From a virus: DNA of 60,331 nucleotides. The notes under the pieces are model-generated. The model made no database searches. It saw only the letters and a list, made by a program, of their open reading frames with translations, and was not told the DNA's origin. The first letter of the stretch is position 1. Each line of letters opens with the position of its first letter. This document shows positions 1 through 60,331 of this stretch, in pieces. The position numbers were made by a program, and so were the translations under genes. The DNA is taken from the IMG/VR virus record IMGVR_UViG_3300025120_000050, positions 1 through 60,331 of that record; one strand, 5' to 3'.

Positions 1-614
1 TATTTTACAATCTTATCACTCAACTCCTTTGGATATGGTGCAAGATGTTTGGATGCAGTCTCTGGATTAATCTTCCAAACATTAGATCTTTCATAATCTT
101 CTTTGACTAAAGACTGTTCCAATATATCATCTTCATATGATCTAACAACTTTATCAATCAAGAAGTCTGCTGTTTTCTGAAAGATAAAAATAGTCTCACT
201 TACAATATTAGGTTTGTATGCAACTGGTTTACGATGCTGATAGAAACCACCATTACGATTGATAGCAGCACCTTCTGGTTTTACCCAGACAATATCATCA
301 ATATATTTCCATCCCATCTTCTCCATTAAGGAAAAGAAATGAAATGGAATAGCAAGTCTCTTACTCTCATGTGCTCTACTTTCTCTTGCCTGAATCACAG
401 GAGATAGATTGACGGCACACATTCTTCCAGGTTTAGTAACCCGCAGAACTTGTTCAAATACATTAGTAAGAAACTGCAAATACTCCTCATAAGTGGGCCA
501 AATAGAATAAGACCTCGCATTATAATATGGAGGAGAAGTGCAAGTAAGATGCACAATGTCATCACCAATAGTTTTTAAGACTTCTTGAGAGTCCCCAAGT
601 AAGATTTTATTCAT
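1..614 (-). CDS. DNA methyltransferase, N4-cytosine/N6-adenine type (3' end cut by window edge)
   Basis: About 204 codons are visible from ATG at 614; the C-terminus lies outside the window. Residues 26-30 read TSPPY, the catalytic (S/D)PPY motif IV of amino-methyltransferases. The Ser form favours N4-cytosine specificity. Motif IV near the N-terminus, with the SAM-binding FxGxG motif expected after the cut, fits the beta-class order. The segment ends just after a HLAPYPKEL stretch that normally precedes the SAM motif. The ATG overlaps the stop of the upstream HNH gene as ATGA, implying translational coupling. Phage methyltransferases usually protect DNA from host restriction, which is inference here. 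The family call is strong; base specificity is not. Confidence 0.9.
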   Translation of the reverse strand, partial: MNKILLGDSQEVLKTIGDDIVHLTCTSPPYYNARSYSIWPTYEEYLQFLTNVFEQVLRVTKPGRMCAVNLSPVIQARESRAHESKRLAIPFHFFSLMEKMGWKYIDDIVWVKPEGAAINRNGGFYQHRKPVAYKPNIVSETIFIFQKTADFLIDKVVRSYEDDILEQSLVKEDYERSNVWKINPETASKHLAPYPKELSDKIVK

Positions 615-1033
615 CCAATATTGCGAGCAGAAGATTTATTTGAATTACAGTCACCATTTTCAAGTGACTTTTTACCATGACAAAGTTTGCAGAAAGTCTT
701 CACATTACCTGGCACATTATTATAGTGGTTTCCATCAAGATGGTCAAGGTCAAGAGAGTTTTGGAAACCAATCCAACCATCACGAGGAACAGGACACTTG
801 AATCCAAGTTGCTCATCATGATTCTCACAGTAGTCCTTCTTGTGAATATTTACACCAGGAATAGTTTTTCCTTTTTTACGAGCATTAGTGCAACGAGAGC
901 ACTCGGATTTGAAGGACCAATACTTCCATTCACGGACAGTCACTTTATTACAGCAACCATCATTTACACAATCAGGAAGTTCATGCCCTTCGGCAAAGAA
1001 CTTTACTTTCTGTTGCTGTGAGAGAGAAGTCAC
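611..1033 (-). CDS. HNH endonuclease with cysteine-rich zinc-binding segments
   Basis: This 140-aa protein has an HNH-type core: D97-H98 in LDLDHLDGN, the Asn-rich turn HYNN at 103-106, and C115-x2-C118-H119 in FCKLCHGKKS. Further Cys pairs at 22/27, 45/48 and about 69/80 suggest structural zinc. The start is GTG, since no ATG lies in frame near it. A TATAAT box at 1057-1062 lies about 24 bp upstream. The gene sits directly downstream of the large terminase and overlaps the methyltransferase start by 4 bp. Alternatives are a homing-type nuclease, a terminase-associated nicking enzyme, or the nuclease partner of the methyltransferase. The fold is fairly sure; the role is open. Confidence 0.85.
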   Translation of the reverse strand: MTSLSQQQKVKFFAEGHELPDCVNDGCCNKVTVREWKYWSFKSECSRCTNARKKGKTIPGVNIHKKDYCENHDEQLGFKCPVPRDGWIGFQNSLDLDHLDGNHYNNVPGNVKTFCKLCHGKKSLENGDCNSNKSSARNIG

Positions 1034-1056
1034 TCGGTTTGATTTCGTATGAACCT

Positions 1057-1062
1057 ATTATA
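1057..1062 (-). promoter_or_regulatory. Sigma-70-type -10 box (TATAAT) before the HNH-methyltransferase pair
   Basis: A perfect TATAAT lies in the 83-bp gap between the terminase stop and the HNH start, about 24 bp before the GTG. No good -35 lies 17 bp upstream (CACTAC). The gap also carries the AACTGTCCAC element found after other stop codons in the accessory block, which suggests the HNH-methyltransferase pair came with its own early-type promoter. Confidence 0.45.
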
Positions 1063-1116
1063 AGGCAGATTGAGACGTAGTAGTGATAGAGTGGACAGTT
1101 CCTCAATTGGTTTCAT

Positions 1117-2766
1117 TTATCTATAATCCCACATGTAAGATCTATCCCCATATTCATCTGCTTTAAACCAAGTGTCACCCTCAGAATCTACAAAAATTTC
1201 ATCATCTAATCCATCATTTAAAAATCCAAATGGTGCCATGTCTTGTTCAATTTGATTTTTTTGTTCTTCATATAATCTTTTTCTAACATCTTGATCTGTC
1301 AGTTCCTTAAAATAATCCTGTGCTACTAACCAAGCATAAATTACCAAACACATTGCCAAGTCGTCATTACATCCTTCTTCTGCTTGAAATGAATTGTGTT
1401 TTGAAATGAATGTAGTTAGCTCAGAAATAATCTCATAATCATTAAAAATTAATTTATTTTCCTCAATCATTGTTTTTAAATTGAGTGATCCAACTTTTTT
1501 AACAGTCTTAGACATTTTAACACCAAGTTGTGTTTTTTTGCCTGAAAATCCCTGACCAACAATTTGACCTGCTCTACCTCTCATTGAACACATTAATAAA
1601 TTTTGATATTCAAGATCATATTGAATAATACTAGCCACTTGATCACCAATATCATTTACTTCACATAAAATGAATGCCTCATTATATAATTTTGCCATTT
1701 CCCAAATAACATTTGGAAACAGCATTGGTTTTATGTCATTTTTTCTATATTTTGCCACAATTTTGTGTGGAAACTCAGTAATATCAAAAATAACAAATGC
1801 AGAGTAATCTTCTCCTACACCTCTTGCTACATCAACAGTAATTACATAATCATTTTTTTCATCAGGAGGAGCATAGATGTCTATTCCTGCATTAGATTTT
1901 AAAGGATTTTCATAAACTAATGATTTTAATTTACTTGGAGCAACAAGAGTATCAACAGAACCTAAGAACTCACACTCAAACTCAATTTTAAATTGAGATT
2001 CTGATGTATTTGCTATTGTTTGTTGTTTCCATTTTTCATCTCTACCAGGAACTTCACTCCAATGAACATCAGTTGGAATATATTCATTTCTTCCTTTTTC
2101 AGCATCATGCCACATTCTATAGAAGTGGTTCATACCATGAGGGGTAGAAACTATGATGACTTTTGTGCTTTTACCAGAAGTAATAGTAGGATAAACAGAT
2201 GCAAAAAAGGAATCTGCAATATGATTGGGGACAAACGCAAATTCATCCAGGAAGAGAATATTAAATGACATGCCTCTGACAGCACTTGCAGATGTAGAAG
2301 CTGCTAATATTTTACTACCATTTTCTAACTCTAAAGATCCTTTATTCCATGAAACAATACCTTGCTGCATCCATTTTGGTAAGTTTTCATACGCAGTTTG
2401 TAATCTGCCTAAAAGTTCTCTAGCAGTTGCTGCTTTGTTAGCAAGGATGCCAATATTAACAGAGTCATTGAAAACCGCATAATGAAGAAGATAAGAAATA
2501 ACTGTAGTACTTTTGCCAGTTTGCCTTGGCATCTTACAGATGTTAAACCTATTCTCATGGAAGTTATTAATTAACTTTTCTTGAAAATGATATGGATTAA
2601 ATTGAGTTAGTCCCTCATCTAGAGAAACAATTTTTACATAATTTGCAGCAAAGTAAACAGGATCTTCCTTACACCTAATAAATTCCTCAATATTTTCTTG
2701 AGTAAATTCAATAGGTGTATTTGCTTTTTTTAAATTTGGATTTCCAAGATATACATTATCAGGCAT
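1117..2766 (-). CDS. gp17: Terminase large subunit (gp17-like DNA packaging ATPase/nuclease)
   Basis: This 549-aa packaging motor cuts concatemeric DNA and pumps it into the prohead. Residues 81-87 RQTGKST form the Walker A loop. LFLDE at 171-175 is Walker B with the catalytic Glu. The C-terminal RNase H-like nuclease shows D312 in VDVARG, E369 in CEVND, and D468/D469 in NDDLAM as metal ligands. The length is normal for T4-like cyanophage gp17. The ATG at 2766 follows the upstream stop by 7 bp. The small subunit gp16 is about 5 kb upstream in the same operon, separated by four structural or unknown genes. Confidence 0.97.
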   Translation of the reverse strand: MPDNVYLGNPNLKKANTPIEFTQENIEEFIRCKEDPVYFAANYVKIVSLDEGLTQFNPYHFQEKLINNFHENRFNICKMPRQTGKSTTVISYLLHYAVFNDSVNIGILANKAATARELLGRLQTAYENLPKWMQQGIVSWNKGSLELENGSKILAASTSASAVRGMSFNILFLDEFAFVPNHIADSFFASVYPTITSGKSTKVIIVSTPHGMNHFYRMWHDAEKGRNEYIPTDVHWSEVPGRDEKWKQQTIANTSESQFKIEFECEFLGSVDTLVAPSKLKSLVYENPLKSNAGIDIYAPPDEKNDYVITVDVARGVGEDYSAFVIFDITEFPHKIVAKYRKNDIKPMLFPNVIWEMAKLYNEAFILCEVNDIGDQVASIIQYDLEYQNLLMCSMRGRAGQIVGQGFSGKKTQLGVKMSKTVKKVGSLNLKTMIEENKLIFNDYEIISELTTFISKHNSFQAEEGCNDDLAMCLVIYAWLVAQDYFKELTDQDVRKRLYEEQKNQIEQDMAPFGFLNDGLDDEIFVDSEGDTWFKADEYGDRSYMWDYR

Positions 2767-2773
2767 ATTTTAT

Positions 2774-4345
2774 TCAGCAATTCCAAGCTCTTAATGATTT
2801 ATTGATTCTGCTATCTGGATCATTAGCAGTTTTAGCAGAAGTTAGTTTTTTCTTCATGCCTTTCATTCTTGCACAGAATGAAGATCTTCTTTTATTTCCA
2901 ACTTTTTTGGATGGTGATTTTAAATCACTTCCTGGATTATCACGTTCATATGATTTTCTACCTTTTTCATTCAAACCCCCTTCAGGGTTTTTTCCAGACT
3001 TTTTTGTCCATGCTGCTGCCTCATCAACTTCAACTTTTTTTTTATTTGTAAGTTGTGCCTTGCGACCAGCAGGATTCTGCATAGCAATTCTGCGTTGCAT
3101 CTGCTTATTAGTTTCTTTTTCATCACCAACAGAGACAGCTCTCTGCTCTTTACCATATGCTTTATTAGACTGACGTGCCATCTTTTCTTTAGGAAGCACT
3201 TTATAACCTTCTTCTACTTCAGAATCTACATCAACATTTTCAACTTCTTCATATACTCCAGCATTTACAAACTGCTCACCTGGTTGAAAAGGAGATAAAT
3301 TATAATTTCTTATAGTAGAACCAGGATAGATTTTTTGAATGGCATCCTGAACTTCATCTCTCTTTGGTTTTCTAATTTCAGGGAAGAATAATTTTATCAT
3401 ATAAGTTTTTGCTCTCCATGAGAAAACAACACTATAAACATTTCCAGTTTGAGCAGGAATCCTTACAGATTCATCAATTTTCTCAGATGGGCATTCCTTC
3501 ATACCATGAATAGGGCACTCCTCATCTTTATGATTGTGAACACATTTTTTCTTTTCATCCAAATATTCTACTTCTTCTTTAGTTGCTGTCTTCCAACTAC
3601 CACCTGCTGCTTTATACTTCTTAGCAGCCCAACCATTAGCATATGCTGATGGATATACATCAAATTTTGCCTTTGCTTGTGATTTAAACTTAGACCACAA
3701 TGCAGGTTTAGTAGGAACATTCTTTTCTACAAGAATCCACTCATTTTCACATTCAATTTTTTCAAGAATTGCTTTTACCATAGGAGTATGTTCTTCCTTT
3801 GCATTCTTAGGAACACAATTAGGAACCATCTTACCACCTTTCTTCTTCATCCCAACTTGTTTATGGGAGTCCCAGCAAGGATCACCCTTACCCTCATCCA
3901 TGTGATCAGCAGACTTGTAACGCTTGTCACCTGCCTTCATCTTTTGATATGCAAGAGTATTTGCTTTCTTGTCAGCATTTGTGACAACCATACGATTGTC
4001 TTTTGGTGCTTCCTTCTTAGCAGGAGTTCCACCATATACTGCTTCATCAACAATCTCTTCTTTGATTTTATTTGAAGTCATGATTGGTTTTCCTCCTTTA
4101 CCTGGTCTGTCTGCAACTGGATCTTGTCTTCTTTTTCTTTTTACAGCAGAAGCTCTTTCTGCTTTAGACATTTTTGATGCTTTTTCATTAGAAAGACATT
4201 TAGGTTTTCCTTCACCCTCACCTCTAGCACATTTACCAATTCTTTCACCTTTTGTATTATAACGATCCCATCCACCACCTCCTTTACCACCTTCAGGTCC
4301 TGAACCAAACCATTTTCTTAGATCTTCTTTTTGAATATCTGACAT
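2774..4345 (-). CDS. Basic multidomain phage protein of unknown function, probable virion protein
   Basis: This 523-aa, Lys/Gly-rich protein starts at ATG 4345; a TTG two codons earlier is also possible. Residues 1-80 and 440-523 look like two related copies of a small basic domain: both have PEGG then Y, and the second ends with FCARMKGMKKKL and SRINKSLRAWNC. This domain is common in marine phages. Residues 155-180 carry a CWDSHKQVGMKKKGGKMVPN segment seen in marine phage structural proteins. Residues 218-252 hold a SAYANGWAAKKYKAAGG helix motif. Residues 268-285 have three Cys and three His, suggesting zinc. The basic charge and the place before gp17 suggest DNA or capsid contact (inference). 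Confidence 0.8.
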   Translation of the reverse strand: MSDIQKEDLRKWFGSGPEGGKGGGGWDRYNTKGERIGKCARGEGEGKPKCLSNEKASKMSKAERASAVKRKRRQDPVADRPGKGGKPIMTSNKIKEEIVDEAVYGGTPAKKEAPKDNRMVVTNADKKANTLAYQKMKAGDKRYKSADHMDEGKGDPCWDSHKQVGMKKKGGKMVPNCVPKNAKEEHTPMVKAILEKIECENEWILVEKNVPTKPALWSKFKSQAKAKFDVYPSAYANGWAAKKYKAAGGSWKTATKEEVEYLDEKKKCVHNHKDEECPIHGMKECPSEKIDESVRIPAQTGNVYSVVFSWRAKTYMIKLFFPEIRKPKRDEVQDAIQKIYPGSTIRNYNLSPFQPGEQFVNAGVYEEVENVDVDSEVEEGYKVLPKEKMARQSNKAYGKEQRAVSVGDEKETNKQMQRRIAMQNPAGRKAQLTNKKKVEVDEAAAWTKKSGKNPEGGLNEKGRKSYERDNPGSDLKSPSKKVGNKRRSSFCARMKGMKKKLTSAKTANDPDSRINKSLRAWNC

Positions 4346-4369
4346 TGCCAAGGAGAGAGTCTTAATAGT

Positions 4370-4376
4370 TATTTAG
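4370..4376 (-). promoter_or_regulatory. Late-type promoter box CTAAATA
   Basis: CTAAATA (minus strand) lies 24 bp before the ATG at 4345 and overlaps the TAA stop of the upstream gene. It resembles the T4 late promoter TATAAATA and recurs before most separated virion genes in this window. Confidence 0.5.
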
Positions 4377-4960
4377 CAATCATTTATTAGTGATCCAACT
4401 GTAGATCCTGCTGCAGATCCAATATTTTGACCCAATAAAGTTGCCCACCCTGCTGCCAACCATCCAATATAAGGTATATTCATAACTGCTGGTACTGCTA
4501 CTCCAGCTGCTATAGCACTACCTGCCATTGCACCTTGTGATCGTGCGCCAGCGTCCGCCACTAAACACTCTTCTTCTCGGGCAGTCAACTTTCCCTCGCC
4601 GTCTCCTGCAACACCTCCTAAATTTCTAGTACCGTCCATAGTGAATTGGTCTTTACGCCACTCACGTCTTCTTTCATCACCACCTCCAAAAAATCCTTTC
4701 TTAGTTTTATCTAAAGACAGTGATCTTTGTGATTCAAGAATAGCAGGGTCATTTGCTCTATATTCTATACTATACCCATCTTTACCTGCTTCAACTTTGT
4801 ATGAAGAGTAAGGACCACGTGGGATATTAATTACAGGAGATTCATAAACAGATTGCTTTGATTCATGTTGAATAAGATGCCCTAAAACTCCAATATGAGC
4901 AATACCTATAATGGATCCCAAAGTTATTAGTACTATCTTTGCAGGTTTTACAGATTTCAT
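4373..4960 (-). CDS. Membrane-associated protein with Gly/Ala-rich C-terminus, unknown function
   Basis: This is a 195-aa protein. Residues about 8-28 form a hydrophobic helix (IVLITLGSIIGIAHIGVLGHL). The middle is charged, with GGGDERRREWRKDQF. The last 50 residues are Gly/Ala-rich and hydrophobic (AGSAIAAGVAVPAV, then AAGSTVGSL), the glycine-zipper style of membrane-inserting segments. It lies between structural genes and has its own CTAAATA box. It could be a membrane-perturbing protein (lysis or injection) or a minor virion component. I recognise the protein type from cyanophages but no function. Confidence 0.75.
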   Translation of the reverse strand: MKSVKPAKIVLITLGSIIGIAHIGVLGHLIQHESKQSVYESPVINIPRGPYSSYKVEAGKDGYSIEYRANDPAILESQRSLSLDKTKKGFFGGGDERRREWRKDQFTMDGTRNLGGVAGDGEGKLTAREEECLVADAGARSQGAMAGSAIAAGVAVPAVMNIPYIGWLAAGWATLLGQNIGSAAGSTVGSLINDC

Positions 4961-4986
4961 ACCAATAACAATAGATACTGCTCATA

Positions 4987-4993
4987 TATTTAG
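4987..4993 (-). promoter_or_regulatory. Late-type promoter box CTAAATA
   Basis: CTAAATA lies 26 bp before the ATG at 4960, in the short gap after the previous stop codon. Confidence 0.5.
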
Positions 4994-4996
4994 CAA

Positions 4997-5656
4997 TTAA
5001 TCTTTTTTCTTAGTCTTCTTTTTCATTATATTGATGAATTTTCTATAAACAGCTGCTTCTGAAGTCTTACCCATCTCTCTTGCTCTTTGTTCCATAGCAA
5101 CTGCTGCTTGGATTTTATGAGCATGAGATCTTGACGATTTTCTTATTTTAGTTACTGATGCTTTAGCAGTAGCAACATCTTTAAATCCCAAACCATGAAT
5201 AGTTCCTTTGGGATTTTCATCAGTGTATAAATCAGAATGCTTTTTAGAATTAGCAGGTTGACCTTTTTTTCTGGGGATGCGAGGATTTGATTCCTCAGCA
5301 AACATTTTAAAATTTTTTCTTACTCTATTATAATTTCCTTCATCCATTTTATTTACAAATTCTTTTGATGCTGAAACCATTGCATCAATTGATGGACCAT
5401 CACCCATATTATTTCCAAGAGTTACTTTCATTACAGGATAAACTGAAGAGAAAGTATTATATCTGTTCTCTCCAGATTCTCCTGCTGTTTGAAAAGCTTG
5501 AGATAATAAGTCATCATCTTTAGGAAATAACCTTGGAGTTCTTCCTGCAACTGGTCCAGCAGCACTTGAATCATTTGAAAATGCTGCTGGTTCTCCAGGA
5601 CCATTTCCATGATTGGTTGGTGTTTCTAAAATAAATTCTTTAAATGATTTCATCAT
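4997..5656 (-). CDS. Cyanophage conserved protein, unknown function
   Basis: The start is ATG 5656 (MMKSFKEFILE), which overlaps the upstream stop as ATGA. A longer reading would run 51 bp into the upstream gene. The N-terminal half is Gly/Pro/Ser-rich. The C-terminal 110 residues are strongly basic (PRIPRKKGQPANSKKHSDLY, a conserved-looking HGLGFKDVATAKASVTKI, then KAAVYRKF-like helices and a poly-Lys end). The MKSFKEFILE start resembles small phage structural proteins. The basic helical C-terminus could bind DNA (inference). The gene is coupled to the coiled-coil gene before it. Confidence 0.8.
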   Translation of the reverse strand: MMKSFKEFILETPTNHGNGPGEPAAFSNDSSAAGPVAGRTPRLFPKDDDLLSQAFQTAGESGENRYNTFSSVYPVMKVTLGNNMGDGPSIDAMVSASKEFVNKMDEGNYNRVRKNFKMFAEESNPRIPRKKGQPANSKKHSDLYTDENPKGTIHGLGFKDVATAKASVTKIRKSSRSHAHKIQAAVAMEQRAREMGKTSEAAVYRKFINIMKKKTKKKD

Positions 5657-7608
5657 CCATCCAGTGCAACAGTGAGACCAAGAGTCATACCTGGCAGTGA
5701 CTGCCAAGAAGTACCATTATAGAATTCAATTTTTTTACTTGTTGTATTATATATCATAGCTCCTTCAAGAAAAGTTCCAGCACTAGTTGCATTATCCCTA
5801 GTAGTAGTTGTATACATTGCAGGATAAAAAGCAGTTGATGCTTTTAGTGTGGAGGCAGTGACAATCCCTGCATAATCAGCATTACCAGAAGATAGTATTG
5901 TTACTCCAATTCCAGTACCATCATCAAAATCATATCCAACATTAATCTCTGTTCTAGCAGTTACAATTCCAATGGAATCAACACTGATTTTATTTTCTGT
6001 TCTAAGAGTTCCACCAATAGTTACATTGCCACTAAATGTTGCAGAAGTTGCAGTTATAAAACCAACAGACATTCCAGTGCTTGAAGTATTTCCTTCAGTA
6101 AGGACTTCATCTAATGTTGTAGAACCTGATAATGCAGTACTTGCAATACCAACCCACTTTGATGTGGTTGAATTGTAAATAAGAAGTTGATTATCTGTTC
6201 CATCAAAAGAAACATCATCTAGATCTCTTATAAATCCTGCTCCACCACCACCCATAGTGGAAAGTTGAGTTGTTATTCTATTAATAAAAAGTCTGTAGTG
6301 CGCAGACAAATCATCTAAAGTAGCAAATTTTTTATCTAATGGAGTTAATGGATCAGTTTGATTTCCAGCAGTTTCTTTTTCATTTGGAGGTTCATTAAGA
6401 AGATATTGTTCAACTAATTGTTGTTGTTCTTCTTTTATTCTATCTTTTAAATTATTTAATTCTAAATTTAAATTTTTTAATTCTTCTCTTACACTTTTAA
6501 CTTCACTTTTAAAATCACTTCTTAAATCATCAATGTCTTTCTCATAGTATTTTACTTGAGGAAGATTGTTTACCTCTTCTTTTAATTTAGTAAAAACTTT
6601 TAGTAATGTTTCATCAGTATTAACACTCTCACGATTTATTCGTTTAATCTCTTTTTCAAGTGATTGTTTTAATTTATTTTGTTCACTTAATATTGCCTTT
6701 TTTAATTTTCTATCATCATCTTTAAATTCTCTATGATGCTCCCAAACTTTTACTGAAGTTTCCTTTAATTCATTAAATATATTATTCTTTACCTCTTGAT
6801 GATTTTCAATTATATTCTTTACATCAACCTTTAATTCAAAATCTTTTGTTTCAATAGTCTCATTTAACTCTGAAACTCTAAAGTCAATCTTCTCTTTAAT
6901 TAAATCAAGGTGTCCTTGAACCTTATTAAAGTCATCATCAATGATACTAAAAGTCTTTCCTATCCAAGAAAAGTCAGGAACCTCTTCTACTTTCTGAACC
7001 CAATCAGGAAAAGTGGGAATTGACTCCTTTACATCTTGAATTTTTGTTTTTAGTGCTTCAAGATCACTTTCATAGTACTTTACTTCTGGTAAAGATGAAA
7101 TTTCTTCCTTAATTAAATCAATTTTTTTGTAAATATATTCAATATCTCCATCATATTGTTTAATTTCAGGTATTTCAGGTATTTTTGACTCTATTTCAGT
7201 TAATTTTACTTCAAATTCTTCATTTTTTGCATCTAAATTATAAATTTTATCACTTTTAAGATCAAACCTTGATAAATTATCTTGAATTTCAATAATTTTT
7301 TCACTTAAATCACCTAATTCATCATCATAATACTTTATTTCAGGTATTTCTGGAATATCTTTTCTTACATCATTAACAAGACGTACTAATTCCTGCCATT
7401 CTGGTGCTTTTACTACATCTATAACCTCTAAAAATGATTCACCATTAGCATCTTCTATGGTTTCAGAATTATTTTCTTCTGGTTGTACAACAAATTCTTC
7501 TATAGAAGGAAGATTTTCTTCCTTAAAACTATCTAAAGAAGGTAAATCTTCTTGATTTTGTAAAAAATCATTGACTGACGGTAAATTTTCACCTTCTTTT
7601 TGTGACAT
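5653..7608 (-). CDS. Long coiled-coil virion protein with fibre-like C-terminal tip
   Basis: This 651-aa protein has three parts. Residues 9-41 hold three copies of LPS(V/L/I)xxF. Residues 80-420 are charged coiled coil with four PEIKYYDDELxxL-like units near 85-101, 143-159, 172-186 and 354-368. Residues 440-651 are a Gly/Thr-rich beta domain with GIVTARTEI and TFSGNVTIGGTL repeats typical of cyanophage fibres. The protein ends LGLTVALDG, much like the cut gene at the right edge of the window. Between gp16 and gp17 it probably makes a trimeric whisker or fibre, perhaps a fibritin-like collar protein (inference). Confidence 0.85.
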   Translation of the reverse strand: MSQKEGENLPSVNDFLQNQEDLPSLDSFKEENLPSIEEFVVQPEENNSETIEDANGESFLEVIDVVKAPEWQELVRLVNDVRKDIPEIPEIKYYDDELGDLSEKIIEIQDNLSRFDLKSDKIYNLDAKNEEFEVKLTEIESKIPEIPEIKQYDGDIEYIYKKIDLIKEEISSLPEVKYYESDLEALKTKIQDVKESIPTFPDWVQKVEEVPDFSWIGKTFSIIDDDFNKVQGHLDLIKEKIDFRVSELNETIETKDFELKVDVKNIIENHQEVKNNIFNELKETSVKVWEHHREFKDDDRKLKKAILSEQNKLKQSLEKEIKRINRESVNTDETLLKVFTKLKEEVNNLPQVKYYEKDIDDLRSDFKSEVKSVREELKNLNLELNNLKDRIKEEQQQLVEQYLLNEPPNEKETAGNQTDPLTPLDKKFATLDDLSAHYRLFINRITTQLSTMGGGGAGFIRDLDDVSFDGTDNQLLIYNSTTSKWVGIASTALSGSTTLDEVLTEGNTSSTGMSVGFITATSATFSGNVTIGGTLRTENKISVDSIGIVTARTEINVGYDFDDGTGIGVTILSSGNADYAGIVTASTLKASTAFYPAMYTTTTRDNATSAGTFLEGAMIYNTTSKKIEFYNGTSWQSLPGMTLGLTVALDG

Positions 7609-7649
7609 TGCTATTAGTATCCTTACTTTGGGATTTCTCTCCCTCTGAT

Positions 7650-8021
7650 CTATTTATTTGAATTATCCTTTAACAATTTCTGTAATTCAGCAGTTGATCC
7701 CACAAACAAAGCATTGTTTACTGTTGTTGGACCTTTACTTGTCTGCTGTTCATTAACATCTTTTAATTTTTGCTGAAGAGACATTAATTTATCAGTTGCA
7801 TCAGCAACATTTTTAATTAATTGGCCAGCAACTTCATATGCTCTTGGCATTTCACTTTCTTGTGCAAGTTCAAGAATACCATTAATTGCTTCCTGCCCCT
7901 TTTCAATAATTGAATAAAGATTACCTCTAGTATATTCGTAATCTTTTTCTACATCATTCTTATTAAGATGAGCAGGTCTTTCTTTTTCAATTGGTGTAAT
8001 GTTGATCATTTCATCATTCAT
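7650..8021 (-). CDS. gp16: Terminase small subunit (gp16-like)
   Basis: This 123-aa protein aligns by eye with T4 gp16: DYEYTRGNLYSIIEKGQEAI, then ESEMPRAYEVAGQLIK, a helical hairpin, and a C-terminal NNALFVGSTAELQKLL. The small subunit recognises DNA and regulates gp17 during packaging initiation. It starts within the last codons of gp15 as an ATGA overlap. It is shorter than T4 gp16 (164 aa) but of usual cyanophage size. Confidence 0.93.
   Translation of the reverse strand: MNDEMINITPIEKERPAHLNKNDVEKDYEYTRGNLYSIIEKGQEAINGILELAQESEMPRAYEVAGQLIKNVADATDKLMSLQQKLKDVNEQQTSKGPTTVNNALFVGSTAELQKLLKDNSNK
7651..7657 (-). promoter_or_regulatory. Late-type promoter box ATAAATA
   Basis: ATAAATA lies in the last codons of gp16, 42 bp before the start of the coiled-coil protein at 7608. 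The distance is longer than at other sites, so the call is tentative. Confidence 0.35.
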
Positions 8022-9022
8022 GATACAACACCATCAAAACCAAAATTATCACCTATTTCAATAAACACATTATCTGCTTCAGTAATACTGAAGATTGCTG
8101 CTCCTAAAACATGTTCTTGCGCAGAAGTGTTCATCTGTGCTCTAGATACAGTCAAATTGTTACCAGAAATCTTAGTTACAAGCATGTTTTCTTCACCAAC
8201 ATAAATGTTAGTATTGTTAGTAACCTTTGTGCCATCTGCCACAGTGATTATTGTTTCTGTTAGATCAATATTCTCTGAAAGTTGAGTGATTTGAGAACCA
8301 TCATAATCTTTTGTTGCTTTAGGAACAACTGTATATGTTAGATCCCTTGAGTATGATCCTGTGCCTCTATTACCAGCAACAAGACCAATTTGAGTTTTTC
8401 TAATTACTTGATCTGTGACATCTGATTGTGGTCCAAACAGATAAGTCTTTGCAGTAAATCTTAAAGTATAAATTATAGCTCTTCTAGTATCAAAATTACC
8501 TTCATAATCATCTTCCATGCTTACACTATCCAATTGAATAGCAATATCTCTTTTTTCTTTTAAATTACCTAGAAAATTAATTGGAAGATGATATACTGGT
8601 TGAAAGTAAGGTAAAATCTGTTCTGCAATTTGAAGAATATCATCATTAAGTTTAGCCATTATTGCTAATTCAAATGACATATTGTAAGGAACAGGTAAAT
8701 AACCTTTTTTTAAATCTGTTCCTGTAGCAGGGTCTTTAACTACAAATGTTTGTGTTTGAGTTGTTTTTCTTGAGGGATCATACTGCATCCCATTAAATTC
8801 AAATGACATTCTTGGCAATGACATTTGAGTTGGTTTATTTAAATCTGATTGCTGCTCAAGTCTTGCTAAAAACTTTTGAGTAGGACCATAAGCCAAAGGA
8901 ACTTTAATAACACTTGTAGTGCTATCTGAGGAGTCTTTATGTCTTATTTCAATATTGTTGAATAATGATCCAAAAGAAATAATAACAGATCTAAAAATCT
9001 CGTTATAGAAATACTCAAACAT
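8018..9022 (-). CDS. gp15: Tail sheath stabiliser / tail completion protein (gp15-like)
   Basis: This is a 334-aa protein. MFEYFYNEIFR at the start and IAEQILPYFQPVYHLPIN in the middle match T4 gp15, which caps the tail tube and sheath and joins tail to neck. A central KRDIAIQLDSVSMEDDYEG also fits. The C-terminal 100 residues (SQLSENIDLTETIITVADGT onward) add a beta-rich extension not needed in T4 gp15, which is shorter. The order gp13-gp14-gp15-gp16 supports the call. The start ATG 9022 lies 21 bp after a TTAAATA box. Confidence 0.95.
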   Translation of the reverse strand: MFEYFYNEIFRSVIISFGSLFNNIEIRHKDSSDSTTSVIKVPLAYGPTQKFLARLEQQSDLNKPTQMSLPRMSFEFNGMQYDPSRKTTQTQTFVVKDPATGTDLKKGYLPVPYNMSFELAIMAKLNDDILQIAEQILPYFQPVYHLPINFLGNLKEKRDIAIQLDSVSMEDDYEGNFDTRRAIIYTLRFTAKTYLFGPQSDVTDQVIRKTQIGLVAGNRGTGSYSRDLTYTVVPKATKDYDGSQITQLSENIDLTETIITVADGTKVTNNTNIYVGEENMLVTKISGNNLTVSRAQMNTSAQEHVLGAAIFSITEADNVFIEIGDNFGFDGVVS

Positions 9023-9043
9023 AGTATTTTTTTATTATACTAC

Positions 9044-9050
9044 TATTTAA
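9044..9050 (-). promoter_or_regulatory. Late-type promoter box TTAAATA
   Basis: TTAAATA lies 21 bp before the gp15 start, in the gap after gp14. Confidence 0.4.
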
Positions 9051-9061
9051 CAATATTTTAA

Positions 9062-10453
9062 CTAAGGCATTCCAAAGGGGTTTGTTTCAGTGAAGTCAAT
9101 AACATTATCTGCTTTTGTTTCAATAATATCATTACTTGCAAAAGGATCAACTACATCATTAGTGTTAGTAAGTCTTATACTATAAGTTGCACCTGATTCA
9201 TTACCTATAATCTGTTCCCCAATACCAAATGCTCCATCAACAATTGATATTTCTAGAGTGTTATTAACAGAATCCCATTCCTTAACTCTTGCAGTAGTTC
9301 CTGAATTTTGACCAGTGATTATTTCATTGAATACAAAATTTCCAGTTGCTGTCACTCCTGGTGGCGTGTCAAATGTAATTGTAGGTGCAGATGTATAACC
9401 TAATCCTGGATTGGTAATAAACACTGATGTGATGATTCCAGCAGAATTCACATGTCCAACACCTGTTGCAGTTGTTCCAGATGTTGGTGCTGTAAATGCA
9501 ATATTTGGATTTGAAGTATATCCAGATCCAGCATTTGAAAGAGTAATTGTTTGAACAATACCAAGATTAGATGAAATGCCAGTGGTTGCTGCTGCTCCTG
9601 ATCCACCTCCACCACTTATTGAAATAGCAGGAGCTACGGTATATCCACATCCTGTATTAGTAAGAAGAATTGCAGATATTTTACCTCCAAAATTTCCATC
9701 ACAATTAATAAAATCATTTGTAACAGAAGCAATACCAACAGCAGTAACCTCCCCACTTGGTGCTGAAGAGAATCCAATTGTTGGTTGATGAGTATATCCA
9801 TTACCCATGTTTGTTATGGTTATACTACTAACACCACCAGTTGTACAGATTCCAACAGAACCTGCTGCAGTGATTGCTGATCCAATTAGTGTTAAAGTTT
9901 GTATATAACCAATTTGAGATATTTCATCATCAATAGTTTCTACCCCAGTGTCTATAACTTCATCTTCATATCTAAACAGTTCACATCTTAGTGTGTACAC
10001 ATAATTTTTCTTAAGTTGATAAAATGGCAATTCATGTTCAACATATTTAATTTCAAATAATCTATCACCTAGTGGGAAATAAATTATATCACCTTCTTTT
10101 GGTCTTGCTGATAACTCAATATTAGATAAATTTTTTGTAAGAGGAGTAATATAATTTTCAAATCTCTCTCTTGATATAATAAGAGTTAAATCATCTTGTT
10201 CTTGTATTCCAAATTTAGAAAGAACAGTTCCTTGACCACCATATCCTTCATAATTATCAACATACGCTTCAATTGGATAAGCATCATCAAATTTAGATTC
10301 AATTACTTCTTTTATTACAGTTGTTTTTGTTATGTATTTACGTGGAATGTAGAAAATCTCAACGCCATACATTTTTAGTTGTTCATTAACAAGGCTTTGA
10401 ACTAGACCCTGTTCACTTTTAGAACCATTTAGGAAATATGAATTTAAAACCAT
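9062..10453 (-). CDS. gp14: Neck protein gp14-like with GxGY beta-repeat insertion
   Basis: This is a 463-aa protein. Residues 1-180 match T4 gp14: MYGVEIFYIPRKYI, a YEGYGG...FGIQEQDDLTLII stretch, EGDIIYFPLGD, and YQLKKNYVYTLRCELFRYEDE. gp14 forms the neck with gp13 and closes the head after packaging. Residues about 190-400 hold four units of ITNxGxGYTxxPxIxF separated by Gly/Thr-rich linkers, a large addition relative to T4 gp14 (256 aa). The protein ends with ADNVIDFTETNPFGMP, a terminus seen in cyanophage gp14. The stop of gp13 lies 3 bp upstream. Confidence 0.95.
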   Translation of the reverse strand: MVLNSYFLNGSKSEQGLVQSLVNEQLKMYGVEIFYIPRKYITKTTVIKEVIESKFDDAYPIEAYVDNYEGYGGQGTVLSKFGIQEQDDLTLIISRERFENYITPLTKNLSNIELSARPKEGDIIYFPLGDRLFEIKYVEHELPFYQLKKNYVYTLRCELFRYEDEVIDTGVETIDDEISQIGYIQTLTLIGSAITAAGSVGICTTGGVSSITITNMGNGYTHQPTIGFSSAPSGEVTAVGIASVTNDFINCDGNFGGKISAILLTNTGCGYTVAPAISISGGGGSGAAATTGISSNLGIVQTITLSNAGSGYTSNPNIAFTAPTSGTTATGVGHVNSAGIITSVFITNPGLGYTSAPTITFDTPPGVTATGNFVFNEIITGQNSGTTARVKEWDSVNNTLEISIVDGAFGIGEQIIGNESGATYSIRLTNTNDVVDPFASNDIIETKADNVIDFTETNPFGMP

Positions 10454-10455
10454 GA

Positions 10456-11319
10456 TTAACCTATTAAATCTAAAGGTGGAATTTCATATGTGCTCAACAT
10501 TTGTGTTCTTATTTCATCAACTTCTCTCTGACCATCATCATAAAGTTGTCTTCCATTAAATTCAATTCCACCTGGCAATTTTACACCTGAGAATTTAATT
10601 AAATTTTGACCCCACTGTCTTTTCATTATGGCTGTGAAATATCTTTTTAAAAATGTGTCATTGTAAACTCTGGAATAATCATTTGGATCAAGAGTTCTCC
10701 AACAATCAAGAACTATATAATCACCAACATTTATTTGATTGTAATCAATATCAAGATAAAGTCTATCTTGTCTTTGATTGAATCTTACTTGCTTATGTGT
10801 ATTTAAAAGAAAATTCAGTGTCTCCAAATAATTCATAGCCATTGAATATGAAAGTATATTAGTACTTCCTAAGTAATACATATCATTTAAAAATAATTGA
10901 TATTTAAAACTAAACATATTACTGACACTTATAGACTGAGCATCATCATATTGAAATATTTTATTTATTCCTATTACAGAAGGAGGGACTGGTATATAGT
11001 TTGAATTTTCATACCAAGTAGCAGTAGTAGTTCCACTACTTGGATATGATGTGGTTGCTGTAGTGGATGCTATGTCTTTATTATTATCTCCATCTGCTGC
11101 TTGAGGTCTTGCCTTACCTCTATCAATATCATCTTGAGTTACTTTATATTTTAAAAAAGTCTGAATAACACCGTCATAATGTCTTTCATGAAAAGTTTGA
11201 ATGGCATCATCCAATAGATCATCAATTTGCTCATCAGCAATATTAATTTCAACGACAGGAGCTCCTAACTGCCTTAAAGCATAGTCCACCAATCCTTGTC
11301 TAGTATCTGGTTGTGCCAT
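10456..11319 (-). CDS. gp13: Neck protein gp13-like (head completion)
   Basis: This is a 287-aa protein. LVDYALRQLGAPVVEINIAD, then QIDDLLDDAIQTFHERHYDG, matches the N-terminus of T4 gp13. The C-terminal half has YLDIDYNQINVGDYIVLDCW and KRYFTAIMKRQWGQNLIKF. gp13 and gp14 form the neck that connects the filled head to the tail. It starts 19 bp after a CTAAATA box. Confidence 0.95.
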   Translation of the reverse strand: MAQPDTRQGLVDYALRQLGAPVVEINIADEQIDDLLDDAIQTFHERHYDGVIQTFLKYKVTQDDIDRGKARPQAADGDNNKDIASTTATTSYPSSGTTTATWYENSNYIPVPPSVIGINKIFQYDDAQSISVSNMFSFKYQLFLNDMYYLGSTNILSYSMAMNYLETLNFLLNTHKQVRFNQRQDRLYLDIDYNQINVGDYIVLDCWRTLDPNDYSRVYNDTFLKRYFTAIMKRQWGQNLIKFSGVKLPGGIEFNGRQLYDDGQREVDEIRTQMLSTYEIPPLDLIG

Positions 11320-11338
11320 TTATACGTATACTTTTTAG

Positions 11339-11345
11339 TATTTAG
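11339..11345 (-). promoter_or_regulatory. Late-type promoter box CTAAATA before the neck genes
   Basis: CTAAATA lies 19 bp before the gp13 ATG, immediately after the stop of the preceding gene. Confidence 0.5.
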
Positions 11346-11346
11346 A

Positions 11347-11733
11347 TTAGAGTATACCTCCTTCAACAATTATATTACCTGAAAGCATTTTAAAATATGT
11401 AGATGCTGAACTAACTGCTGTAACTTCATAAAAATATCTTCCTGGTTTTAAATTTTGTGATATTGAAGATGAAATACCAACATTAAATTGACCATCTGCA
11501 GCACTTGTGATACCAATTGTTAACTGTGTGGTAGTATTTGGACCAAATGATGCTCCAATTGAAATAGATTTACTAATTCTACCAAACATAGTATATCCAC
11601 TAAAATCAAAAGATGCACTACTTAAATTATTTGCTTGAAATGTTGATTTAAAAGTAGATCCTCTATTGATAACTAGATTAGCACCATACGCCACACCAGC
11701 ATCTGGATTAAATTTAAATGTGTTATTGGCCAT
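11347..11733 (-). CDS. Small beta-rich virion protein, unknown function
   Basis: This 128-aa protein reads through AxYGANLVINRGSTFKSTF and ends with GRYFYEVTAVSSAS and a GNIIVEGGIL terminus. The pattern of a short beta-sandwich followed by YEV and IIVEGG resembles N-terminal domains of phage baseplate or fibre proteins. It overlaps the preceding small gene by 11 bp and sits between the giant DUF4815-type protein and gp13. It is likely a structural accessory, with no specific role assigned. Confidence 0.75.
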   Translation of the reverse strand: MANNTFKFNPDAGVAYGANLVINRGSTFKSTFQANNLSSASFDFSGYTMFGRISKSISIGASFGPNTTTQLTIGITSAADGQFNVGISSSISQNLKPGRYFYEVTAVSSASTYFKMLSGNIIVEGGIL

Positions 11734-11947
11734 TTGCTAATTTTTTAAGAAGGTTTTTAATATCATCTAGATCATTTTTCATGTCTTGAAAACTTTGTTC
11801 AAGATCTTCCACTCTTTCATTATTTTTAATCATTTTTTTTCTATTCTCAATATATCTATCAAAATCAGAGACATTATCATTTAAGATTGCATTACTATTT
11901 GTGTCTCTGTACAGTCCATCACGATTTTTTACTTTTAAATAAGACAT
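11723..11947 (-). CDS. Small coiled-coil protein, unknown function
   Basis: This is a 74-aa protein. The N-terminus YLKVKNRDGLYRDTNSNAI is followed by a predicted coiled coil (RVEDLEQSFQDMKNDLDDI then LLKKLANGQ). Its start overlaps the stop of the 2567-aa gene as TAATG. Similar short proteins precede the neck genes in other cyanophages. It may be an assembly helper or oligomerisation factor (inference). Confidence 0.8.
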   Translation of the reverse strand: MSYLKVKNRDGLYRDTNSNAILNDNVSDFDRYIENRKKMIKNNERVEDLEQSFQDMKNDLDDIKNLLKKLANGQ

Positions 11948-14900
11948 TATGCTAAGGCAATTGCTCTAAGAGATCTGATTTGAGGAACAAATGCTTGATT
12001 TGTACTTGTTCCAATAATTTTAATTCTAAAAGAATTAAATGATGGTTGATTATCAATTGTAAATGTGTATTCTCTAAAGTTAGCACTGGAAGGATCGGGA
12101 GTATAAGCGTCAATTTTATTAACTTTTATACTTGATTTTCCATTATTATTAGCAGGATTTATAACAGCTCCACCCCTTGTAGAATCTATATTTTCAAAAC
12201 CAGGGAAGGGTACAAATACTGTTTGATCAAGAGATACTTGTTGATTTAGAGCATAGAAAACTCTAATATCACTTTCAGTATTAACATAAGCATTAAGTAA
12301 AACTCTCAAAGCTGTTGATGAATTACTCAAAGCAATATTTTTGGTTATATAAGTAAAGTTAGTTGGATCATTTTCATAAGATGAAACTCTTAAATCAGTG
12401 GCATAATTTGTGACTACAGAATTGACTCTATTTGAAATCAATTGTATTGATGATTGATCCAAATCAATCATAGGACTTAATTTTGGATTAGTTGTGGACA
12501 AATCTAATTTCATTGTAAGAGATTTGTTTCCTGGTAATGAATTTAAGAAAGTATTTTCATTTACTTTTGCAGAAACCATTCTCAAACTATTAAAGTAATT
12601 TTGTCTGTTAATAGTTATATTTTCAAATCCTTGATCAACAAATGGTGATTCATTACCACTTATGCTAGTTTCGCTAACTGTTCTTAGTGAAGCATCTATA
12701 TTTGTTTGAGTTGGAGTGATAACATTTATCACTGGTTTTACTATTGAGAATGGAACATTATAAGTAGCTTTACATTGTTCACCACCCACTTCTTTGGTTT
12801 CATTAAATTTGAGAGCAGAGAAACTTCCAGAACCAGTTCTATTAGTTCCATCAGTAGCCATTCCAACCTTAACATGATAAGAATCAAGAGTTATAGGATT
12901 AGATACTGTAACTTCATTTAAATTATGCTGTTTATTTATTCTTCTAAGTGATACTCCTCCCAATTCATACTTACTTACAGCAGCACTTGCACTGTGAGAT
13001 GTAGTAACAGTATTATCAACTCCTCTACCAACACCTGTAAGGGTAGTAACAGTTGTTCCAGTATAAGATATAATTTCATCACCAATCTTAACATATCCTG
13101 GATTGGTAGCACCAACAGCAATATTTTCAAATGATGTAAATATACCAACTGATGCAATTGTTATGGCATCAGAACCACTAGATGTATTTGAATACGCATT
13201 AATAAGAGATACTGGATCTAGATCACTTATAATATTTTTCAATTGAACAATATTTGAATTACTATGCATTCCATGATTCAAATGAGATACTTTAATGTGT
13301 TGTCCATCAGAAACATTTATAATTGAACCTGTTGGTACAACAGCTCCTCCAAGAGCAGCATTAATTGAAGTTGTTCCAACTCCTGGTTTTTGATAAAGAA
13401 GATCTCTACCTTCTATTGTACTAAAATCACCCTGAACACCAACAAGAGTTAATTCATTAACACCTGCTGTATCTGATACAGTAAGTCTTAATCCAGATCC
13501 AAGAGGATTTGCACCAATCTGTGTGGGAGTTAATACATCTCCAACAAAGTATCCTTTACCACCACTGTTTATAGTTGCAGCAATAGCAACTCCATTTTCA
13601 ATAGTAATGTTAGCAGAGGCATTGATACCTGTTCCAGTAACAGAAGTTAAAGATACATTATCATACTGCTGTCCTCCAACTGCTGGAGTAAATCCAAATC
13701 CAGGATTAGTGATGGTAAGAGGTGTTTGGGAGATTGAAGAACCAGATGAAACTAATTTTCCAGAAACAACTGTATCTTTTTGAGTAACTGTTGTTCCAGG
13801 AGTAAAATCAATATCTGCTACTGTAGTTCCTAATCCCACTCTCACCTCATTTCTGATAATTGTAATGGGATTATTTTTCATTACTTCCTGTGAAAATGGA
13901 AGATCTGGATTATAGAAATTAACAGTTCCATTACTTTGGAAATTTGCCCTATTTAATCTAAATTTCAAATCTTCAAACTGACTTGGAGTCCAAGTGGAAC
14001 CTGTTTGTGACTTGAAGAGAGATCCTAATGTTGGTTGAGTTGAAACAAGAGTTTGAGAACCTTCAGCAAAACCAATACTACTAATATCTATTTCACCAAG
14101 TCTTGAAATCCAAACTCTATAATTTGGTACATTAGAAAGAAGAACAACTGCATATTCTCTTCCAGAATTTAAGTAAACTGGATAATCAAATGTTACTCTT
14201 GTTGCTTCTGAACCATCATCAGATGTTCTAATTAAAGGAAGAGCGGGAGCTCCAGGATCAAGAACAACTAATGATCCAGCAATTCTCTTTGGAACAGGTA
14301 ATCCAAGTTCAGTTTCTCTTAATTCAACTTCAACTACATTTTCAAAATCAACAGACTGGAAGAAAATATCAATACTAGTGATGAATATTCCTTCTTCATC
14401 GTCAACAGTAAAGGTTTGAGCAAGGGGATCTCTATATACTCCAGTTTCAACTGTTGTTGAATCTATCACGTCTTGATCATCTATATTTTCATCTGAAGTA
14501 GTACCAACAACTTCTCTTCTAGTTTCTTCTCTATCATTTACAACAACTTCTGCATTTCTTAATGATAATGTAACCTCTTGATTTTGATCACTATCACCTT
14601 GAGAATAAAATGTTTCTTCTGCTGCAGTTGTTAATGAACCAGGTACTTTTGAATTATTAGAACTACTTGTAAGTCTAAATCTATTTCTTCCATTATCAAA
14701 AGATGGTGTTGATAAATTTGATGCATTAGGAACTTCAAAACAACCAACTAAACCTCCAACTCTATCAGTAATAAATCTCTTATTAGTAACATTTGCCTGA
14801 GCACCACTAGTTTGACCTACAATTCTCATTCCATCTGTAACATGACCAAATGATGCAGGAGCATTTTCATCAGATAAATCTTTAGTATCAATGTTTAATA

Positions 14901-17900
14901 TTGTTGAAGCAGCAGAGTACTGACTTGGAACAATATTATTTCTATCATATGGATTGTTTGTAAAAGTATCTGTTGGTTGTAATCTATTACCTGCTCTATG
15001 ATTTGAATTACACAATACAGCATTTAAAATAGGTGTAGTTCTTTGATTGGCAGTAGAAATAGTGGATTGTGAGAGATCTCTTCCTACAATACGTTCACCT
15101 GATTGGAAAGTTCCAGAAACCATTTCAATTTCAATCAACTTAGGTGTGCAATATGCTGTTGTTGCAACGTTATCAAAGAAAGAATATACTCTTGTGAAAG
15201 GTCTCATAGCTCTAGCAAAAAATTCAATATTTCTTTGCCTCATAGAGTGAATAATATCACGACTAACAATTCTATTACCAAAGGATTCAGTGTCTACTCT
15301 TTCAGATACATCAAATTGTATCCCTTCTCTTCTTTCATTATTAAAAGTTGTTGTAGTAGTTTGTGTTGTTTCCGTATTAACAATCTCATTAGTTTGTTGT
15401 TGCATTCGGAAACTACCTCTTATAGTACCTGCAGCAATCCCAAGTCTTTCAAAATTTTCCCCTGCAAAATCTGCTCTAAGTGTTGCTTCTTGTTGAAAGT
15501 TTCCTGCTGCTGAAAGTTGATTTACATCATCAATAGTTCCTTGTCTTAGACTAGTGTTTGTTCGTCTTCTTGTACCTCTAGTAGTATTACTTTCTGATTC
15601 ACTAGTTTGTCCAGTGAATTCCCAAGCTTCCCAAATAATATCACTTTGTCCTCTTCTACTACCAGATTCACCTTCAAGATCAACTTGTAATGCAGCAGCA
15701 ACTCCTTCAAGAGAACCCATCATATCAACTGCTCTAACTTCTAACTGAGTAGTATCAATCCAAACATCTGCAGTTGGATCAAGAGTGATATTTCCATCAT
15801 AGAAGGTGACTAAGAAAGGAGTTACACTCTCAGTTCTTGTGGCAAATTGTTGATTCAACCACTCTTGTTCTGTATAATCAAGTGAAAGTACAGTTGAAGT
15901 ATCCCCATCATTTTTAATATTTCTCTTTATATTTGTGCCAACAATATTGGCATATCTAGGATCACCAGTATTTGTTTGGGAACTAATTCCAGATATTGCA
16001 TCAGTGCCAATTTGAAGGTTAATTGCAGTGCAATAATGAGATGGTCTTAAAACTCCTTTTCTTTGATCAATTGCATTTTTTATTCTTACACCATAATCTT
16101 GTCCAGTAATGTCTGTAAATCCATCAACAAAAATACCATTTTTAAATCTATCAAGACCATTTGAATCAGCAACAAATTGATCTAAAGCCAAAGTTTCAAG
16201 AGCATTAAGAGAAGTATAATATTCTAAACTTCTTACTCTATTTTCAATTCTATTGATATCAGACATCTGATATCTCTTATATTGTAATGAACTAATTTTT
16301 ACATCTTTAGTTGTGAAAAGGTATGCTGGTAATTCAGCATTAGCAATTAAAATTCCATTTTGTGATGAATTAGGAGTTTCTGGGTTGTCTGAAGGTGTTC
16401 CTTTAATTACACTAAAAACTCCTTCTTGATTTAAGTAAATTGAATCAATTCTAGGGAGATAATATGAATAATCAATTGTAATTGATTCGTCACTAGCAAT
16501 TACATCTTTAGATGAATGTTGATTACCTGTAAAACTTCTTCCTAAGAATTCTAAAGGAGATCTGGATCCTTCAGAAACAGAAAAATTGCTTACTCTTGGT
16601 CTTGCATCAATCAAATCTGTATTTCTAACTCCAGATGTTATGGGTATTTCATTTGCATAATTAAATTCTGAATATGAATTTACTGTAGTAATGTCACCAG
16701 TATCTGAACTATTATATGATGCAGACATATAATATGCTTTTATCTTTCCATTAGGGACAGAAGCATCTGCTTTTCTTACAATTCTAGAATAATCATAAAT
16801 TGAATTTCTCCCACCACCAATTAGATTAAAATTATCAATAATATTTTTATCACCAATTGTAACATCAGCAGAGATTGCTCTCACGCCAGAATCACTAAAA
16901 GAAATGATTTCATTCTCTGCAAATCTTTTATTATTCCCATATACAAATTCAATACTATTAGCATCAATTTTTCCAATAACAATTGCTGCTGCTCCAGTAT
17001 TAGTACCTATTACAAATTCACCTATAGAAATATCTTCAGTGCTGTTAGTTGGACCATCCATAGACCCAGTGGTCATAGTAGGAGGTACTGGATCTGAATC
17101 GCTAGTTGATTCAAATAATCCATAAAGTGTTACAACATCAGGAACATTAAGTGAAATTATTTTATCCTGAATTCTTGTACCAAATGGATAATTACCATAA
17201 AGCAGTCCATCATTTAAAGTAGTTGAAATTCCTGAACTATTTGTACCTGAAGCTTGTAAATTTGATTTATCAATTAAAGTAAATGTACCTTCATTTTTTA
17301 CTTTTTGCTTATTTGTTAAACCTGTTTTTCTTAATGTTGCTACAATAGTTGTATCTGTATCTGCTCCAGAAAGACCAACAAAACGAGCATTTTGATTTCC
17401 ACTAGATAAAACAAGTTTTCCAGAATTTAATGGTTCAATTGTTCCATTTGATTTTGTTACTGAATATCTTTCATCATCATAATTTAAAAATACTTCTTTA
17501 TTTCCTGCTGTAATTACAGATGTATCTCCATTACTATCAATTGTAACACTGAATGATCTTCTAATATCCAAAACAGCATTTTCTAAATCTACAGACTCAT
17601 TTTTTAGTTTTGGAAGCACACTGTATAAAGTGTCATTATTACCAAAACTATTTCCAGAATCTATCTGATCTTGAAGATTTGTTTTTAAAATTGAAAAATC
17701 ATTAACAGTTAATGGTTCAACATTTAATTGACCAGTACAAATACCAGGAACTGATGCTACTGTTTGAATTATAATATTGTTAGTATTAATAGTTGATACT
17801 TCAGCAAAAGCAATATCTAATTGACCTGGTATGCTAAAACTTACAAGATCACCTACAGTTGTAATTCCAGGGAAAGTTAAACCAGAAGCAGTTACAGTTG

Positions 17901-19650
17901 AAACACCTCCAGAATTTTCTGTAATTGATGCTATACCAATAATTCTTGCTGTTGATGGAATAATGTCTGCTGTGAAAGTATTAGCAGTTCCTGTAATACC
18001 AAAAACTGATTTAAAATCAGAAATCCCATACGATGTGAAAGCAACAGCAGTTCTACCATTACTATCATCACCATCAAAGACAATTCGTTCTCCAATATGA
18101 AAATCTCCTTGTATATTATAAACAGTTGCTGCTGTCCCAACTTCAACTGGATATCTAATAAATCCAGTTGCACCACTAGATTTTCCTTCAATAAAAGTTG
18201 GTACAGTTAGAGTTGCATTTTGATTCAAAGTCATGTCAAGATATGGTTGTATGTCGTATACAGCCAAATCCCACTGATTTTCATTAAGATTATTTAAATT
18301 ATATGATCCAGATTCAAGAGAGAAATCATAGACTCTTGCCAAACCAATTTCTCTTCCTGGAGCAGCTAGAGAATTAATACCTACTCTTTTATCTCTAAAA
18401 CTTATTGTATAATCAGTATTGAATCCAACTCTTGGAGATCCACTTATTCTATTAAGAGTAAAGGTTGGACCAAAACCAAAATTAATTGATTGATTTTCAA
18501 GAGTCCTTGTTGTTCTTGGTTTTTCAAAATCTAAAAAAGTGGGGGTAGTTCTATCTACTTCAAAACCTCTTACATAGGCTTTTCCTGGTGAAATTTTATA
18601 TACACCTAACGATTCACGAGGATTATTCCCATCATCAGTTATTTGATTGACATTATAAATTCCTCTTTCATTTATTCCAAATAAACTCTCTTTTGCTATA
18701 GTAACAAATTCTTTTACATAATAGTGACCAGATTCATCAAAAGTTCTTCTCGCTAATTCTGCTCTAACGGAATTATTACGAGCAGACTGATTATTAATTG
18801 TTCTTAATTTACCATTTGTAACTACTGCTGTTTGAATAAAATTCTGGTCATCAAAATCATCTAAGTTTTTCTTAGATAAAGTTGCAGAAATTTTAAGTCT
18901 ATCTGCCCCAGGAGCTGTATAATTTGTAAATCCTTGAGCATTATCATTTAAACTATTATCTGATGAAGAAGAAACTAATTCCTCCTTTACAAAAAAACCA
19001 ATTCTATATGATGGAGTATTTGAATATTGATCAAGAATTAATAATTGATCATAGACGTCTACAAAAGTTCCTCTTAGAAAATATACTCCTTGACTGACTG
19101 CATATGATGAACCAGTTTGATTTGAATTAGTTGACAAACACTGAGCAAAACCTTCACCTGATGAAATAAATGTGTTTGAAAATTGAATATTTTCATCAGT
19201 ATTTAATACTTCTCCATCTTGAAAAGTAGCTTCATCAAAATTATTACCACTGTTTAAATAATTTACGTAAAGAGTATAATTTCCATTTTCTGATTGTGAA
19301 TCATCAATATATGTTACAATATTTGCAGTTACACCAGAAATTCTTCCAGTAATTTTTTTACCAACAAGTTGATCTAAGTAGAGACTTACAGGAATACCAG
19401 CATAAGATGAATTAATTTGAATTGCCTGAAAATTTTGGTAATAACTAGTGTTACCAGGAATTACTTTGGCACCTTCATTAAAAAAGTGATTACCTACGTT
19501 TTCAATTTGATCTTGAAAAATAGACTGAACATTGTTCAGTTCTCTAGCTTGAATTGGGTAACCAGGTTTAAATAATACCTTGTAATAGTTACTTATTGGG
19601 TCAAAATCGTCAAAGTAGGGAGCAACATTGAGATTAGTTTCCTGTGGCAT
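11947..19650 (-). CDS. Giant virion protein, DUF4815-type (2567 aa), in the gp9-gp12 slot
   Basis: The first 110 residues (APYFDDFDPISNYYKVLF, QARELNNVQSIFQDQIE, FFNEGAKVIPGNTSYY) are the DUF4815 signature found in large marine phage tail proteins. The rest is beta-rich and Ser/Thr/Asn-rich. A central Arg/Thr-rich segment around residues 1320-1480 (TRGTRRRTNTSLRQG, TQTTTTTFNNERREG) reads as elongated fibre. Near residue 1980 are TNPGFGFTPAVGG and NSGGKGYFVGD, related to the GxGY repeats of gp14. It lies between gp8 and gp13, where T4 has gp9-gp12 and wac, so it probably builds baseplate periphery or a fibre attachment. It follows gp8 by 6 bp. Confidence 0.88.
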   Translation of the reverse strand: MPQETNLNVAPYFDDFDPISNYYKVLFKPGYPIQARELNNVQSIFQDQIENVGNHFFNEGAKVIPGNTSYYQNFQAIQINSSYAGIPVSLYLDQLVGKKITGRISGVTANIVTYIDDSQSENGNYTLYVNYLNSGNNFDEATFQDGEVLNTDENIQFSNTFISSGEGFAQCLSTNSNQTGSSYAVSQGVYFLRGTFVDVYDQLLILDQYSNTPSYRIGFFVKEELVSSSSDNSLNDNAQGFTNYTAPGADRLKISATLSKKNLDDFDDQNFIQTAVVTNGKLRTINNQSARNNSVRAELARRTFDESGHYYVKEFVTIAKESLFGINERGIYNVNQITDDGNNPRESLGVYKISPGKAYVRGFEVDRTTPTFLDFEKPRTTRTLENQSINFGFGPTFTLNRISGSPRVGFNTDYTISFRDKRVGINSLAAPGREIGLARVYDFSLESGSYNLNNLNENQWDLAVYDIQPYLDMTLNQNATLTVPTFIEGKSSGATGFIRYPVEVGTAATVYNIQGDFHIGERIVFDGDDSNGRTAVAFTSYGISDFKSVFGITGTANTFTADIIPSTARIIGIASITENSGGVSTVTASGLTFPGITTVGDLVSFSIPGQLDIAFAEVSTINTNNIIIQTVASVPGICTGQLNVEPLTVNDFSILKTNLQDQIDSGNSFGNNDTLYSVLPKLKNESVDLENAVLDIRRSFSVTIDSNGDTSVITAGNKEVFLNYDDERYSVTKSNGTIEPLNSGKLVLSSGNQNARFVGLSGADTDTTIVATLRKTGLTNKQKVKNEGTFTLIDKSNLQASGTNSSGISTTLNDGLLYGNYPFGTRIQDKIISLNVPDVVTLYGLFESTSDSDPVPPTMTTGSMDGPTNSTEDISIGEFVIGTNTGAAAIVIGKIDANSIEFVYGNNKRFAENEIISFSDSGVRAISADVTIGDKNIIDNFNLIGGGRNSIYDYSRIVRKADASVPNGKIKAYYMSASYNSSDTGDITTVNSYSEFNYANEIPITSGVRNTDLIDARPRVSNFSVSEGSRSPLEFLGRSFTGNQHSSKDVIASDESITIDYSYYLPRIDSIYLNQEGVFSVIKGTPSDNPETPNSSQNGILIANAELPAYLFTTKDVKISSLQYKRYQMSDINRIENRVRSLEYYTSLNALETLALDQFVADSNGLDRFKNGIFVDGFTDITGQDYGVRIKNAIDQRKGVLRPSHYCTAINLQIGTDAISGISSQTNTGDPRYANIVGTNIKRNIKNDGDTSTVLSLDYTEQEWLNQQFATRTESVTPFLVTFYDGNITLDPTADVWIDTTQLEVRAVDMMGSLEGVAAALQVDLEGESGSRRGQSDIIWEAWEFTGQTSESESNTTRGTRRRTNTSLRQGTIDDVNQLSAAGNFQQEATLRADFAGENFERLGIAAGTIRGSFRMQQQTNEIVNTETTQTTTTTFNNERREGIQFDVSERVDTESFGNRIVSRDIIHSMRQRNIEFFARAMRPFTRVYSFFDNVATTAYCTPKLIEIEMVSGTFQSGERIVGRDLSQSTISTANQRTTPILNAVLCNSNHRAGNRLQPTDTFTNNPYDRNNIVPSQYSAASTILNIDTKDLSDENAPASFGHVTDGMRIVGQTSGAQANVTNKRFITDRVGGLVGCFEVPNASNLSTPSFDNGRNRFRLTSSSNNSKVPGSLTTAAEETFYSQGDSDQNQEVTLSLRNAEVVVNDREETRREVVGTTSDENIDDQDVIDSTTVETGVYRDPLAQTFTVDDEEGIFITSIDIFFQSVDFENVVEVELRETELGLPVPKRIAGSLVVLDPGAPALPLIRTSDDGSEATRVTFDYPVYLNSGREYAVVLLSNVPNYRVWISRLGEIDISSIGFAEGSQTLVSTQPTLGSLFKSQTGSTWTPSQFEDLKFRLNRANFQSNGTVNFYNPDLPFSQEVMKNNPITIIRNEVRVGLGTTVADIDFTPGTTVTQKDTVVSGKLVSSGSSISQTPLTITNPGFGFTPAVGGQQYDNVSLTSVTGTGINASANITIENGVAIAATINSGGKGYFVGDVLTPTQIGANPLGSGLRLTVSDTAGVNELTLVGVQGDFSTIEGRDLLYQKPGVGTTSINAALGGAVVPTGSIINVSDGQHIKVSHLNHGMHSNSNIVQLKNIISDLDPVSLINAYSNTSSGSDAITIASVGIFTSFENIAVGATNPGYVKIGDEIISYTGTTVTTLTGVGRGVDNTVTTSHSASAAVSKYELGGVSLRRINKQHNLNEVTVSNPITLDSYHVKVGMATDGTNRTGSGSFSALKFNETKEVGGEQCKATYNVPFSIVKPVINVITPTQTNIDASLRTVSETSISGNESPFVDQGFENITINRQNYFNSLRMVSAKVNENTFLNSLPGNKSLTMKLDLSTTNPKLSPMIDLDQSSIQLISNRVNSVVTNYATDLRVSSYENDPTNFTYITKNIALSNSSTALRVLLNAYVNTESDIRVFYALNQQVSLDQTVFVPFPGFENIDSTRGGAVINPANNNGKSSIKVNKIDAYTPDPSSANFREYTFTIDNQPSFNSFRIKIIGTSTNQAFVPQIRSLRAIALA

Positions 19651-19656
19651 GATTTT

Positions 19657-21213
19657 TTAGAACTGCAAGATAATTTTTACGTCTTCTTTCTGCGATGCAG
19701 ACCTGGTAATTGATGGTCTATTATCAACATGAATGATATTTCCAGAATATTTTTCAAGTTCTGGATTTGAAATTCCCCTTGAAAAATTTTGACCCAAGTT
19801 GAAATCTCTATTATTTATTCTAGTAGAGATACCTGTAAATGAAGTCTCAATACTTAAAGCGTTTCCACTACTTGGAATAATATTATAACTACCACCAGTT
19901 ATAATATCTGCTGAAAATCTTTCAGCTGTAAATCCATAAGTTGGAGATGCATTTTGAGTTCCATCAGTATTAAAACCTGAATTGGATCTGTCTTGCCAAT
20001 ATTTCAAAACACCAGTAGTTTGATTGTATGAAACCACTCTTCCAACTGCTGTAGATCCTAAACCAACAGTTTGAGTAACTAAACTATCAGCTGTAAAGTT
20101 TGCTGAACTATATCCTGTACCAGTAAGTCTTAAAGCGTAAACAGCACTTCCTTTATCATCAGTAAATATACTATCAGTTTCATACTTTTTAGGATTTTCA
20201 ATAAGACCAATTCTGGCAAATTGATTACCAGTTACGAAATCTGGATTTTCTGAATCATTTTCAAATCTAGCATATAGTAAAACATTAAATGCTCCTAACT
20301 CTCTATAGATGTCACTTCCATGTCCACCAGGAGGGGGGACAATTACATTAAATATTGGATTTGTTGTGCCTACTGGTAAACCTCCAGCAACTAAATCAAG
20401 TGTTCCAAATGTATAATTTGATCCACCATTAGATATTGTTACAGAATCAATTTTTGAATCACTATTTACAACAACAGTTGCTGTTGCACCATTACCATCA
20501 CCATTAATTGGAACATTAGAATATGATTGAGCAGTTCCAAGACCAACTCCTCTTTCTTTTATTGATACAATTTTAATTTGACCACTTGCAGAAGCATTTT
20601 GTCTTACAGATGCATTATCTGAACTTGTGCTCCAATTACTTGGTACTGGGATATAATTTGTTGAATCAAACTTAATTGCTTGACTAGGTTTGATGGTATA
20701 TAGATATTTCCAAATATAACCATCACCACTACTTCCTGCTGCTCTTGGTTCAAGATCTGTAAATGTAGGTTCATCTAATGATGGACCCCCTCTAAAAGCA
20801 TTTTCAGGTGTTGCACTATTAAATAAACAAATGTAAACTCTATAATCAGAGTTCATCACATAATAATTTGCTGAATAAATGTTTGATGATCCTGATGGTT
20901 GAGAAAGATTATCAATAGTGATATCATTTCTCCACATATCATATGTTGTGCCAGATGCCCAAACATTTTTATTTACAACTTGAGTTGCATCACTACTATT
21001 GATTTTCTTAACTGAAAGCATGGTATCCCATACTTGATTAGTTTGATCTAAACTGTCAAGTGGAGATGGTGGATCAGAATCCCAAGTAGATTGATATGCA
21101 GTAGCATTGGGTAATCCAATAAAACCATAATAAGAATTAGTACTGGTTTGTACACCAGATACAAAATTCTTAGCACTCAAAATTCTTAATTGATCAGTTA
21201 TAATAGCAGCCAT
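19657..21213 (-). CDS. gp8: Baseplate wedge protein gp8-like
   Basis: This is a 518-aa protein. The C-terminus GNIIHVDNRPSITRSASQKEDVKIILQF-like end matches the T4 gp8 ending (ENRPPI ... EEINILF). The middle has PRAAGSSGDGYIWKYLYTI, equivalent to the GDGYVWEYLF of T4 gp8, and YIPVPSNW. It is longer than T4 gp8 (334 aa) because of a Gly/Val beta insertion (about 215-285, with TISNGGSNYTFG) and a second one after 370. gp8 links gp7, gp10 and gp6 in the wedge. It starts 18 bp after an ATAAATA box. Confidence 0.93.
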   Translation of the reverse strand: MAAIITDQLRILSAKNFVSGVQTSTNSYYGFIGLPNATAYQSTWDSDPPSPLDSLDQTNQVWDTMLSVKKINSSDATQVVNKNVWASGTTYDMWRNDITIDNLSQPSGSSNIYSANYYVMNSDYRVYICLFNSATPENAFRGGPSLDEPTFTDLEPRAAGSSGDGYIWKYLYTIKPSQAIKFDSTNYIPVPSNWSTSSDNASVRQNASASGQIKIVSIKERGVGLGTAQSYSNVPINGDGNGATATVVVNSDSKIDSVTISNGGSNYTFGTLDLVAGGLPVGTTNPIFNVIVPPPGGHGSDIYRELGAFNVLLYARFENDSENPDFVTGNQFARIGLIENPKKYETDSIFTDDKGSAVYALRLTGTGYSSANFTADSLVTQTVGLGSTAVGRVVSYNQTTGVLKYWQDRSNSGFNTDGTQNASPTYGFTAERFSADIITGGSYNIIPSSGNALSIETSFTGISTRINNRDFNLGQNFSRGISNPELEKYSGNIIHVDNRPSITRSASQKEDVKIILQF

Positions 21214-21231
21214 TAGCGTGGACTTTTTTCC

Positions 21232-21238
21232 TATTTAT
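21232..21238 (-). promoter_or_regulatory. Late-type promoter box ATAAATA before gp8
   Basis: ATAAATA in the 30-bp gap between the giant gp7-slot gene and gp8, 18 bp before the ATG. This is the closest match in the set to T4 TATAAATA. Confidence 0.55.
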
Positions 21239-21243
21239 GGGAC

Positions 21244-24200
21244 TTATACTGAATATGCTTTAAACTTCAGTGGATTGAATCTTCTGACTAAAGAAGATGT
21301 TGAAATACCAGTATCAGAATAAGCAGAACCTATACCTGACAGTGTGTGAGCAGGGAATGATTTAGGTTTAGTTCTATCGTCAAAGGTAATTTTACCCCAA
21401 CTATAATTACCAATTTCATGACCTGAAGTACTTCCAATTCCAACAGGAATTCTATCAACATTTACAGTAAGTGTTCTTACTGAAGTAGTGACTCCAGAGG
21501 TATCTTCAACATATACAGTGATATTTCTATCTATAAACGATTTTACTTGATAAACACAATCAAGAGCAGTTGTTCCAACCCCCACTGTAGTGCCCCCAGA
21601 AGAGTCCTGAGCAGCAAAAGTAGAACCAACTGATAGGCTTGTACCATTTAGAACAAAATAATCACCTGTAGATATTCCACTAACTGTAACACCAGATCCA
21701 ACATTTGTGTCTCTCATAAATGAATATCTTGGAATATAAGTATCAAATTGTATAGTATTCTGAGATCCAGATTTAGCAGTTAATATTCCAACAATAACAC
21801 CATAATCACCTTTATACTCAGTGATATTAATTTTTTCACGTATTAATGGTGGTGACTCAATAAGAACAGATGGAGGATTAGTAGAAGTATATGCTAATCC
21901 AGTTGTTGTACCACCATACGAAACAGTTACAGAGGTCACTGTGCCTGCAGCACTAATTAATGAAGTTGCTTCTGCTCTGCCAGTTGTTCCTCCAAATCCA
22001 GCTGGATTTGATACAAATACAGATGGTGCTACAGTATATCCAGCTCCAGGATTAGTAATGCTAAATGATATAATTGTACCAGCAGTTCCTACAACTGCTG
22101 TTGCAGCAGCTCCAGTTAATGTCTTCTGATCATTAATTTCAATGATTTTTTGATGCTTATTTCTAACACTAGTATTTCCTATTTCATTTTTTGGATTAAA
22201 TGCTGGAACTAAATTATTTACATAACATTCTGTTGATCCAACACCTACAGATGTAATCAAATAAGATGATGGTCTACTAAGTGGTTCATATATTTCTCTA
22301 TCTTTTCCAATTTTTTTGGAATTGATAACTAAATCTTTAGTTTGCTTACACCAAGTAACTGGTCTTTGTAAGAGAGTATCACTTGTTATTCCTGGTCCAT
22401 TATAAAGAGTTGTTTGAACACTATCTACTGTATTGATTCCAGTAACTATTCTTTCTTCTTGATCTAAGAAGTATGATTGACCAGATCTTGGGTTATAATT
22501 AATATCAAGTGAATCACCTGGTTTAACAGTTTGTAAAACATCTCTAAAGACAACATCAATATCATCTCCAGTTCCTTTATAGTAAATGACCTTTACAGTA
22601 TCACCTACTTTAGGTGCTTCAGCAAATTCAACTATACTTCCACCATTAAAAATGAATGCAGATCCAGGTTTTTGGAGAACATCATTAATGAATATGATTA
22701 AAGTTTGTTCAACATCAATTAATGAACCTTTAGCAGACACAATTGAAATTGCTTCTTCATTAACTGTCAATCTAAAGGATCTTTCTTCTCCATTAAACTC
22801 ACTAGCAAATGAATCAAATATTTGGAACTGACCAAGTGACCATCCATTAAAATTATCTGTATATACATCTTGAATAGTAAGTGTGAAATCCTCAAATGTT
22901 AGAGATGTGTTTGTAGGAATTCCTGTAGTTCCACCTGTGGGGATAGTTAAAATTTCATTATTTCCATATGCATAACCATAACTATTAATTTTGAAGTCAA
23001 TTACACTAGAACCCTGTCCAACAACAATATCAACAGTAGCACTTCTACCAACTCCTGCTAACGATGAAGAATGATATTCAAGGGGAATATTTTCATATGA
23101 TAGAGGAGAATCAAATAAAATTAGTGGTGGATCTGAAGTTGTGAATCCTGTTCCTGGATTTGTAATTGCTACACTAACAATATTTCCATTACTAATATTT
23201 GCTGTTCCCAAAGTTTGAATAGGTGGATAACCCTCAGATAAAGCAACAGATACATTAACAGTAGTTTGAATACCTGATCTATAACCAGATCCACTATTGC
23301 CAATACTGACTGATGAAATTGTTCCTAATCCAGAAATAATACCTGTACCACCAGCAGAAACTAATGGTTGATATGCAAAACCAGCAGTATTCCCAACAGA
23401 AACAATAACACCACCTGTGGGTAAATTGCCTTTGGATGGATCATATCCTTCTGGTTGAATCAAACCACTAAATGTAATTGTTGAGATACCAGCATCCTCA
23501 ATAATTGTATAATTGTTTAATTCAGGTTGTTCTCCTCTTGGTAGTTGGAATATTCCATTTATCAATACAATTCCATTCCCAGTTGAAATTCCTGTTACAT
23601 TACTTGATTGTGATTTCAATATAAAATCACTCTTAATACCAGTAAATTGTGTTGATATATCGTCAAATATGTAATTTGTGGAGTAAGTTTCAGCAGATGT
23701 TTTTTGAGCAACATTCCTCATGAATGTTCTTCCGTGGAAACTAGATCTTGTAGTGATGCCACTAAAATCTCTAGAATCTGGAGGATTAGTAATACTGCCA
23801 ATAGGAACATTACCAAATGGTGCTGCAGCAAAACTTATTATATTACCAGCAATATTAAAATTACCTATCAATTTTGTAATGGTTGATCCAATTCCATGCT
23901 GAACTAATGTTGTTCCAAGTTGCTCTCTCAAAACACCAATTGCATTATCATTTCCAACTCCAATATCAGTTACTTTCATTATTTCATCATTAATTTGAAC
24001 TAAATCACCAGCAAAGAATGAAGTTATTCCAATTGTTGTAAATCTTGTATCAAAAATAATAGATGATGCTAGAGCTGTAGTGACAGATGATCCAACCACA
24101 GGAGATTGAATCATGTTATCAATAGTGAGAAGAGTTTTTGTATTTTGATTCTTTGCTGTGAATACATGAGAATCTCCATATCCAACATTTGTAAAATCAA

Positions 24201-27200
24201 ATGTCTCTGGATTAATTAAAAGTGATTTTTCTGCTGTTGCTGCGAATCTTAAAGATCCATCATCAACTTTAACAGCAAAAAGTTTTGTAGGTAATTTATC
24301 TGTAAGACCAATTCCAGGAACAGTAGCAGATGTGATTCCTATAGATTGTGATGTACCTGCACCTGAATTACTGTAAACTAATTCTTCACCAGTAACAAAG
24401 AAGTGTTCAGGTATTTTGACCAAATCAAGAGAGGTATTTGCAATTGATGGATTGCTACCATCAATAACTCTTCTAAAAATTTGCTTACCTTCATGAAGCA
24501 AATTAAAGTCCTTTGTAATATCAAGTTTTGTTCCTCTGTAAGAACCATTATCACTATTAACTTTCCAATTAAAATAATCTATTTGAGTTGTATTGGTATT
24601 ATCATCATAAGTTTGAAGATCAATTGCATAAGTTCTAACTTGAACATTAATGCTTGGTTTTGCTTTATAGGTTATACTTAAATCAGTTCCATTTTCTGAT
24701 ATGTTAACTTCACCTATAGTGCTACCTGTTGAGACATTTGCATACTCAACAAATTCTGCAGAAGTTTCTAATCCTTGTCTCAATACTCCCAATTCAAATG
24801 ATTCATAGACATTATTTGTTGAGTTAGTGACATTAATAAAATAATAACCACTATCGTAAGGTTCTGAAAGTGTGGCTACTGTAGTAAACCCTGGAGTTGA
24901 TGAAGAAGAGATACTTTTATAAGTTGATCTAAATCTACCAACATCTAGTGCAACTGTTCCAATACCAGTTTCAGAGGCACTTATAGCAGTGATTTGAGCA
25001 TTTGCAGTTAAGGCAGTAGTATTTGCATCAGGAATAAAATCAATTTTTACATTATTACCAGATAGATATGAATTGTAAGTTCCAAAACCTGTGAATGTGG
25101 CATTAGAATTATCTCCAATTCCACCATACTCTAAAAGGTGTACAGTGGTTCCATCATGAAGGAAGGTAAGTTCATTACCAAGATAGTTATCATTACTATC
25201 TTCCAACATTAAAAGAACTTTTCCTGACCTATAACTTGTTGCAATAGAAACAATATTTGTTGTGGTTCCCACTGAAACTGTATTTTGCTGACTAGATGTA
25301 CTTACAGCAGTGCCAACTGCTGTAATTGATCCAACTCCAGTATAATCATCAATTGCAGCAATATTGATAATAGAAGTATCATAATTGTTAACTTCAAATT
25401 TATTTGGATTAAATGTTAAATCCCATCCAGAAGATGTTACACGATAACTATAATGACCTAAATCTAATTTAGAATCTAGAATAGCATATTCATCCAAGTA
25501 TCCAAAATTATCATCTTGAGCTAAAGATAATATTGAAAACTGTCTTTCATCAGTAAACGTTCTATCTTTTACATATGCAAATATTTTATTATATTTCATA
25601 TTACTGGTGAAATCACCAATAGAACTAAATGAATCTGGTCTTTCATTACTATTGAATGAAGAACTAAAATCATCTATTGATAAGACTCTATTTCCAACAG
25701 ACTCAAAATAATCAGATAATATAGAACTTTCAAATAAGATTTCATTTGAATATAAACCACCATTTATAAATTCATGAGTCTCTCTCACATAATCAAAATT
25801 ATAAACACAATTTAAATCTACTAATGTTTGGATGTCAACAATAGTTTCGATATTTGAGTCTGAAGTTTGTAAAATATTTTGTGTTACATCATCTAATATA
25901 CTTACAATTTGAAGATCTCCAAATTTAACAAAACCAGCAGTATGATTTAAGGCATTAACAGCAGGATTCCATGTGTCAAAGGGAATCTTAGATTTAACAG
26001 CATATGAGAAATTTTGATAATATTCATTATTTGGAATTTTTTGGAAACTATCATTTAAGAATCCAACATCATCTTTCCATCCATTATAAACTGTAGCTCC
26101 TGCTCCAGTTTTTGATTCTGCATTAAAGTTAATTTTTCTGGATACAATTCCTTGAGTTTTTGAACTATTGCCTTGAATTAGATCTCCAACTTTTATTTCA
26201 TTGCTGGTTGAAATTTTAAGAATTTCTATATTTGAATTCCAAGAAAGAACTTTTCCTTCAACTCCACCACTTGTACACATTTCACCTTTTGAAAATTCAT
26301 TAGGAGAGAATTTTACATCAAACAGAGGGAAATGATCTTCTGGAATAACTCTACCCAAACTTGGTAAAAGTGCTACTCCTGGATTTTCAGTTATAGAAAG
26401 ATAATTTTCCAAAGAATATTCAATGTAACCACCAGGTCCACCAAGTTGAGGTACAGAATTTGTAACTTCAAATAAAGCAAAGTTAAAATCTGAAGAATTA
26501 TATCCTCTACCTGTTGTATTGAATCCCAGATTTATATTTTCAACTAATATTTTTTTACCAACAGCAAATGGGTAATCAGATGCATCACTAAATGTTGTAT
26601 TAAAGTGCAATCTTACTATTTGTAATGTTGAATTATAAGTTACTGAAGAAATTCCAACACCATTAGTATTATTTGTTGGAATCAGTGTTGGTTTTGTATT
26701 GTAAATTCCTGTTGTATTTTTAACAATTGATACACTGGTATCACCAATATCATATTGAAGATCTACATCATCTATAACTTTTTGAGTAAATCCATCAATT
26801 ACAATAAGTTTTGGAGCTTTTAAATAATTTTTACCACTTGATGTAATACCAATAAAATCAAAAGATGATAAAGGTTCAATTTTTAAAATTTCAGGTAAAT
26901 TTACTATAGGTCTTAATGTAATATCAGAGGGATAACCAAATCCAATATTATTAGTGTCAAAAGTATATGATAAAATTTCACCTATACTTTTACTTTGAGG
27001 TTCTAAAATTGCACCAGATCCCATATGAGATGTGATTGATGAAATTCCAGGTACTAATTCGTAAGAGGATCCTGTATTGAATACTTGAATACTTTCTATA
27101 ACCCCATATGCTGTTTTGGAGTCTGTAGTATATGAAATTGAAGCATTATTTACATTATAATTTTCATTTTCAGGTTTTTCTGGAATAGAAAATGTAAATG

Positions 27201-30200
27201 TAGTGGTTCCAATTCCAGAAATAGTTTTTAAACCATAAAAAATACTGTTAACAAGGTCAATTTGATTATTTGAAAATACATTTACATCACTAACTATTTC
27301 TGACTTAACTGCAGGCAATATTTCTTGATTATCACCAACAAATCTATACCAAAGATTTGATTTTTTAAATGAATCATTAAAATCAATTATTAAACTTGCA
27401 TCTGTGCTTACACCTATTGTGCCAGTTTTAACAACTTCAAAAATTTCATCCTCTCCAGATGTTAAAAATTCATTTGTATAGTTTAAATCACTATAAATCT
27501 TCAAATCAAAGGCAGAATAACTAACACCAGAATTAATAAATCCCAAACTTGAATCACTTAAATCAAATTTAAGTTTTTGGTTTTTTAATACACTAACATA
27601 TGGATTAATTCTAGATACAGTTCCTGCATTTGCTGATGAGAATTTAACAAAGTTTTTATTGCTAACATCTATTTTTTCACTACAAAGTTTAATCTTATCT
27701 TCACCATATATAACAACATAATACATTTTTTGATCAATTAAACCACTAATTACAGTAGATGCATTATAAACTATTTTATCTCCTGTATTGAATTTATGAT
27801 TGATAATTTTAATAGTATTTTCAACTACATTAACATCATTTGATGTAAATGTTTTTGGATCAAAAACAACTCTTCTATTATAATCGTTATATCTAACATC
27901 AATGGTTTTTGTTGATTTTGGTTTTAAATCAAAAAATACTTTATTGTTATTCTCCAATCCATGAGTAGAGGCTGTTGATACAGTAACTGTGTGAATTCCA
28001 ATCTTTCCTGTTACAACATCAGTTTTTACAGTTTTGAAACTATGGAAATCACCAGTACCAAAACCAGGGAAGAAAAGTAACCCTGTTGATGTTCCCAATC
28101 CAGAATATCCACCACCTGTACTAGCAAGTCCAACTTTATTTGTTGCTATTCCAATTAAATTGTTTGTTATAGGGGCAACATACAAAATACTATAATCAGA
28201 GAGTAAATTATACGTATCTGTAGTACCATTCCATGTGGATACTGCAGTTCCTGTAAAATTATTATAAGATACTATATCATTTAAGTTAAGTTTATGATTT
28301 GGTAGATATATTTGTTGCGATTGTAATGTTACTGCAGTTACACCAATAGCAGGATTTTTAAAGGTAATAGTTGTAGCAGTGCCCACTGCTGTGCCTACAC
28401 CAATTGCCTCTTCAGGTTCAAAATAAATTTCTTCATTTAAATTAAATGTGGTTGTAGATTTTATTGACCCAACATTAAAAGTAAATTTTCTTGGATCTTC
28501 TACTATTGAAGTAAGAGTAGAGTAAGATGTTCCTACAGTGCCATCTTGTTCTCTTACTACTCTAATTCTTCCACTTAAACTATCAATATTAAGAACTTTA
28601 ATTCTTTCTGCACTGATCTGTAATATATCATTAGGTCTGATTGTTGGATAATCTAAAATTCCAGTGACATAGAAATACGTTGTTAATCCTGTAACTGAAG
28701 TATTACCCACACCTAAGTTTAAATTGAAACTGTCAGTTCTTACTCCGATAAAATAATTACCACCAAATCCTGGTAAAGTCTTTGAAATAGATCCAACATT
28801 TACTAATGTACCACTCTTTAAATTATGAGGAACTGTTGAGAATCCAATAAATCTTGATTCGTTAATTCCTTCTAATGCAAATTCAACATCTATTTCTGTG
28901 CTAGATGTTGCTGCTGAAACAACTGCTTTACCTTTTACATTTTTAATTTTTGCATTAGCACCCAATCCACCAGAATTTTTATTATCAAAATTAATTTTAT
29001 CACCAACTTGATAATTATCTCCACCACTAAGTATTTTAATTGATTCAACACCACCAATACTTGCAGAACCTATAATAAATGATTGTTTTTTAAGATTATT
29101 TGAGTCAAAGATATAATCATAACCACTATATTTTGAAACAAAATTGTATGGATTTGTGTTTCTAAAATATCCTGTTCCAGCAAAATTAAAATCTTTTTGA
29201 TTTGAACTTTTTCTGTAGTTAAATGTATTTGGTTGTGAATTAAATGTATTACCTACAATGTAAGGGAATTTAGGTGCTTTAAACTTATTAAATAAACCAA
29301 ATGAACTATTGACTGATTCAATTGTGGCAAAATATGCATAACTGCCAAAAGGAAAATCTGGTGTTACAGAATATCTTCCATTATGCTCATCTAAATCCCC
29401 ATTACCATTAAATTCAAAATCTTCAACAAAAAACCCTTCAGGATAGAAAGACAAAGATGGTCTATTGTTTGATGTTATATTGAGTTTATATCCAGATTCA
29501 ATTAATTTAACTGAACCACCATCTGAGTTTTCATATCCATATGGGCCATATATTGGGTGTCCATCATATGCCCAACCAATTATGGGTGAATGATATTTAC
29601 TATTCAATTCACTTTTATTAACAGGATCAAGTTCTAAATCATCTACTCCATATAGAACTTCAAAATCTGAAATAGGATTAAGTTTTCTTCTTAATTCTCT
29701 TGGAGCATATAGATGTGAATATTGTAGAGACTCATTGTTAAAACTATTACAAATTACACCATCATCTTCACCAATAATATCTATTGATTTTTCAAATAAA
29801 TTAACAGTCCACTGATGAATATTAATATCCAATCTCTCTGCAGTGACTGGTGATTCAATAGTCAGTGATGATTTATTATCAAAACCTACTCCACCATTTA
29901 TTACTTTTATTTCTACTAACTTATTATCTCTTACAATTGGTGTAAGTTTAGCAAATTGACCATTACCATTTATTTTAATATTTGGAGGGCAATTATAATC
30001 TTTACCACCATCATTAACAATTACAGAAACAATTCTACCATTATTGATAATGGGGGTGACTTGAGCACCAGACCCTGATTTAAGTTCAATTTCTGGTGTT
30101 CTATTAAAATTAATAATTTCAGGTGATCCATAATTTGAACCACCATTGATAACTTCTATGAAATCAATACTACCTCTAAAGACAGGTTGAATTTTAGCAT

Positions 30201-33200
30201 TAAAATCTTGTCCAGAGAGTGTTGAAATTCCCAACACACCATTAATAGAAACAGAAATTGGTTCATAATTAAAAGTACCATTTCCTGTAGATCCCAGTGA
30301 CACATAAACATTATTATTTAAAAAATAATTTATTGTAGATCCTGTACCAATTTGAGATAAATTGAATCTATCATTATCAATTTTTTGAACATAGTAATCT
30401 GTATTGGAAACAATTCCTGAAATATTGACAGTGCTTGGAGAGTATCTTATTTTTTCGCCAGTTTGATATCCATGTTTTTCAATAAAAATAGTATTTGTGG
30501 ATGTTGTAACACCTGCTATATTTCTTTCTTTATTTTTATATCCTTCACCTGGATTTAAAATATGACATTTTGAAACAATTTTTTTCTTATCAAAAGATTG
30601 AATTGTTTGCAAACCAGTTCCATAATCAGTTATAGTTAGAGTATTAATACCAATTCTTGCATTTGATGAAGTTGAGTGCAGTCTTATATTTTTATCATCA
30701 ACAACTTCAACAAAATAATGATTAAAAGTTGATATGCCAGATATATTTCTACCACCATTTGTGAGGTAGATAATTTTTTCACCTGTATAAAATTTATGAG
30801 ATGTTGAGAATCCAATTCTGTGTGCAGATGATCCAACACCTATTGTAATTGATGTAGTTAAACCTGATGATGATTCTGATAAGAAGTTCACACCATGAAC
30901 AAGATCAATAGTTTCAACTTGAACCTGTGCAGGAACAACTGGATTTCCTCCAGTGATGGTTACAATTGGATCCTGAACATAATCAAATCCAGTGTCAGAA
31001 ATTCTTATTTCTTCTAATCTTCCAATCACTGCAGATTTTGCAGTAGCACCAACTCCAACACCATCACTTATATGAACAACTGGGGGATTGATAATATCAA
31101 ACCCATCACCTCTATCTACAACATCTATGGATTTTATATCACCAAAATATACAATATCATCAGATTTATAATTTAATATTTCAACTCCATTATTAAACAT
31201 ACCAATTTTTCCAGAGTATGTATCATAACCATCTTTGTTTTTGATTGGAGTTTTTACTTCTCTATAAATTTCTTGAGGAGAAACTTTTTTATTGTAGAAA
31301 GGTTGATATGTAAATTTATTATTTGTTACTGTACCTCCTGGAGAAATAAACTTATTATCAAAAAGATCAGATTTACTTCTAGCAATTTTGAAAGATCTAG
31401 AATTATCTCTTCCAATTCTTTTTACAAAGTAAACTCCTTCATCAATATTAGAAAATTTAGTTACTCTATCCTCATATTGTTGAACACCATTAAGAACAAA
31501 TGTTTCTATTCTTTCAAGAGTTGGAGAATAATAAACAGCATCACCAGTGTAGAGACCATGCTCTGATGAAAAAGTAAATGTATCTCCGCTTACATTTGAA
31601 CTTGAAAATATGATAACCTTATCATTTGTTTCAATTAAATCATTATTTCCATAAGTGGGAAAAGAATTTGATGAGAGGATAGTATCACCATTAAATTTTT
31701 GATAGGAATTTACAATATTTGTAAATGATTGATTTATTTCAGGATGGTTTTTGTAATTACCTTTTAGAATTTTATTTCTTGCAACCAATTCACCAGAAAA
31801 ACTATCAGGAATAGAACTTAATAAAATCTCAAATCTATCGCTACCAAGATTTTTTAAAACATTACCTTCAGTAATAACTTCTGAATCCCTTAAAATTTCT
31901 AGGGAATATCCTCTTTTTAAATAAGTATCATCAAAAGTTGTAATTATATACTTTCTTTCTGAAATATCAATCTCTTCAACATTTTGTATTCTCCATTTAA
32001 ATTTAAGATTATTAATTAAATTATTAACAGGTAAACTATTACCATCAATACCCAGTGACTGAAGTTCAGCTACATCATCTTTATTAAAATAATAAGTTGA
32101 ATCATCTATAATAAGATCAGTAAGTGTAGTAGAAATTCTAAATCTTATGTCATCATTAATAGTTGATGCATAATCATCAAAGAAAACACTAGTTGTATCT
32201 GCTATATTTGTTGTTATTCCTGTAATATCTAAAAATTGATTATCATTTTTACTTCCATATGTAAAATCAAACTCCTCATTACCAACATTAAAGGATATTA
32301 ATTCTCCACTATTTGGGAAACCAATAGTTGAATCTACATCAATTGTAGTCTGACCAACTGAAACATTGTTTAAAACTTTAGTTGATGGTATTGATTCAAA
32401 TGTTCCAAAAATTGATCCATCTAAATTAATATCTCTCTGGTATCCTATGTCTATGCTTATTTGAAGATACTGATCGTTATTATAAATTACTTTCTGTACA
32501 TTAGTAACTGTCCCCTTTGCTCCAGTTCTTAATTGTTGAATTGTTCTATTTTTTAATTCAAATGGATCACCTAGTATTGGTTCAATTACAAAATCTTTTG
32601 TTACACTATAATCAGCAGTTGATGGTTTAATTAAAAATTCACTTGGTTTGACTATATTTACTTCATCACCATATAGTGCTTGAAAAAGAATTTTTAAAGC
32701 TCTATCAGTCCCTTTTGCATCATAAAAACTTTTTGCGCCAAAAATAAAGTTTCTTTGATCCAATCCAGAAAATAAATCTCTACCAGAAAAACCTGGAACA
32801 AATTGATTTTTTACTTTATTAAAAAATTCTTCTAAGAAAAGAACGCTTAAATTTTCAATTTTAGAACCAGCAGCATGAGTTGCTGAAAAACTATTTTCAA
32901 AAACTAATTCATCTGGTTTATTGGGAGAAGTATAAGATACTATTCCACTAAATCCTCTTACACAATCAGTAAATGTTGTTTGTGTCTTTTTACCATAAAA
33001 TATAATCTCGTTATCAATTTTAATTAATCCATTCCTTTCAGGAAAACCATACGTAAAATTAGTATCTAGTTCAGTGGTGATTGTATCATCAACAAATGAA
33101 ATTGTGCTGGCCAAACCTGTTGAGGTTTTGATATCATATAAATTATCAACTTTTACATATTGATCAATATTGTTTAAAATATTTAAAGATCCACCATTAT

Positions 33201-33318
33201 TTTCAACAGACAGATAATATTGTTCTAAAAATTTTCCCAACAAAGGAAAATCATCCTGAATGTACCCAGGAAGCTGGTCTGATACAATGTCTTGTACTTG
33301 TACTCTATCTGTGTTCAT
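21244..33318 (-). CDS. Giant baseplate protein in gp7 position, with YHYH domain (4024 aa)
   Basis: It lies 3 bp after gp6 and just before gp8, the T4 gp7 slot, but is about four times the length of T4 gp7. The N-terminus (QLPGYIQDDFPLLGKFLEQYY, then FLEEFFNKVKNQFVPGFSG and a DRALKILFQALYG segment) is a wedge-type domain seen in cyanophages. Near residues 1180-1340, GWAYDGHPIYGPYGYE followed by SFYPEGFFVEDFE is the YHYH-domain hallmark. Many units of N-x-G-x-G-Y/F with following PxI strands occur around residues 720-820, 1050-1170, 1400, 2060, 3300-3450 and 3860-3930. It could be gp7 fused to fibre-like repeats. The orthology to gp7 is positional only. Confidence 0.88.
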   Translation of the reverse strand: MNTDRVQVQDIVSDQLPGYIQDDFPLLGKFLEQYYLSVENNGGSLNILNNIDQYVKVDNLYDIKTSTGLASTISFVDDTITTELDTNFTYGFPERNGLIKIDNEIIFYGKKTQTTFTDCVRGFSGIVSYTSPNKPDELVFENSFSATHAAGSKIENLSVLFLEEFFNKVKNQFVPGFSGRDLFSGLDQRNFIFGAKSFYDAKGTDRALKILFQALYGDEVNIVKPSEFLIKPSTADYSVTKDFVIEPILGDPFELKNRTIQQLRTGAKGTVTNVQKVIYNNDQYLQISIDIGYQRDINLDGSIFGTFESIPSTKVLNNVSVGQTTIDVDSTIGFPNSGELISFNVGNEEFDFTYGSKNDNQFLDITGITTNIADTTSVFFDDYASTINDDIRFRISTTLTDLIIDDSTYYFNKDDVAELQSLGIDGNSLPVNNLINNLKFKWRIQNVEEIDISERKYIITTFDDTYLKRGYSLEILRDSEVITEGNVLKNLGSDRFEILLSSIPDSFSGELVARNKILKGNYKNHPEINQSFTNIVNSYQKFNGDTILSSNSFPTYGNNDLIETNDKVIIFSSSNVSGDTFTFSSEHGLYTGDAVYYSPTLERIETFVLNGVQQYEDRVTKFSNIDEGVYFVKRIGRDNSRSFKIARSKSDLFDNKFISPGGTVTNNKFTYQPFYNKKVSPQEIYREVKTPIKNKDGYDTYSGKIGMFNNGVEILNYKSDDIVYFGDIKSIDVVDRGDGFDIINPPVVHISDGVGVGATAKSAVIGRLEEIRISDTGFDYVQDPIVTITGGNPVVPAQVQVETIDLVHGVNFLSESSSGLTTSITIGVGSSAHRIGFSTSHKFYTGEKIIYLTNGGRNISGISTFNHYFVEVVDDKNIRLHSTSSNARIGINTLTITDYGTGLQTIQSFDKKKIVSKCHILNPGEGYKNKERNIAGVTTSTNTIFIEKHGYQTGEKIRYSPSTVNISGIVSNTDYYVQKIDNDRFNLSQIGTGSTINYFLNNNVYVSLGSTGNGTFNYEPISVSINGVLGISTLSGQDFNAKIQPVFRGSIDFIEVINGGSNYGSPEIINFNRTPEIELKSGSGAQVTPIINNGRIVSVIVNDGGKDYNCPPNIKINGNGQFAKLTPIVRDNKLVEIKVINGGVGFDNKSSLTIESPVTAERLDINIHQWTVNLFEKSIDIIGEDDGVICNSFNNESLQYSHLYAPRELRRKLNPISDFEVLYGVDDLELDPVNKSELNSKYHSPIIGWAYDGHPIYGPYGYENSDGGSVKLIESGYKLNITSNNRPSLSFYPEGFFVEDFEFNGNGDLDEHNGRYSVTPDFPFGSYAYFATIESVNSSFGLFNKFKAPKFPYIVGNTFNSQPNTFNYRKSSNQKDFNFAGTGYFRNTNPYNFVSKYSGYDYIFDSNNLKKQSFIIGSASIGGVESIKILSGGDNYQVGDKINFDNKNSGGLGANAKIKNVKGKAVVSAATSSTEIDVEFALEGINESRFIGFSTVPHNLKSGTLVNVGSISKTLPGFGGNYFIGVRTDSFNLNLGVGNTSVTGLTTYFYVTGILDYPTIRPNDILQISAERIKVLNIDSLSGRIRVVREQDGTVGTSYSTLTSIVEDPRKFTFNVGSIKSTTTFNLNEEIYFEPEEAIGVGTAVGTATTITFKNPAIGVTAVTLQSQQIYLPNHKLNLNDIVSYNNFTGTAVSTWNGTTDTYNLLSDYSILYVAPITNNLIGIATNKVGLASTGGGYSGLGTSTGLLFFPGFGTGDFHSFKTVKTDVVTGKIGIHTVTVSTASTHGLENNNKVFFDLKPKSTKTIDVRYNDYNRRVVFDPKTFTSNDVNVVENTIKIINHKFNTGDKIVYNASTVISGLIDQKMYYVVIYGEDKIKLCSEKIDVSNKNFVKFSSANAGTVSRINPYVSVLKNQKLKFDLSDSSLGFINSGVSYSAFDLKIYSDLNYTNEFLTSGEDEIFEVVKTGTIGVSTDASLIIDFNDSFKKSNLWYRFVGDNQEILPAVKSEIVSDVNVFSNNQIDLVNSIFYGLKTISGIGTTTFTFSIPEKPENENYNVNNASISYTTDSKTAYGVIESIQVFNTGSSYELVPGISSITSHMGSGAILEPQSKSIGEILSYTFDTNNIGFGYPSDITLRPIVNLPEILKIEPLSSFDFIGITSSGKNYLKAPKLIVIDGFTQKVIDDVDLQYDIGDTSVSIVKNTTGIYNTKPTLIPTNNTNGVGISSVTYNSTLQIVRLHFNTTFSDASDYPFAVGKKILVENINLGFNTTGRGYNSSDFNFALFEVTNSVPQLGGPGGYIEYSLENYLSITENPGVALLPSLGRVIPEDHFPLFDVKFSPNEFSKGEMCTSGGVEGKVLSWNSNIEILKISTSNEIKVGDLIQGNSSKTQGIVSRKINFNAESKTGAGATVYNGWKDDVGFLNDSFQKIPNNEYYQNFSYAVKSKIPFDTWNPAVNALNHTAGFVKFGDLQIVSILDDVTQNILQTSDSNIETIVDIQTLVDLNCVYNFDYVRETHEFINGGLYSNEILFESSILSDYFESVGNRVLSIDDFSSSFNSNERPDSFSSIGDFTSNMKYNKIFAYVKDRTFTDERQFSILSLAQDDNFGYLDEYAILDSKLDLGHYSYRVTSSGWDLTFNPNKFEVNNYDTSIINIAAIDDYTGVGSITAVGTAVSTSSQQNTVSVGTTTNIVSIATSYRSGKVLLMLEDSNDNYLGNELTFLHDGTTVHLLEYGGIGDNSNATFTGFGTYNSYLSGNNVKIDFIPDANTTALTANAQITAISASETGIGTVALDVGRFRSTYKSISSSSTPGFTTVATLSEPYDSGYYFINVTNSTNNVYESFELGVLRQGLETSAEFVEYANVSTGSTIGEVNISENGTDLSITYKAKPSINVQVRTYAIDLQTYDDNTNTTQIDYFNWKVNSDNGSYRGTKLDITKDFNLLHEGKQIFRRVIDGSNPSIANTSLDLVKIPEHFFVTGEELVYSNSGAGTSQSIGITSATVPGIGLTDKLPTKLFAVKVDDGSLRFAATAEKSLLINPETFDFTNVGYGDSHVFTAKNQNTKTLLTIDNMIQSPVVGSSVTTALASSIIFDTRFTTIGITSFFAGDLVQINDEIMKVTDIGVGNDNAIGVLREQLGTTLVQHGIGSTITKLIGNFNIAGNIISFAAAPFGNVPIGSITNPPDSRDFSGITTRSSFHGRTFMRNVAQKTSAETYSTNYIFDDISTQFTGIKSDFILKSQSSNVTGISTGNGIVLINGIFQLPRGEQPELNNYTIIEDAGISTITFSGLIQPEGYDPSKGNLPTGGVIVSVGNTAGFAYQPLVSAGGTGIISGLGTISSVSIGNSGSGYRSGIQTTVNVSVALSEGYPPIQTLGTANISNGNIVSVAITNPGTGFTTSDPPLILFDSPLSYENIPLEYHSSSLAGVGRSATVDIVVGQGSSVIDFKINSYGYAYGNNEILTIPTGGTTGIPTNTSLTFEDFTLTIQDVYTDNFNGWSLGQFQIFDSFASEFNGEERSFRLTVNEEAISIVSAKGSLIDVEQTLIIFINDVLQKPGSAFIFNGGSIVEFAEAPKVGDTVKVIYYKGTGDDIDVVFRDVLQTVKPGDSLDINYNPRSGQSYFLDQEERIVTGINTVDSVQTTLYNGPGITSDTLLQRPVTWCKQTKDLVINSKKIGKDREIYEPLSRPSSYLITSVGVGSTECYVNNLVPAFNPKNEIGNTSVRNKHQKIIEINDQKTLTGAAATAVVGTAGTIISFSITNPGAGYTVAPSVFVSNPAGFGGTTGRAEATSLISAAGTVTSVTVSYGGTTTGLAYTSTNPPSVLIESPPLIREKINITEYKGDYGVIVGILTAKSGSQNTIQFDTYIPRYSFMRDTNVGSGVTVSGISTGDYFVLNGTSLSVGSTFAAQDSSGGTTVGVGTTALDCVYQVKSFIDRNITVYVEDTSGVTTSVRTLTVNVDRIPVGIGSTSGHEIGNYSWGKITFDDRTKPKSFPAHTLSGIGSAYSDTGISTSSLVRRFNPLKFKAYSV

Positions 33319-33321
33319 TTA

Positions 33322-35439
33322 TTAATATCCGTATCCTGATCCACCACCTGATCCACCACTAGAAGGTGTTGATGGTGAAGTAGTTGAAGGTGTTGATGGT
33401 GTTGAAGTAGTTGTTACAGTGCCAGTTGTTGTTCCCACTACTGTAGAAGAAGTTGTTGTACTATCTATCTGAGTTATAGGAGTGCTATATGAAGGTTCAC
33501 CTCTAACTAAACTATCCATGTCAAAACTTCCTGATACAACATAATTGCTACCAGATATATCCCCACCATCTGATATTGAGTCCAAAACTGTATCAATTTT
33601 TACAAAAGGCATATCAATTTGCAGATATAAATCCTGAAGTCCAACTACATCATTTGAATATGGTGTTGCTGATATTTCAATTAATGGAGAATTTCTATTT
33701 ACTGATGTATCAATTATTTTAATAGCAGTCAATTTAAGTTCTCCCTTAACATAATCAATAGTTCCAATATTTGATTTTACAATTACTGGTTCTGTGGATG
33801 AATTAAGTTTGAATAATAATAATGTACCAGTGGTTAAATCACTATTTGCTCTATCCCCAAGATAAACTGTATCACTTATTCCACTAACTTTAAATCCAGA
33901 AGATCTAATATTATATCCTAAAATTCTTCCACCATGTATTGGTGAATGTCCATGATTTCTTACAAAAAATCTATTACCAAAACAAATTTCATATTGAGCA
34001 AATTGATTGAATTTTACTTCAAGATCTCTTCTCATTTCAACTTTAGTCACATTAGATGTTATTGATCTGTGACTATCATCAATAACTTTTTGAAATTTAC
34101 TATATTTAAATCTACCACCAAACTTATTAATTTCTGTTGATTTAGAATATCTCTGAATATTATCTAATACTTGAGAACTAACTATTGAAGAACCAGGAGT
34201 AAGATTACTATTATAATATACACTTGACTTTGCTTCAATATAAAGATACTTTAAATCAATAATTTCAGGAATAATACCTGCAACAGAGTATTTTTTTAAA
34301 TTATTTAAAATGTTTCTCTTAACAGTAGAAGATAAATGTGTTCCATTTTCTGGTTTTACACTGATAAAAACCTTTCCATATTGAGGTGGATTTAAATCTT
34401 CTCCACCAAATGCTGATACAGATTCAGTTTCAGGATATACTTTTGGAATAATCGCTTCATAATCAGATGATGTTACTGCTCTATTTCTTGTTGAATATAT
34501 TTGTGTAGAATATTTTCTAATTGATTCAACACTTTCAATATCACCACCACCCTGAGATGATTGATTAACTGATACAACTGAAACTCCTGTGGTCACTGCA
34601 GAACCATTTTGATCTAATAATCTACCATTAAACGCGAAGTCAGCAATACCATCTGCAGGAGCTCCATCAGTAACGATGTAATCAGCTAAAATATATCCAA
34701 GATTACCTTCAGTTAATTTCTTTCCAAATATTCCATCACCAAATAAAAGTTCATATCTTTCATTTAAAACTTCTTGTAAGAAATACACTCTTGAAGATGA
34801 ATCAATATCATACAAACTATCTACTTTATTAAACAATTCTTTAACAGTACTTGTTTCATTAGGTTTAAGTGTTACCCTAATAAGATCTGTATCAATACCA
34901 GAATTACCTAAGATATACTTTTTATTTGGTATTCTTGGATCAACTGTAAAATTTTCTTGAACATAAAGTCCTTGATATATTGAGATATTATTAAATCTTG
35001 CTTTTCCGTCTGAATCTACCTTAACAGATTCTTCTCTATTAATTGAAAAGACATAATTTGTCCCACCAAATAATTGATTAGTAGTACAAACTGGACCAGG
35101 TTGTAATGTTATAGTTGAAACATTACTTGAAGCTCCAATATTTACTTCAAATGATACAATTGCAGTAGAAGCTTTTCTAGATTTTGGAATATAACCAATG
35201 TTTCTTGCTAAGGAAACAATATTTTCTCTTAAAGTTGCGCTATCAATAAACACTTCATTAGACAACATATTAGCGTTGTATGATGAAATGTAAGTATTAT
35301 ATGCTAAGATATCAATTACTTGTGATAAATTAGATCCTTCAAAATCATAATCAGTGAAATTGCTATTCGCCTTTAAATAGTCTCTTATAGAGACTTTTAT
35401 TTGATCAAAGTTTAGATTACTTAAATTGACTAAAGGCAT
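33322..35439 (-). CDS. gp6: Baseplate wedge protein gp6-like
   Basis: This is a 705-aa protein. The N-terminus (FDQIKVSIRDYLKANSNFTD, GSNLSQVIDILAYNTYISSY, SNEVFIDSATLRENIVSLAR) is the typical gp6/baseplate-J start. gp6 dimers form the ring that holds the wedges together. The C-terminal 50 residues are a low-complexity Ser/Thr/Pro tail ending in Gly-rich GGSGGGSGYGY, absent from T4 gp6 (660 aa). It starts directly after the gp25 stop, with no gap, and precedes the giant gene by 3 bp. Confidence 0.95.
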   Translation of the reverse strand: MPLVNLSNLNFDQIKVSIRDYLKANSNFTDYDFEGSNLSQVIDILAYNTYISSYNANMLSNEVFIDSATLRENIVSLARNIGYIPKSRKASTAIVSFEVNIGASSNVSTITLQPGPVCTTNQLFGGTNYVFSINREESVKVDSDGKARFNNISIYQGLYVQENFTVDPRIPNKKYILGNSGIDTDLIRVTLKPNETSTVKELFNKVDSLYDIDSSSRVYFLQEVLNERYELLFGDGIFGKKLTEGNLGYILADYIVTDGAPADGIADFAFNGRLLDQNGSAVTTGVSVVSVNQSSQGGGDIESVESIRKYSTQIYSTRNRAVTSSDYEAIIPKVYPETESVSAFGGEDLNPPQYGKVFISVKPENGTHLSSTVKRNILNNLKKYSVAGIIPEIIDLKYLYIEAKSSVYYNSNLTPGSSIVSSQVLDNIQRYSKSTEINKFGGRFKYSKFQKVIDDSHRSITSNVTKVEMRRDLEVKFNQFAQYEICFGNRFFVRNHGHSPIHGGRILGYNIRSSGFKVSGISDTVYLGDRANSDLTTGTLLLFKLNSSTEPVIVKSNIGTIDYVKGELKLTAIKIIDTSVNRNSPLIEISATPYSNDVVGLQDLYLQIDMPFVKIDTVLDSISDGGDISGSNYVVSGSFDMDSLVRGEPSYSTPITQIDSTTTSSTVVGTTTGTVTTTSTPSTPSTTSPSTPSSGGSGGGSGYGY

Positions 35440-35841
35440 TTATCTGGTTGATTCTAGGGAAAAGTTTAATTCCTGTGCAGGAACTGGAAGTCCAATAATA
35501 GTATATTGAATACCTATCTGATATAATAGAGCATCAACTTTAGGTGTAACAGTAACTTTACTAACTTTGATCCTAGGTTCAAAATTTGTTAAAGTATTAA
35601 TTATTTCACTTTTAATTGCTGTTGATGTAAATTTATCAATAGGTTCAAACAATAAGTTATTAATATTTGAACCTAATACAGGATTAAATGGTCTTTCACC
35701 AGGAACTGTAAGAATAAGATTGCGTACAGATCTTGCTATAGCATTAGTGTTCTTTAAAACAATCATATCTCTATTGATAGGATTAACTTTAAATGTAGCA
35801 CTGATATCTTTAAAAGATCTACTTACGCCTTCAATTGGCAT
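35440..35841 (-). CDS. gp25: Baseplate wedge protein gp25-like
   Basis: This is a 133-aa protein of the usual gp25 family length. It shows FKVNPINRDMIVLKNTNAIARSV, then LTVPGERPFNPVLGSNI, and the EPR motif in NFEPRIKV. gp25 forms the sheath-like core bundle of the baseplate wedge with gp6. It is the first gene of the virion operon on this strand and starts 22 bp after a CTAAATA box. Confidence 0.96.
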   Translation of the reverse strand: MPIEGVSRSFKDISATFKVNPINRDMIVLKNTNAIARSVRNLILTVPGERPFNPVLGSNINNLLFEPIDKFTSTAIKSEIINTLTNFEPRIKVSKVTVTPKVDALLYQIGIQYTIIGLPVPAQELNFSLESTR

Positions 35842-35862
35842 TAATACCCTATATTCTTAAGT

Positions 35863-35869
35863 TATTTAG
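35863..35869 (-). promoter_or_regulatory. Late-type promoter box CTAAATA at the head of the baseplate operon
   Basis: CTAAATA lies 21-22 bp before the gp25 ATG, in the short gap after CP12. It would drive gp25-gp6-gp7 slot. Confidence 0.55.
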
Positions 35870-35871
35870 TA

Positions 35872-36105
35872 TCAATCTTCATAGATTCTACACTCATCAG
35901 TTTCAGGATTTTCATCACAATACATTTCTAATGCTGAGGGATCATGGTGGTCACCTGCAGCAATATCTTTTGCATGTTCTTCAGCATAATGCTCAAGATG
36001 TTCTAATTCATCTTGAGTGTGACGCCTTTTCTGTGGGGAGATTGTAGAATCATCTAAAATTTCCTTATCAGTTTGGATATGCTTCTCTATTGATTCCATC
36101 GTCAT
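35872..36105 (-). CDS. cp12: CP12-like Calvin cycle inhibitor (auxiliary metabolic gene)
   Basis: This is a 77-aa protein. The last 20 residues, ALEMYCDENPETDECRIYED, closely match the CP12 C-terminus that binds GAPDH, with the redox Cys pair at 63 and 72. Residues 31-50 (QDELEHLEHYAEEHAKDIAA) correspond to the VEEL-type helix used for phosphoribulokinase binding. The N-terminal Cys pair of canonical CP12 is missing. In cyanophages CP12 is known to shift host carbon flow from the Calvin cycle to the pentose phosphate pathway. The gene overlaps the preceding one by 38 bp. The start may also be the second Met. Confidence 0.88.
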   Translation of the reverse strand: MTMESIEKHIQTDKEILDDSTISPQKRRHTQDELEHLEHYAEEHAKDIAAGDHHDPSALEMYCDENPETDECRIYED

Positions 36106-36775
36106 TTTTGTTTTCTGTACTATTATTTAACCGTTCTTTACTGGTTTTCCAGAAGTAACTGTCTTGATCCCCTAACCCCATTCTTTCATAACCATTTTCA
36201 ACTTGATAGTATTCTGTGGAAACTTTAAAGTCAGGGGTTAGTGGATTTTCAGGAGTTAGACTATTGTCATAAATCCTTGTCCTATTATTAGGATACAGTG
36301 CATACTGTCCATTAACAAGTTCTATTAAATTGTGTGACTTATGTTCTGCAGGATTTTCACTAGTAGCATAATCAATAACATCAGGATCTTGATGATAGTT
36401 ATCTAAAGTACAAACGTAATTGCCCTTCATGGTCCCATGATCCCTTGTATAGATCTCATAGTCCATAGATCCTATAAACTGCTTTGTGACTGCTACAACC
36501 CCATAATCCATACAGTTCCAGAATTGAAGGTTCTGTAGATTCATATCTGGATCAGGCAGTTCAGGTTCACTTAAGAAAGCACTAATTGGTAACTTGTCAT
36601 ACATTGCACCATAGTCTGGTAAATATGTTTCAAAATAAAATGCCCTACCAGGAATACTCTTAGCACTAACCCAAACACCTTTTACAAATTCACCATGACC
36701 ACTTTGATGGTCAGTTAGATATTCTTTTCGTACCCATACTTCTACAGAGGGTAAATTACAAATTAAACAAGACAT
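36068..36775 (-). CDS. Conserved cyanophage protein of unknown function, upstream of CP12
   Basis: This 235-aa protein has a Cys-rich start (MSCLICNLPSVEVWVRKEYL). It contains GRAFYFETYLPDYGAMYDKLP, NLQFWNCMDYGVVAVTKQFIG, GNYVCTLDNYHQDPD and FKVSTEYYQVENGYERMGLG. No membrane segment or catalytic motif stands out. I recognise the sequence style from T4-like cyanophages but know no function. Its last 38 bp overlap cp12, so the two are co-expressed. The protein is acidic and likely soluble. Confidence 0.85.
   Translation of the reverse strand: MSCLICNLPSVEVWVRKEYLTDHQSGHGEFVKGVWVSAKSIPGRAFYFETYLPDYGAMYDKLPISAFLSEPELPDPDMNLQNLQFWNCMDYGVVAVTKQFIGSMDYEIYTRDHGTMKGNYVCTLDNYHQDPDVIDYATSENPAEHKSHNLIELVNGQYALYPNNRTRIYDNSLTPENPLTPDFKVSTEYYQVENGYERMGLGDQDSYFWKTSKERLNNSTENKNDDGINREAYPN
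36124..36130 (-). promoter_or_regulatory. Possible late-type box TTAAATA before CP12
   Basis: TTAAATA lies inside the upstream coding region, 18 bp before the cp12 start. The box is weak and may be chance in AT-rich DNA. Confidence 0.2.
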
Positions 36776-36816
36776 ATAGAGTTACGGAGAGATTTTCGCG
36801 CATATTATCTATCATT

Positions 36817-36847
36817 AAAAAAAGAAGAGGTCTAAACAACCCCTCCT
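36817..36847 (-). terminator. Rho-independent terminator after the zinc-ribbon microprotein
   Basis: On the minus strand AGGAGG pairs with CCTCTT around an 11-nt loop and is followed by CTTTTTTT. It begins at the stop codon of the 43-aa gene and separates it from the gene starting at 36775. Confidence 0.6.
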
Positions 36848-36978
36848 TAATAATCAGAATCTGCAACACACATACCTAAACATCTGATATTATTTGTTGC
36901 AGTTCTTTTACAGTGTTGACAAAGAATCTTTGATTCTTCAATCTTATCTTCCTTGTCCTCTGTATCTTTTTTTTGCAT
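36847..36978 (-). CDS. Zinc-ribbon microprotein, unknown function
   Basis: The 43 residues start at ATG 36978 (MQKKDTEDKEDKIEESK). They carry CQHC and, 13 residues on, CLGMC, a four-Cys zinc-binding pattern ending CVADSDY. Reading the frame further upstream is possible but would run through the basic microprotein gene at 36944-37090, so the short form is preferred. The two genes overlap by 35 bp in different frames. A terminator follows. No function is known. Confidence 0.65.
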   Translation of the reverse strand: MQKKDTEDKEDKIEESKILCQHCKRTATNNIRCLGMCVADSDY

Positions 36979-37090
36979 TGTTACTACTAGTGGATGCATA
37001 CTTTGTATGTTTCCCTGCTCCTTGTCTTGTTTTCTTGGGTTGTGCTTCAATGAAATCACCACCCATCAAACTCTTCTTAACTTTTGCCAT
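36944..37090 (-). CDS. Basic cyanophage microprotein, unknown function
   Basis: The 48-aa sequence starts MAKVKKSLMGGDFIEAQPKK and ends NNAKKRYRGQGR. It has about 14 Lys/Arg and a net positive charge, with no hydrophobic segment. I recognise this type of short protein next to the glycosyltransferase-like gene in cyanophages. The basic, Gly-containing sequence suggests nucleic acid binding (inference). It lies 11 bp after the glycosyltransferase stop and overlaps the next gene by 35 bp. Confidence 0.7.
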   Translation of the reverse strand: MAKVKKSLMGGDFIEAQPKKTRQGAGKHTKYASTSSNNAKKRYRGQGR

Positions 37091-37101
37091 AATTTAATAA
37101 A

Positions 37102-37887
37102 TCAAATAACTCTGTTCTTCTCATGACCAACTCTGATACGTGGATCACACCAAATATCAAATCCTGCCTCAATTGCATCTAAACAGAATGAGACATCCTC
37201 CCCACACATGTCCTGGACTGCACCAGATTCAAATACTTGCATCTTGGGGGCAAACCATGGGTATTTCATCTCCTCATGCTCAAAGACTCCCTTCTGAATC
37301 ATTACCCATCCAAATCCTGTGTAGTCAACAGTAAATGGTTTCTTACGCTTACTGATGCCATCTACCATCTCATGATTCATTACACCACCATTGTTTCGGA
37401 AATCATCCTCATCCAACCAGTGTGCTACTGATGTTGTACGTCCATCTTCTGTACTATACCATCCTGCAACAATCTCCTTATTCTCTCCTTCTGCTGGTAC
37501 TGCCATGTCACATAGCTGCCAGAACTTGTCTGTATTAAACACAATATCACTATCAATCCATAACTGATAGTCATACTCTAACTTACCATCCCATGGCACC
37601 TGATCTGGTCCACGCAATACATTAGCACCTAAACACTTACATCTTGCAAAGTTTACCATGGATGAGTAATCTTGACTGATCTGAATACTCATTCCATTTT
37701 GTACAATATCAAAACACAATTGTACAAAATTCTTCAGAAAGACATATGAGACACCACGTCCTGGTAAGCAAAATACAATGGTCTTTCCTCTCATCCTTTC
37801 TTTGATTGCCTGGAAATCCCACTCTGGGGGTTTCTCCTTAGTACTACTCACAGGCGTCTTCGCCTTTACAGTAAATCCTTTTGCCAT
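37102..37887 (-). CDS. Glycosyltransferase-like protein (GT-A fold)
   Basis: This is a 261-aa protein. Residues 36-48 KTIVFCLPGRGVS start a Rossmann-like half. YQLWIDSDIVF gives a DSD (112-114), the DxD motif that binds metal and nucleotide sugar. A late GEDVSFCLDAIEAGFDIWCDP matches the acidic ED motif near the end of family-2-type enzymes. The first 25 residues are a disordered basic tail. It might glycosylate virion proteins or host surface (inference). Confidence 0.75.
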   Translation of the reverse strand: MAKGFTVKAKTPVSSTKEKPPEWDFQAIKERMRGKTIVFCLPGRGVSYVFLKNFVQLCFDIVQNGMSIQISQDYSSMVNFARCKCLGANVLRGPDQVPWDGKLEYDYQLWIDSDIVFNTDKFWQLCDMAVPAEGENKEIVAGWYSTEDGRTTSVAHWLDEDDFRNNGGVMNHEMVDGISKRKKPFTVDYTGFGWVMIQKGVFEHEEMKYPWFAPKMQVFESGAVQDMCGEDVSFCLDAIEAGFDIWCDPRIRVGHEKNRVI

Positions 37888-37935
37888 GATTGATAATTCA
37901 CTACAACTTCAGTTTAACAGTATATCTATGTCTTG

Positions 37936-38142
37936 TCAATAAGACGACTCATCAATTTCATGGGTGGTTTTCTCCACCTTTTCATATGAAAGATCTTCTT
38001 CCTCATAATTAGTGGTCATCAATCCTACCATCGCTTTCATTGAATTCCAGTGTATCTCAAATTGATTCTCTGTTAAACAATTATATACACATTTGTCCTT
38101 CAAGTATATGTGGTAAAAATTTTCAGCAGAAATTTTTTTCAT
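37936..38142 (-). CDS. Conserved cyanophage small protein, unknown function
   Basis: This 68-aa protein starts MKKISAENFYHIYLKDKCVY and continues with NCLTENQFEIHWNSMKAMVGL. The C-terminus is acidic (EEEDLSYEKVE). It lies alone between the glycosyltransferase and the long non-coding stretch, so its leader is the first transcribed segment after the palindrome array. A TATATAAT-like stretch lies about 30 bp upstream. Confidence 0.75.
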   Translation of the reverse strand: MKKISAENFYHIYLKDKCVYNCLTENQFEIHWNSMKAMVGLMTTNYEEEDLSYEKVEKTTHEIDESSY

Positions 38143-38420
38143 TAAATGGATTTTCTTTTTGAATTATATATCATCCTCATATTGACTTAGAGGGTATATA
38201 CTTTTGTAGGTTAGGGTTCCTACCCTTTTTTCGTAGGGGGGGTCGCTACGCCCTTTGGGCCACATACACATACCCTCAGAAACACTGTCTGATTCACAAT
38301 ACTGTATTCTATCACATGTACTGCTAAGTGTCAACCAGGAGGCACACAGTGGGCATCAGATAGGGGTTGCAGTTACTCATGATGTGTGTTAGAATAAAAT
38401 GAAAAAAGTACTTATAAAAT
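38143..38420. other. Non-coding stretch with GC-rich hairpins
   Basis: No gene-like frame is visible. Between 38206 and 38261 is a GC-rich island in otherwise AT-rich DNA. It has three small stems: GTAGG/CCTAC at 38206-38223, CGTAG/CTACG at 38232-38250, and GCCC/GGGC at 38251-38261. This could be a structured leader for the 37936-38142 gene on the minus strand or a small RNA. The remaining bases show nothing I can name. Confidence 0.5.
38206..38231 (+). terminator. Terminator-like hairpin on the plus strand
   Basis: GTAGG, an 8-nt loop, CCTAC, CC and a run of six T follow each other on the plus strand. The stem is short. No plus-strand gene is known in the window, so this may be incidental or may end an antisense or non-coding transcript. 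Confidence 0.3.
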
Positions 38421-38920
38421 CTATGTGGGACAAATAGATTTCTATGTGGGACACATGGACTATGGAATCTGTTCTAAACCAGTGATAACCTTCTGCTGTA
38501 TTTGTCCCACATAGGTTATTCCATGTGTCCCACATAACCTCTCATATTCTTTGAGCATTTGGGACACATGAGCAACACAGGAGGATGGAACTCTGATTCT
38601 CTCAGTATGTCCCAGGTTTGGCAATTTCTTGGAGAATGGCATAAGTCATGTGGGACACATAGGATTTGCATGATTTTCATTTGTCCCACATAGATTAGCA
38701 CAGGTTTCGTAGGTTGTCAACTATGTGTCCCATATAAAATCTATGTGTCCCATATGAATTTGGGTGTTGACATGTGAGATAAAGTGTGATATACTGCTGC
38801 CTTAGATCACTAAAAGATCTAAGGTTTAAACAGGTTTATAACAATCTATTTGGGACAAATAAAACACTAATATACATTTAAAAAGACATTTATTAATGAA
38901 TTTCTATTTGTCCCACATAG
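38421..38920. repeat. Array of about twelve 17-bp imperfect palindromes (CTATKTG GGA CAMATAG)
   Basis: Copies start at 38421, 38442, 38498, 38521, 38555, 38603 (degenerate), 38646, 38677, 38721, 38741, 38846 and 38904. Each has 7-bp arms (CTATGTG or CTATTTG) around a 3-bp core, GGA in one orientation and TCC in the other. Cores at 38421, 38442, 38555, 38646 and 38846 read GGA; the others read TCC. Copies 1-2, 3-4 and 9-10 are 20-23 bp apart, about two helical turns. Copies 1 and 3, and 2 and 4, are complementary over about 16 bp and could pair. The stretch has no credible gene. I saw no copy elsewhere in the window. Possible roles are an operator array, iteron-type origin or partition site. 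Confidence 0.9.
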
Positions 38921-38933
38921 AAAAGTATCATTA

Positions 38934-39134
38934 TTAGGTATTAAGTTGATCCCAAGTCATAGAACCATAGAGATCAATTACCTCTTCTTTTATATCAATC
39001 TCTTCCCAATCTTTGATGTTTTGTGTGATACCATCAACAGCAATATTAACCAGGGTATCCATATCCATACTATCTACAATCATCTCTGCATAACGTTGCT
39101 TTAGGAGATCAAGTTTAGAGTCAGAGGTAATCAT
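38934..39134 (-). CDS. Conserved cyanophage small acidic protein
   Basis: This 66-aa helical protein starts MITSDSKLDLLKQRYAEMIV and continues with SMDMDTLVNIAVDGI. It ends with KEEVIDLYGSMTWDQL. The start overlaps the stop of the preceding microprotein gene as ATGA. It is the last gene before the palindrome array. No function is known. Confidence 0.8.
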   Translation of the reverse strand: MITSDSKLDLLKQRYAEMIVDSMDMDTLVNIAVDGITQNIKDWEEIDIKEEVIDLYGSMTWDQLNT

Positions 39135-39277
39135 TGGATTTCAGAAGATGGTGGTTGAAGTAATCTTTCTATAGTGTTATTCCTCTCTTGAATTGTTTCC
39201 ATTAGATTTGAATCTAATAGTTCAATGAGTAGATTAGCACTAAGAAGTACAAATAAAGAGATTAGAACAAGTCTCAT
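39131..39277 (-). CDS. Single-span membrane microprotein
   Basis: The 48-aa sequence starts MRLVLISLFVLLSANLLIEL, a hydrophobic helix, followed by a charged segment (METIQERNNTIERLL) and a PPSSEIQ end. It overlaps the next gene by 4 bp (ATGA), which supports real translation. Function unknown. Confidence 0.6.
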   Translation of the reverse strand: MRLVLISLFVLLSANLLIELLDSNLMETIQERNNTIERLLQPPSSEIQ

Positions 39278-39289
39278 ACTGTGTGTTAC

Positions 39290-39403
39290 TTAAGGTTTAA
39301 AGAACTTAGAGAGTTTAAGTAATGAATTACTGATAAGTGTTCTAACCTTATTACTATTCCAACAAACATAAATGATGAATAGGAGGAAGAGAAGACTACA
39401 CAT
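39290..39403 (-). CDS. Putative membrane microprotein (37 aa)
   Basis: MCSLLFLLFIIYVCW forms a short hydrophobic helix, followed by a basic tail (NKVRTLISNSLLKLSKFFKP). It lies between two other tiny genes with 5-12 bp gaps. Only length, hydrophobicity and packing support it. Confidence 0.45.
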   Translation of the reverse strand: MCSLLFLLFIIYVCWNSNKVRTLISNSLLKLSKFFKP

Positions 39404-39408
39404 AATAA

Positions 39409-39501
39409 TCAATAGAGTGCTTCAATTGCTTCAAGGATGAGTAGAATATCATTACCATTCTCTGCATTTTCAAGAGCAATAAAGAGATCAGACTTAGACA
39501 T
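39409..39501 (-). CDS. Putative acidic microprotein (30 aa)
   Basis: The reading MSKSDLFIALENAENGNDIL followed by LILEAIEALY is a helical acidic peptide that fits 5 bp before the next microprotein. The MSKSDLF...LENAENGNDIL pattern resembles short cyanophage peptides. No function is known. Confidence 0.45.
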   Translation of the reverse strand: MSKSDLFIALENAENGNDILLILEAIEALY

Positions 39502-39566
39502 TTAAAAGTGTTAGATAAGGTGTGTGATTAGTGGGTTTTAAGTCATCACTAGGACTATAAGATTAA

Positions 39567-39914
39567 CTAAGCAAAGATGAAACCATTAGTGAAATCATAG
39601 GTATTGAAGACTTTACTTTGTCCTGCCATTCCTACAAACTTATCAACATACCACTGAAAGTTCTTTTGAAATACTCTCTCTCCATCTATACAAAATTCAG
39701 AGCAAAGTGCATTTAGTCTGCTCTTTGTTGTAGTAGTCTGCCAACCACCATCAAAGATTGTCATAGAGTTATCATCAATCTCAGCAATCTTGTTGCCATG
39801 GAGACGTACAATAGAGATGTTTTCTTCCTCATTAAAGTGAACAGTTGTGTTTGAATTAGACCAGTTTTGATTGTTGTGAATAGCAGCAATCATTTGGGAT
39901 TCAATCTTACGCAT
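39567..39914 (-). CDS. Conserved phage protein of unknown function
   Basis: This 115-aa protein shows MRKIESQMIAAIHNNQNW, a SNTTVHF strand, SIVRLHGNKIAEI, FDGGWQTTTTKSRLNALC and VFQKNFQWYV. It matches a widespread small marine phage family in which DGGWxTxTTKSRLNA is the most conserved core. It is likely soluble and single-domain. No function is assigned. It starts with ATG at 39914. Confidence 0.85.
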   Translation of the reverse strand: MRKIESQMIAAIHNNQNWSNSNTTVHFNEEENISIVRLHGNKIAEIDDNSMTIFDGGWQTTTTKSRLNALCSEFCIDGERVFQKNFQWYVDKFVGMAGQSKVFNTYDFTNGFIFA

Positions 39915-39955
39915 GAGAAAAAGTGATGAAGAAAAGTGTAAAGAAGTAGAAAGAA

Positions 39956-40063
39956 TTAACGCAGAGTCAGATAACCATGCTCAACAAACAAGTCAATCAA
40001 CTTTACACATTGGTTGCCTGTTTCCATTCTGGAGAAGTGAAATAGAAGGTCTGAGAATTTCAT
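39956..40063 (-). CDS. Putative small protein (35 aa)
   Basis: ATG 40063 starts MKFSDLLFHFSRMETGNQCV, ending LIDLFVEHGYLTLR. An upstream in-frame extension to 40165 would enter the 54-bp repeat, so the short form is preferred. Support is limited to spacing and amphipathic content. Confidence 0.4.
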   Translation of the reverse strand: MKFSDLLFHFSRMETGNQCVKLIDLFVEHGYLTLR

Positions 40064-40146
40064 TTTAAAAAGAGTGAAAGAGTGAAAGTTTTGTGATGGG
40101 TGCTGTCCCCTCCACTCATCTAATATGACATATCTGAAAATTTGGG

Positions 40147-40200
40147 GTAGTTCACCATGATACAAAACTCAGAAAGAAAACCTTAAGGTTGCTTGTGACA
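40147..40200 (-). repeat. 54-bp duplicated intergenic element, copy 1
   Basis: It is identical to 41117-41170 except for two bases. It contains the 12-bp palindrome AACCTTAAGGTT. On the minus strand it follows the stop of the 40222 gene and a CAGTTG-GT-CAACTG hairpin. Copy 2 lies upstream of another gene start, so it may carry promoter or processing signals. No clear sigma-70 boxes are inside. Confidence 0.8.
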
Positions 40201-40221
40201 GTTGACCAACTGGTTTCTTGT

Positions 40222-40467
40222 TTATAACTTTCCACTTACAAATGAATCTCCCACAACATAACTGTAATCATCTAATGTTCCATCTTGTTCACACTTAAGA
40301 TGCCATCTTGTCATATCTACAACATCTTTTTTCTGTAATCCTGTTAACATCTTTCTACCTTCTTTTGTCATGGTAGAATGTAAACCATACCTAGTCTTCC
40401 AAACATAGAATACTTCATCAATTAATTCTGACCCCTCTGGTACATTTACTTTTGAGTCTATTGTCAT
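40222..40467 (-). CDS. Conserved cyanophage protein, unknown function
   Basis: The start is ATG 40467 (MTIDSKVNVPEGSELID), two bases after the upstream stop. The 81-aa protein continues with EVFYVWKTRYGLHSTMTKEG, RKMLTGLQKKDVVDMTRWHL and KCEQDGTLDDYSYVVGD. It is a recognisable cyanophage family without a known role. Confidence 0.8.
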   Translation of the reverse strand: MTIDSKVNVPEGSELIDEVFYVWKTRYGLHSTMTKEGRKMLTGLQKKDVVDMTRWHLKCEQDGTLDDYSYVVGDSFVSGKL

Positions 40468-40468
40468 A

Positions 40469-40651
40469 TTAATGACCATTAGTGTAATCTCCTAAGAGTT
40501 GATAATGTCCTTTGACATTGTAATATCCAACCTCTGCATATCCATACTCTTCAGAGAGATTAAAACAGAGATCCCATGCCCTATCAAGATCATTGAAACA
40601 ATCAGTATTTTCATAAGGATCAGATGGACATTTGACAAGATAGTGAGTCAT
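40469..40651 (-). CDS. Small protein, unknown function
   Basis: The 60-aa protein reads MTHYLVKCPSDPYENTDCFN, then DLDRAWDLCFNLSEEYGYAE, then VGYYNVKGHYQLLGDYTNGH. It is acidic and Tyr-rich, with three Cys. It lies 6 bp after the previous gene in a tight cluster of four genes. Confidence 0.75.
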   Translation of the reverse strand: MTHYLVKCPSDPYENTDCFNDLDRAWDLCFNLSEEYGYAEVGYYNVKGHYQLLGDYTNGH

Positions 40652-40657
40652 CTTTAA

Positions 40658-40870
40658 TCAACCTCCAAACATTTGATCAAATAACTGTTGTGAACTCACC
40701 TTTAATTCTTCCCTGTGTTCTTGACACCATCTCTCATGATCTTCCATTCTTTTGATAGCTAAATCACGAGGTAATCCTTCGTGCATAATGATATTACCAT
40801 TTGGAAGTTTGTGTGGATACATCATAGATTTGCGAATTGTGAGGTTAGAAAGTTGTTGAATTGGATTCAT
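40658..40870 (-). CDS. Small protein, unknown function
   Basis: This 70-aa protein contains MMYPHKLPNGNIIMHEGLPR and KRMEDHERWCQEHREELKVS. Its start overlaps the stop of the preceding gene as TAATG. The helical, His/Glu-rich C-terminal half ends LFDQMFGG. No family recognised. Confidence 0.75.
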   Translation of the reverse strand: MNPIQQLSNLTIRKSMMYPHKLPNGNIIMHEGLPRDLAIKRMEDHERWCQEHREELKVSSQQLFDQMFGG

Positions 40871-41085
40871 TAGTTGATTGCCTCAGAATATACATCATAG
40901 AAGAAATCCCATGCCAATAAATCAGCAACAAAGGGTTCTGATTGATCTGCTACCCAATCATATGCCATATCAATATCAGCACCTGTTTCTAATACAAATG
41001 ACTGTAAACCTTGCATTGCAGAGATAAATTTTTCATCATTCATGATGCCTTTGAATCTCATACTCATGTTTTGTGTTTTGTTCAT
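40870..41085 (-). CDS. Small acidic protein, unknown function
   Basis: This 71-aa protein reads MNKTQNMSMRFKGIMNDEKF, then ISAMQGLQSFVLETGADIDM, then a DWVADQSEPFVADLLAWDFF end. The first ATG (41085) lies only 6 bp after a CATACT -10-like box, so an internal start at MSMRF (41067) is possible. First of a coupled four-gene cluster. Confidence 0.75.
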   Translation of the reverse strand: MNKTQNMSMRFKGIMNDEKFISAMQGLQSFVLETGADIDMAYDWVADQSEPFVADLLAWDFFYDVYSEAIN

Positions 41086-41091
41086 ACTGAT

Positions 41092-41097
41092 AGTATG
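41092..41097 (-). promoter_or_regulatory. Putative -10 box CATACT in CATACT-ATC-AGTATG
   Basis: The same GCCATACT(A)nnAGTATG stretch occurs at 42555 and 46371, where the final ATG is a candidate start codon. At this locus no good -35 lies 17 bp upstream, so another activator would be needed. Confidence 0.4.
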
Positions 41098-41116
41098 GCA
41101 GAGATCACAGGATTTC

Positions 41117-41170
41117 GTAGTTCACCGTGATACAAAACTCAGGAAGAAAACCTTAAGGTTGCTTGTGACA
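41117..41170 (-). repeat. 54-bp duplicated intergenic element, copy 2
   Basis: Matches 40147-40200 with two differences. It lies 20 bp upstream of the CATACT box of the 40870 gene, after a degenerate CCAGT...ATTG stem. Confidence 0.8.
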
Positions 41171-41337
41171 ATTTTTTGACTGGTTTGCTTTGGTTGGTGG
41201 TATGCTGTCTCATCCCTCCTTTGTCATCTTGAGAACCCTGACCACCACTAGAGTCAAAACTTCTTTTTTTCATAATTCTATCAGGGATGAGGGTTAGATC
41301 ATCTCCTGCATCTAAATTATGCAAAAAACACTAAGTA

Positions 41338-41541
41338 TCATTCATAGCAATTAAAAAACATGTGATCAGTATTAAGAATTGGATGTGCTTCTCCAGTCCA
41401 TGCTATATTGAATCCCTTGTAATTATCATCCCCTGTGCATACAGTTGCTGTCTGGTCTAAGTAATGCTCAGGCAACTCATTTAGAATCTCTTTCAACTCC
41501 CTATAAGTTGCCCTGTTCCAATCTGCTTTTGGGAGATACAT
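41338..41541 (-). CDS. Small conserved phage-type protein
   Basis: This 67-aa protein has YRELKEILNELPEHYLDQTA then TVCTGDDNYKGFNIAWTGEA. The pattern L-x-E-L-P-x-x-x-L-D-x-x-x-V followed by a beta strand is seen in many small phage proteins of unknown function. One base separates it from the preceding gene. Confidence 0.8.
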   Translation of the reverse strand: MYLPKADWNRATYRELKEILNELPEHYLDQTATVCTGDDNYKGFNIAWTGEAHPILNTDHMFFNCYE

Positions 41542-41542
41542 T

Positions 41543-41824
41543 TTAGACTAACTCCTGTTGTTGTTGCATAAGTTGCTCCTCTGTAGCCTCATCCACACAG
41601 TCTTGAATCATTGTGTAGATGTAATCAATGTTGCCTACATCATCAAAGATACGTGCAACAAGTGCAGGGTCATTTACCTCAATATCATAATCAACCTCAC
41701 CATTTTCATCCTTCATATGAATATCTTCCTTGGTGTAAATCCATGCGCCACATTCTGCATCTTCTCCCTGTTCTTTGATCATAGATGATACTCTGTCTTG
41801 AAGTTGCTTGAGAGTGTAATTCAT
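41543..41824 (-). CDS. Acidic protein, unknown function
   Basis: This 93-aa protein begins with a coiled segment (LKQLQDRVSSMIKEQGEDAE). It continues with ECGAWIYTKEDIHMKDENGE, DIEVNDPALVARIFDDVGNI and a Glu/Gln-rich end (TEEQLMQQQQELV). The acidic content could suit a DNA mimic or protein inhibitor (speculative). Confidence 0.8.
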   Translation of the reverse strand: MNYTLKQLQDRVSSMIKEQGEDAECGAWIYTKEDIHMKDENGEVDYDIEVNDPALVARIFDDVGNIDYIYTMIQDCVDEATEEQLMQQQQELV

Positions 41825-41866
41825 TTGTGTTTGTGATTGAAGATAGGGAAATCAGTTGGCATGATG

Positions 41867-42034
41867 TTAGTTGAGTTCGACGATTTCAGTGTTAAGAACC
41901 TCACCATAAATCACCTCTGATTCATGTAACATAAAGTCCATAGATTCGAGTGCTGTTTTTGCTTCTTCTTCAGTATCAAATTCATATGAAGTTGTGATTT
42001 GTTCAGTGACGTGGATTGCAAAAACCGATGCCAT
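41867..42034 (-). CDS. Small acidic protein (55 aa), unknown function
   Basis: MASVFAIHVTEQITTSYEFD leads into a TEEEAKTALESMDFML helix, then EVIYGEVLNTEIVELN. The beta-alpha-beta pattern is compact. It is encoded between two other small genes with about 30-40 bp gaps. No family recognised. Confidence 0.7.
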   Translation of the reverse strand: MASVFAIHVTEQITTSYEFDTEEEAKTALESMDFMLHESEVIYGEVLNTEIVELN

Positions 42035-42064
42035 TGTTTGAGTTTGAAGAGTGTGAGTTAAGAG

Positions 42065-42232
42065 TTAGAATACGTTAGTCCATGCCTGATGCTTTGCAGC
42101 ACTAATCCTACCATCTTTGAGTAATCCATCACACACTTGACAGAATACTTCAAATTTCTCCAATCTTGTCAGATTAGAATCAATTTTTTTTGAAGTTTCA
42201 CCTACAACTTTGAGCAATTGTGTTTTGAGCAT
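42065..42232 (-). CDS. Small protein (55 aa), paralogue of the 43399 gene
   Basis: It begins MLKTQLLKVVGETSKKIDSN and ends CDGLLKDGRISAAKHQAWTN-VF. The C-terminal third resembles the ending of the protein at 43399-43572 (CREGYITMKKYESWTNPF). This shared (D/E)G(R/Y)I(S/T)xxxxxxWTNxF box suggests a paralogous pair. Function unknown. Confidence 0.7.
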   Translation of the reverse strand: MLKTQLLKVVGETSKKIDSNLTRLEKFEVFCQVCDGLLKDGRISAAKHQAWTNVF

Positions 42233-42278
42233 GATGTTAGATAGTGTTAGTTGGCAGATGTTAAGTTGATCTTTGATA

Positions 42279-42548
42279 TCATAGTTCCTCCATCATTTCA
42301 TCAAGTTCAACTAAGTTAAGATTAACATCATCCCACTTTACTCCATCTAAAGTTGTAGCACCTTCCTCAAAATTACGACTAACAAAATCTTGATAAGAAT
42401 AAGAACGACGGGCTAAGTTATACAAACCTTCATCATTTTGAATCCAAAGTGATACATTCCAGGTCTCATAATTTTCCCAACCATTATACGTGGTGTCTTC
42501 AATTGTGGTTTGAAAAGTTGAGTTAGTCATGGTTGCTTTGTTTTCCAT
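42279..42548 (-). CDS. Conserved phage protein with WENYETWN motif
   Basis: The 89-aa form starts at ATG 42548 (MENKATMTNS); ATG 42530 (MTNSTF) is the other choice because the first lies 6 bp after the -10-like box. The core YNGWENYETWNVSLWIQNDE followed by LYNLARR is a well-known small phage and bacterial family of unknown role. The C-terminus is acidic (ELDEMMEEL). Confidence 0.82.
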   Translation of the reverse strand: MENKATMTNSTFQTTIEDTTYNGWENYETWNVSLWIQNDEGLYNLARRSYSYQDFVSRNFEEGATTLDGVKWDDVNLNLVELDEMMEEL

Positions 42549-42554
42549 ACTGTT

Positions 42555-42560
42555 AGTATG
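42555..42560 (-). promoter_or_regulatory. Putative -10 box CATACT
   Basis: CATACT in the CATACT-AAC-AGTATG palindrome before the WENYETWN gene. A TTGATT lies too close (6 bp) for a normal -35. The upstream gap has CAGTTGTGGAACTG and TGTCCAC, as at other loci. Confidence 0.4.
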
Positions 42561-42620
42561 GCACAGAATCAAGGACTTTAGGGGGAATGGTGGACAGTTC
42601 CACAACTGGTTTATTTCTCT

Positions 42621-42800
42621 TTACTTAGTAGCATAAGTTTGAGCAATTGCATCAGTTTTGAATCTTCTGCATAACTTAAACAACAGTTTTAAATCATCCT
42701 TGATTACATATCTGAATGAAGATGATTCAATGATAAAGTGATCATCTTCCAACCATACTTGTGGAAGTTTCTTCTTATGAATTGGAAAATCAACTGGCAT
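42621..42800 (-). CDS. Small protein (59 aa), unknown function
   Basis: It begins MPVDFPIHKKKLPQVWLEDD, then HFIIESSSFRYVIKDDLKLL, and ends with a basic helix (FKLCRRFKTDAIAQTYATK). It lies 4 bp after the membrane protein gene. The alternating strands and basic helix give no family hint. Confidence 0.7.
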   Translation of the reverse strand: MPVDFPIHKKKLPQVWLEDDHFIIESSSFRYVIKDDLKLLFKLCRRFKTDAIAQTYATK

Positions 42801-42804
42801 GATG

Positions 42805-43026
42805 TTAATAAGAAATTGATAGTAATTTAGTGGATGATATAATTAACAAGAATGCCAACATGATTACCACATCCCATGATTTTGTTCTGATGAAAAATGG
42901 CACAGAAATAAAATCACCAACAAACTGCATAATCACTCCTAATGATAGATTCACATGAAGAATGATAAAATATGCAGTGACTATAAGACATGATCCAATA
43001 ATCCTAGCAAGTGTATCAATCTTCAT
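42805..43026 (-). CDS. Small integral membrane protein
   Basis: This 73-aa protein has two clear transmembrane helices (IIGSCLIVTAYFIILHV and VVIMLAFLLIISSTKLL) and a third weaker one (LGVIMQFVGDFISVPFF). The sequence style (MKIDTLARIIG ... FIRTKSWDVVIML) is familiar from cyanophages. The start overlaps the upstream stop as ATGA. A role at the host membrane is likely but undefined. Confidence 0.82.
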   Translation of the reverse strand: MKIDTLARIIGSCLIVTAYFIILHVNLSLGVIMQFVGDFISVPFFIRTKSWDVVIMLAFLLIISSTKLLSISY

Positions 43027-43367
43027 CGTACATAGAGGAATGAACCATAAGGATCTACCATTTCAGGATACATCACAAGTTGATCAATCCAGAACCTAAT
43101 ACCTTTTGCAGGTGCTTTATATGATGCTGGTTTGTAACATGCACCAGTCTCTTTGTCAATGAACATGAACACACCATTGTTTGAAAAACTGTTATCAGCA
43201 TGAACCCTGAATTGATTCACCTTGATATACTTTTTACCTACACTATATTCTAACTTATTGTATGTGCTATTAGAAGATTCAATAGCAGCAACTTTCCATT
43301 CATTGTTAACAACCTCAAGTAAACCTTGAGTTTGAAATTCAGTTTTAGATTGAGTGATTGTTGTCAT
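43023..43367 (-). CDS. Conserved cyanophage protein, unknown function
   Basis: The ATG 43367 start (MTTITQSKTEFQTQGLLEV) avoids a long overlap with the 43399 gene. The 114-aa protein continues VGKKYIKVNQFRVHADNSFS, then GVFMFIDKETGACYKPASYK, then APAKGIRFWIDQL. It is a beta-rich single domain. Its stop overlaps the membrane protein start. Confidence 0.78.
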   Translation of the reverse strand: MTTITQSKTEFQTQGLLEVVNNEWKVAAIESSNSTYNKLEYSVGKKYIKVNQFRVHADNSFSNNGVFMFIDKETGACYKPASYKAPAKGIRFWIDQLVMYPEMVDPYGSFLYVR

Positions 43368-43398
43368 GATGATAATAAAAAAATTTGTAAAGATTGAA

Positions 43399-43572
43399 TC
43401 AGAAAGGGTTAGTCCAAGACTCATACTTTTTCATGGTGATATATCCCTCTCTACAAAGTTCATCAGTGAATATACCCCATGCCTCACGTTTGGCAACAGA
43501 ATCTGTTGATCCACCTACCTTCCAATTGTATTTGAATTGTTGAAGTGCTTGTGCTTTGGTGGTTGATCGCAT
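43399..43572 (-). CDS. Small protein (57 aa), paralogue of the 42065 gene
   Basis: It begins MRSTTKAQALQQFKYNWKVG, continues GSTDSVAKREAWGIFTDELC, and ends REGYITMKKYESWTNPF. The ending matches the 42065-42232 protein. The helical AKREAWxxFTDxLC segment followed by the GYI turn suggests a compact three-helix domain. I recognise the ending from cyanophages. Function unknown. Confidence 0.72.
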   Translation of the reverse strand: MRSTTKAQALQQFKYNWKVGGSTDSVAKREAWGIFTDELCREGYITMKKYESWTNPF

Positions 43573-43643
43573 CAGGTTGAATTCCTTTGACTCTTCTAAT
43601 ATACATGATTTTGATGCCTTGTGGGGAAATAGTGGACACTAAG

Positions 43644-44285
43644 TCAACTGGCACAACCCACTAAGTAACCCATTGCAAAGAATTCTAGATTCTTTTTAGC
43701 ATTTCTTGTCTTTGATTTGAGTATCTTAATTGCTAGTTTCTCTTTATCACTTTTGCGTTTTATATCACATTCTTTATCAATAATTGACTGGATGCTATCA
43801 ATCATTTTCTCATATTTGACTTTTTCTGATTCACACTGACAAATGATTATTGCTTTCTTTAAGTTATAGATGCTTTCTTTCTGTTGCACATATGTTTTTG
43901 CAGGAATCTGTTTATTTACAATCTCTCTCAGTTCTTCTATGCTCTTATTAGTTACAACTTCACACTCTCCATTAATTATATCAATATTATTGAAATAATT
44001 GCACATTTCAGGTAGAATTTCATCTTCAAATTGTTGAGAATTAAATTCAAACCATTCACCAGATGTAGAAAACTTTTTATATTTTTTATGAAAATATACC
44101 TCATGCTTTTGTGCTTCCTTACCAGCATTAAATGCTGCAATTAAATGTATCTTACCAGGATTTCCAGTTTGAACACCTTTGATGCGATCATTAACATTGT
44201 TGCTGATACCAATTTTCACATTCATTGTTTTAGTGATACCTCTGATCTCAGAGAACATCACATAAACTTGGGTAGTAGTTTGCAT
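43644..44285 (-). CDS. GIY-YIG-type (T5orf172/Mug113-like) protein
   Basis: The 213-aa form starts at ATG 44285, overlapping the upstream stop as TGATG. The core VYVMFS then VKIGISNNVNDRIKGVQTGN carries the GIY-YIG-derived strands with Arg34. HKKYKKFSTSGEWFEF gives the later conserved region, with E62 and W78. The C-terminal 120 residues are Lys-rich and helical and may bind DNA. Such proteins cut DNA or RNA, but here the GIY tripeptide is degenerate (VYV/GIS). Activity is uncertain. Confidence 0.78.
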   Translation of the reverse strand: MQTTTQVYVMFSEIRGITKTMNVKIGISNNVNDRIKGVQTGNPGKIHLIAAFNAGKEAQKHEVYFHKKYKKFSTSGEWFEFNSQQFEDEILPEMCNYFNNIDIINGECEVVTNKSIEELREIVNKQIPAKTYVQQKESIYNLKKAIIICQCESEKVKYEKMIDSIQSIIDKECDIKRKSDKEKLAIKILKSKTRNAKKNLEFFAMGYLVGCAS

Positions 44286-44626
44286 CAATTAGAAGAAATG
44301 AATTGATTGTAAAGTACAGTTTCCATATGATATGCTTGATCTTCTCTTACATTATCACTTGCAATTCCTTGCTCATTTTGAACAACATGAACTAATTCAT
44401 GCAGTAATGTTGTAATATAATCTTTCTTATTCAATTTGTTATGTATTTGAATAAATTGCTCTTCACCATTAACCTCAGTGAATCCAAAAGCATTATCATC
44501 ACTTAAATTAGTGTGAAATACTTCTACATCACTATTGATAATATATTTGGATGTAAAGAAATCAAAAACATCATTAGCAACATTTATGTGAGGAGATTTG
44601 CCAGAAGTAAAAAACATTTGACTCAT
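44285..44626 (-). CDS. Zincin-like protein with HExxH motif
   Basis: This is a 113-aa protein. LLHELVHVVQNEQG at 74-87 gives H76-E77-x2-H80, the zinc metallopeptidase motif. E95 or a nearby acidic residue in REDQAYHMETVLY may supply the third ligand, as in SprT- or IrrE-like minimal peptidases. There is no signal peptide, so it acts inside the host. Its ATG overlaps the previous stop (ATGA). The target is unknown. Confidence 0.75.
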   Translation of the reverse strand: MSQMFFTSGKSPHINVANDVFDFFTSKYIINSDVEVFHTNLSDDNAFGFTEVNGEEQFIQIHNKLNKKDYITTLLHELVHVVQNEQGIASDNVREDQAYHMETVLYNQFISSN

Positions 44627-44832
44627 GGATTGTTACCATCATCTTTCTTTTTTTCAATCCTAGGACCAACCCAGACCATGCCATTTTCTTTCCAATATGT
44701 AACAAATGCCCTGCGTAGTTCTAGCAGTTCATCATACCTTGATTTTTGCTCTTTAGTGAAGGTAAAGTTTTGATTTTTCAAAACTTTCTTCATTTCATTT
44801 AGTTCAGTGAGAACAGCAGAAGAATTGTTCAT
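44623..44832 (-). CDS. Conserved cyanophage small protein, unknown function
   Basis: The ATG 44832 start gives 69 aa: MNNSSAVLTELNEMKKVLKN, then FTFTKEQKSRYDELLELRRA, then MVWVGPRIEKKKDDGNNP. The central TKEQxxRYDELxELRRA helix is typical of a cyanophage family. The stop overlaps the zincin start. Confidence 0.75.
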   Translation of the reverse strand: MNNSSAVLTELNEMKKVLKNQNFTFTKEQKSRYDELLELRRAFVTYWKENGMVWVGPRIEKKKDDGNNP

Positions 44833-44839
44833 GATTATT

Positions 44840-45049
44840 TTAGTTAGTGGGGAAGTTTTTGACAACTGCATCACATAAGATGCGAATTAAATCTTCCATA
44901 TCATTTTCATTAATTTTATCATCCAAAAATTGTGAAGTTACAATACAATCAATGTCCTCCATTAGTTGTTCTCTTTGTGATAACATTTGCATCATTTCAA
45001 GTTGATTGTTTATTTCAAGAGTGTGAAAATAGGATTTAATTAGTGACAT
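44840..45049 (-). CDS. Small helical protein, unknown function
   Basis: ATG 45049 gives 69 aa: MSLIKSYFHTLEINNQLEMM, QMLSQREQLMEDIDCIVTSQ, then ENDMEDLIRILCDAVVKNF. It is strongly helical and Met/Asp-rich. It overlaps nothing and follows the upstream stop by 2 bp. No family recognised. Confidence 0.72.
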   Translation of the reverse strand: MSLIKSYFHTLEINNQLEMMQMLSQREQLMEDIDCIVTSQFLDDKINENDMEDLIRILCDAVVKNFPTN

Positions 45050-45051
45050 AA

Positions 45052-45306
45052 TCACCAACGAGTTTGAATCAGTGCAGAGTTGAAAAGTTGTGGTTCTGTG
45101 TGCATATCAGTCACTTCATAGTTGTAACCATAAACACGATTATCAACCTCTTTTTTAAATGATTCTGTGTTAATATATGACTTAGATTGCATGTCATTAG
45201 CAAATGTAACTGTCTTATACATTAGACGCTCACTAATACTTCCATCAGCATATTTGACAGGGTAGAAATCAACAACCATGTTTCCATGTTGTGCTGTGAG
45301 TTGCAT
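45052..45306 (-). CDS. Small protein, unknown function
   Basis: The 84-aa protein reads MQLTAQHGNMVVDFYPVKYA, DGSISERLMYKTVTFANDMQ, then VYGYNYEVTDMHTEPQLFNS. It is mostly beta. A TTGATT-17-CATACT promoter gives it a leader of about 25 nt, so it heads a cluster running to the GIY-YIG gene. Confidence 0.75.
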   Translation of the reverse strand: MQLTAQHGNMVVDFYPVKYADGSISERLMYKTVTFANDMQSKSYINTESFKKEVDNRVYGYNYEVTDMHTEPQLFNSALIQTRW

Positions 45307-45334
45307 GTGAAAGGTGTGTTTCTTTGACTCTTAT

Positions 45335-45363
45335 AGTATGGCACCCTATGGGGTAGAAATCAA
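45335..45363 (-). promoter_or_regulatory. Sigma-70-type promoter TTGATT-17-CATACT
   Basis: -35 TTGATT at 45358-45363 and -10 CATACT at 45335-45340, with exactly 17 bp between. The -35 lies inside the last codons of the 41-aa membrane gene. The upstream CCAGTTC-AGG-AAGTGG hairpin belongs to the recurring cassette. It drives the 45306 gene. Confidence 0.65.
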
Positions 45364-45471
45364 GTCAGGTTGTGCCACTTCCTGAACTGGTTTTTCTGGT
45401 GCTGCTATGTTATACAAAAACATGGTAGAAGTTCCCATAAAAATGAAAAATATGAATTTTAAAATTTTCAT
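45346..45471 (-). CDS. Membrane microprotein (41 aa)
   Basis: MKILKFIFFIFMGTSTMFLY is a single hydrophobic helix, followed by NIAAPEKPVQEVAQPDLIST-P. The ATG overlaps the stop of the ligase-like gene as TAATG, supporting translation. It may be a signal-anchored peptide. Its end overlaps the promoter of the next gene. Confidence 0.55.
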   Translation of the reverse strand: MKILKFIFFIFMGTSTMFLYNIAAPEKPVQEVAQPDLISTP

Positions 45472-46364
45472 TAGTCAGTCCTCCTGAATCTTCCTTGTGT
45501 CATGTTAGCATGACTGAAAACAGTTCTATCAACCAACTTCATCATTCCATAGTCATTACTAATAACAAACCCCTCACCTTTACACTTCAAACCACATGGA
45601 AGAAAAGAATTTGGAGCATCATGAACTATAAGACTATCCAATAGATCTTCTTTCATTTCAATCACCATCTGATAGATATTGACCAGATAGATGCAACCAA
45701 GCACATCAAGTAGTTCACTATCAGTAAGATCAACACCATCACGAATCAAGGCATTGATTTTAATCTTAGCAGCAGATGCTTCCTTATCTGTCATGAACTG
45801 GATACTTTTTGTATCAATATCAGTCATATCAAATACTGAAGAGATTCTGTCTACACTAGGTTGCACCCATTTGATGATAGCAGTATCATTGAAATACTCT
45901 TTGAGAGGATGTGCTTCTGCCTCCCACATTTCACCCTTGATAGTGTATTCAGTGTGAGGAGCAATGATGATCTTTTGCATCACCTTCTCATTGAATTCAT
46001 ACACTAAAGTGTTAGGTTTCACAAACTCAGTGCGACCAAAACCCATCCAATCTCCCTGATAAACCTTATCAGTTCTAGGGATGTATTTGAAGCAATAACT
46101 AAGAATCTCAAACACATTCATCTGATGACCAAAGTGATCAAAAATATCATCTATGCTATAACATAGTTTGATCTTTTTCTTGTTGAATGCACTTTTGGTA
46201 CAAACAAAAAACTTACCATTGTTTGGATTAGTACCCCACACAATAGCAGGAGCACCATCAATTTTCATGCTGATGTGAGAATCAGAATCATACATTGCTC
46301 TGATAGCGTCAAGATCTCCAGTGAGAATAAGATCTTCAGGATGTTCAAGGTGTGTGTTTTTCAT
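45471..46364 (-). CDS. Divergent nucleotidyltransferase / ligase-fold protein
   Basis: This 297-aa protein starts MKNTHLEHPEDLILTGDLDA. KIDGAPAIVWG at 34-44 fits ligase motif I (KxDG), where the Lys would carry AMP. FVCTKSAFNKK follows. Near the C-terminus EGFVI and, about 10 residues on, MKLVDR fit motifs IV (EGxV) and V. This suggests a family of ATP-dependent DNA/RNA ligase-like proteins; cyanophages carry THLEHPED-type members. The DNA or RNA substrate is unknown. The start codon lies 6 bp after the -10 box, so the mRNA may be leaderless. Confidence 0.7.
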   Translation of the reverse strand: MKNTHLEHPEDLILTGDLDAIRAMYDSDSHISMKIDGAPAIVWGTNPNNGKFFVCTKSAFNKKKIKLCYSIDDIFDHFGHQMNVFEILSYCFKYIPRTDKVYQGDWMGFGRTEFVKPNTLVYEFNEKVMQKIIIAPHTEYTIKGEMWEAEAHPLKEYFNDTAIIKWVQPSVDRISSVFDMTDIDTKSIQFMTDKEASAAKIKINALIRDGVDLTDSELLDVLGCIYLVNIYQMVIEMKEDLLDSLIVHDAPNSFLPCGLKCKGEGFVISNDYGMMKLVDRTVFSHANMTQGRFRRTD

Positions 46365-46370
46365 ACTGTT

Positions 46371-46399
46371 AGTATGTCGCAGAATAGAGTAAAAGTCAA
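46371..46399 (-). promoter_or_regulatory. Sigma-70-type promoter TTGACT-17-CATACT
   Basis: -35 TTGACT at 46394-46399, 17-bp spacer, -10 CATACT at 46371-46376. The start codon of the ligase-like gene lies at 46364, about where transcription would begin. The upstream gap has CAGTTGATAGAAGTGTCCAC. Confidence 0.68.
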
Positions 46400-46425
46400 G
46401 GGATAGTGGACACTTCTATCAACTG

Positions 46426-46662
46426 TCACAAGGGTAATTTTGCAACTGATCTCTTTTTTCTACACTTATCAATGAAATTACGGGCACTAATTGAGTTTCT
46501 GCATTTTTTAACCTGTTTCCCTTGATGGATGACCACTAGACCCTTGCCACACGGGACAGCAGCATAAAAATGATTTATATCATCCCAATCACCAACTGTA
46601 AACCCTAAAGGTCCACATTTGGGGTCAAGTATGCTACTGTTAGTTGGTTGTTTGTTCTTCAT
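46426..46662 (-). CDS. Small basic Cys-containing protein, unknown function
   Basis: This 78-aa protein reads MKNKQPTNSSILDPKCGPLG, FTVGDWDDINHFYAAVPCGK, then QVKKCRNSISARNFIDKCRK. Four Cys and a basic C-terminus (KKRSVAKLPL) suggest metal or nucleic acid binding (inference). It overlaps the helicase stop by 4 bp (ATGA), so it may work with the helicase. Confidence 0.75.
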   Translation of the reverse strand: MKNKQPTNSSILDPKCGPLGFTVGDWDDINHFYAAVPCGKGLVVIHQGKQVKKCRNSISARNFIDKCRKKRSVAKLPL

Positions 46663-47846
46663 CTACGAATCTCACTGATAGCGGGTTGACCTTGATTAAA
46701 CACAACATCAACAACTGCTTGAACTTTCTTGGCAGTGCTGATACCTACTCTGTCATAAGTGGGGATACAAACTAACCCAAACTTCTTCTCACTTCCACCT
46801 AGACGGATCACACGACCAATAGACTGACTGATACCAATGTAATCCATGTTACGCATGAAGATGACTGCCTCAAGTCCACTGACGTTAATACCCTCAGACA
46901 AAATAGAGTGGTGAAGAACAACAAATTTCTTGGTCTTGTCCTTGCCCCAAGTGTTCAAAGTGTCAAAGAATACGTCACGATTGACTTTCTTACCATCAAT
47001 GATTGCACCTGTCTTTGATGTGATTGTCATCCAAGAATAACCACGTTCAGCAAGTTGTTGGCAGAAATCTGAATGAGTAAAAAGATTGATGATTTGCTTT
47101 GTTGTACGAGCACAGATCAAAGTCTTGCTAATACTGTTGTCATCAATAGTCTCAAGCAGATTATCACAATCATCAGCAAACATTACCTTGCGACCTTTAA
47201 CCATAGGCAATTGCTTGACTACAACTTTAGGAGGGAGAATGTAACCCTGTTCAACCAACTCAGGAGCAGGAACATTGCACAGAACCTGACCATAAACACT
47301 CCAATTCATGCCTGGTTTGGTAGTAGCAAGGGAATGTTTGGGTGTTGCTGTAAAGAAATAACAACGATTTGCTTCATTAGCAAAGAACTCAGTAGCAGGA
47401 AAGAAGTGACGTTGAACACTGTTATGTGCCTCATCAAAATAGATGTTGTTCACCTCAATATCTGCTTCCATAACACGATGGAGAGAATGATAAGAGGTAA
47501 AGATGATAACATTCTCACCTACTGCACGTGCAGTATTAGCAAAGACATAAATGTCATCTGCTTTTGTTGTAGAATAGTGGTCTGTTTCACCACTATGAAC
47601 GTGCATCACATGTGTGTGAGTTGTATCAATCAACTCAAGGAACTCACTGCACAGTTGTTCTGCTAACAGAATACGTGGAGCAACAACAACAGTTGTCATT
47701 CCATTGTCAATATACTTACAATTCTCCACAACATCTTGAATCATACAGATAGTTTTACCACCACCTGTAGGCACAATAACTTGACCCTTATCATAGGCAA
47801 GCATACTATTAAGAATGCGTTTCTGATGAGGACGAAGAGTGATCAT
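46659..47846 (-). CDS. SF2 DEAH-box helicase (UvsW/Res-like)
   Basis: The 395-aa form starts at ATG 47846 (MITLRPHQKRIL); a TTG lies one codon earlier. VPTGGGKT at 25-32 is Walker A, YFDEAH at 136-141 is motif II, FTATPK is motif III, and SQSIGRVIRLGG near 345 is motif VI. RPHQ near the start is the Q-like motif. It is shorter than T4 UvsW (about 500 aa), so it could be UvsW or a separate repair/restriction-type helicase. It has its own terminator-embedded promoter. Confidence 0.9.
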   Translation of the reverse strand: MITLRPHQKRILNSMLAYDKGQVIVPTGGGKTICMIQDVVENCKYIDNGMTTVVVAPRILLAEQLCSEFLELIDTTHTHVMHVHSGETDHYSTTKADDIYVFANTARAVGENVIIFTSYHSLHRVMEADIEVNNIYFDEAHNSVQRHFFPATEFFANEANRCYFFTATPKHSLATTKPGMNWSVYGQVLCNVPAPELVEQGYILPPKVVVKQLPMVKGRKVMFADDCDNLLETIDDNSISKTLICARTTKQIINLFTHSDFCQQLAERGYSWMTITSKTGAIIDGKKVNRDVFFDTLNTWGKDKTKKFVVLHHSILSEGINVSGLEAVIFMRNMDYIGISQSIGRVIRLGGSEKKFGLVCIPTYDRVGISTAKKVQAVVDVVFNQGQPAISEIRR

Positions 47847-47869
47847 CAATGTGTGACTTGTATGAATAC

Positions 47870-47898
47870 ATCATGACATAAAAAAAGACCCCTGTCAA
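47870..47898 (-). promoter_or_regulatory. Sigma-70-type promoter TTGACA-17-CATGAT inside a terminator
   Basis: -35 TTGACA at 47893-47898 is exactly the loop of the terminator hairpin; the 17-bp spacer covers the right arm and T-run; -10 CATGAT is at 47870-47875. The helicase ATG lies 24 bp further. A copy identical over 35 bp occurs at 48991. Confidence 0.65.
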
Positions 47899-47904
47899 GG
47901 GGTC
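47880..47904 (-). terminator. Rho-independent terminator after the ParB-like gene
   Basis: GACCCC-TTGACA-GGGGTC followed by seven T on the minus strand. The perfect 6-bp GC-rich stem lies 9 bp after the ParB-like stop codon. Confidence 0.85.
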
Positions 47905-47913
47905 GTGGACACT

Positions 47914-48927
47914 TCAAATTTTGTCCAAAGAAATGATTGTTTTTTCTTTATTAAGCACTTGTGGGATAAATCCATCAAGTGTCAAAAAGTCATAAATTTC
48001 ATCATTTTCTTCAAAATCTGTTAATTGAACACTATTTGCTTCTTGAACAATAGACCTAATAGTTTGATTATATTTTACAAATTTGTTTACCATTTTATTC
48101 CTCTCTTTACTAGCATCTGCTGCTGAGGTACAGTTCAAGTATCCATATACTTTTGGATTTTTCCCATATTTGGTGCGATATTTCATGACATTGGACAACA
48201 TGGTTTCAAATGATGCTCCAGTTTTATTATTCAAAACTGCAACATGTTTAGTATCAATACCTGTTAATAGTTTTACTCTATTCTGTGCTTTTTTAGAATC
48301 AAATGATTCCATAGTTTTAGATGCGTTTTTTTGATCAAAAACTTTATCAACTATTTTTGTTTTGTTAGTATCAGTCAATGAGTTTTTAATACCATCAAAC
48401 CACTTAAAACACATTGCTCTTGTTACATCTTTTTTCCTATCAATATATTTACTCAAACGTGTTTCAAAGTCAGATGATGATGCTTTTTTGGAAGAAGCAT
48501 GATCATTACATCCCAATCCCAACTCATCTTTGAAATCTTCAATATCATATCCTTCAACAATATCACCAATGAGAAAAATAATTGAATTTTGTTCATTAAG
48601 TGAGTGAGCAGCATATCTGGTAAATCCTTCACCTAGAGGGAATTTATCATTCTCATTTTTTGCTCTTACTACAATGGGAGGAACTACAGATGTATCGATA
48701 CCTTTAGTCAAAAAACTTGACCTTAGATCATCTCTATTAATCTTATCAGTTCCTTGTGCTCTTGCATCATTAACCTCTTGTCCCTGTTCATTAGTATTGT
48801 CAACTTGAGACAATTCTAATTCAACAAATTCAAGATTAACAAATGTGCGAAACTTTGGAATTTTACAATTTCTAGCATATAAAGAAATTGGTGGTACACT
48901 GCACTTACTATCAAGTTTGTAAAACAT
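47914..48927 (-). CDS. ParB-like N-terminal domain protein, unknown role
   Basis: ATG 48927 gives 337 aa; a TTG at 48978 is an alternative that would nearly abut the -10 box. Residues 64-108 read INRDDLRSSFLTKGIDTSVV, PPIVV, then FPLGEGFTRYAAH. This resembles the ParB/sulfiredoxin fold, with GEGFTR replacing the usual GHHR or GERR. The middle is a helical DNA-binding-like region (KDVTRAMCFKWFDGIKNSL). It stands alone between two terminators with its own promoter. It may bind or nick DNA, but no partner ParA is present. Confidence 0.55.
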   Translation of the reverse strand: MFYKLDSKCSVPPISLYARNCKIPKFRTFVNLEFVELELSQVDNTNEQGQEVNDARAQGTDKINRDDLRSSFLTKGIDTSVVPPIVVRAKNENDKFPLGEGFTRYAAHSLNEQNSIIFLIGDIVEGYDIEDFKDELGLGCNDHASSKKASSSDFETRLSKYIDRKKDVTRAMCFKWFDGIKNSLTDTNKTKIVDKVFDQKNASKTMESFDSKKAQNRVKLLTGIDTKHVAVLNNKTGASFETMLSNVMKYRTKYGKNPKVYGYLNCTSAADASKERNKMVNKFVKYNQTIRSIVQEANSVQLTDFEENDEIYDFLTLDGFIPQVLNKEKTIISLDKI

Positions 48928-48990
48928 TTTTTTGTTTTTTGTAAGGGAACAAATTGATTTGGAGACTAGGTCTCTCAACTCAACAAATAT

Positions 48991-49019
48991 ATCATGACAT
49001 AAAAAAAGACCCCTGTCAA
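48991..49019 (-). promoter_or_regulatory. Sigma-70-type promoter TTGACA-17-CATGAT inside a terminator
   Basis: Second copy of the terminator-promoter element. -35 is at 49014-49019 in the hairpin loop and -10 at 48991-48996. It drives the ParB-like gene. Confidence 0.65.
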
Positions 49020-49025
49020 GGGGTC
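49001..49025 (-). terminator. Rho-independent terminator after the 49045 gene
   Basis: The same GACCCC-TTGACA-GGGGTC stem and seven-T run as at 47880, located 20 bp after the stop of the 57-aa gene. Confidence 0.85.
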
Positions 49026-49044
49026 ATGGACACTTAAGAAATTG

Positions 49045-49218
49045 TCACCAACGATCTGGTGTGCTCAGATCTTCAACATAAGTATTAATATTTTCAGATC
49101 CTTGAATATCAAGAACTTTCTCCCAATCAATGTTATGTGGATTAAAATCTTCCATAACATCAAGTTCAAGAGTGATGCGAAACTTAGACTTTTGACCCTG
49201 TAAATAAGAAACTGGCAT
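49045..49218 (-). CDS. Small conserved protein (57 aa), unknown function
   Basis: The start at ATG 49218 is set by an AGGAG ribosome binding site 7-8 nt upstream; a TTG further up lacks one. MPVSYLQGQKSKFRITLELD is followed by VMEDFNPHNIDWEKVLDIQG and VEDLSTPDRW. The ordered strands and helices suggest a compact soluble domain. Strong TTGACA-17-TATATT promoter. No function known. Confidence 0.78.
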   Translation of the reverse strand: MPVSYLQGQKSKFRITLELDVMEDFNPHNIDWEKVLDIQGSENINTYVEDLSTPDRW

Positions 49219-49242
49219 GGTTGATCTCCTGAGCACTCTGTA

Positions 49243-49271
49243 AATATACTCTATTAATAAAGAAGTGTCAA
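49243..49271 (-). promoter_or_regulatory. Strong sigma-70-type promoter TTGACA-17-TATATT
   Basis: -35 TTGACA at 49266-49271, 17-bp spacer, -10 TATATT at 49243-49248. Best consensus match in the window, 25 bp before the ATG 49218 with its AGGAG site. Confidence 0.75.
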
Positions 49272-49305
49272 GATCTTAAAGTCAGTTCAAATACTGGCAC
49301 ATATC

Positions 49306-49983
49306 TTATTTAGAAATGTAACCTTCTTTGACTAGATACTCTCTAGTAAGTGGAGTTGGTTTATACACATTCCACATTTGACCAGCAGCACATGCAGAAA
49401 GTGCTTTCTCTGTCATACCCTCAGTACGTCCTGCCCAATATGCTTCTTTCTCCCAAGGAATTGCACCTGGTTGAAACTTATAAGTTTTTTTTACAATGTT
49501 TTGATACATAAGAGGAACTTGATCTTCAGGCAAAATAATAGCAATCAAACTGTTATCAATAGTTCCTGCCATACAATCTTGTGCTGCGTGCCATCCTTCA
49601 TGACGCATCACACTCATTAATGTACCAGGACGATTCATGAATGTTCTATTAAGATAGAAGTTATTACTTACTGTATGATAGACACCACGATGACCAACAG
49701 GGAAATACTTCTCATCTGCTAGAAACACCTTAACTCCGACCCTATTGAGAGAGGTGAGCATTCTGTTGAACTCATTAGAAACAGGATAATAACTAGCAGA
49801 GTTGGGGTAATTACTAGAAATATCAAGGAGAGTAGTGATTTCTTTGACATCATCCTTACACTCCTGAAGCAACATGCACCCCATTGAATGATTACTGTAA
49901 TATTCATCATCTTTGAGAGGATCTGCCATTACAGGAACAGATATCAAAGCAATAGATGCTATGACAGACAATAATTTTTTCAT
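49306..49983 (-). CDS. Secreted zincin-like protein (signal peptide, HExxH)
   Basis: This is a 225-aa protein. Residues 1-20 (MKKLLSVIASIALISVPVMA) are a Sec signal peptide with cleavage after VMA. HEGWH at 128-132 gives H128-E129-x2-H132, and an acidic pair at 178-180 (WEKEAYW) may be the third zinc ligand. Six Cys outside the signal could form disulfides. It is probably exported to the periplasm, where it might cleave protein or peptidoglycan; this is inference. It is an odd find among cytosolic microproteins. Confidence 0.8.
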   Translation of the reverse strand: MKKLLSVIASIALISVPVMADPLKDDEYYSNHSMGCMLLQECKDDVKEITTLLDISSNYPNSASYYPVSNEFNRMLTSLNRVGVKVFLADEKYFPVGHRGVYHTVSNNFYLNRTFMNRPGTLMSVMRHEGWHAAQDCMAGTIDNSLIAIILPEDQVPLMYQNIVKKTYKFQPGAIPWEKEAYWAGRTEGMTEKALSACAAGQMWNVYKPTPLTREYLVKEGYISK

Positions 49984-50005
49984 TTTTCTTTCTTTTAACA
50001 GAATT

Positions 50006-50215
50006 TTACTTGAATCCTTTTACTTTGTCAAGTACATCAACATGAGACAAAAATTGACTGGGTGTCTGAAACCATCTTAATTGTACTTCTTCCCATGATT
50101 CATATTCTTCACCATTACCATTTGAAAATACAATTTTGTAGTTGTGTCTATCATATGGTTTTTCACATGATAATCTAAAATATCTTGAATCACTTGAATC
50201 AATACACTGTGTCAT
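50006..50215 (-). CDS. Small conserved cyanophage protein, unknown function
   Basis: This 69-aa protein reads MTQCIDSSDSRYFRLSCEKP, YDRHNYKIVFSNGNGEEYES, then WEEVQLRWFQTPSQFLSHVD. A beta hairpin precedes a WExVQxxWFQTPSQFLSHV helix, which looks conserved across cyanophages. It lies 9 bp after the membrane protein gene. Confidence 0.8.
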   Translation of the reverse strand: MTQCIDSSDSRYFRLSCEKPYDRHNYKIVFSNGNGEEYESWEEVQLRWFQTPSQFLSHVDVLDKVKGFK

Positions 50216-50224
50216 TTTTATTCT

Positions 50225-50458
50225 TTAATTACGTTTAGTACACCAATAACCACCATTAGGTTTATCTGCACAAACATACACATTTGTGCCAGTATTGTTC
50301 CAGTGTCTAATTACTCCAGAAACAATAACCATATTAGTAGTGAGCAGACTGACAAATATGATACTGCGAATGATAGCAACATAATTGTCATAAGGTTTTG
50401 TTTTATCATCACTGAAACTCCCTAATGAATACTTCCATATCTGCCAAAGTTTTACCAT
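50225..50458 (-). CDS. Single-span membrane protein, conserved in cyanophages
   Basis: This is a 77-aa protein. MVKLWQIWKYSLGSFSDDKT is followed by a helix (YVAIIRSIIFVSLLTTNMVI) and VSGVIRHWNN. The short tail has two Cys (VCADKPNGGYWC). It overlaps the preceding gene by 50 bp in another frame, unusually long for this genome. Role unknown. Confidence 0.8.
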   Translation of the reverse strand: MVKLWQIWKYSLGSFSDDKTKPYDNYVAIIRSIIFVSLLTTNMVIVSGVIRHWNNTGTNVYVCADKPNGGYWCTKRN

Positions 50459-50681
50459 ATTTATTTTTTCTTGTATGAACGTATTCTAATTCATTCCATT
50501 GTGTTGGATAACATAATAAAAGTGTATGAATATATTTGTGTCTTTCGTTCTTGGTGTACTCACAATTGGGTTTTGGTTTTATACCAGTTTCAATTGTGAT
50601 ATATGAATTATCTACAAAATATACCCAACCTTTGTCTTTACCCCATATAACATAGTCATCAATCTGTGGTTTGTAACTCAT
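50409..50681 (-). CDS. Conserved cyanophage protein with YVHTRKNKYG C-terminus
   Basis: This 90-aa protein reads MSYKPQIDDYVIWGKDKGWV, YFVDNSYITIETGIKPKPNC, then ERHKYIHTLLLCYPTQWNEL. An SH3-like beta start (DYVIWGKDKGWVYF) precedes the helix. The family is familiar from cyanophages, with no known role. The last 50 bp overlap the next gene and the first 4 bp overlap the upstream stop. Confidence 0.82.
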   Translation of the reverse strand: MSYKPQIDDYVIWGKDKGWVYFVDNSYITIETGIKPKPNCEYTKNERHKYIHTLLLCYPTQWNELEYVHTRKNKYGKTLADMEVFIREFQ

Positions 50682-50956
50682 AAAAATGCTGCCATCAATG
50701 GATTTAGCTTCAATTGCATGGCACTATATGGGGTAGTATTTTTTATATTAACTACTTTACCTGGTTTTTTGTGGTTGATGGGAGCAATATATTCGCTTGT
50801 TTTGTTATTGAAGAAACCCCAAATACTACTGGGATGCTTATCATCACCAAAAGTGAAGTCCATAGAACAATTTTTGATCCAAATTCTGGTGAGTCTGGTG
50901 TTGAATTCTTCAGTCCAGTATTCATAACCTTTGGGAGCAGTGTGAAAGTTTTTCAT
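50678..50956 (-). CDS. Small protein, unknown function
   Basis: This 92-aa protein reads MKNFHTAPKGYEYWTEEFNT, RLTRIWIKNCSMDFTFGDDK, then HPSSIWGFFNNKTSEYIAPI. It is beta-rich with several Trp. Both ends overlap neighbours by 4 bp, so it is translated as part of a coupled run from 51537 to 50006. Confidence 0.78.
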   Translation of the reverse strand: MKNFHTAPKGYEYWTEEFNTRLTRIWIKNCSMDFTFGDDKHPSSIWGFFNNKTSEYIAPINHKKPGKVVNIKNTTPYSAMQLKLNPLMAAFL

Positions 50957-51099
50957 AATGGACGAACTTGACAGTTTTTACAACCTTCTTTTGATACAAT
51001 TTTTTCAAACCATACAGCATCTTCAATATTAAAAAATACTGCTGATTGTTTAGAAAATTTTGACTTCTTAGGTTTGTCGTAAGTTAGAAGAAATTTCAT
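50953..51099 (-). CDS. Small basic protein (48 aa)
   Basis: The ATG 51099 start (MKFLLTYDKPKKSKFSKQSA) is preferred over one at 51138, which would extend the overlap. It continues VFFNIEDAVWFEKIV and ends GCKNCQVRPL with a CxxC. It overlaps the preceding gene by 32 bp. Function unknown. Confidence 0.65.
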   Translation of the reverse strand: MKFLLTYDKPKKSKFSKQSAVFFNIEDAVWFEKIVSKEGCKNCQVRPL

Positions 51100-51307
51100 T
51101 TTGAAACTCCATAATAATGTCTTCTTTAGAATGTCCAATATCCATCAGATACTTAACAAAGTAAGAGATATATTCTGATAGATTGACATCACAGTCAAAT
51201 GTTATCTCAGTTTTAGTGCTGTTGGTAGTCTGAGGAAACATAATGTCATAAGTTCCAAAGACAATTTCTTCTTTATAATAAGAAAAAGTAGATTTGCTAT
51301 TATTCAT
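51068..51307 (-). CDS. Small acidic protein, unknown function
   Basis: This 79-aa protein reads MNNSKSTFSYYKEEIVFGTY, DIMFPQTTNSTKTEITFDCD, then SEYISYFVKYLMDIGHSKED. Beta strands precede a helical FVKYLMDIGHSKEDIIMEF end. The start overlaps the upstream stop by 4 bp. Confidence 0.75.
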   Translation of the reverse strand: MNNSKSTFSYYKEEIVFGTYDIMFPQTTNSTKTEITFDCDVNLSEYISYFVKYLMDIGHSKEDIIMEFQNEISSNLRQT

Positions 51308-51537
51308 GTTACAAATTGAGTGACAACTTTACTAGGTACATCTTCATGTAAGGCAAATTTTTCTGCTTTACTAATATTCTGTCTTAATTTAGTATAGCAA
51401 CCTAAATTAAATTCGTTATCCTCAGATACAATCACATCAAAACATTGATTATCATCTTTGGCAATGACATTCCATACTCCTCCATATTCAGAATGGGGGA
51501 ATGGTACAAAGTGATCGATCACATACATGAATTTCAT
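51304..51537 (-). CDS. Small protein, unknown function
   Basis: This 77-aa protein starts MKFMYVIDHFVPFPHSEYGG, then VWNVIAKDDNQCFDVIVSED, then CYTKLRQNISKAEKFALHED. It heads the tightly overlapping run of genes down to 50006. The gap before it holds a terminator at 51577 and a TATGGAG stretch that may act as the ribosome site. Confidence 0.75.
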   Translation of the reverse strand: MKFMYVIDHFVPFPHSEYGGVWNVIAKDDNQCFDVIVSEDNEFNLGCYTKLRQNISKAEKFALHEDVPSKVVTQFVT

Positions 51538-51576
51538 TTGATCAATAAATCTCCATAGTTTTTAAAATAATAGCAG

Positions 51577-51605
51577 AAAAAGTCCCTAATGGCAAATTAG
51601 GACTT
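51577..51605 (-). terminator. Rho-independent terminator after the 47-aa gene
   Basis: AAGTCCTAAT and ATTAGGGACTT pair with one bulged base around a TTGCC loop, followed by a T-run. The stop codon of the 51597 gene lies inside the left arm. Confidence 0.7.
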
Positions 51606-51740
51606 TAGTTTTCTAACCAAATATTCTGCCCAATCTTCTAACTTATCAGGATGAACTGATCTAATGTCTGAATCCTGCACTGCTTTGCGAATGGATTCTA
51701 TCTCCTCAATTTTTAATTTTTTATTCTTTTTCAGTGTCAT
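51597..51740 (-). CDS. Small basic/acidic protein (47 aa)
   Basis: ATG 51740 gives MTLKKNKKLKIEEIESIRKA, then VQDSDIRSVHPDKLEDWAEY and LVRKLKS. It overlaps the end of the preceding gene by 20 bp in another frame. The helix pattern EDWAEYLVRKLK resembles small phage regulatory peptides. Function unknown. Confidence 0.6.
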   Translation of the reverse strand: MTLKKNKKLKIEEIESIRKAVQDSDIRSVHPDKLEDWAEYLVRKLKS

Positions 51741-52008
51741 AAGAGGAATTGTTTGGAGAGTCGTAATTGTGTAAACTTTTAATATTAGCAGGCACTACTA
51801 CATGATTCCAAGCACGTTTAGATGCTTTATCATATCCATCAATAAAAACAGGTAGAAAAGATTTTAATGCTTCAACACCATTACTAATCACAGTGGAATC
51901 ATTTTTTTCAATACCATCTTGTATGTATTCAACCATACCTTCAATGGCAACGATCTTGTTGAACTCTGTCTCAAGTTCACTCATTACTTCCCAAGTCTTA
52001 TTAGACAT
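51721..52008 (-). CDS. Small protein, unknown function
   Basis: ATG 52008 (MSNKTWEVMSELETEFNKIV) gives 95 aa and overlaps the upstream stop as TAATG. It continues IEGMVEYIQDGIEKNDSTVI and FLPVFIDGYDKASKRAWNHV. It is helical throughout. The end is Asn/Ser-rich. No family recognised. Confidence 0.75.
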   Translation of the reverse strand: MSNKTWEVMSELETEFNKIVAIEGMVEYIQDGIEKNDSTVISNGVEALKSFLPVFIDGYDKASKRAWNHVVVPANIKSLHNYDSPNNSSYDTEKE

Positions 52009-52202
52009 TAGATAATCTCCCAATTTAAATCATTTTCTTTACTCATCCAAAAATGGTATCTCCCACTAATGGATGACAAAAACATCATGTTTTGATCTTC
52101 TTTCTCAAGTCTACATGAATGCAGTTGATCCATCAAGTTGTGGAATCTATTCTTTGCTTTGATACTCTTTGGTTTGACTGTAATGAATTTAGTTTTGTTC
52201 AT
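52008..52202 (-). CDS. Small conserved cyanophage protein, unknown function
   Basis: This 64-aa basic protein reads MNKTKFITVKPKSIKAKNRF, HNLMDQLHSCRLEKEDQNMM, then FLSSISGRYHFWMSKENDLN. The KPKSIKAKNRF...MMFLSSISGRYHFW core is familiar from cyanophages. The TTGACA-17-TAAATT promoter at 52251 drives it. Confidence 0.82.
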   Translation of the reverse strand: MNKTKFITVKPKSIKAKNRFHNLMDQLHSCRLEKEDQNMMFLSSISGRYHFWMSKENDLNWEII

Positions 52203-52250
52203 AATGTACTTAGAATTAACGAGAAGATTCTCATCAAACCCTACAAGGCT

Positions 52251-52279
52251 AATTTAGGCGTGGAAGGGAGAAATGTCAA
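52251..52279 (-). promoter_or_regulatory. Sigma-70-type promoter TTGACA-17-TAAATT
   Basis: -35 TTGACA at 52274-52279, 17-bp spacer, -10 TAAATT at 52251-52256, about 49 bp before ATG 52202. Full -35 match, weaker -10. Confidence 0.6.
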
Positions 52280-52295
52280 TAGTATGTAAAGATAA

Positions 52296-52394
52296 TTAAC
52301 TAAGAGCACGAATTACTACATCAGTAATTCTTACACCCCAGTTCATCATCCAGACAAATGATGCAATAAAGATCAGTTTGTGTGTAGCAGTCAT
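52296..52394 (-). CDS. Membrane microprotein (32 aa)
   Basis: MTATHKLIFIASFVWMMNWG followed by VRITDVVIRALS is a single hydrophobic helix with basic ends. An AGAGGAGG sequence ends one base before the ATG, unusually close for a ribosome site. A TATAAT lies 23 bp upstream. Confidence 0.55.
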   Translation of the reverse strand: MTATHKLIFIASFVWMMNWGVRITDVVIRALS

Positions 52395-52416
52395 CCTCCT
52401 CTGTATGTCTCCACAT

Positions 52417-52444
52417 ATTATAAGACCCCTCAGAGGACTTCTAA
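52417..52444 (-). promoter_or_regulatory. Putative promoter TTAGAA-16-TATAAT inside a terminator
   Basis: Perfect -10 TATAAT at 52417-52422. The weak -35 TTAGAA at 52439-52444 overlaps the left arm and loop edge of the fibre-gene terminator. It would drive the 32-aa membrane gene, in the same arrangement as at 47870 and 48991. Confidence 0.5.
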
Positions 52445-52449
52445 GGGGT
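52425..52449 (-). terminator. Terminator hairpin after the 1868-aa adhesin gene
   Basis: ACCCCTTAGA pairs with TCTGAGGGGT (one G-T pair) around a 5-nt loop. The following T-rich CTTATAATA is short of a full T-run. It lies 25 bp after the stop of the large fibre gene. Confidence 0.6.
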
Positions 52450-52473
52450 TTGTGGACAGTTTGTGAGGTGTCT

Positions 52474-55400
52474 TTATCTAGCGTTAGATTGACCACCATA
52501 CAAATTGAATTCTGGTGCTTCTGCCCATGCACAGTAGATATAAGTTGATGCAGCATTATAATTGTCATTATTTCCTCCAGTAATCTTAAATCCATTTGAA
52601 AGGAAATCAAGATTATATCCAGAGTTATCTACATTTGCACCATCAGTGTTTAACTTTAATCTTCCATTTAATGGGTTTATAGTATCTCTCTTATTATCAT
52701 AAACAATCCAATTTCCTGTACCCAATCTCTTAATCCACAACAATGATGGACGAAAACCTAATTCTACAAATGGTCCGTCAGCAGCATCGCTATCATTATT
52801 TCCAGTATAAGATCCAAATTTCTGTAGTCCAGGTACATTGTGCCAGTGAAATGAAATGAAGTTTCTAGAAACTCTATTTACATTATTGTATCCAGATCCA
52901 ACAGTAAAAACTGATGATGTTGGATCAAAATCACCCCAAGGTCCAGTAGCATCTGTTATATCACCATCATCAAATTCAAGATATTTTAAATTTGGTTTAA
53001 CATTAGAAGCAGAATGATAAATTGTCCATGCTGTTGAACTATCTGTCAACTGTTTTATAATCATGAAATCAGGTTTTTGTGAGAGACCGTGAGGGATAGT
53101 CTTAGCAGATGAATTATTTGAACCAGCATACTTAATGATACTAAATCCTTGTTTTGTTCCAACAGATGCACCAGTTGCAGCAAGAGATGGAGAATTAGTA
53201 GGTGTTACTCCATTATCAATAAGGAGTTTATCATCAATTCTCCATCCATAGAGTATCATACCAGCAGCATTAACTGTGGTTTTGGTGATTGTTATGGAAG
53301 TAATAGGACCACTAAAAGGCACTGTAGTGACGTCACTAAACGCAGGGTCTACTGTTGCACATGGCGTTAAATTAAAGGTTGTGGTTCCATTAATAGTAAT
53401 TGTACCAGATGTACCTGAAGTGATTCCACCAAATAAACTAACACTTGAATTACATTGAACAGCTGGACTTAAGGTCAATCTGACAGATACAGCAGCAGAT
53501 CCATCACCATTACAATGTGTGTAATTAGTTAAGTCAGCATCAAACATAGCTGTTTTAGCTAAGAAATTTCCACTGTTTCCTGTAGTGGTAACATTATTAC
53601 TCCAAGTTTGAGTTTGATTATAAGAGGCACTATTCAGAGAACCAACACTCATATTAGCAGCAGCAGCACTTGCGTAACCTACATCATCAATATTAAAGGT
53701 GTTTTTATTTCCACCAGCTTTAAAATTATACGTTGTATAAGTTCTACTACCAGTAAACCAATTGGAATCAGATTCATATCCATTACCATTAACATTTGCA
53801 ATTGCTAATCCACTACCATCAGCATTTGTTGTATCTGACTTTAGTCCACCATTAAAACCACGCACAGAATCTGCCCAAATCCAATATTCACTATTAGATG
53901 TAGATTTTGCAATCGTAAGATCAGTTTTAAAATCTAAATCTGTAATTTTATATTGTGCCTGTAGACCTGATCTAACATCTACAAAATTAGTAGGACGTGT
54001 AATCACAGTCTCTGGTGTTACATTAGCAGCATTAAGTGGTTGGAAACCTTCTGGTGGTGCATACTTGAAGGGTTTTTGTCCAAAGTTAGAACTCCAACCA
54101 AAGTTTGCTCCACTACTATATGTTCCTACAGTAAATGTAAATTCTCCAGATAAACCAGTATATGCTATTCCTCTAGAAACTCCATTTTTATAAAATACCA
54201 GAGTGCCTTTATCTAAATTAAATGCTACACCAATTGTATCTCCTGTTGTATATGAACCTCCATAAGTAACAGTGGCATTACTATTAAATTTATTTCCAGC
54301 TTGATTATAAGAGTATCCTCCAGAATAGAATCCTATTCCATAAGCCAATAGTTGGTCTGTTTTTATAATTCCAATTTCATGATAATTTGAAGATCCAGTA
54401 ACTGTTCCTTCAAAATACCACTTACCAGAACTAAAAGCAATAGTTCCATCAACTCTTCCTTGACCTGAAGATGATGTATTGGCAGCATCTAAGTTTCCAT
54501 TAGTAAGAACAATATTAGTTTGAGGACTCTTATCAAGAGGATTTAAAGTGCAATAACGGGTCTCTTGTCCACGAACTGCATTTATATCAGTTGTGAATGG
54601 GTTGAAGTTATCTGCTGATACATTACCGTTTAATTTAATTCCAACTGGTGGACTATTTGTTGTCACACCATTACTTGTAACTTCTCCACCAAGAATAGGA
54701 GCACCTAAATCAGTTGGAGTATATCTAACACCAGCAACTTGACCACTAAATCTACCACTCTGTACATCACCAAATGTTATTGGACTTGTAGGGTCTCCAT
54801 CACTACTTGTTTGTTGTGCAACCAGAACACCATCAACAAATAATTTCAAATCTGATGTACTATTTGTTGTCATTCTAATATGATACCATCTTCCAATTTC
54901 AGCAACTACACCAGAATCTAAAACACCAAATGATCCAAAGACATTAAATTTTAGTGACCCGTCACTTGGAAAACCAAAACTGGTATCATTACCATTAGTT
55001 CCATTCCATCCAAGAATATATGGAGCAGATGTAGTTGCTGTTTCTAATCTAATATATCCATCAATAGTCCACGCAGATGCAGGTGTTACAGCATAGGATA
55101 GATATTTACCATCTTTAACAAAGTTGGCAGCATTTGTTATACCAAATTTGTTAGCATCAGCTGATAAAAAACTGGTAGAACCTCCATTTGCAGTTAGAGT
55201 GCGATTATTTCCAGAATCATCATTAATATCACTATTTACGGGCCACATGGCATAAGCAGTTCCTGTTACAGAGGGAATAACTGCTGTCTTTTGTGGTCCT
55301 TCACTATTTGACTGACAACACAGAAGTTTTGTATTGGTTACATTAGTCAGTGTTCTTGTTGGTGGATTAAATTCTGATGTATAAACAGAAGAACCATTTA

Positions 55401-58080
55401 CAAATCTTGCATTAGAAATAAATCCTGGGAAATATTCTCCACCATAACCCCATCCAGTAATTAAATCTGTGAATACATCTGAATTATTATCTGTTGCTTC
55501 CCAAATTTTCCTGCCATCTACAAAACCACGAACAGTGGTTCCTGATTTTGTTAACGCTATATGCGTCCACTTATTAAAAGCAGCAGTATTAATTGTTCCA
55601 CTACCTGCGTTGTCGGTGTAGAACTGATATTGTCCTAACCTAATTCTAAACTGGGTATAGGCGTCTCCATCCGTACTTTCATCAGCACTCATAATTCTAT
55701 AAGTTCCCCCAGCGCTACCAGTGCAATAGAAGTAACATTCCATGCACCAATTAGAACTTGCTGCTAAAGTACCAGGTCCAGTTACTGACAAATAATCACC
55801 AGTACCATCAAAACTCACAGCACCATCAGTGACTTTAGCAAGTTTAGAACCACCACTTACACCTGATGGAGTATTTGGGAGAATGTCTGGGGATGTTGCA
55901 GGAACCACAAAGTTACTGGTGTATTTTGCTACTCCTTTATAAACACGAAAGTCTGAAATATTTCCCACCCAAAGATAACTGGTACTGTAATATCCACCAA
56001 TAGCTAAGTATGTTCCACTGTAGTTCCTTGAATCTGAAATTGTTGTGGCATCTTTAACACCATTCACAAACAGATTTAAAGATGTAGAACTACGAACCAA
56101 TGCTAAATGAACCCATTTATTTGTAATAACTGCTGTTGAAAATGGTGTTGAAGTATTATTTGCATATGATCGGTAAACACTACCATTTGTTTGTAAAGTA
56201 ATAGTATCCGATTGTGTTGCAGCCAATCCGCCAGAAGTTGTTGATATTTGGAAAATACCATCTTCAGCACTGGCAGCAGAGGTTTGATAAACCCAACACT
56301 CAATAGTAAAATTACCCGTACCAAATGTTAAATCAGCACTACTACTACTACTTAAATAGTCACCACTACCATCAAATACAAAACTTCCACCATAGAAGTT
56401 ACTAGCAGCATTTGAAGCAACAGGATCACCATTTGATGTAATTGTCTTTGTTGTGCTTCCACTATTAACAGAATTACTTACATCATTCGCACTACCAACT
56501 AATGGAAGTGCAAGAGTATTCTTCCAGGCATAAGGGTCTGCTTTGGTTTCATCAGTTGTTATACTGATACTATTACCCATACCACTATGGTTAGTGCAAT
56601 AATAATATAACGTATTTGGAGCATTATGTGGAACAGTAAAACTAATTACGTTTGAAACAGAAGTATTTGTTCCATTAGTATACTCTGTACTTCCAGCAGC
56701 ATCAGCAGCAGTAGCAAATCTTAGTGGGTGACCAGTAGAAGCATTATAATCAAAGGTATAGGTCGCACCTCTTATAAAACTAAATGTAGGTTGAGTTCCT
56801 TCATTTTCAAATACATATTTTCCACCACTATTTGTTGCCGATGTTGTTGTATACTGAGCACCTACTTCACTACCAAATACACCAGGTCTTGCTACATTAC
56901 CACCACCATCTGTGTTTAGGATAGGTCTTGCACCTGTTGCTTTAGGAAGTGCTACTGAACCACCAAAGTTTACTGGTGTCCAGTTGTTTCCTTTACCAGA
57001 TTTATCTTCTCCAATTAGTGAGTTTCCATCCATTGGGAGGTAGAATGAGTTACTTGCAGATGGGGTTTGAGTCTGTCCCGTAATAATTGTTCCGTCTATG
57101 CGTAAAGCATAAACAAGTTGCGTGTGTGCCCCAGATGTATATGCAATCCGAATAGAAGATAGACTACCACTTGTGTGGGTAGTAATGTTGAACCAACTTT
57201 GCGAACCAACTGATGGCAAACTTGATGGAACAGTGCCATTAATCTGGAAACCATCCCATCCATTAGATGCAAGTACACTAAGTTCAATCGTAGTGCCAGT
57301 TTTTGGTGTCGCAAAAGTCATTAGCTGATAACGATCACCTGATGCAGCAGCTTGCCAGTATGTGCCTGTGCTACCATCAAACATATCGGCAGGTTCTCTA
57401 TTTAAATAATTTGAACCACCTGATATTACATAATCACCTACTGGAGCAAATGTTCCTTCATACTTTTTAGGTCTCCAAGTATTAGTGAGTCCGTCAGTAT
57501 ATCCAAAATTTTCAGGTCCAAGTGCTAGTCCGTCTATCAGATAGACCTGAGACATTTCACCCTTGAAGGTATTACCATTCCAAAGATACCCAAGATAATG
57601 AGGTTCAGCAGTAGAATTAACCCAAGACTCATAATTTTGTCCACCAGCAAAAGTATTGGTGTTTCTAGATATCTCTACACCATTGACATATATTGTAGAA
57701 TCAGTTTGATATCCTGATCCAGTAGAATCAAAAACAGCAACAATATGATACCATCCAGTATCTCTCAAGAGATTATTTGATGTTATTTCTACCTTATCAG
57801 AACTACCAGTTTTTGATGCAATTGCAATATCAGAGGCTAGTGATTTATAAGTATAAATCTGAGTAAAATCACTGCTACTGTTTCCAGCAACAAGAAGAGG
57901 TTCTGATTGAGCGGCATTTTCATTAAATTTAATCCAACTACTATAAGTCCATGTCCTTCTATTTCCATTGGATGAAGGTGTTCTTGTTAAATATCCACCA
58001 TTAAACTTCAAACTACCATCAATAACCTGAGCACCAGATGCCCTATCAGATGTAACTACCTGAGGTAATGCTATTCCCAT
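52474..58080 (-). CDS. Giant multidomain adhesin / tail fibre protein with LamG and SPRY-like domains
   Basis: This is an 1868-aa protein. Residues 20-210 form a LamG-like domain (GSLKFNGGYLTRTPSS, WTYSSWIKF, WYHIVAVFDS). 215-330 resembles a discoidin-type beta sandwich (YWQAAASGDRYQL). 420-510 is cupredoxin-like with H451, C495, H498 and M501. Further LamG-like domains start FVFDGSGDYLSSSSS (about 565), VSFDGTGDYLSV (about 750) and WTIDGYIRL (about 1010). About 1190-1350 is SPRY-like (GKWYFEGTV ... FYKNGVSRGIAY). The last 230 residues (TIPHGLSQKPDFMIIKQL ... YIYCAWAEAPEFN) recur in marine phage fibres. It likely binds host surface glycans (inference). Confidence 0.9.
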   Translation of the reverse strand: MGIALPQVVTSDRASGAQVIDGSLKFNGGYLTRTPSSNGNRRTWTYSSWIKFNENAAQSEPLLVAGNSSSDFTQIYTYKSLASDIAIASKTGSSDKVEITSNNLLRDTGWYHIVAVFDSTGSGYQTDSTIYVNGVEISRNTNTFAGGQNYESWVNSTAEPHYLGYLWNGNTFKGEMSQVYLIDGLALGPENFGYTDGLTNTWRPKKYEGTFAPVGDYVISGGSNYLNREPADMFDGSTGTYWQAAASGDRYQLMTFATPKTGTTIELSVLASNGWDGFQINGTVPSSLPSVGSQSWFNITTHTSGSLSSIRIAYTSGAHTQLVYALRIDGTIITGQTQTPSASNSFYLPMDGNSLIGEDKSGKGNNWTPVNFGGSVALPKATGARPILNTDGGGNVARPGVFGSEVGAQYTTTSATNSGGKYVFENEGTQPTFSFIRGATYTFDYNASTGHPLRFATAADAAGSTEYTNGTNTSVSNVISFTVPHNAPNTLYYYCTNHSGMGNSISITTDETKADPYAWKNTLALPLVGSANDVSNSVNSGSTTKTITSNGDPVASNAASNFYGGSFVFDGSGDYLSSSSSADLTFGTGNFTIECWVYQTSAASAEDGIFQISTTSGGLAATQSDTITLQTNGSVYRSYANNTSTPFSTAVITNKWVHLALVRSSTSLNLFVNGVKDATTISDSRNYSGTYLAIGGYYSTSYLWVGNISDFRVYKGVAKYTSNFVVPATSPDILPNTPSGVSGGSKLAKVTDGAVSFDGTGDYLSVTGPGTLAASSNWCMECYFYCTGSAGGTYRIMSADESTDGDAYTQFRIRLGQYQFYTDNAGSGTINTAAFNKWTHIALTKSGTTVRGFVDGRKIWEATDNNSDVFTDLITGWGYGGEYFPGFISNARFVNGSSVYTSEFNPPTRTLTNVTNTKLLCCQSNSEGPQKTAVIPSVTGTAYAMWPVNSDINDDSGNNRTLTANGGSTSFLSADANKFGITNAANFVKDGKYLSYAVTPASAWTIDGYIRLETATTSAPYILGWNGTNGNDTSFGFPSDGSLKFNVFGSFGVLDSGVVAEIGRWYHIRMTTNSTSDLKLFVDGVLVAQQTSSDGDPTSPITFGDVQSGRFSGQVAGVRYTPTDLGAPILGGEVTSNGVTTNSPPVGIKLNGNVSADNFNPFTTDINAVRGQETRYCTLNPLDKSPQTNIVLTNGNLDAANTSSSGQGRVDGTIAFSSGKWYFEGTVTGSSNYHEIGIIKTDQLLAYGIGFYSGGYSYNQAGNKFNSNATVTYGGSYTTGDTIGVAFNLDKGTLVFYKNGVSRGIAYTGLSGEFTFTVGTYSSGANFGWSSNFGQKPFKYAPPEGFQPLNAANVTPETVITRPTNFVDVRSGLQAQYKITDLDFKTDLTIAKSTSNSEYWIWADSVRGFNGGLKSDTTNADGSGLAIANVNGNGYESDSNWFTGSRTYTTYNFKAGGNKNTFNIDDVGYASAAAANMSVGSLNSASYNQTQTWSNNVTTTGNSGNFLAKTAMFDADLTNYTHCNGDGSAAVSVRLTLSPAVQCNSSVSLFGGITSGTSGTITINGTTTFNLTPCATVDPAFSDVTTVPFSGPITSITITKTTVNAAGMILYGWRIDDKLLIDNGVTPTNSPSLAATGASVGTKQGFSIIKYAGSNNSSAKTIPHGLSQKPDFMIIKQLTDSSTAWTIYHSASNVKPNLKYLEFDDGDITDATGPWGDFDPTSSVFTVGSGYNNVNRVSRNFISFHWHNVPGLQKFGSYTGNNDSDAADGPFVELGFRPSLLWIKRLGTGNWIVYDNKRDTINPLNGRLKLNTDGANVDNSGYNLDFLSNGFKITGGNNDNYNAASTYIYCAWAEAPEFNLYGGQSNAR

Positions 58081-58090
58081 TTATCTACCC

Positions 58091-59668
58091 TCAGTTAAAG
58101 TTAAGTGATGCGCCAGCAAGCAGTTGTGTTCCTGCTGTTCCTACCCTATTTACCGTGAATGAAATCAAACTAATTGCTCCACTTGCAGTCGGTAATGATG
58201 GTGTAGAACCTGATGGGAATAAGAAATATGTGCTAAATCCTACAGTTGTAATACCAGAATTGATAATCCTTACTGTATGACTATCTGCTTCTGTTCCACC
58301 AGACACTGTGATGGTTGTAATGCCAGATGCAGTAATCTTATGGTCTTGTGCTGCTGTAAGGTTCAGTGTGGTAACAATACCAGATGATACAAGTGCTTCT
58401 GTGGTAATTCCAGCAGCAGGTTGTGTGGCAGCAACATTAGAATTGGTATTTACAGCATTGCCCATGTAAGCATGAGCAGAACACTGATAATGAAGCACTT
58501 GTGGAGTGCTATCTGTTACAACTATTTCGGTATATGTTGATGTGGAAGTAACATTCGTGGTATATGCGGTAGTTTTATCTGCCTCAAGATAGAATCTAAA
58601 TGGATGACTTGTCATGTCACTTGAACTTAGAGTAAATCTATAAGTTCTACCAGGTGTTAATGTAAGGAACGGAGATTGTATTCCATCAATTAAATATGCA
58701 TTACTACTTCCTGTTCCATTATATCTGTGTGCTGTGGTCTTGGCAGCAACTGTGACCGCAAAGTTTACTGTAGTGCTAAAAGGTGCTCTTAGATAATCAT
58801 ATCCTGCAAATGCCGTTCCAGTTACCAACCCAACAGCATTAATACCACCAGCAAGAACTTTAATTCCAGTCCTTGCCGTTACAATACCAAGAGAATCAAT
58901 ATTAGTTACATCTTCGTATGTAAGAACACCAGTGAATGTTGCAGCAACACCAACGAGATTTCCAATTGTTATATTTGGTGCGCCAGATAATCCAGCAGCA
59001 GTTCCTGATGTATTTTGAGTTCCTGATTGATTGACTCCAGGAAGGTTAATATCTCCAGATCCATTAAAAGCAACACCACCAATATTTCTGGACGCTGCTA
59101 AAACTGTTGCAGAACTGGCATTACCAGTCAAAGCACCAACAAAACCACCAGTTGATGTTGTTACACCAGTAACTTCTAAATTATTTTGTATCTTAACTTT
59201 CTTTGTGGTAGTAACACCGAGTACACCATCATAGTTACTCCAAGTGCCACCAGCACCTGCTGAACCACCACCACCAGAAATACTTACATCAATGGTTCCA
59301 CCATTTAGTGAAATGGAATTACCAGTTCCTACAAAATTAAGAGTATTTACATTTCCAATCAGTGCTCCACCAGATTGAATGCCAATTCTATTTACATCAC
59401 CTAAATTAAATGCCTTATATGCAACACCTTCTAAAACATCACCATTAATCGCAGCAGATATCAAAGAAATAGTAGAGGTATCAGTCGCACTATAATCGAC
59501 TCCCTCTATTAGTTTTGCTCCATTCAGGAATAAATCTAAATATCCAACTGTATACCCAGATGAAAAGGTAAAGTTTGTTGTAACTCCAGTCGGGGAAAAA
59601 GTCTGCCTTGCAACAGTTACAGCCGAATCACTCGGTGCCCTTCCAATATATCCGTTGCGATCTGCCAT
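58091..59668 (-). CDS. Tail fibre protein with cupredoxin-like domain
   Basis: This is a 525-aa protein. Residues 20-90 (TFSPTGVTTNFTFSSGYTVG, LDLFLNGAKLIEGVDY) form a common phage fibre N-terminal beta domain. 150-290 holds Gly/Thr-rich repeats, including NIDSLGIVTARTGIKV, shared with the coiled-coil protein at 5653. 295-405 is cupredoxin-like: HPFRF with H355, then YQCSAHAYMGN with C396, H399 and M402. The C-terminus is a beta-rich cap. It follows the 178-aa gene with a 1-bp overlap and precedes the giant adhesin by 10 bp. Confidence 0.87.
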   Translation of the reverse strand: MADRNGYIGRAPSDSAVTVARQTFSPTGVTTNFTFSSGYTVGYLDLFLNGAKLIEGVDYSATDTSTISLISAAINGDVLEGVAYKAFNLGDVNRIGIQSGGALIGNVNTLNFVGTGNSISLNGGTIDVSISGGGGSAGAGGTWSNYDGVLGVTTTKKVKIQNNLEVTGVTTSTGGFVGALTGNASSATVLAASRNIGGVAFNGSGDINLPGVNQSGTQNTSGTAAGLSGAPNITIGNLVGVAATFTGVLTYEDVTNIDSLGIVTARTGIKVLAGGINAVGLVTGTAFAGYDYLRAPFSTTVNFAVTVAAKTTAHRYNGTGSSNAYLIDGIQSPFLTLTPGRTYRFTLSSSDMTSHPFRFYLEADKTTAYTTNVTSTSTYTEIVVTDSTPQVLHYQCSAHAYMGNAVNTNSNVAATQPAAGITTEALVSSGIVTTLNLTAAQDHKITASGITTITVSGGTEADSHTVRIINSGITTVGFSTYFLFPSGSTPSLPTASGAISLISFTVNRVGTAGTQLLAGASLNFN

Positions 59669-60204
59669 TAGTTGACTCCTGTCAAGATGCTGATATTTGC
59701 ATCAATTGCGTTTGCAGTGTCACAGTAAATCTTGATAGAATCACCAGATTCAAGAAGTGTTTTACCTGTATCAGAGATAACAAATGAACTTCCAGCAGGA
59801 ACAGGAATTTTACTTGCTACTGCTACAGTAACTGATGCACTAGTATCTGTGACTTCGACGGTTAGACCAACTTGACCGTTGGTATTATTAGCAAAAGTTC
59901 CACCGATTAAAATAGTTTTAACTCCAGTAGAAGTGTAAAGTGTATGTGGATTTAGAAACTTTACATTCTGACTTGATACTGCAGCAGTGTTTGTCGAATT
60001 TCTATCACAGGTCACTATACCAACACCAATTGAAGAAACTTTTGTTCCACCAAGGTAATTGCCAGTATCAACTAAATCACCAATTGATACCCCTCCAGTA
60101 GAGATGCCCGTAATTTTGTTGGTCGTGATGCCAACAGAACCACCGGTACTGCTGGTTACAACACCTACCGCTCTTGCTAATTTATTTGAAAAAGACTCTG
60201 CCAT
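59668..60204 (-). CDS. Virion structural protein of cyanophage type
   Basis: This is a 178-aa protein. MAESFSNKLARAVGVVTSST is a recognisable start in cyanophage structural proteins. ITTNKITGISTGGVSIGDLV continues into a beta sandwich (TGVKTILIGGTFANNTNGQV, then VPAGSSFVISDTGKTLLESG). It is probably a small fibre or fibre-attached protein. It has an ATAAATA late box 20 bp upstream. Confidence 0.85.
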   Translation of the reverse strand: MAESFSNKLARAVGVVTSSTGGSVGITTNKITGISTGGVSIGDLVDTGNYLGGTKVSSIGVGIVTCDRNSTNTAAVSSQNVKFLNPHTLYTSTGVKTILIGGTFANNTNGQVGLTVEVTDTSASVTVAVASKIPVPAGSSFVISDTGKTLLESGDSIKIYCDTANAIDANISILTGVN

Positions 60205-60224
60205 CGTTTTTTAAGTGTTAGGAT

Positions 60225-60231
60225 TATTTAT
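60225..60231 (-). promoter_or_regulatory. Late-type promoter box ATAAATA
   Basis: ATAAATA lies 20 bp before the ATG 60204 and touches the stop codon of the gene at the right edge. Confidence 0.55.
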
Positions 60232-60331
60232 CAACCGCCAAGTGCGATTACGAGACCAAGTGAGACACTCGGTTGAATGTTTACTGTTGCTATTCCAGCA
60301 GGAGTAGCAGAACCAGCAGCAACTGTAATAG
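60231..60331 (-). CDS. C-terminus of a fibre-type protein (5' part outside the window)
   Basis: About 32 codons are visible: ITVAAGSATPAGIATVNIQP, then SVSLGLVIALGG and TGA. The LGLxxAL(G/D)G ending matches the terminus of the coiled-coil protein at 5653-7608, which suggests a shared C-terminal tip. The rest of the gene is cut off. Confidence 0.6.
   Translation of the reverse strand, partial: ITVAAGSATPAGIATVNIQPSVSLGLVIALGG

Follow-up and report, generated by a model that had tools for sequence, protein, structure and literature searches.

Small autorepressors of the Arc/MetJ/CopG ribbon-helix-helix (RHH) type, of which TrcR of Anabaena is an example (PMC10272220), are among the closest described parallels to the cyanophage locus analyzed here. 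Shared features are a small protein, sites that lie over the -10 and +1 of its own promoter, and the existence of several target sites. The present locus differs in that its protein matches neither a Pfam RHH model nor, significantly, any known fold, in the presence of up to 12 sites with four of them inside the gene, and in a site core that switches among subfamilies of the protein. A second parallel is offered by the stoperators of Cluster A mycobacteriophages, which are likewise many short sites that diverge along with their repressor into distinct specificities (PMC6550527, PMC9283540). Stoperators serve an unrelated repressor in temperate phages, and up to about 30 of them are scattered genome-wide, mostly in one orientation (PMC6550527, PMC9283540), whereas the marine sites described below cluster around a gene, occur in both orientations and are carried on contigs of T4-like phages. 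Replication origins built from iterons or DnaA boxes (PMC4674748) also combine repeated sites with a neighboring promoter and an A+T-rich stretch, and in other cyanophages DnaA boxes do stand at the corresponding position, but further sites of the present array are laid out as operators at the gene's own promoter. Our literature search brought up no description of an RHH protein, a palindromic array or an origin element in cyanophages, nor any report of a self-regulating operator array in T4-like members of the group.

The window, by which we mean the whole stretch analyzed, comprises 60,331 nucleotides (IMG/VR record IMGVR_UViG_3300025120_000050, positions 1 to 60,331). A first-pass annotation had described about twelve palindromes with an asymmetric core, in both orientations, and the count bears this out: 11 strict copies of ATNTG(GGA/TCC)CANAT begin at 38423, 38444, 38500, 38523, 38557, 38648, 38679, 38723, 38743, 38848 and 38906, and a decayed twelfth copy (TGTCCCA at 38608) accompanies them, all within 38421-38920. 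This confinement to 500 bp, with both orientations represented, is not a dispersal of the stoperator type. The arms are near-palindromic and the GGA/TCC core is asymmetric. With the window modeled as a first-order Markov chain, chance would supply 0.0007 strict sites per 500 bp and 0.088 per 60 kb contig. The two-mismatch search of the 60 kb contig that the annotation had proposed gave 24 strand-hits, versus 3 for a reversed-pattern control, and every match with at most one mismatch lay in the array, in agreement with its remark that nothing similar occurs elsewhere in the window. Two further contigs, assigned to the same species at 99.8% and 99.5% identity, carry the array with all sites kept, and none of the differences listed among near-identical contigs between 37.9 and 39.2 kb falls within a palindrome. 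Array blastn against phages returned chance matches only, the array is absent from the syntenic gaps of cultured relatives, and Rfam gave nothing at gathering threshold in the window, with just sub-threshold chance microRNA matches to the palindromes. The mutual pairing reported for copies 1 and 3 and copies 2 and 4 was recovered (19-20 nt at 95%). Pairs of copies 20, 21 and 23 bp apart do exist, as had been stated, but the window by itself gives no significant rule of two helical turns (Rayleigh p = 0.36); a helical phase of the site spacing is detectable when relatives are pooled (p ~3e-4, the loci being related).

The array had been placed in a non-coding stretch, and this part of the description has to be corrected. 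A conserved gene of 60 amino acids (MPFSKKLPNLGHTERIRVPSSCVAHVSQMLKEYERLCGTHGITYVGQIQQKVITGLEQIP), encoding a putative RHH-like regulator, occupies 38460-38642 on the minus strand (ATG 38642-38640, stop TAG 38462-38460); nothing else from the phrog_1352 gene (stop 38934) to the phrog_2626 gene (start 38142) is coding. Homologous ORFs were found in L216, L219, L230, L237, L241 and L242, and independent contigs keep the protein, with 48-57% of its amino acids identical. Substitutions fall mainly in the third codon position and dN/dS is mostly 0.05-0.37, a pattern that marks the gene as being under purifying selection. Coding of the same stretch in close relatives had been named as an observation that would speak against a binding-site array; it is found for the part taken up by the 60-aa gene and is absent from the remainder, and the presence of this gene strengthens the operator reading.

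Four of the twelve sites fall inside the gene: copies 3 (38498-38514, minus strand), 4 (38521-38537, minus) and 5 (38555-38571, plus), along with the decayed copy CAGTATGTCCCAGGTTT (38603-38619, minus), which is represented by a better site in relatives (+25, ATATGGGACACAC). Copy 4 lies at position +107 in all relatives of the GGA clade, which also conserve the sites at +25 and +64 within the gene; the +25 site codes for HMGHT, where the putative DNA-contacting strand begins. Beyond the stop codon lie copies 1 (CTATGTGGGACAAATAG, 38421-38437) and 2 (CTATGTGGGACACATGG, 38442-38458), both on the plus strand.

An AF2 model of the 60-aa protein built on 37 sequences (mean pLDDT 90) has, as a monomer, an extended segment at residues 12-19 and helices at 23-40 and 42-57, which is the order of segments expected of an RHH monomer. 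RHH_1 (PF01402) and Arc (PF03869) had no match in the window, the family found nothing above cut-off in Pfam and no usable match in PHROGs or NCBIfam, and Foldseek/VIA fold searches with two models gave no significant match and no RHH match. Because fold and profile searches did not confirm it, we infer the RHH-like fold from the predicted segments. Weak sequence hints point to TCP15 and SopB (E 0.13-0.2). The family was not found in GTDB genomes, and tblastn of its members from the window, L216, L205 and L249 against INPHARED gave no match.

The arrangement of sites in front of the gene is most easily read in the relatives. A promoter of the form TTGAC[CT]-17/18-TATA[AC]T precedes the gene in L216, L219, L237, L241, L242, L248, L250, L252, L254, L255 and L256, and operators overlap it at each of these loci. 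One site fills the spacer and the next lies past the -10 in the GGG and TAA subfamilies as well as in five GGA relatives; judged by position, this is the classical layout of a repressor and its operators. The promoter scanner did not find an own promoter in L238. The window carries a variant of this layout. Its putative own promoter, recognized by eye and not flagged by promoter scanners, is TTGACA (38720-38715)-17-TAATCT (38697-38692), spanning 38692-38720 on the minus strand and having a weak -10. The site at -93 of the gene (38721-38737, minus strand) abuts the putative -35, and the site at -49 (38677-38693, minus) lies immediately past the putative -10 and covers +1. Additional copies are found at -18 (38646-38662, plus strand) and at -113 (38741-38757, minus), the latter being 9 bp upstream of a promoter on the plus strand.

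Among the readings offered in the first-pass annotation for a phage DNA-binding protein with a dimer footprint was an operator cluster, and these results support that view strongly and supply the probable binder, which is encoded inside the array. That the array serves this small DNA-binding protein as its operator cluster we judge to be probable, and the most likely effect of the regulator on its own gene is autorepression. What computation shows is the array itself, the conservation of the gene, its association with the motif at many loci, the promoter geometry of the relatives and the joint switching of core and subfamily (see below); binding by the 60-aa protein, its dimer fold, repression and cooperativity are inferences. 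An RHH-like dimer would read one ATKTG half-site in each arm plus the GGA core of the operator duplex CTATGTGGGACACATAG, and would repress its own promoter by occupying the sites beside the -35 and over the transcription start. More bound copies would be spread across the gene body and the promoter element on the opposite strand (38767-38795), so that the plus-strand transcript of that element would meet bound sites about 40 and about 100 nt past its start. The whole would constitute a compact negative-feedback module of about 500 bp, exchanged among cyanophages as a gene with its cognate sites. Against this reading stand the negative RHH profile and fold searches, the weak -10 of the window's own promoter, and, as set out below, the freshwater relatives with single sites or none, the same strand residues paired with different sites, and the small number of independent core changes.

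The linkage of motif and gene was examined by scanning IMG/VR with the exact 15-mer TATGTGGGACACATA, protein information not being used. The scan returned 37 loci, and in 21 of these a family start codon lies at most 150 bp from a site, mostly at 12-15 bp; the relatives fetched in this way include proteins just 26-30% identical to that of the window. Of 159 loci obtained by way of two neighboring cyanophage genes, just two had the family gene, which shows that the gene is rare and that the linkage is no by-product of cyanophage sampling. A second palindrome query, ATGTGGGACAAATAG, gave mostly single chance sites without a family gene. When IMG/VR was searched with the family itself, 49 loci were obtained, and on contigs of 23-115 kb the sites with the cognate core cluster at the regulator gene. 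Freshwater relatives usually have one site, in constant orientation, beside their own start codon; it stands immediately 5' of that codon, where no promoter is obvious. Each of two freshwater genomes examined has, in addition, two dispersed sites that precede other small genes, and several freshwater family members have no recognisable site.

The site core changes with the protein. Three marine subfamilies keep the palindrome arms but have different putative strands and different 3-bp cores: subfamily GHTER has a GGA core at 38 of 38 exact-arm sites, subfamily GKT[VI]KT has GGG at 28 of 40 (with GAG at 6 others, which occupy one fixed position), and subfamily GKTELM has TAA at 15 of 16. In the GGG and TAA groups the sites lie at matching places relative to the gene, near -53 and -30 and from +185 on, which argues that many sites changed their core together. 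Repeats of other sequence stand in front of the gene in L257 (ATGTGGAAACRCAT) and in L259 and L260 (TATACGTTAACCAAT). On a protein tree of 37 members the five site types require four changes, the fewest possible, and each core state occupies one or two clades, indicating few independent events. The strand residues do not suffice as a recognition code, since GETKH is paired with different sites in L205 and L257.

Comparisons of individual loci are consistent with exchange. Both flanks of L242 and L257 are 83-95% identical, with a clearly different gene and sites between them. L252 combines a GGG-type gene and GGG proximal sites with distal sites of the TAA type, and its downstream flank is common to the TAA-type locus L255. 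Both pairs look like swaps of the gene plus its operators, and the gene and proximal sites seem to move between cyanophages as a unit. A recombination hot spot had been among the functions suggested for the array; nothing that we found supports this as its primary function, though gene-plus-site modules do seem to be exchanged.

Past the regulator gene's promoter, on the strand opposite the genes, lies a conserved cyanophage element (38767-38824, plus strand) made up of a promoter-like site of sigma70 type, TTGACA-17-TATACT (38767-38795), a conserved transcript start GCTGCCTTAGATCAC and a hairpin CCTTAGATC-ACTAAAA-GATCTAAGG. An A+T-rich stretch at 38863-38903 (plus strand) follows it and is similar in relatives (TATACATTTAAAAAGACATTTATTAATG). 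The pattern TTGACA-17-TAnAnT-GC..CTwAGATCAC was found at 32 distinct loci, including those of S-SM2, Bellamy and SynMITS9220M01, on the strand opposite the genes; L010:4846, L011:4576 and L009:4779 are among the loci. We regard this element as a candidate origin or non-coding RNA of marine T4-like cyanophages. The cyanobacterial-type DnaA box is TTTTCCACA (PMC4674748), and boxes of the form TTWTCCACA occur at 3.6 per kb within 320 nt of the element's -35, versus 0.09 per kb overall in all loci collected, a 39-fold difference. Half of the loci have such boxes at the element, with an A+T-rich stretch coming after. In the window and in the GGG and TAA clades, a first operator lies 78-81 nt from the element's -35 (111 nt in L238) and another at 131-164 nt, whichever core is present and whichever way the regulator gene points; the window copies concerned are those at 38846-38862 (plus strand, about 80 nt) and 38904-38920 (minus strand, about 138 nt). 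DnaA boxes are found at the element in none of the seven loci with operators there and in 16 of the 25 without (Fisher p 0.007, the loci being related). This suggests that the regulator also acts on the opposite-strand element, where it may block the path of the transcript or take part in a candidate origin.

These observations bear on another of the annotation's suggestions, an iteron-like origin, in which the protein would be an initiator or licensing factor that replaces host DnaA, and the array, the plus-strand promoter, its short transcript and the A+T-rich stretch would be the parts of a phage origin. The density of DnaA boxes at the element in other cyanophages, the operators that take their place at fixed distances from the -35, and the A+T-rich stretch that follows all fit such a scheme. 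The GC-skew analysis proposed for detecting an origin, in contrast, gave a monotonic profile with no origin sign; the gene-proximal sites of relatives have plain operator geometry; and L243 and L244, of the GGA clade, keep DnaA boxes at the element with their array located elsewhere. Furthermore, DnaA is not known to take part in T4-type replication. On balance we consider the origin unlikely. A broader scheme, in which one self-limiting gene-and-operator module replaced, in several cyanophage lineages, the host DnaA boxes at the candidate origin element and controls both its own expression and the firing of an origin or its primer transcript, its specificities (GGA, GGG, TAA and others) being exchanged as cassettes, strikes us as rather doubtful.

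Control at the level of RNA, with the palindromes forming hairpins that are bound or sensed in a 5' leader, would suit the freshwater relatives, where a site in constant orientation stands just 5' of the start codon at about three places per genome. The marine arrays fit it poorly, for they run in both orientations, their arms are often mismatched (ATGTG/CAAAT, ATTTG/CACAT) such that many stems would be broken, and sites also occupy promoter spacers. Arm position 3 varies independently between the two arms of the palindrome, as would be expected of protein half-sites and not of RNA stems, and we hold RNA-level control to be very improbable. Partition cassettes also place a small autoregulated protein beside an array of its sites, and the locus might on that ground be a centromere for a small RHH protein of the ParG/ParR/omega type; no partition NTPase was noticed among the neighboring genes in the loci read, however, the carriers are contigs of T4-like cyanophages, and freshwater relatives have dispersed single sites, all of which make this reading scarcely credible. 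Equally hard to credit is a selfish or incidental repeat family without a binding protein. It would account for copies within coding sequence and for their variable number, but not for the linkage of motif and gene across distant phages or for a core that switches with the protein subfamily.

Because the three natural subfamilies differ in their 3-bp cores but have closely similar surroundings, they form a ready set for studying how a 60-aa protein reads DNA, and also how the specificity of a regulator can shift jointly with that of a dozen sites. The element and its DnaA boxes make the replication start of T4-like cyanophages testable in cultured phages such as S-SM2.

Several other repeats were seen in these and other cyanophage genomes. 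Upstream of the phrog_2626 gene, both in the window (38200-38250) and in S-B43 (L018:6150-6215), TTTGTAGGTTAGG stands ahead of a G-rich tract (GGGGGGG) and hairpins that resemble terminators. A dispersed repeat with the same heptamer, TAAAGTGTCCCAGTAGT with near copies, occurs four times in the cyanophage locus L102 (at 2229, 3159, 3955 and 4938), about 1 kb apart, and is also listed at L206:67. In phage S-8S55 there is an exact 300-nt direct repeat (L016:4163-4462 and 4506-4805, spacing 343). At the place in S-B43 equivalent to that of the array, the repeats CATATAGGCCCCCTTATATAAG and TTATATAAGGGGGCTTATATG lie around small genes (L018:6603-6645 and 6872-6906), and these are possibly another array, that of a different regulator.
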